17,774 nucleotides of DNA. Source: Acidobacteriaceae bacterium. Lineage in GTDB: Bacteria; Acidobacteriota; Terriglobia; Terriglobales; Acidobacteriaceae. Of this stretch, positions 1 to 17,774 are shown piece by piece. The stretch's first letter is position 1; each line of letters opens with the position of its first letter. The stretch spans positions 1-17,774 of the forward strand of contig DAHUZD010000043.1 in NCBI GenBank assembly GCA_027306745.1. The letters are read 5' to 3'. A program made the translations under genes and the position numbers. The notes beneath the pieces were generated by a model that searched no databases, was not told the DNA's origin, and was given only the letters and a program-made list of their open reading frames with translations.

Positions 1-218
1 CCTGCCGCTGATCCGGCAGAATAAATTCCGCCAGCCGGCAATAGTCCCAGCGCCGTTGTCTCGCTGACGACCAATGTTTGGGCACTGGGCGCCACTACGG
101 CGTGGGCCAGGGACGCTGTGGCGAAAAGACATATGGCCAGCATCGACAGCAGAGCCGTCCAGGCTCCCTTGGCCGCTGACCGCGTTGATGCGAAATTCTG
201 ATTCCACACTGCTTGCAT
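1..218 (-). CDS. Secreted protein of unknown function, N-terminal fragment cut by window edge
   Basis: An open frame runs on the minus strand from an ATG at 218 to the left edge without a stop (72 codons visible). A good ribosome binding site, AAGGAG, lies 6 nt upstream (225-230). The N-terminus reads as a signal peptide: a long n-region with Arg and Lys, a hydrophobic stretch (ALLSMLAICLFATASLA) and a cleavage site near SLAHA. The mature start (VVAPSAQTLVVSETTAL) is rich in Ser, Thr, Ala and Val, which fits a secreted or surface protein, possibly an Ig-like or repeat protein, but too little is visible to name a family. It is divergent from the electron-transfer operon on its right, about 0.9 kb away. 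Confidence 0.7.
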   Translation of the reverse strand, partial: MQAVWNQNFASTRSAAKGAWTALLSMLAICLFATASLAHAVVAPSAQTLVVSETTALGLLPAGGIYSAGSAA

Positions 219-240
219 AACCTGCTCCTTGCGATTCATG

Positions 241-984
241 CTGTGTGCGGTTGGAAGCCTCTGGCTCCCACGCCGCACGCAAATCCTGTGATCTTGCGAT
301 CTGTTTCCGTCCCAACCGGTTCGGCTGCTTCGACCGGCTTCGGCTGCCGCCACGCTCTTCCCGCTCTGGCCAGTGCGTGGCGCAACGCTCTTCGCACAAC
401 TCCTCCGCGGAGGCTCATCCGCTGGCAATACCCTCCGGTGCTGGTCTGAAATGGAAACAACATCGCCACGTTGAGTGCGCATCTGCCGGGGAATGTTGTG
501 ACGATGGATACGCAACTTCGTCGCCTATCGACGACATGGCTCGCCGGATTCTTTCCGCGCAGACAGGCATCTCCTGGCCCCTCATGACATCCGTAGTTCC
601 AACGCTTGAATGTTGCGATTCACAAAGCCTGCGTCGACGTCTTCAGCCGACAGATGCGGGCGCATCAGGAGGGAACCAGCAAAAAGCCCGCGATGCATGT
701 AACTTCAGCTACGAACCAAACAGGGTCTGAGAATCTACATCGTTATAGACGCTGTTCCCTTTCTTTGTCCAGAAAAAACGTGAGGATTTGAACGTACTGA
801 ACCAATACATTCCTGAAGTCACCGTTTAGTACCCAACCAGCACAGACATGCGAGAACATCGGTCACCACGGGCATTTGCGGAGGGTCTGGCCAGTTCAAT
901 CGTTTTGGCAAACTGCCACGAACCACAAGCAACCAGTGTTCCATCGCCCTCATCCCACAGGGGACGTGACCCTCCACTCTGATT
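241..984. other. Long intergenic stretch with no recognisable gene
   Basis: I see no supportable gene between the divergent starts at 218 and 1136. Open frames here (for example 245-730 plus, 826-1050 minus) give Arg/Ser/Cys-rich translations without domains, signal peptides or ribosome binding sites. Visible structure is minor: a 12-bp palindrome CCTCCGCGGAGG at 402-413, and an imperfect direct repeat of CCGG(C)TTCGGCTGC at 316-328 and 334-347. I looked for the conserved cores of cobalamin and c-di-GMP riboswitches and did not find them. It probably carries promoters and 5' leaders of both flanking units, or decayed sequence. Confidence 0.55.
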
Positions 985-1006
985 CCATGTGATGCGCATC
1001 ACATGG
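985..1006. promoter_or_regulatory. 22-bp perfect palindrome, CRP/FNR-family operator candidate
   Basis: The half-site CCATGTGATGC is followed directly by its exact reverse complement. The core TGTGATGCGCATCACA matches the E. coli CRP consensus layout TGTGA-N6-TCACA at every conserved position. It lies 130 bp before the porin-cytochrome start codon and just ahead of a possible -10 box at 1022-1027, a geometry compatible with activation from about -40. Known: many CRP/FNR-superfamily proteins bind such sites. Inference: which family member acts here (cAMP-, redox- or gas-sensing) cannot be told. Confidence 0.65.
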
Positions 1007-1021
1007 GTTGGTGACCCCTGC

Positions 1022-1027
1022 GATAGT
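1022..1027 (+). promoter_or_regulatory. Possible -10 element of the electron-transfer operon
   Basis: GATAGT resembles TATAAT in 4 of 6 positions and would place transcription start near 1034, putting the palindrome centre (995.5) at about -38 to -39. No good -35 hexamer is present, as expected at an activator-dependent promoter. Weak evidence by itself. Confidence 0.25.
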
Positions 1028-1135
1028 AGACTGGCCTTTGTACTTTGCATGATGAAAAAGAACGGGGCGGATGCAGGTCACATGGCTGCGCCTCCAGCCT
1101 CGAAACTTGTGATTTCAAAGGCCAAGGAGTTGAAT

Positions 1136-2455
1136 ATGCGGAAAATCATGCAATGGATCGCGGTGCTGGCGGTAGTGCTGAGCGCCACCAACAGTTATGC
1201 GTTGCCCAGCTATACACGCCAGACCGGACTAACCTGCAATGTCTGCCACTACACGCCACCAGAGCTCACCCCTTTCGGGCGCATCTTCAAACTCAGTGGC
1301 TACACACTGATTCAAAGCGCAAAGCAGAACACCATCGGCAGCGGCCATGACCTGCGGCTGTTGAAAGTGCTACCGCTCTCGGTCGCTTTTTCCGTCTCGG
1401 ATACGGAGTTGCAGGCCAAGCAGCCGCAGACGCAAAACGGAACCGCGGCCTTCCCACAGGATTTGAGCCTATACTTAGCCGGGGAGTTGGCGCCACATCT
1501 CGGCTCTTTCTTTGAAGTGGCCTACACGCACGCGAATGATCACTTCGGCATGGGTATGGCGGATTTGCGCTACGCCAACAGCACCAAGCTCTTCGGCAAG
1601 GATTTCCGCTACGGGGCGACGATCAACAATCAGCCGACGATTGAGGACGTTTGGAACAGCACGCCCGCCTATGGTTTTCCGTGGATTGCTTCCGCCGTTA
1701 GCGTTCCGCAGATTGCGACGCCGGTCATTTTCGGCGCACTGTCGCAAGATGTCGTTGGCCTGGGTGGATATGGCATGTTCGCCAACCACCTCTACGGCGA
1801 TGTGACGCTGTACCGCTCGGAGCATGCCGGAGGCGCGACGCCTGTGACGGGGACCGGCTACAACATCAACATCAGCGGCGCTGCCCCGTACTGGCGCGTG
1901 GCATGGCAGCAGAGCTTTGGAGACAACTATTTGGAGATTGGCTCCTACGGCATTGACGTCAACTCGTACCCAAACGCTGTCAGCGGGCCGGAAAACCGCT
2001 ACGTCGATCCCTCGTTCGACTTCAGCTATGAGCGGCCTTTTGGCTCGAATGCCCTGTCGGTGCATGGAACCTACATGCATGAAAAATCCAATCTGGGCGC
2101 AACCTTGGCAGCCGGGGGTGCAGCCTTCGCAGACCACCACTTGGACGAAGAGCGCTTTGACGCCACTTGGTATGTGCGCAGCAAGTTCTCCGGCACAGGC
2201 GCATTCTTCAACACCACTGGCAACACGGATGCCACGCTCTACGCGCCTGCCGCCGTCATGGGCAGCAACAATGGCAGCCCCAACACCACTGGCTACATCG
2301 CGCAGGGCGGCTACTGGCCGGTGCAGAATATCGACATCACCCTCGCCTATACCGGCTACACCAAATTCAACGGAGCCAGCACAAACTATGACGGCTCCGG
2401 ACGCAACGCCTCGGACAACAACACTGTCTACATTGCACTCTGGCTGCTTTTTTAG
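1136..2455 (+). CDS. Cyc2-like outer-membrane porin-cytochrome (single c-type haem fused to beta-barrel)
   Basis: The 439-residue product starts with a signal peptide (MRKIMQWIAVLAVVLSATNS, cleavage likely after SYA), followed at once by one haem c motif C34-NV-C37-H38 inside the pattern PSYTRQTG-x2-CxxCH-x3-PELTPFGR-x-FKLSGYT. This is the hallmark N-terminus of Cyc2-type fused cytochrome-porins. The rest has no further CxxCH, alternates polar and aromatic residues as in beta-strands, and ends in VYIALWLLF, with the terminal Phe typical of outer-membrane barrels. Length agrees with known Cyc2 proteins (about 400-490 aa). The start is set by AAGGAG 6 nt before ATG 1136; an upstream in-frame ATG at 989 lies inside the operator palindrome and would bury the signal peptide. 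First gene of the operon with Rieske and cytochrome b. Known Cyc2 proteins oxidise Fe(II), but this broad family has many untested members, so the substrate is open. Confidence 0.8.
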   Translation: MRKIMQWIAVLAVVLSATNSYALPSYTRQTGLTCNVCHYTPPELTPFGRIFKLSGYTLIQSAKQNTIGSGHDLRLLKVLPLSVAFSVSDTELQAKQPQTQNGTAAFPQDLSLYLAGELAPHLGSFFEVAYTHANDHFGMGMADLRYANSTKLFGKDFRYGATINNQPTIEDVWNSTPAYGFPWIASAVSVPQIATPVIFGALSQDVVGLGGYGMFANHLYGDVTLYRSEHAGGATPVTGTGYNINISGAAPYWRVAWQQSFGDNYLEIGSYGIDVNSYPNAVSGPENRYVDPSFDFSYERPFGSNALSVHGTYMHEKSNLGATLAAGGAAFADHHLDEERFDATWYVRSKFSGTGAFFNTTGNTDATLYAPAAVMGSNNGSPNTTGYIAQGGYWPVQNIDITLAYTGYTKFNGASTNYDGSGRNASDNNTVYIALWLLF

Positions 2456-2463
2456 GAGAAAAC

Positions 2464-3045
2464 ATGGAACCAATCCAACCGCAGGAAGAACGGGCAGCCG
2501 GAGGCAACTCCGGCCTGGCCTCCAACAAGGACGTACTGGTCATCAACCGGCGCTCGTTCTTCGCAGTCCTCATGGGCATTGGCACAGCGGGCATGGGAGC
2601 TTTACTCTCCGTGCCCGTGCTGCGCTACATTTTGTACCCGCTCTACGCCAAATCCAGCAAGAGCGGCTGGTCGGAGGTTGGCTCCATGGATGAGTTTGCC
2701 AACCTGACCCAGCCGATCCGCAAGACCATCGAGTTCAAACAACTCGACGGCTGGCGTGAAATCGACTCCGCACAATCGGTCTACGTCACCAAAGGCGCGG
2801 ATGGCCAGTTGGCCGTGCTCTCCTCCATCTGCCCCCACCTGGGATGCAGCGTCTCCTGGCAAACCACGCAAGGCGAGTTTATCTGCCCTTGCCACGGAGG
2901 ACGCTTCAACCCAAGCGGCGCGCACGTCTTTGGCCCGCCACCGCGCGGCATGGATCCGCTGCCCACCAAGGTTGCCAATGGCAAGCTGATGGTGCAGTTC
3001 CAGTACTTCCGCGAAAACGTTCCCAACCACGAAGTCCTGGGCTAG
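2464..3045 (+). CDS. Rieske 2Fe-2S protein of a cytochrome bc complex
   Basis: This 193-residue protein has a cytoplasmic tail, a twin-arginine-like motif NRRSFFAVL (residues 28-36), one hydrophobic anchor (about 32-60) and a periplasmic Rieske fold. The cluster motifs are C123-P-H125-LGC and C141-P-C143-H144; ligands would be C123, H125, C141 and H144, with C128-C143 as the stabilising disulfide. The proline loop FGPPPRGMDPL follows at about 156. It transfers electrons from quinol at the Qo site of cytochrome b to a c-type haem. The gene starts 8 nt after the porin-cytochrome stop, and its Shine-Dalgarno AGGAGA overlaps that stop codon (TAG), implying tight translational coupling. The cytochrome b fusion follows 51 nt downstream. 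Confidence 0.95.
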   Translation: MEPIQPQEERAAGGNSGLASNKDVLVINRRSFFAVLMGIGTAGMGALLSVPVLRYILYPLYAKSSKSGWSEVGSMDEFANLTQPIRKTIEFKQLDGWREIDSAQSVYVTKGADGQLAVLSSICPHLGCSVSWQTTQGEFICPCHGGRFNPSGAHVFGPPPRGMDPLPTKVANGKLMVQFQYFRENVPNHEVLG

Positions 3046-3096
3046 CGATCGCTGAGCGCACCATGCGCACGACTGAACCCTTGTGAGGATGCCGTA

Positions 3097-5724
3097 ATGA
3101 ATGCGAATGCACCGAAAAATAATCCCCAGCCCAAGGGCCTGCCCGCGCGGCTCTTCGGCTGGCTGGATCGCCGCACCGGCCTGCGCAACCTGATGCACGA
3201 ATCGCTCGATGAGCCAATTCCCGGCGGCGCACGCTGGGCCTACGTCTTCGGCTCTGGCCTGCTGTTCATCTTTATCTCGCAGGTGATCACCGGCCTGTGC
3301 CTGACGCTGTACTACGTTCCTTCGGCGGAGTCGGCACACACCAGCGTGGCCTACATCACCAAGCAGGTGGCCGCAGGAGCCTTTCTGCGCAGCCTGCACT
3401 ACTACGGCTCCAGCGCGATGATCATCGTGCTGGGCCTGCACTTTTTGCAGACATTTCTCTACGGCTCCTTCAAGGGTCGGCGCGAGTTGCTCTGGCTCTC
3501 GGGCGCGGTGCTCTCCCTGCTGGTGCTGGGTATGGGCTTCACCGGCTATCTGCTGCCGTGGGATCACAAGGCCTACTTCGCCACCGCCGTCGGCACCAAC
3601 ATCGCCGGGCAGGTGCCACTCATCGGTGAATGGCTGACGCGCCTGATGCGTGGCGGCGACACGCTGGGCACGCTGACCATCTCGCGCTTTTACGTTGCGC
3701 ACGTCTTTCTGATTCCCGGCATGATCTTCCTGTTCATCGCCGCGCACATCGCGCTCTTCCGCAAGGCTGGCCCGGCTGGCCCCATCGACGAGCACCCAAT
3801 CGAACCCAAGATGCAGCCGGAGGGCTTCTATCCCAAACAAGTTCTGATGGACATGGCCTTCGCACTGCTCTTGATGGTCGGCCTCGGCTTCCTCGCCTAT
3901 TTCCATCCTGTCGAGCTTGGCCCGATCGCCAACCCAGCCAACACCCAGTTCATTCCGCGCCCGGAGTGGTACTACCTGCCCATGTTCGAGTGGCTCAAAT
4001 TCTGGGAAGGCCCCAAGGTGCTCATTGGCATGGTGGCGATTCCCGGCACGCTGGCGCTACTCTTCTTCCTGCTGCCGTTTTTGGATCGCAAGCTGGAGCG
4101 CCGCCCCTGGCGCAGGCCCATTCCCCTGCTCGCCGTCACCATCGTTCTGGTCGGCACGCTATACCTCGGCGTGCGCAGCCGTCAGGACGACGCCCGCGAC
4201 CCGGCCATCGCCGCGCAGCTCGCACTGCAAGAACAGCAAGAGAAGCAATACAACGCCGCACCCTTCCATCCCTTCGTCGAATCCCCCGGCGGAACGGCTG
4301 CACCCGCACCCTCTGGCCCGGTGAATCCGATGGTGGCGCAAGGCCGCGGCGTCTTTGACAACAACGGCTGCTCCGGCTGCCACGGCGAAACCGGCATGGG
4401 AGGGCCTGTCGCACCTGGCTTGGCTGGCCTCACCACCAAATACACCGCCGACCAGATCACAGCCATGCTGCACACGCCCACCGCCAAGATGCGCGCCGGC
4501 GGCATGCCTGCCTTTGACCTCTCTACGCACGACATGTCGGCGCTGCTCAGCTATCTGGGCGTCATCGGCACCAGCGCGGCCAACGTGCCCGCCGCCTACA
4601 GCGTGGCTCAACCCAAGGCAGAAGCTCCACACGCAGCCGCACCGGCCTCCGCTGCCGCTGCACCCGCTGCCACGCCTGTACCCGATCCAGCCACGCTCGC
4701 CGCAGGCCAGCAATTTTTCCATCAACACTCCTGCTTCGTCTGCCATGGGCAGACAGGCGGTGGCAATCGACGCATTCCACCCATGTCGCAACTGATGGCC
4801 TCGGTGAATGACGCGCAACTGGAAGCACTGCTGCGCGCGCCCAGCGCCAAGATGCACGCCGGCGGCATGGGGCCGGTCAAGGCTACGCCTGCGGAGATGA
4901 CCGCGCTGCTCGCCTATCTACGCTCGCTGGCCCCGGCAGCAGCGGCCCCCGCTGCCACAACCGACGCGATCCCAACCGCAGGCACATCCGCCACACCAGA
5001 ACCGAATGCGCCCGCTGCATCGCCAGCTTCTGCGCCGATGCAGACACCCGCACCGGCACCGGCTTCACCCGCAGCGGCTGCCTCCACCCCGGTCGCACAA
5101 AACACACATGCCTCCGCCGGACGCTCGCTCTTCATCAACAACGGCTGCGCCGCCTGCCACGGACAGTACGCGCAGGGCACGGCCTTTGCGCCTTCGCTCG
5201 CTGGTGCCCCAGCCAAGCTGCCCAGCGGACAGTTCGCCACGCTGCTGCGCCATCCCACACAGAAAATGCGCGACGGCGGCATGCCCGCTTTCCCGCTGAG
5301 CGATACGGAGATGCAGCAGTTGGCTGCGTATCTGAATGGGCTGGGATCCATGCCAGCATCCATGGCCCCTGCGCAACCAAGAAACCACATGTCCGCTGCA
5401 ACCTCCGCATCTGCATCGTCGGCCAAGCCCGCGCCAGTGCATCGGCGCGTGCTCACGGCTGAGGAGCTTCGCGGCAAGGATGTCTTTGAGCACAACTCCT
5501 GCGCCAGTTGCCACGGCGTGGATGGCCTCAACGGCACCGTCGCCGCGCCGCCACTGGCGGGCACGGCCTCGGAGCTGCCCGCAGCCATGATCGCCAACCT
5601 GCTCCGCCATCACAGCAAGCCCATGCAACAGGGCGGCATGCCGTTGACCAACTTCAACGCGAGCGACATGCAGGCCATCGTCGCCTACATCCGTTCCCTG
5701 CCAGACACACCGCCCGCACAGTAA
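3097..5724 (+). CDS. Cytochrome b (b6/subunit IV type) fused to four tandem cytochrome c domains
   Basis: The 875-residue membrane protein combines a complete quinol-oxidising cytochrome b with a periplasmic tetra-haem tail. Residues about 45-360 form seven predicted membrane helices (4+3, the b6 plus subunit IV plan). Haem b ligands are H101/H115 (13 residues between) and H202/H217 (14 between, the b6f spacing). The Qo motif P289-EWY is intact. With seven helices the C-terminus should face the periplasm. There follow four haem c motifs: C425-SG-CH, C546-FV-CH, C684-AA-CH and C802-AS-CH, each in a domain of about 85 residues ending in a related block (KM-x-AGGMP...MxALLxYL) with a likely axial Met. 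Ala/Pro-rich linkers (about 495-530, 606-675, 735-780) separate them. No separate cytochrome c1 or f gene is present, so the tail probably takes that role. GAGG lies 9 nt before the ATG. Third gene of the operon. Confidence 0.92.
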   Translation: MNANAPKNNPQPKGLPARLFGWLDRRTGLRNLMHESLDEPIPGGARWAYVFGSGLLFIFISQVITGLCLTLYYVPSAESAHTSVAYITKQVAAGAFLRSLHYYGSSAMIIVLGLHFLQTFLYGSFKGRRELLWLSGAVLSLLVLGMGFTGYLLPWDHKAYFATAVGTNIAGQVPLIGEWLTRLMRGGDTLGTLTISRFYVAHVFLIPGMIFLFIAAHIALFRKAGPAGPIDEHPIEPKMQPEGFYPKQVLMDMAFALLLMVGLGFLAYFHPVELGPIANPANTQFIPRPEWYYLPMFEWLKFWEGPKVLIGMVAIPGTLALLFFLLPFLDRKLERRPWRRPIPLLAVTIVLVGTLYLGVRSRQDDARDPAIAAQLALQEQQEKQYNAAPFHPFVESPGGTAAPAPSGPVNPMVAQGRGVFDNNGCSGCHGETGMGGPVAPGLAGLTTKYTADQITAMLHTPTAKMRAGGMPAFDLSTHDMSALLSYLGVIGTSAANVPAAYSVAQPKAEAPHAAAPASAAAAPAATPVPDPATLAAGQQFFHQHSCFVCHGQTGGGNRRIPPMSQLMASVNDAQLEALLRAPSAKMHAGGMGPVKATPAEMTALLAYLRSLAPAAAAPAATTDAIPTAGTSATPEPNAPAASPASAPMQTPAPAPASPAAAASTPVAQNTHASAGRSLFINNGCAACHGQYAQGTAFAPSLAGAPAKLPSGQFATLLRHPTQKMRDGGMPAFPLSDTEMQQLAAYLNGLGSMPASMAPAQPRNHMSAATSASASSAKPAPVHRRVLTAEELRGKDVFEHNSCASCHGVDGLNGTVAAPPLAGTASELPAAMIANLLRHHSKPMQQGGMPLTNFNASDMQAIVAYIRSLPDTPPAQ

Positions 5725-5760
5725 CGCTGCTTGGGTGGGCTTCTGCTTCGCCGCGTTCTG

Positions 5761-5805
5761 CGTGATGGCTGCCGGCTCTCTATGCAGCCATCGCGCCTGT
5801 GGCGC
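5761..5805 (+). terminator. Stem-loops after the cytochrome operon, possible terminator
   Basis: GATGGCTGC (5764-5772) pairs perfectly with GCAGCCATC (5784-5792), and a second short hairpin GCGCC-TGT-GGCGC (5793-5805) abuts it. No U-tract follows, so termination, if any, would not be the classic intrinsic type. It sits between the stop at 5724 and the yebC promoter candidate. Confidence 0.4.
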
Positions 5806-5806
5806 A

Positions 5807-5815
5807 TGATAAAAT
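5807..5815 (+). promoter_or_regulatory. Extended -10 promoter candidate for yebC
   Basis: TGATAAAAT fits an extended -10 (TGn followed by TAAAAT, 5 of 6 to consensus). Transcription would begin near 5822, giving a leader of about 66 nt to the yebC start codon. No convincing -35 is seen, which extended -10 promoters can lack. Confidence 0.45.
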
Positions 5816-5887
5816 CTGGCTTTGTGCGCGGCGGCCAGCAGCATGGCTCGGCAACGCGCATGGATCTTCACATTCGAGGTTCTCACC

Positions 5888-6634
5888 ATGTCCGGCCACT
5901 CCAAATGGGCCACAATTAAGCACAAAAAGGGCGCGCTCGACGCCAAGCGCGGCAAGATCTTTACCCGCCTAATTAAGGAATTGACGATCGCAGCCCGCGC
6001 CGGCGGCGACCCCGATGGCAATCCACGCCTGCGCACGGCCATCGCCGCGGCCACGGCGGAGAACATGCCAGCCGACAACATCAAGCGTGCCATTCAGCGC
6101 GGCACCGGCGAAATCGAAGGCGTCAATTATGAAGAGATCACCTTCGAAGGCTACGGCCCCGGCGGTGTTGCGGTCATCGTGGAAGTGACCACGGACAATC
6201 GCAACCGCGCGGTGAGCGAAGTGCGCCATGCCTTTTCCAAGAACGGCGGCAACCTCGGCGAGTCCAACTCCGTTTCGTGGATGTTCTCCAAAAAGGGCCT
6301 GATCGCCGTGCCCAAGGCCGATGCCGACGAGGACAAGCTGATGGGCAGCGCGCTCGAAGCTGGTGCCGATGACATCCGCGACGAGGACGACACGTGGGAG
6401 GTGTTGACAGCACCGGCCGCATTTGAAGCTGTTTCGGAAGCCATCAAGAGCGCAGGCATCAAGCCCAGCGTAGCCGAGGTGACCATGATCGCCTCTACCT
6501 ACACGAAGCTCGAAGGCCCTGCCGTCGGCCAGATGGTTCGTCTACTGGAAGCACTGGAAGACCACGATGACGTGCAAAATGTCTACTCCAACTTTGATGT
6601 GGACGCCAAGCAACTGGAAGAAGTGGCGGGCTAG
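5888..6634 (+). CDS. yebC: YebC/TACO1-family protein
   Basis: The 248-residue product begins [15 protein letters not shown], the near-invariant YebC N-terminus, and carries the conserved blocks [57 protein letters not shown] and SVSWMF. Length is normal for the family (about 240-250). The start at 5888 rather than 5822 is chosen from this N-terminus; GAGG lies about 9 nt upstream. The family was long annotated as DNA-binding transcriptional regulators (PmpR), and more recent work on YebC/TACO1 proteins points to a role in translation, relieving ribosome stalling on proline-rich sequences. It appears to have its own promoter and is followed by a strong inverted repeat. Confidence 0.95.
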
Positions 6635-6647
6635 GCGCACCGTTCGA

Positions 6648-6669
6648 CGCGCCGGAGCACTCCGGCGCG
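6648..6669 (+). terminator. GC-rich inverted repeat after yebC
   Basis: CGCGCCGGAG and CTCCGGCGCG are exact reverse complements separated by only CA, a 22-nt near-perfect inverted repeat starting 14 nt after the yebC stop. It lacks a T-tract, so it may be a weak terminator or an mRNA 3'-end stabiliser. Confidence 0.5.
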
Positions 6670-6695
6670 CACTCCCAAACCGGCGAGGCATTCTT

Positions 6696-7400
6696 TTGAA
6701 GCATTCCGCAGTTCTCTCCGCTTGTGCGGCGCTGTTGTGCTGCATCCCGACTGCCGCCTCCGCACAAACACAGGCTGCCAAGCTCGTGCAGCCCTCGCAA
6801 TCCGCAGCGGAGATCAACGTGCCGAAACTGCTGCATCCCGACCCGTGGGAGCAGGGCGTGTTTTTCGCCGGTGGCCTCAGCACTGCCAATGACAATCTCA
6901 ACTACCGCTTCTTGAACGCAGGCGTGCGCTTCGGCAAGGTGCTGACTGGCGCGGCTGGGCCGGGTCTGCTGCGCGGCCAATTTGAATACGCCGTTGAGCT
7001 GATCCCCTACTGGCAAGCCTTCACTCCCAAAGAAGTCGTCACCATCACTACTGGCAATCCGCCGCAGACCGAGCAGTTCCACACTGGCGGCAACTTCAAT
7101 GGCGTCAGCATCACGCCAATCATTCTGCGCTGGAACCTGGTGCACTCGCGCCGCGTGTTGCCGTGGGTGCAGGGCGCGGGCGGCCTCATCTGGACCAATC
7201 ACAAGTTTCCGCCGATCGCCACCAGTGTCTGGAATTTCTCGCCTCAATTTGGCATCGGCATGCACTACTTTCTGCATCCCAACCGTGCGCTCACCTTCAG
7301 CGCCAACGCCGTGCACATCTCCAGCGCCAGCCTGGGCGACAAAAACCCCGGCGTCAACGCCAGCGTGCAATTTCAAATTGGATATACGTGGTGGAAGTAG
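6696..7400 (+). CDS. PagL-like lipid A 3-O-deacylase (acyloxyacyl hydrolase) family outer-membrane protein
   Basis: The 234-residue product has a signal peptide (KHSAVLSACAALLCCIPTAASA, cleavage before QTQ) and a small beta-barrel pattern ending in FQIGYTWWK. Near the C-terminus, A-V-H207-I-S209-S-A-S-L-G-D-K-NPG-V-N matches the PagL signature, where the catalytic His and Ser are spaced H-x-S. Known members remove the 3-O acyl chain of lipid A at the outer membrane. The Glu of the PagL triad is not evident at the expected spacing (Asn221 instead), so activity is uncertain. The start is inferred as TTG 6696: it directly precedes the signal peptide and has GAGG 7 nt upstream. An upstream ATG at 6567 overlaps yebC and gives an Arg-rich nonsense extension. 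ftcD overlaps its end. Confidence 0.72.
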   Translation: MKHSAVLSACAALLCCIPTAASAQTQAAKLVQPSQSAAEINVPKLLHPDPWEQGVFFAGGLSTANDNLNYRFLNAGVRFGKVLTGAAGPGLLRGQFEYAVELIPYWQAFTPKEVVTITTGNPPQTEQFHTGGNFNGVSITPIILRWNLVHSRRVLPWVQGAGGLIWTNHKFPPIATSVWNFSPQFGIGMHYFLHPNRALTFSANAVHISSASLGDKNPGVNASVQFQIGYTWWK

Positions 7401-8362
7401 ATACGCTCAACTCGCAGCATGCAGCACAGACGGCTGCACCACCCGCTGGCCCACTGGTGGAGTGCGTGCCCAATTTTTCTGAGGGCGCGGATCCAGAGGC
7501 CGTGCGCGCCATCGTACGCGCCATGCAGGTGGAGGGCGTCTCGCTGCTGGACTGGTCGCTGGACGATGACCATCATCGCTCCGTGGTCACACTGGCCGGT
7601 GAGCCGCAGGCCGTGCTGGAGGCTGCCGTGCGCGGCGTGGGCAAGGCTGCGGAGTTGATTGATCTGACCCGCCAGCAGGGCGCGCATCCGCGCATTGGCG
7701 CAGCCGACGTGCTGCCGTTTGTGCCGCTGCAAGGCATCACCCTGCCTCAGGCGGTGCTGCTGGCCCATCGCGCGGGGCAGGAGATTTGGAAGCGCTATCG
7801 CATCCCGGTTTATTTTTATGAGGCCGCCGCTACGCGCCCAGACCGCTCGCTGCTGGAAGATGTTCGGCGCGGACAGTTTGAGGGCTTGCGCCGTGAGTCC
7901 GTCAACAACCCGGCGCGCAGGCCGGACGTGGGTGGCCCATCCCTGCACCCCACCGCGGGAGCCTGCGCCGTGGGTGCACGGCAACTTTTAATCGCGTGCA
8001 ACGTTTATCTGAATACAAAGGATGTGGCCGTGGCCCGCGCCGTGGCCCGGGAGGTGCGCGCATCCAGCGGCGGACTGGCCGGCGTAAAAGCATTGGGCCT
8101 TTCCGTGGATAGCCGCGCACAGGTGTCGATGAACATTACCGATTTTCGCCGCACACCCATCAGCCGCGTCTACGCCGCCGTGGCCCAAGCCGCGCAGCAC
8201 GCAGGCGCGGAGCCAGAGGAAGTCGAGCTAATCGGCTTGATACCAGAAGCTGCGCTGGAGCCGGGCAGCGACTGGATGCGCCGGGTGCGCGGCGTGCCGC
8301 TGCAAGAGCGGACGATCGAGCGTAAACTGAAGTCGCCGCTGGACTGGCCGCAACAGGGCTGA
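7391..8362 (+). CDS. ftcD: Glutamate formimidoyltransferase
   Basis: The 323-residue product carries the family blocks PLVECVPNFSEG (residues 21-32), DDDHHRSVVTLAG, GAHPRIGAADVLPFVP (97-112), PVYFYEAAATR and RRPDVGGPSLHPTAG. It transfers the formimino group of N-formimidoyl-glutamate (histidine degradation) to tetrahydrofolate; the related reaction with formyl groups is also known. Size fits the stand-alone transferase, without the cyclodeaminase half found in animals. No ATG precedes the conserved N-terminus in frame; GTG 7391 (GGAT 7 nt upstream) or GTG 7388 is the likely start, overlapping the PagL-like gene's stop by about 10 nt, which suggests coupled translation. No other hut genes are in the window. 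Confidence 0.93.
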   Translation: MEVDTLNSQHAAQTAAPPAGPLVECVPNFSEGADPEAVRAIVRAMQVEGVSLLDWSLDDDHHRSVVTLAGEPQAVLEAAVRGVGKAAELIDLTRQQGAHPRIGAADVLPFVPLQGITLPQAVLLAHRAGQEIWKRYRIPVYFYEAAATRPDRSLLEDVRRGQFEGLRRESVNNPARRPDVGGPSLHPTAGACAVGARQLLIACNVYLNTKDVAVARAVAREVRASSGGLAGVKALGLSVDSRAQVSMNITDFRRTPISRVYAAVAQAAQHAGAEPEEVELIGLIPEAALEPGSDWMRRVRGVPLQERTIERKLKSPLDWPQQG

Positions 8363-8438
8363 AGCCCCGGCCACAACGGCCCGCGCAGGCATTGCGCCGC
8401 AAGATTCATTTTGAAAGATGGACTGAAGGAGATTCCCT

Positions 8439-9404
8439 GTGAAATTTGCATCGCGTACTTTCCCCCTGTGTCTGGCCGCTGCTGCGCTCGTCTTTGCCTG
8501 CGCAGTGCCACTGCTGGCCTCGCCGCTGGCCACAGAGTCCCAGGCCGCGCTGCCCTATGACGTGCAGCAGTTGATCGTGGTTGATTATCAGCAGATGATC
8601 AACTCCAACGTCGCCATGCAACTGCAAAAGCGCGTACTGCCGCCCGACCTCAAGCGACTGCAAGATGCCCTGCAGACCTCTGGCATTGACGTGGCCCAAA
8701 GCGTGGATCAACTGGCATTCGCCTCCTACCGCATGCCGAAGTCTGAAGGCGTCAGCATCGTTGGCATCGCCAGCGGGCAGTTCCCCACCACGGACATACT
8801 GGCCAACTTCAAAAAGAAAAAGATCAAGGGCACCAAGGTGCGTAACTCCATGATCTATCCAATGGGCAGCAGCGGCATGTCCGTTGTCTTTCCGAATCAG
8901 ACAACGATGATCTTCGGCTCGCTGGAATCCGTGAAGGCCTCGCTGGACGCGCGCGACAGCATCTCGCCCAGTTTTTTGACCAACAATGAAATGCAGAATT
9001 TGATTCCGCCCACGCAGAATGAGGCCGTCTGGAGCATTCTCGACAGCAAGGGCACACGCACCATGATGCAGTCGGTCATGGGCGGCGCAGCGGCGCAGGT
9101 GGCAGACTTCAGCGCGGTGCAGAAACGTCTGCTCGGCTCACGCTACACCATGGATTTTGAGCATGGCGTCAAATTCAATCTGGATGTGATGACGCCGGAC
9201 GTGATCTCTGCGGCCACCATGTCTTCCGTGCTCAGCGCAGCAGCGCTCTACAAAAAGATGGGCGCAACGCCGGCGGAGAAAACCGCCATTGACGACACCA
9301 ACATCACCTCGACCGGCAGCACGCTGGAAGTTCATGTCTCGGCGTCAGACAACGACTTCGCTACGCTGCTGCAATCATCGCTCTTTCAGTCGGTGGTGCA
9401 CTAA
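8439..9404 (+). CDS. Secreted protein of unknown function
   Basis: The 321-residue product has a clear signal peptide (hydrophobic LCLAAAALVFACAVPLLA, likely cleavage near ASPLA) and no further membrane segment. I do not recognise a family with confidence. The mature part alternates short beta-like stretches with helices (VQQLIVVDYQQMI, KSEGVSIVGIASGQF, MSVVFPNQTTMIFGSLESVKASLD), a pattern reminiscent of DUF3352-like periplasmic proteins, but that is a guess. The GTG start at 8439 is supported by AAGGAG 8 nt upstream and by the signal peptide following at once. It lies 76 nt after ftcD, so it may be co-transcribed, and is last in the plus-strand group, ahead of a bidirectional stem-loop. Confidence 0.8.
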   Translation: MKFASRTFPLCLAAAALVFACAVPLLASPLATESQAALPYDVQQLIVVDYQQMINSNVAMQLQKRVLPPDLKRLQDALQTSGIDVAQSVDQLAFASYRMPKSEGVSIVGIASGQFPTTDILANFKKKKIKGTKVRNSMIYPMGSSGMSVVFPNQTTMIFGSLESVKASLDARDSISPSFLTNNEMQNLIPPTQNEAVWSILDSKGTRTMMQSVMGGAAAQVADFSAVQKRLLGSRYTMDFEHGVKFNLDVMTPDVISAATMSSVLSAAALYKKMGATPAEKTAIDDTNITSTGSTLEVHVSASDNDFATLLQSSLFQSVVH

Positions 9405-9456
9405 ACCGGAAGCGAAAACAAGCGAATCAACCGGCCCACCCGATCCAGCCAAATTC

Positions 9457-9492
9457 CCCATTCTAGCCGCGCTCTTTTGCGGCTAGAGTGGG
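9457..9492. repeat. Stem-loop repeat, copy 1, in a convergent gap (likely bidirectional terminator)
   Basis: CCCATTCTAGCCGC (9457-9470) pairs with GCGGCTAGAGTGGG (9479-9492): 14 bp with one T-G pair, loop GCTCTTTT. It lies 52 nt after the stop of the plus-strand secreted protein and 43 nt beyond the stop of the minus-strand lipoprotein. An almost identical copy occurs at 11048-11082. Confidence 0.8.
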
Positions 9493-9535
9493 AAATGATC
9501 CTTCCGAAAATTCACGCCAGCGTTACGATCCACAC

Positions 9536-9913
9536 CTACGGTTTCAACTGCTCATCCCAATGCACTGCGCCCGCGCCATCGATATGAATCGTCAGCGTCC
9601 CTTCCTGTCCTTCGGCGATGCGTGGGCCTGTGGATCTGTGCGCGTGCAGTGCGCTGTCCAAGTATTGAATTTGCAGATTGCCTGCCCCTTGAATTTCGAA
9701 GTGATAGGGAAACGCTCCGCCCGGCGGCAAACTGGAAATCCCAAAGCTGGCGCTGGGATAATCCACCTCAATGTTTTGCAGCGGCGCTGCGCCATCGTTG
9801 ACCACCGTAGCCTGCACCACATGCGATCGGCAGCCCGCAAGCGCCACCGAGCAAACCAGGGCCGCTCCAGCGGCAATTCTTCTCTGCTGCAAATGAAACT
9901 TCCGCGCACCCAT
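9536..9913 (-). CDS. Small lipoprotein of unknown function
   Basis: The 125-residue product has a lipoprotein signal peptide: basic n-region (MGARKFHLQQRR), hydrophobic core and lipobox LAGC with the lipidated Cys at 28. The mature part (VVQATVVNDGAAPLQNIEVDYPSA...) resembles a single beta-sandwich of about 90 residues; I do not recognise a named family. The start at 9913 is preferred over 9973 because it gives a standard lipoprotein signal; it has no proper Shine-Dalgarno spacing but a TACACT box exactly 6 nt upstream (9920-9925), so it may be read from a leaderless mRNA. It follows lpxD by 60 nt on the same strand. Whether it acts with lipid A synthesis is unknown. Confidence 0.72.
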   Translation of the reverse strand: MGARKFHLQQRRIAAGAALVCSVALAGCRSHVVQATVVNDGAAPLQNIEVDYPSASFGISSLPPGGAFPYHFEIQGAGNLQIQYLDSALHAHRSTGPRIAEGQEGTLTIHIDGAGAVHWDEQLKP

Positions 9914-9919
9914 GCTTCC

Positions 9920-9925
9920 AGTGTA
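9920..9925 (-). promoter_or_regulatory. -10-like box positioned for leaderless transcription of the lipoprotein gene
   Basis: On the minus strand TACACT is followed by 6 nt and then the ATG at 9913, placing transcription start at the A of the start codon. It is the weaker companion of the same arrangement at lpxD. Confidence 0.35.
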
Positions 9926-9973
9926 GCGGCTACGGCATGCCTGCGGCACTCTCATGCTGGCGGATGAGGCCAA

Positions 9974-10969
9974 TCATTCCTTATTTTTGGGCAGCAGCTT
10001 CACCATCTCTGGCAAGCGCCGCATGGCCGCCGAACAGCGCAGCCACAGGCGCTGCTCCATCGCCGGGGTTCCGCCCACCACTTGGCCCGGCGGCACATCG
10101 CCCGGAACGCCGGCCTGCGCCAGCAGCACCGCGCCGTCGCCGATGGTGCAATGGCCAGCCACGCCCACCTGCCCTGCGACTATGACGTTGCGGCCTACAT
10201 GCGTGGAGCCAGCCAGCCCGGTCTGCGAGCAGAGCAGCGTATTTTCTCCCACGCTGGAGCCATGCCCCACCTGGGTCAGATTGTCGATCTTGACGCCGCG
10301 ATCGATTCGCGTTTGGCCAACACTGGCGCGATCCACGCAGGCATTGGCCTGCACCTCCACCGCGTCGCCCAGCATGGTGACGCCCGACTGCGGAATCTTG
10401 TGCCAGTCGCCCTGGTCATTTTTGGCAAAGCCAAAGCCATCGGCCCCAATCACTGCGCCATTTTGCAGAATCACATCATCACCCAGACGGCAGCCCTCAC
10501 GCACCACGGCGTGCGCGTGCGCCAAAAAACGATGGCCAATCTGCGCCCTTTCGTAAATCACCACATGCGGCAGCAGCACGCAGTCATCACCCAGCGTCAC
10601 GTTGGCCCCGATCACCACATACGCGCCCACATGGCAATTGCGGCCCAGCCGCGCCGTCGCGTCGATGACGGCTGTGGGATGAATTCCCGGCGTATGTTTT
10701 GGCATGGAGTGCAGCAACGCAATGGCGCGGGCAAAGGCCAGATAAGGATTTTTCAGCCGCAGCGTTGCCGCGGAGATGGCCGGAAAATCTTCCTGCACCA
10801 AAACCGCCGCGGCCCGTGTGCTATGCGCCAGCCGCGCATACTTCGGGTTGGCAACAAATGTCACGTGTCCCGGCCCGGCCTCTTCAATGCCAGCCACGCC
10901 GGTGATCTCCTGCTCCGGGTCACCTTCCAAACGCGCGCCCAGTTGCTGCGCCAGTTCGCTCAGTTTCAT
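9974..10969 (-). CDS. lpxD: UDP-3-O-(3-hydroxyacyl)glucosamine N-acyltransferase
   Basis: The 331-residue enzyme adds the N-linked hydroxyacyl chain in the third step of lipid A synthesis, using acyl-ACP in the cytoplasm. The N-terminal uridine-binding domain starts MKLSELAQQLGARLEGDPE and includes GHVTFVANPKYA and a variable VLVQEDFP stretch. From about residue 95 the left-handed beta-helix shows many hexapeptide repeats (for example ARLGRNCHVGAYVVIGANVTLG). The motif GADGFGFA (175-182) and DNLTQVGHG with the catalytic His at 236 are present. Length is normal for the family. ATG 10969 matches the family N-terminus; ATG 10993 would add eight unlike residues. No Shine-Dalgarno is visible, but TACAAT lies exactly 6 nt upstream. 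Other lpx genes are absent from the window. Confidence 0.96.
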   Translation of the reverse strand: MKLSELAQQLGARLEGDPEQEITGVAGIEEAGPGHVTFVANPKYARLAHSTRAAAVLVQEDFPAISAATLRLKNPYLAFARAIALLHSMPKHTPGIHPTAVIDATARLGRNCHVGAYVVIGANVTLGDDCVLLPHVVIYERAQIGHRFLAHAHAVVREGCRLGDDVILQNGAVIGADGFGFAKNDQGDWHKIPQSGVTMLGDAVEVQANACVDRASVGQTRIDRGVKIDNLTQVGHGSSVGENTLLCSQTGLAGSTHVGRNVIVAGQVGVAGHCTIGDGAVLLAQAGVPGDVPPGQVVGGTPAMEQRLWLRCSAAMRRLPEMVKLLPKNKE

Positions 10970-10975
10970 GTTGCG

Positions 10976-10981
10976 ATTGTA
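10976..10981 (-). promoter_or_regulatory. -10 box positioned for leaderless transcription of lpxD
   Basis: TACAAT (5 of 6 to consensus) on the minus strand is followed by CGCAAC and then ATG, so the predicted first transcribed base is the A of the start codon. There is no Shine-Dalgarno between them. No clear -35 is seen. Confidence 0.5.
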
Positions 10982-11047
10982 GTAGAGCCACACGTCGCGC
11001 GCGATCCCCAGAGCATTTTCACGTCCGTGTTTACAAATTCAGGGTGC

Positions 11048-11082
11048 CCCATTCTAGCCGCGCTCTTTGCGGCTAGAGTGGG
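11048..11082. repeat. Stem-loop repeat, copy 2
   Basis: The arms CCCATTCTAGCCGC (11048-11061) and GCGGCTAGAGTGGG (11069-11082) are identical to those at 9457-9492; the loop GCTCTTT is one T shorter. It lies between the kinase terminator and the lpxD promoter, so it is not simply the terminator of a convergent pair here. Confidence 0.8.
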
Positions 11083-11132
11083 AGGCCGCAACGCCCTCAC
11101 GACCGTAAACGCCGGGACTGAAAATACTCTGG

Positions 11133-11173
11133 AAAAATGTAACGGGCCAGAGAGTCTCCCTCCCTGGCCCGTT
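11133..11173 (-). terminator. Rho-independent terminator of the P-loop kinase gene
   Basis: Read on the minus strand, AACGGGCCAG and CTGGCCCGTT form a perfect 10-bp stem with a 13-nt loop, followed by ACATTTTT. It begins 22 nt after the kinase stop, so transcription should end before lpxD. Confidence 0.85.
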
Positions 11174-11195
11174 TGTATACCGGCTGCATCGTGCT

Positions 11196-11987
11196 TTACG
11201 CCTGCGTGGTTTCGGCACCCTCTGCGCCTTTGACGCGCACCACGGTGATCTTGTGGAAGCCCTCTTTGAAGCTGGGCGGGCGCAGCCGTTCAGCCATGGC
11301 GCGCAGCGTTGGCTCATTCACGGTGCGCTCACGGCGCTGGTTGCGCTCGATGCAGACTTCGATGGGCACGTCAAAAAAGACGGCCTGCACTTCAAAGCCG
11401 AAGCTGCGCGCCATCTTGATCCACTGGCGGCGCTCATGGGGCGAAAGATTCGTCGCGTCCACGTAATTCCACGGCATTTTGGCAATGAGGCGCGCGCGCA
11501 ACAGCGAGCGCAGCGTGGAGAAGACCAGCCCCTGATAGCGCTGCTCCGTGATGTCGTCAAACAGGATGCTGCGCAGCATGTCGCTGGACAACGGCGTGAC
11601 GCCGCGGCGCTTGAACCAGGTCGTCTTGCCGGAACCGGGCAGGCCAATGGCCAGCACCACATATCCCTTGGGCGCGCGTGCAGCCTGGGGCGCAGCGGGC
11701 GGAGCGGCAGGAGCCGCCAGAGACTCCGGCTGAGTCTCCATCACCAGATGGCCCTCCCCCGAACTGGAGCTGGTGTGCCCCGTTGCGTGTGGGGCGGCGT
11801 AGGTGGCGTCGGGGACAGATGCGACTGCGCCAGGCTCCGCAACGGAACCGGCTGCCATATAAGTGGGTTGCAGCGGCGCAGGCTGATTCTGGGGCAGTTC
11901 CTGGCCAATTTTTCCAGTGGACTCCGAGTTATTCGGTCCACGCTTTGAGCGACGTCTCATGAATCGGTCGCGCATCCAATTGCGCAT
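11196..11987 (-). CDS. P-loop polynucleotide-kinase-like protein (AAA_33 type)
   Basis: The 263-residue product has an Arg-rich N-terminus (MRNWMRDRFMRRRSKRG), a linker of about 75 residues rich in Pro, Ala, Ser and Gly, and then a kinase domain. Walker A is GLPGSGKTT (115-123). It is followed by PLSSDMLRSILFDD, YVDATNLSPHERRQWIKMA, a strand VQAVFFDVPIEVCIERNQRRER and RPPSFKEGFHKITVV, the order seen in bacterial polynucleotide kinase and related phosphotransferase domains. The real acceptor (RNA, DNA, nucleoside, sugar or protein) cannot be told; no phosphatase or ligase domain is attached. The start is uncertain: ATG 11987 is chosen because a TACAAG box lies 6 nt upstream, but ATGs at 12005, 11975 and 11960 are possible. 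Divergent from gap. Confidence 0.78.
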   Translation of the reverse strand: MRNWMRDRFMRRRSKRGPNNSESTGKIGQELPQNQPAPLQPTYMAAGSVAEPGAVASVPDATYAAPHATGHTSSSSGEGHLVMETQPESLAAPAAPPAAPQAARAPKGYVVLAIGLPGSGKTTWFKRRGVTPLSSDMLRSILFDDITEQRYQGLVFSTLRSLLRARLIAKMPWNYVDATNLSPHERRQWIKMARSFGFEVQAVFFDVPIEVCIERNQRRERTVNEPTLRAMAERLRPPSFKEGFHKITVVRVKGAEGAETTQA

Positions 11988-11993
11988 ACCGCG

Positions 11994-11999
11994 CTTGTA
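11994..11999 (-). promoter_or_regulatory. -10-like box 6 nt before the kinase start candidate
   Basis: TACAAG-CGCGGT-ATG on the minus strand mirrors TACAAT-CGCAAC-ATG at lpxD. The last base departs from the usual T, so this is weak support taken alone. Confidence 0.25.
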
Positions 12000-12165
12000 A
12001 CACATTGCAGCCCATGGCCGCAAATTTTCCTCCGGATTTCCAGATTTTTCCCACATACCGCCCACAGGCTTCCCCTGGCCGCCGCGCCCAGCCAACCGGG
12101 CCTCGGCCGGGGCCAAATCACGGGCCAGACCGGCCGACGTCACACACAAACCGCGCCCGCTCCCA

Positions 12166-12171
12166 TACAAT
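12166..12171 (+). promoter_or_regulatory. -10 promoter element of the gap-rid-pgk-tpi cluster
   Basis: TACAAT, 5 of 6 to consensus, would start transcription near 12178 and leave a leader of about 67 nt before gap. The -35 region is poor. It is the best candidate in the gap between the kinase and gap genes. Confidence 0.45.
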
Positions 12172-12229
12172 AAAGGCAGACACAGGATCTGAGGATCATT
12201 CCCGCGTCCTACCACAACGCTTGAACTGA

Positions 12230-13252
<1,023 letters not shown>

Positions 13253-13278
13253 TTCCGGCGTATTCCCGTTACACTACA

Positions 13279-13308
13279 GAGGGGCTGCCTGGCAACATGC
13301 AGTCCCTC
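13279..13308 (+). promoter_or_regulatory. Stem-loop between gap and the rid-like gene
   Basis: GAGGGGCTGC (13279-13288) pairs with GCAGTCCCTC (13299-13308), 10 bp with one G-T pair and a 10-nt loop. It starts 27 nt after the gap stop and has no T-tract. It may protect the gap mRNA 3' end or partly terminate, lowering expression of the downstream genes relative to gap; that role is inference. Confidence 0.5.
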
Positions 13309-13357
13309 GATCTCTGCACACTGGAACCATTTCTGCCTGAAGGAACGAACGATTCAC

Positions 13358-13732
13358 ATGCGGCAAAACTTCGCAGGCTCCTCCCCATACGAACCGGTCA
13401 TTGGCTTTTCCCGCGCTGTGCGCATGGGCAACGTTGTGCATGTCTCCGGTACCGGGCCGGTCGGCCTGGACACATCCCGCGCCGATGCGGCCGAACAAAC
13501 CCGCCACGTATTGGGCATCATCCGCAACACGCTGGCGCAGGCCGGGGCCAAGCTGGATGATGTTGTCCGCACTCGCATTTTTCTGGCCCACGCCGAGGAT
13601 TGGGAATCCGTAGGCCGCGCCCACGGCGAGTTCTTCGGCTCCATCCGCCCGGCGACCACCATGGTGGCCGTCCAGTTGCTCGATCCCACATGGCGCATTG
13701 AAATTGAGGCTGAGGCCATTCTGGCCGGCTAA
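13358..13732 (+). CDS. Rid-family (YjgF/YER057c/UK114) protein
   Basis: The 124-residue protein matches the small trimeric Rid fold: FSRAVRMGNVVHVSGTGPVG, QTRHVLGIIRNTLAQAGAKLDDVVRTRIFL, then FFGSIRPATTMVAVQLLDPTWRIEIEAEAIL. True RidA enzymes hydrolyse reactive imine/enamine intermediates and need an Arg in a P-x-R-S type motif. Here that segment reads RPATTMV, without an Arg at the expected place after Pro, so it probably belongs to one of the non-RidA subgroups with unknown activity. AAGGA lies about 13 nt before the ATG, a loose spacing. It sits between gap and pgk, 105 nt after gap and 23 nt before pgk, so it is probably co-expressed with glycolysis. Confidence 0.9.
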   Translation: MRQNFAGSSPYEPVIGFSRAVRMGNVVHVSGTGPVGLDTSRADAAEQTRHVLGIIRNTLAQAGAKLDDVVRTRIFLAHAEDWESVGRAHGEFFGSIRPATTMVAVQLLDPTWRIEIEAEAILAG

Positions 13733-13755
13733 GGAAGGCTGAACGGTACACCATC

Positions 13756-14973
13756 ATGTCCAAACTCTCCATCCGCGATCTTTCCCTAGAAAATAAGCGC
13801 GTCTTTGTCCGCGTGGACTTCATCGTCCCGCTCTCAGAAGACGGAACCACCATCACCGATGACACGCGCATCCGCGAGACGCTGCCCACCATTGAGTACG
13901 CGCTGCGGCACAAGGCCAAGCTGATTCTGGCCTCGCACCTGGGCCGCCCCAAGGGCAAGCCCAACCCGAAGATGAGCCTGCGCCCCATTGTGGACCGGCT
14001 GCGCCCGATGATCGACAAGTGTCTTGGCCAGGAGGTCAACGTCGGCTTCGCGCCTGACTGCGTGGGCGAAACCGCGGAGGAGCTGGCGGGCAAGCTGGAG
14101 TCGGGCCAAGTGCTGCTGCTGGAAAATCTGCGCTTCCACGCCGAGGAAGAGGCCAACGACGCAGCCTTCGCGCAAAAGCTGGCCAAGCTCTGTGACGTGT
14201 ACGTCAACGACGCCTTTGGCAGCGCCCACCGCGCGCACGCCTCCACGGAGGGCATCACGCATCACGTGGCGCAATCCGCCGCCGGCCTGTTGATGGAAAA
14301 AGAATTGACCTACATGGGCAAGGCGCTCACGGAGCCGGACCGCCCCTTCGTCGCCATTCTCGGCGGCGCCAAGGTCTCCGACAAAATCCAGGTCATCCAG
14401 AACCTGCTCAACAAGGTGGATGCTCTGCTCATCGGCGGCGGCATGGCCTACACATTCTTAAAGGCGCAGGGCCAGAACACCGGCAAGTCGCTGCTAGAGG
14501 CCGATAAGCTCGACGTGGCTCGCCACGCCATGGAAGCCGCCAAGGCCAAGGGCGTGCGCTTTTTGCTGCCCGTCGATCACATCCTCGCCGACAAGTTTGC
14601 CCCCAACGCCAAAACACAAACCTTCGAAGGTACCGGCGACTTCCCCGCAGAGTGGATGGCGCTGGACATTGGACCCAAGACCATCGCGCTCTTCACCCAA
14701 GAAATCGCCGAGGCCAGCACCATCGTCTGGAACGGCCCCATGGGCGTTTTTGAAATGTCGGCCTTTGCGCGCGGCACCATGCAAGTGGCCCGCGCCGTGG
14801 CCGCCAATGCTGACGCCACATCCATCGGCGGCGGCGGAGACTCCGTGGCCGCTGTGCAGCAGTCCGGCGTGGCCGATAAAATCACGCACATCTCCACCGG
14901 AGGTGGTGCATCCTTGGAATTCCTGGAAGGGAAAAAACTGCCGGGCGTTGAAGCCCTGACGGAGAAAAAGTAA
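13756..14973 (+). CDS. pgk: Phosphoglycerate kinase
   Basis: The 405-residue enzyme makes ATP and 3-phosphoglycerate from 1,3-bisphosphoglycerate. Recognisable blocks are [95 protein letters not shown] and the C-terminal nucleotide loop [11 protein letters not shown]. Length is typical. One residue is odd: the family motif RVDFNVP reads RVDFIVP, with Ile23 (codon ATC) where an Asn contacts the 3-phosphoglycerate in well-studied enzymes. An AAGGAAGG sits about 17 nt before ATG 13756, at the stop of the previous gene, so initiation may rely on coupling. tpiA follows 2 nt after its stop. Confidence 0.97.
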
Positions 14974-14975
14974 CA

Positions 14976-15740
14976 ATGAGCCAGCGCAAACCGCTGATTG
15001 CCGCCAATTGGAAGATGTACAAAACCGCCAGCGAGGCTACGGCCTTTGTGCAGGCCTTCGCTCCCCTCGTCCAGGGGCACACACGCGATGAGATCACGCT
15101 CTGCGTGCCGTTTCTTGCCATCCCCGCTGTAGTGGCAGCCACGCACGGCACCCACGTCCACGTTGGCGGACAGAACATGTACTGGCAAGAGGAAGGCGCC
15201 TTCACCGGCGAAACCTCCGCACCCATGTTGCACGCCGCCGGATGCACACACGTCATCCTCGGCCACTCCGAACGCCGCCAGTTCTTCGGCGAGACCGATG
15301 AGACCGTCAACCAGAAACTGCACACCGCGCTGAAGCACAAGCTGGTGCCCATCGTCTGCGTCGGAGAATTGTTGGCTGAGCGCGAAGGCGGAAAAACGGA
15401 AGAAGTGCTGCTGCGCCAAACCACGCGCTCCCTGGCCGGCCTCACCGCAGAGACCGCCCGCACAGTCGTCATCGCCTATGAGCCGGTCTGGGCCATCGGC
15501 ACCGGCAAGACCGCCACGCCAGAGATGGCCGCTGAAGCGCACGTCATCATCCGCAGCCAGGTGGCGCGCATGTTGGGCCGTGATGCTGCCGAAGCCATGC
15601 GCATCCTGTACGGCGGCAGCGTCAAGCCGGATAACGCCGCTTCCCTGCTCAACCAGCCGGAGATTGACGGCGCGCTCGTCGGCGGAGCCAGCCTCGATCC
15701 CAACTCCTTCGCCAAGATCGTCACCTACGCGCAGGCCTAA
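14976..15740 (+). CDS. tpiA: Triosephosphate isomerase
   Basis: The 254-residue enzyme interconverts dihydroxyacetone phosphate and glyceraldehyde-3-phosphate. The active-site set is complete: N11 and K13 in AANWKMYK, H97 in ILGHSERR, and E169 in AYEPVWAIGTGKTA, where loop 6 closes. YGGSVKPDN and LVGGASLDP bind the phosphate. Length is typical. The start lies 2 nt after the pgk stop, with GGAGA inside the pgk end as ribosome binding site, so translation is coupled. It is the last gene of the glycolytic cluster and is followed by a strong terminator. Confidence 0.98.
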   Translation: MSQRKPLIAANWKMYKTASEATAFVQAFAPLVQGHTRDEITLCVPFLAIPAVVAATHGTHVHVGGQNMYWQEEGAFTGETSAPMLHAAGCTHVILGHSERRQFFGETDETVNQKLHTALKHKLVPIVCVGELLAEREGGKTEEVLLRQTTRSLAGLTAETARTVVIAYEPVWAIGTGKTATPEMAAEAHVIIRSQVARMLGRDAAEAMRILYGGSVKPDNAASLLNQPEIDGALVGGASLDPNSFAKIVTYAQA

Positions 15741-15768
15741 CTCATCCTGTACGCGCAGGCACAACGAA

Positions 15769-15788
15769 GAGTCATTCTGAACGAAGCG
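15769..15788 (+). repeat. Dispersed GTCATTC-type repeat, copy A
   Basis: GAGTCATTCTGAACGAAGCG at this site is matched at 16509-16527 with one substitution and one deleted base. The continuation here (TAGCGGAGTGAAGAATCC) leads straight into the terminator stem. I associate this motif with repeats scattered through Terriglobia genomes; that is recollection, not a search. Confidence 0.6.
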
Positions 15789-15798
15789 TAGCGGAGTG

Positions 15799-15858
15799 AA
15801 GAATCCAGAGAATTTTTGCGGAGCGATTCCGCCATGCCTCTCTGGATTCTTTTTCTTC
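15799..15858 (+). terminator. Intrinsic terminator of the glycolytic cluster
   Basis: AAGAATCCAGAGA (15799-15811) pairs perfectly with TCTCTGGATTCTT (15839-15851), 13 bp, followed by TTTCTTC. The loop contains a nested hairpin GCGGA-GCGAT-TCCGC. The left arm is continuous with the dispersed repeat at 15769. Confidence 0.85.
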
Positions 15859-15875
15859 TGCAATCTGCACACCGT

Positions 15876-16751
15876 ATGCCCTTGCGTGCTGTCATCTTCG
15901 ACTACGGCATGGTGCTGACCGAGCCAGCCAATGCGCTGGCCCATCAGCTCATGTTGGGACTGACGCGCCTCGACGCCGCCGCTTTTGAACACGCCTACTG
16001 GCTGCACCGGCCTGCGTATGACCGGGGCACACTCCACGGCCTCACCTACTGGCAGGCACTCGCACGCACCGCCAACATTATGCTGGAGCCAGTGGTGATC
16101 GCCCAGCTCATCGAGCTGGACATTCGCATGTGGACAGACTTGAACCCCACCATGATGCGCTGGGTGGAACAGTTGCATGCAGCGGACTTGCGCACAGCCA
16201 TCCTCTCCAACATGAGCGCAGATGTGCTGGCACACATGCGCGCGAACTTTGACTGGCTGCGCAGATTCGACCAGCTCACCTGGTCCTGTGAGTTGGATAT
16301 GCTGAAGCCGGAGCCGGGGATTTATCGGCACACGCTGGAGCGGCTGGGCGTGCGCGCCGAAGAGGCTTTATTTCTGGATGACCGCGAGGAGAACATCGAA
16401 GGCGCGCGCGCCGTCGGCCTGCACGCGCTTGTCTTCCGCACCGTGGCGCAACTGCGCGATGACCTCACGCGCGCAGGCCTCGCGCAGCAACTGCCCCCGC
16501 TATTAGCAGAGTCATTCCGAACGAGCGCGAACATCCCCTACCCATTCAAGCCGACTTTGGCTGGGGTGAGGAGATCTCATCTTCCCGTACTGCCTGAAAC
16601 GTTGTGCGCAGTTTCCGTCAGAATGGGCACGCGCTCGACGATCTCCAGATCAAAGCCCTGCAATGCGGGCACATGTGTTGGCGTGTTGCTGAGCAGGCGA
16701 ATTTTGTGGATCTGCAAGTCCGAGAGAATCTGGCCGCCCAGGCCCACCTGA
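15876..16751 (+). CDS. HAD-superfamily phosphatase (YihX/sEH-like) with an abnormal C-terminal tail
   Basis: Residues 1-210 form a HAD-IA hydrolase: motif I VIFDYGMVL with nucleophile D9, motif II ILSNMS (S111, N112), motif III K144 in LKPEPGIY and motif IV FLDDREENIEGARAVG (D168, D169). Motif I has Gly at the D+2 place, as in some YihX-type sugar-phosphate phosphatases that read D-x-G-x-V. The natural substrate is unknown. The family is usually about 200-210 residues, but this frame continues to 291. The extra tail begins at residue 212 exactly where a GTCATTC-type repeat starts (16509) and then runs antisense through the last 175 nt of ribBA, so it is probably not native. ATG 15876 fits the family start; no Shine-Dalgarno is evident. 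Upstream in-frame ATGs fall in the terminator. Confidence 0.8.
   Translation: MPLRAVIFDYGMVLTEPANALAHQLMLGLTRLDAAAFEHAYWLHRPAYDRGTLHGLTYWQALARTANIMLEPVVIAQLIELDIRMWTDLNPTMMRWVEQLHAADLRTAILSNMSADVLAHMRANFDWLRRFDQLTWSCELDMLKPEPGIYRHTLERLGVRAEEALFLDDREENIEGARAVGLHALVFRTVAQLRDDLTRAGLAQQLPPLLAESFRTSANIPYPFKPTLAGVRRSHLPVLPETLCAVSVRMGTRSTISRSKPCNAGTCVGVLLSRRILWICKSERIWPPRPT
16509..16576 (+). repeat. Dispersed GTCATTC-type repeat, copy B, between the HAD gene body and ribBA
   Basis: GAGTCATTCCGAACGAGCG (16509-16527) matches copy A at 15769-15788. The sequence after it has imperfect hairpin potential (CCTACCC...GGGTGAGG around AAGCC...GGCT) and ends at the ribBA stop. It may act as the ribBA 3' structure on the minus strand. 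Confidence 0.5.
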
Positions 16752-17761
16752 CGCAGCGTGCGCTGGTGGCGCTCGGCCTGGCCTTCACGCTCGCGCAGGT
16801 CGCGGTGGAAGATGAGCCTGTGCTGTGGCGTGGTACGATCGATGCCAAATCCCTTGCTGGCGCTGTGCAGATAGACCAGCGCTCCGCGGCCCGCCTCGGC
16901 GATCATGCGCAGGGAATGGCGCAGCAGCTCATGGCAATCGCAGTGCGTTGCGCCAAAAACATCTCCCGCCAGGCAGTGGGAGTGCACGCGCACCAGCACC
17001 GGCTCTGTGGTCTGCGCCACGTCTCCGCATACCAGCGCGATGTGGCTCTCTCCGCCTTCCACTTCGCTTTCATAGGCGATCATGCGGAATTCGCCAAAGG
17101 GTGTGGGCAGCATCGACTCCGCCACGCGATGAATGTAGCGTTCATGTTGCAGCCGATAGCGGATCAGTTCGGCGACGGTCAGCATTTTGAGTCCATGCGT
17201 TTTGCAGAACTCGATCAGGTCGGGCACGCGCGCCATCGTACCGTCGTCCTTCATGATCTCGCAGATGATGCCGGCGGGAATCATGCCCGCCATGCGGGCC
17301 AAATCCACGGCAGCCTCGGTTTGGCCGGCGCGCACCAGCACACCGCCGCGCCGCGCGCGCAGAGGAAAGACGTGGCCGGGACGCGCCAAATCCGCAGCCG
17401 TCGAGCGCGGATCCATCGCCACGCGAACAGTATGCGCCCGGTCTTGTGCAGAGATGCCGGTGGTGACGCCCTCGCGCGCCTCAATGCTCTCCGTAAACGC
17501 CGTGCCAAAACGCGATGTGTTCTCTTCAGTCATCGGGCGCAGGCGCAGATGATCGGCGCGCTCTTCGGTCCGCGCCAGACAGATCAATCCGCGGCCATAG
17601 CGCGCCATAAAGTTGATGGCCTCTGGCGTAACGCATTCGGCAGCCAGTGTCAGGTCGCCTTCATTCTCGCGGTCCTCATCATCGACCACGACGATCATGC
17701 GCCCAGAGCGCATCTCCTCCAACGCGGTGGGAACATCCACAAAGCTGTCGCGTGTGCTCAT
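16577..17761 (-). CDS. ribBA: 3,4-dihydroxy-2-butanone-4-phosphate synthase fused to a divergent GTP cyclohydrolase II domain
   Basis: The 394-residue protein belongs to riboflavin synthesis. The N-terminal half (about 1-205) is a normal DHBP synthase: [11 protein letters not shown] (27-37), [29 protein letters not shown] and the C-terminal [13 protein letters not shown]. The C-terminal half is GTP cyclohydrolase II-like: zinc ligands C263, C274 and C276 in [15 protein letters not shown], then [21 protein letters not shown] and EIVERVPI. The usual YLRQEGRGIGL segment instead reads [12 protein letters not shown] (298-308) and the following helix block differs from the classical one, so cyclohydrolase activity is uncertain. 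ATG 17761 is 13 nt from the window edge; no clear ribosome binding site is visible. It converges on the HAD gene. Confidence 0.93.
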
Positions 17762-17774
17762 CAGAATTGATTGT

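Follow-up and report, generated by a model that had tools for sequence, protein, structure and literature searches.

A Cyc2-like porin-cytochrome gene beside Rieske and cytochrome b-tetra-c genes in Acidobacteriaceae: a candidate electron path across both membranes

Cyc2 of Acidithiobacillus ferrooxidans and of Mariprofundus ferrooxydans PV-1, like Cyt572 of Leptospirillum, has a signal-peptide-like start, a single N-terminal CxxCH, a PxL motif, more than 365 residues and a 16-stranded porin. The Cyc2 proteins that were assayed oxidise Fe(II), and the signature AXPXFAR[Q/K][T/Y] lies just upstream of the CXXCH (excerpt of PMC8406198). In the rus operon, cyc2 stands with cyc1, cup, cox genes and rus (excerpt of PMC10654088). 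The Acidithiobacillus bc1 complexes (petI, petII) work in a chain with Cyc2 according to an excerpt of PMC8790237, but are apart from the cyc2 operon, and soluble cytochromes and a cupredoxin lie between (excerpts of PMC8790237 and PMC10654088). In the Geobacter cluster extHIJKLMNOPQS, the excerpt available describes ExtI as a porin, ExtO as a Rieske protein and ExtP as a cytochrome b; its c cytochromes are separate multihaem proteins, and no haem is mentioned there for ExtI. In the PioAB and MtoAB conduits, a separate decahaem cytochrome stands beside the porin.

The locus described here encodes a porin-cytochrome, pcc, with the structural Cyc2 features listed above, its barrel being predicted and its signature carrying two substitutions. 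In contrast to the rus and petI/petII arrangements, pcc directly adjoins Rieske and cytochrome b genes; it has a haem motif, where none is mentioned for ExtI, and the c-type domains form a tail of the cytochrome b. No separate decahaem cytochrome was found in the window (the whole 17,774-nucleotide stretch analysed), since CxxCH is absent from all called frames other than pcc and the cytochrome b tail. The anammox complexes Kustd1480-1485 and Kuste4569-4574 have a part set like that of a second pcc-linked cluster (see below), whereas the window cassette lacks their NAD(P) part, separate subunit IV and octahaem part. No description of the cassette was found in titles and abstract openings of open-licence PMC papers.

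Gene layout

Three genes, all on the + strand, span positions 1136-5724.

1136..2455, + strand: pcc, Cyc2-like porin-cytochrome, 439 aa
2464..3045, + strand: Rieske iron-sulphur protein, 193 aa
3097..5724, + strand: cytochrome b with four fused c-type cytochrome domains, 875 aa

From their sequence, they look like a single operon. The gaps are 8 nt between pcc and the Rieske gene and 51 nt between the latter and the cytochrome b gene. The Rieske Shine-Dalgarno sequence AGGAG overlaps the TAG of pcc, and GAGGA lies upstream of the cytochrome b ATG. The first-pass annotation had described the same three-gene order and the same overlap of the pcc stop with the Rieske ribosome binding site, and both hold. 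It had started the region at 985. The open frame of pcc begins with a GTG at 989, but the likely start is the ATG at 1136, about 150 nt further in, behind AAGGAG at 1124-1129 (by eye). It had also correctly stated that the window has no terminal oxidase; three COX1 matches are found on other contigs of the same genome. An antisense frame opposite pcc (1475-2473, - strand) has homologous counterparts at many loci; we take it to be a codon-use effect and not a gene.

The porin-cytochrome

The following features were recognised in pcc.

1136..1201, + strand: signal-peptide-like N-terminus, residues 1-22, ...NSYA/LPSY (by eye)
1199..1291, + strand: haem segment ALPSYTRQT-GLT-CNVCH-YTP-PEL, Cyc2-type signature with two substitutions
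1376..2452, + strand: 16-stranded beta barrel, mature residues 59-417, ending in Phe (AlphaFold2 model)

The protein contains one CxxCH only (CNVCH, residues 34-38, bases 1235-1249), and its C-terminal residue is Phe. PxL follows three residues after the CxxCH, as it does in 74 of 74 loci. The Cyc2 signature is intact in 38 of the 39 named cassette orthologues, the exception being locus L072 (AVASFARQT). The window protein, with ALPSYTRQT (F to Y and A to T), fails the strict form. Because its signature is two positions off, we name it Cyc2-like and do not file it as Cyc2.

Pfam and NCBIfam gave no match to pcc up to E = 1. Among solved structures, the sequence retrieved one unconvincing match (E 0.96) and a 74-row profile none up to E = 0.1. 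An AlphaFold2 model built on the 74-row alignment has a mean pLDDT of 82.1, a pTM of 0.83 and 16 long strands (counted from the strand list), and its fold matches that of porins which have served as templates for Cyc2. Mature residues 1-57, which hold the haem segment, are mostly of low confidence. The protein thus has the size and the predicted barrel expected of Cyc2 (at least 365 aa, a porin of about 16 strands). Overall, pcc is Cyc2-like, an assignment made by the published motif. The initial description of the first gene as a signal peptide (by eye), a single CxxCH, a barrel and a terminal Phe is borne out, the barrel being predicted by the model.

Rieske protein, cytochrome b and the tethered c domains

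The Rieske ligand motifs CxHxGC and CxCHG are present as CPHLGC...CPCHGGRF, and the Pfam Rieske model scores 44.1 bits against a cut-off of 20.3. The protein has neither Ser nor Tyr at the two tuning positions that raise the potential. A low potential is nevertheless uncertain from residues alone, since the Kustd1480 Rieske protein, with Ser and Phe, was measured at +335 mV.

In the third gene, Pfam recognises Cytochrome_B, Cytochrom_B_C and four Cytochrom_C stretches. The cytochrome b part carries the pairs H101/H115 and H202/H217, which we take to be the haem ligands, and the PEWY motif as PEWYYLP. Its nearest solved relatives are cytochrome b6 chains. With the ExtP model NF040969 (NCBIfam) it reaches 186 of 290 bits, below the cut-off, and a second-type cytochrome b at locus L036 reaches 267 of 290. 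The tail consists of four domains.

4309..4566, + strand: c domain 1, CxxCH at residue 425, corresponding to the one c domain that short-tailed relatives have
4690..4932, + strand: c domain 2, preceded by a Pro/Ala-rich linker, CxxCH at residue 546
5086..5337, + strand: c domain 3, likewise preceded by a Pro/Ala-rich linker, CxxCH at residue 684
5449..5706, + strand: c domain 4, CxxCH at residue 802

A captured monohaem cytochrome c was rejected as the source of the extra domains, as c domain 1 and other tail domains give them their best scores. In relatives, cytochrome b bears a single c domain and the operon includes a gene for a monohaem cytochrome c. Where the tail has one or two c domains, a monohaem c gene usually precedes the Rieske gene; where it has three to five, none lies between pcc and the Rieske gene. 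This inverse co-variation rests on few independent events. It lends some support to the earlier idea that tethered haems could span the periplasm. However, 14 of 15 carrier genomes keep, at other places, monohaem c genes with 26-46% identity to the operon shuttle, and at cassette loci L056 and L076 a monohaem c gene lies a few kb off. Genome-wide loss of the soluble shuttle is thereby contradicted, and a soluble carrier may still take part.

The same genes make less probable a stronger proposal, namely a self-contained wire in which the flexible four-haem tail would reach the outer membrane and dock with the haem-bearing porin, linking the quinone pool to the exterior with no soluble carrier or multihaem filament. 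Its tail would have grown by repeatedly copying one c domain as the operon shuttle was lost, and in sister lineages the porins would feed or drain an NAD(P)H-linked Rieske/b6 complex. Taken as a whole, we regard this proposal as unlikely, if worth keeping tentatively.

Linkage of pcc to bc complexes and direction of electron flow

In 250 genomes of the same family, every full-length close pcc adjoins this kind of cytochrome b (33/33); conversely, of the 35 cytochrome b genes of this kind, 33 adjoin pcc. The co-localisation is more than chance. The three genes remain together, a point that the first-pass annotation had named as a check, and the link of the pcc family to Rieske/cytochrome b extends to a second complex type: more distant pcc genes adjoin a cluster with Rieske, b6, subunit IV, multihaem (octahaem) c, cupredoxin and NAD(P) oxidoreductase. 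Below 57% identity, 30 of 38 pcc genes have no cytochrome b of the window's kind nearby (second-type complexes not counted). At 17 pcc loci no bc genes were found, six of them with at least 8 kb on both flanks.

Could the cassette be an ordinary aerobic branch, its four-c tail feeding an oxidase and pcc being merely a co-transcribed porin or iron-handling protein? Some oxidases are fed by bc complexes that bear fused or additional c haems, carriers retain soluble monohaem c genes, and among 22 cytochrome b genes of 59-69% identity 14 lack a neighbouring pcc (contig ends included), all of which speaks for such a branch. The 33/33 linkage, the link of the pcc family to a second bc type and the Cyc2 signature argue against it, as do loci L120 and L148, where short tails go together with absence of pcc. 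We consider it improbable. The correlation between tail and pcc amounts to about two independent changes, and an independent-pairs test has no power to reach significance; since pcc is near the other 8 of the 22, a long tail is not required for pairing.

We rather favour, as a reasonably probable reading of these sequences, a dedicated path that takes electrons across the inner and the outer membrane, encoded by this operon, in which tethered c domains replaced the operon's shuttle. The four domains, alike to c domain 1 and carried on Pro/Ala-rich linkers, would pass electrons between the inner-membrane Rieske protein and the pcc haem, which would exchange them with something outside. In the outward direction, a normal Q cycle would oxidise menaquinol, and the high-potential electrons would leave via pcc to an external acceptor, for example Fe(III), while oxygen respiration through ACIII-caa3 would run separately. 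The first-pass annotation had proposed a conduit; the predicted Cyc2-like barrel and the conserved linkage to bc sustain that part, and two outcomes that it had named as refuting, a missing barrel and homologues that never accompany bc genes, did not occur. Fe(II) uptake and reverse flow to quinone are hypothetical here.

All 20 genomes tested contain COX1. A separate cluster in 12 of 15 carriers has NrfD 5.6-6.0 kb from COX1 on the same strand (distances by hand); its ACIII-caa3 identity is proven in one carrier, where ActD was found. This rejects, for the relatives, the cassette bc as the cell's only complex III. NrfD was not found in the window's own genome (71.6% complete).

The opposite direction would have pcc oxidise Fe(II) outside, like Cyc2, with the tail delivering electrons to a caa3 or cbb3 oxidase and part of them running through bc in reverse to menaquinone. 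Oxidases are available, as seen from COX1, and many cassette MAG names presumably belong to mine-drainage surveys. The activity of assayed Cyc2 (PMC8406198, excerpt) and the Acidithiobacillus scheme (PMC8790237, excerpt) also argue for inward flow. Against this, the cassette loci showed no conserved neighbour such as an oxidase or a cupredoxin, RuBisCO occurs in 1 of 15 carriers, and the Rieske protein lacks both potential-raising residues. Menaquinone, the quinone of Acidobacteriota, would steepen the uphill step. This full scheme seems doubtful. Outward flow fits the NrfD/COX1 cluster, the rarity of RuBisCO and the Rieske residues at least as well. As to direction as such, we lean to outward, at about an even chance, with inward less probable and neither the least.

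Except in a few model organisms, little is understood of the route that electrons take through the periplasm between outer-membrane cytochrome-porins and the quinone pool. In this case, the partners stand in one conserved cassette and the presumed shuttle is covalently attached. As the cassette is present in the culture-collection strain Acidipila rosea DSM 103428, both route and direction can be tested. If true, extracellular electron exchange in a widespread soil phylum would have a defined route.

A conserved three-gene cassette

The first-pass annotation described a porin-cytochrome gene followed by Rieske and cytochrome b genes. This three-gene observation is confirmed, with the frames on the + strand, although the start then assigned at 985 lies upstream of the likely ATG at 1136.

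Cassette genes in the window
ATG 1136 to 2455, + strand: pcc, Cyc2-like porin-cytochrome, 439 aa; AAGGAG at 1124-1129
2464-3045, + strand: Rieske protein; Shine-Dalgarno sequence overlapping the pcc stop
3097-5724, + strand: cytochrome b with four CxxCH motifs, in one frame

The pcc product has a signal-peptide-like N-terminus, a single CxxCH and Phe as its last residue. In the Pfam search, the cassette matched Rieske, both cytochrome b parts and four cytochrome c stretches; pcc had no match. Opposite pcc, an antisense frame of 332 residues (1475-2473, - strand), with homologous antisense frames in many loci, is probably an effect of codon use.

The genome that contains the window, as contig 242, spans 1.94 Mb (71.6% complete); the same cassette occurs in G363, another genome of the genus. 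On contig 358 of the window's genome, a short frame close to the end of the contig (L042, 7073-7453) is a second gene start that bears the Cyc2 signature in its strict form. In the pcc protein search, 8000 candidates were scored and at least 2451 were homologues at E 0.001 or better, the best 120 of these 2451 being listed. The titles of the 74 named-genome loci with a pcc relative, including Acidipila rosea DSM 103428, read Acidobacteria, Acidobacteriota, Acidobacteriaceae, Terriglobia or genera of these groups. Across the phylum, 9 of 297 genomes, counting that of the window, had a full-length pcc relative, and 65 further genomes matched weakly, mostly along the haem segment.

Among 250 same-family genomes, matches at E 1e-60 or better were obtained for pcc in 61 and for cytochrome b in 58. 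All 33 full-length pcc genes of at least 57% identity had a cytochrome b (at least 70%) within 4 kb on the same strand, and 33 of the 35 cytochrome b genes of at least 70% identity had pcc (Fisher p 3e-39, counted on genomes and uncorrected for kinship). The three genes stay together across relatives. Below 57% identity, 8 of 38 pcc genes adjoined a window-kind cytochrome b, a count that excludes the second type of complex described below; the partial pcc of G444 (58%) was placed in neither group. In the 74 named loci, Rieske lay within 150 nt in 39, within 1500 nt in one and in another order in one, while 16 adjoined the second complex and 17 had no visible bc genes, six of them with at least 8 kb on both sides. 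At L156 (4098-9047, genome G440), the order is Rieske, cytochrome b with five c domains, then pcc downstream. Among the matches listed, no further recurrent family surrounded the three genes, save one clade's (7 loci) and the antisense frames.

The cytochrome c tail and the monohaem cytochrome

Tails were compared in complete cytochrome b frames of at least 55% identity, with four duplicate loci taken out by hand and contig-cut frames and L079 (frame broken in the match) left out. A monohaem c gene was sought between pcc and Rieske or, where pcc was not upstream, within 1200 nt before Rieske. The 35 distinct loci with three to five c domains all had pcc adjacent (34 upstream, one downstream), and none had monohaem c between pcc and Rieske. 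With one or two c domains, monohaem c preceded Rieske in 17 of 21 distinct loci and pcc was nearby in 7. Of the other four short-tailed loci, L082 and L155 are truncated by contig ends; L120 and L148 (two and one tail domains) have no pcc and nest, next to L076, inside the extended clade with 100/100 support. At L148, an ORF with 10 CxxCH adjoins Rieske on the opposite strand. Counting two domains as extended, the tail state changed just twice, and an independent-pairs test had no power.

The window's tail domains are 35-45% identical to one another and to the complex's own first c domain. The monohaem c was considered as their source and rejected, the likeness being to other tail domains and c domain 1 instead.

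With the monohaem c of L144 as query, relatives were found in 24 of 25 genomes. Fourteen of 15 cassette carriers keep at least one away from the cassette (26-46% identical); at cassette loci L056 and L076, one lies a few kb off. Among five genomes with the order pcc, monohaem c, Rieske, four gave a match of at least 60% (one being the query's own) and G312 gave 40%. Thus, in carriers, the operon's own presumed shuttle gene is gone, but a soluble carrier may still serve the cell. This slightly raises the rival in which the cassette is an ordinary bc branch with pcc merely co-transcribed, a reading we nevertheless hold improbable. It slightly lowers two other readings. That the four-haem tail reaches the outer-membrane pcc with no soluble carrier appears rather unlikely. 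We favour, with moderate confidence, a conduit in which tethered c domains took over from the operon shuttle and link the bc complex to pcc. Conservation and anatomy lend good support to the conduit proposed from the first-pass annotation, but not to its direction. What sets the cassette apart from the Cyc2, Ext, Pio/Mto and anammox systems is its fixed porin-cytochrome and bc pairing, together with its tethered haem tail.

Probable pcc allele exchange and a second pcc-linked complex

Between the window (1136-2455) and isolate JA4.bin19 (L046, 2174-3490), pcc is 69% identical (dS 1.15), as compared to 96% for Rieske (dS 0.21) and 94% for cytochrome b with its tail (dS 0.29). Of the 32 pairs whose cytochrome b is at least 91% identical, some members recurring between pairs, six had a pcc synonymous difference above 0.3 and more than 1.8 times that of cytochrome b. 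These divergences suggest that pcc alleles have been replaced inside a stable operon, as would be expected of a surface-exposed protein.

More distant pcc genes cluster with Rieske, cytochrome b6, subunit IV, octahaem c and monohaem c genes and, in most cases, with a cupredoxin and a pyridine-nucleotide (NAD(P)) oxidoreductase with 4Fe-4S domains. Such clusters with a Cyc2-like porin nearby include L036, L085, L094, L101 and L104; G007 and G249 have both complex types. One porin-cytochrome family is therefore tied to two Rieske/cytochrome b complexes. With 267 bits against a cut-off of 290, the second b subunit nearly matches Geobacter ExtP, and the gene set resembles anammox Kustd1480-1485 and Kuste4569-4574, proposed makers of NAD(P)H (PMC12954380). 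The second cluster is possibly a surface-to-NAD(P)H module in Acidobacteriota.

Respiratory setting and direction of electron flow

Twenty same-family genomes, 15 of them carriers, were surveyed. All 20 had COX1, the window's genome with three matches; RuBisCO was present in two (one carrier) and NrfD in 19, the window's own genome (71.6% complete) being the one with no NrfD match. NrfD lay near COX1 in 12 of the 15 carriers, and the G285 cluster has the make-up of an ACIII-caa3 operon, ActD included. Oxygen respiration in these relatives thus has its own complex III, making the cassette an extra route. The cassette cytochrome b is the only PF00033 match in the window's genome, G363, G285 and G333; other carriers have two to four.

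At the two tuning positions, the window Rieske has Gly and Phe. The 43 rows of window-kind Rieske proteins (one genome twice) comprise 23 with Gly and Phe, 19 with Ser and Phe and one with Ser and Tyr. Acidophilic Acidobacteriaceae reduce Fe(III). Ser and Tyr raise the Rieske potential, yeast mutants dropping by about 130 and 65 mV (PMC12954380). Gly and Phe in their place suggest a low-potential, menaquinone-type centre, though Kustd1480, an anammox Rieske with Ser and Phe at +335 mV, warns against certainty. Cyc2 proteins assayed so far oxidise Fe(II) (PMC8406198), so inward flow is possible; in PMC8790237, Cyc2 is proposed as an Fe(III) reductase in Acidithiobacillus. Because of the Rieske residues, the scarcity of RuBisCO and a cassette with no oxidase, we lean towards outward flow, for example to Fe(III).
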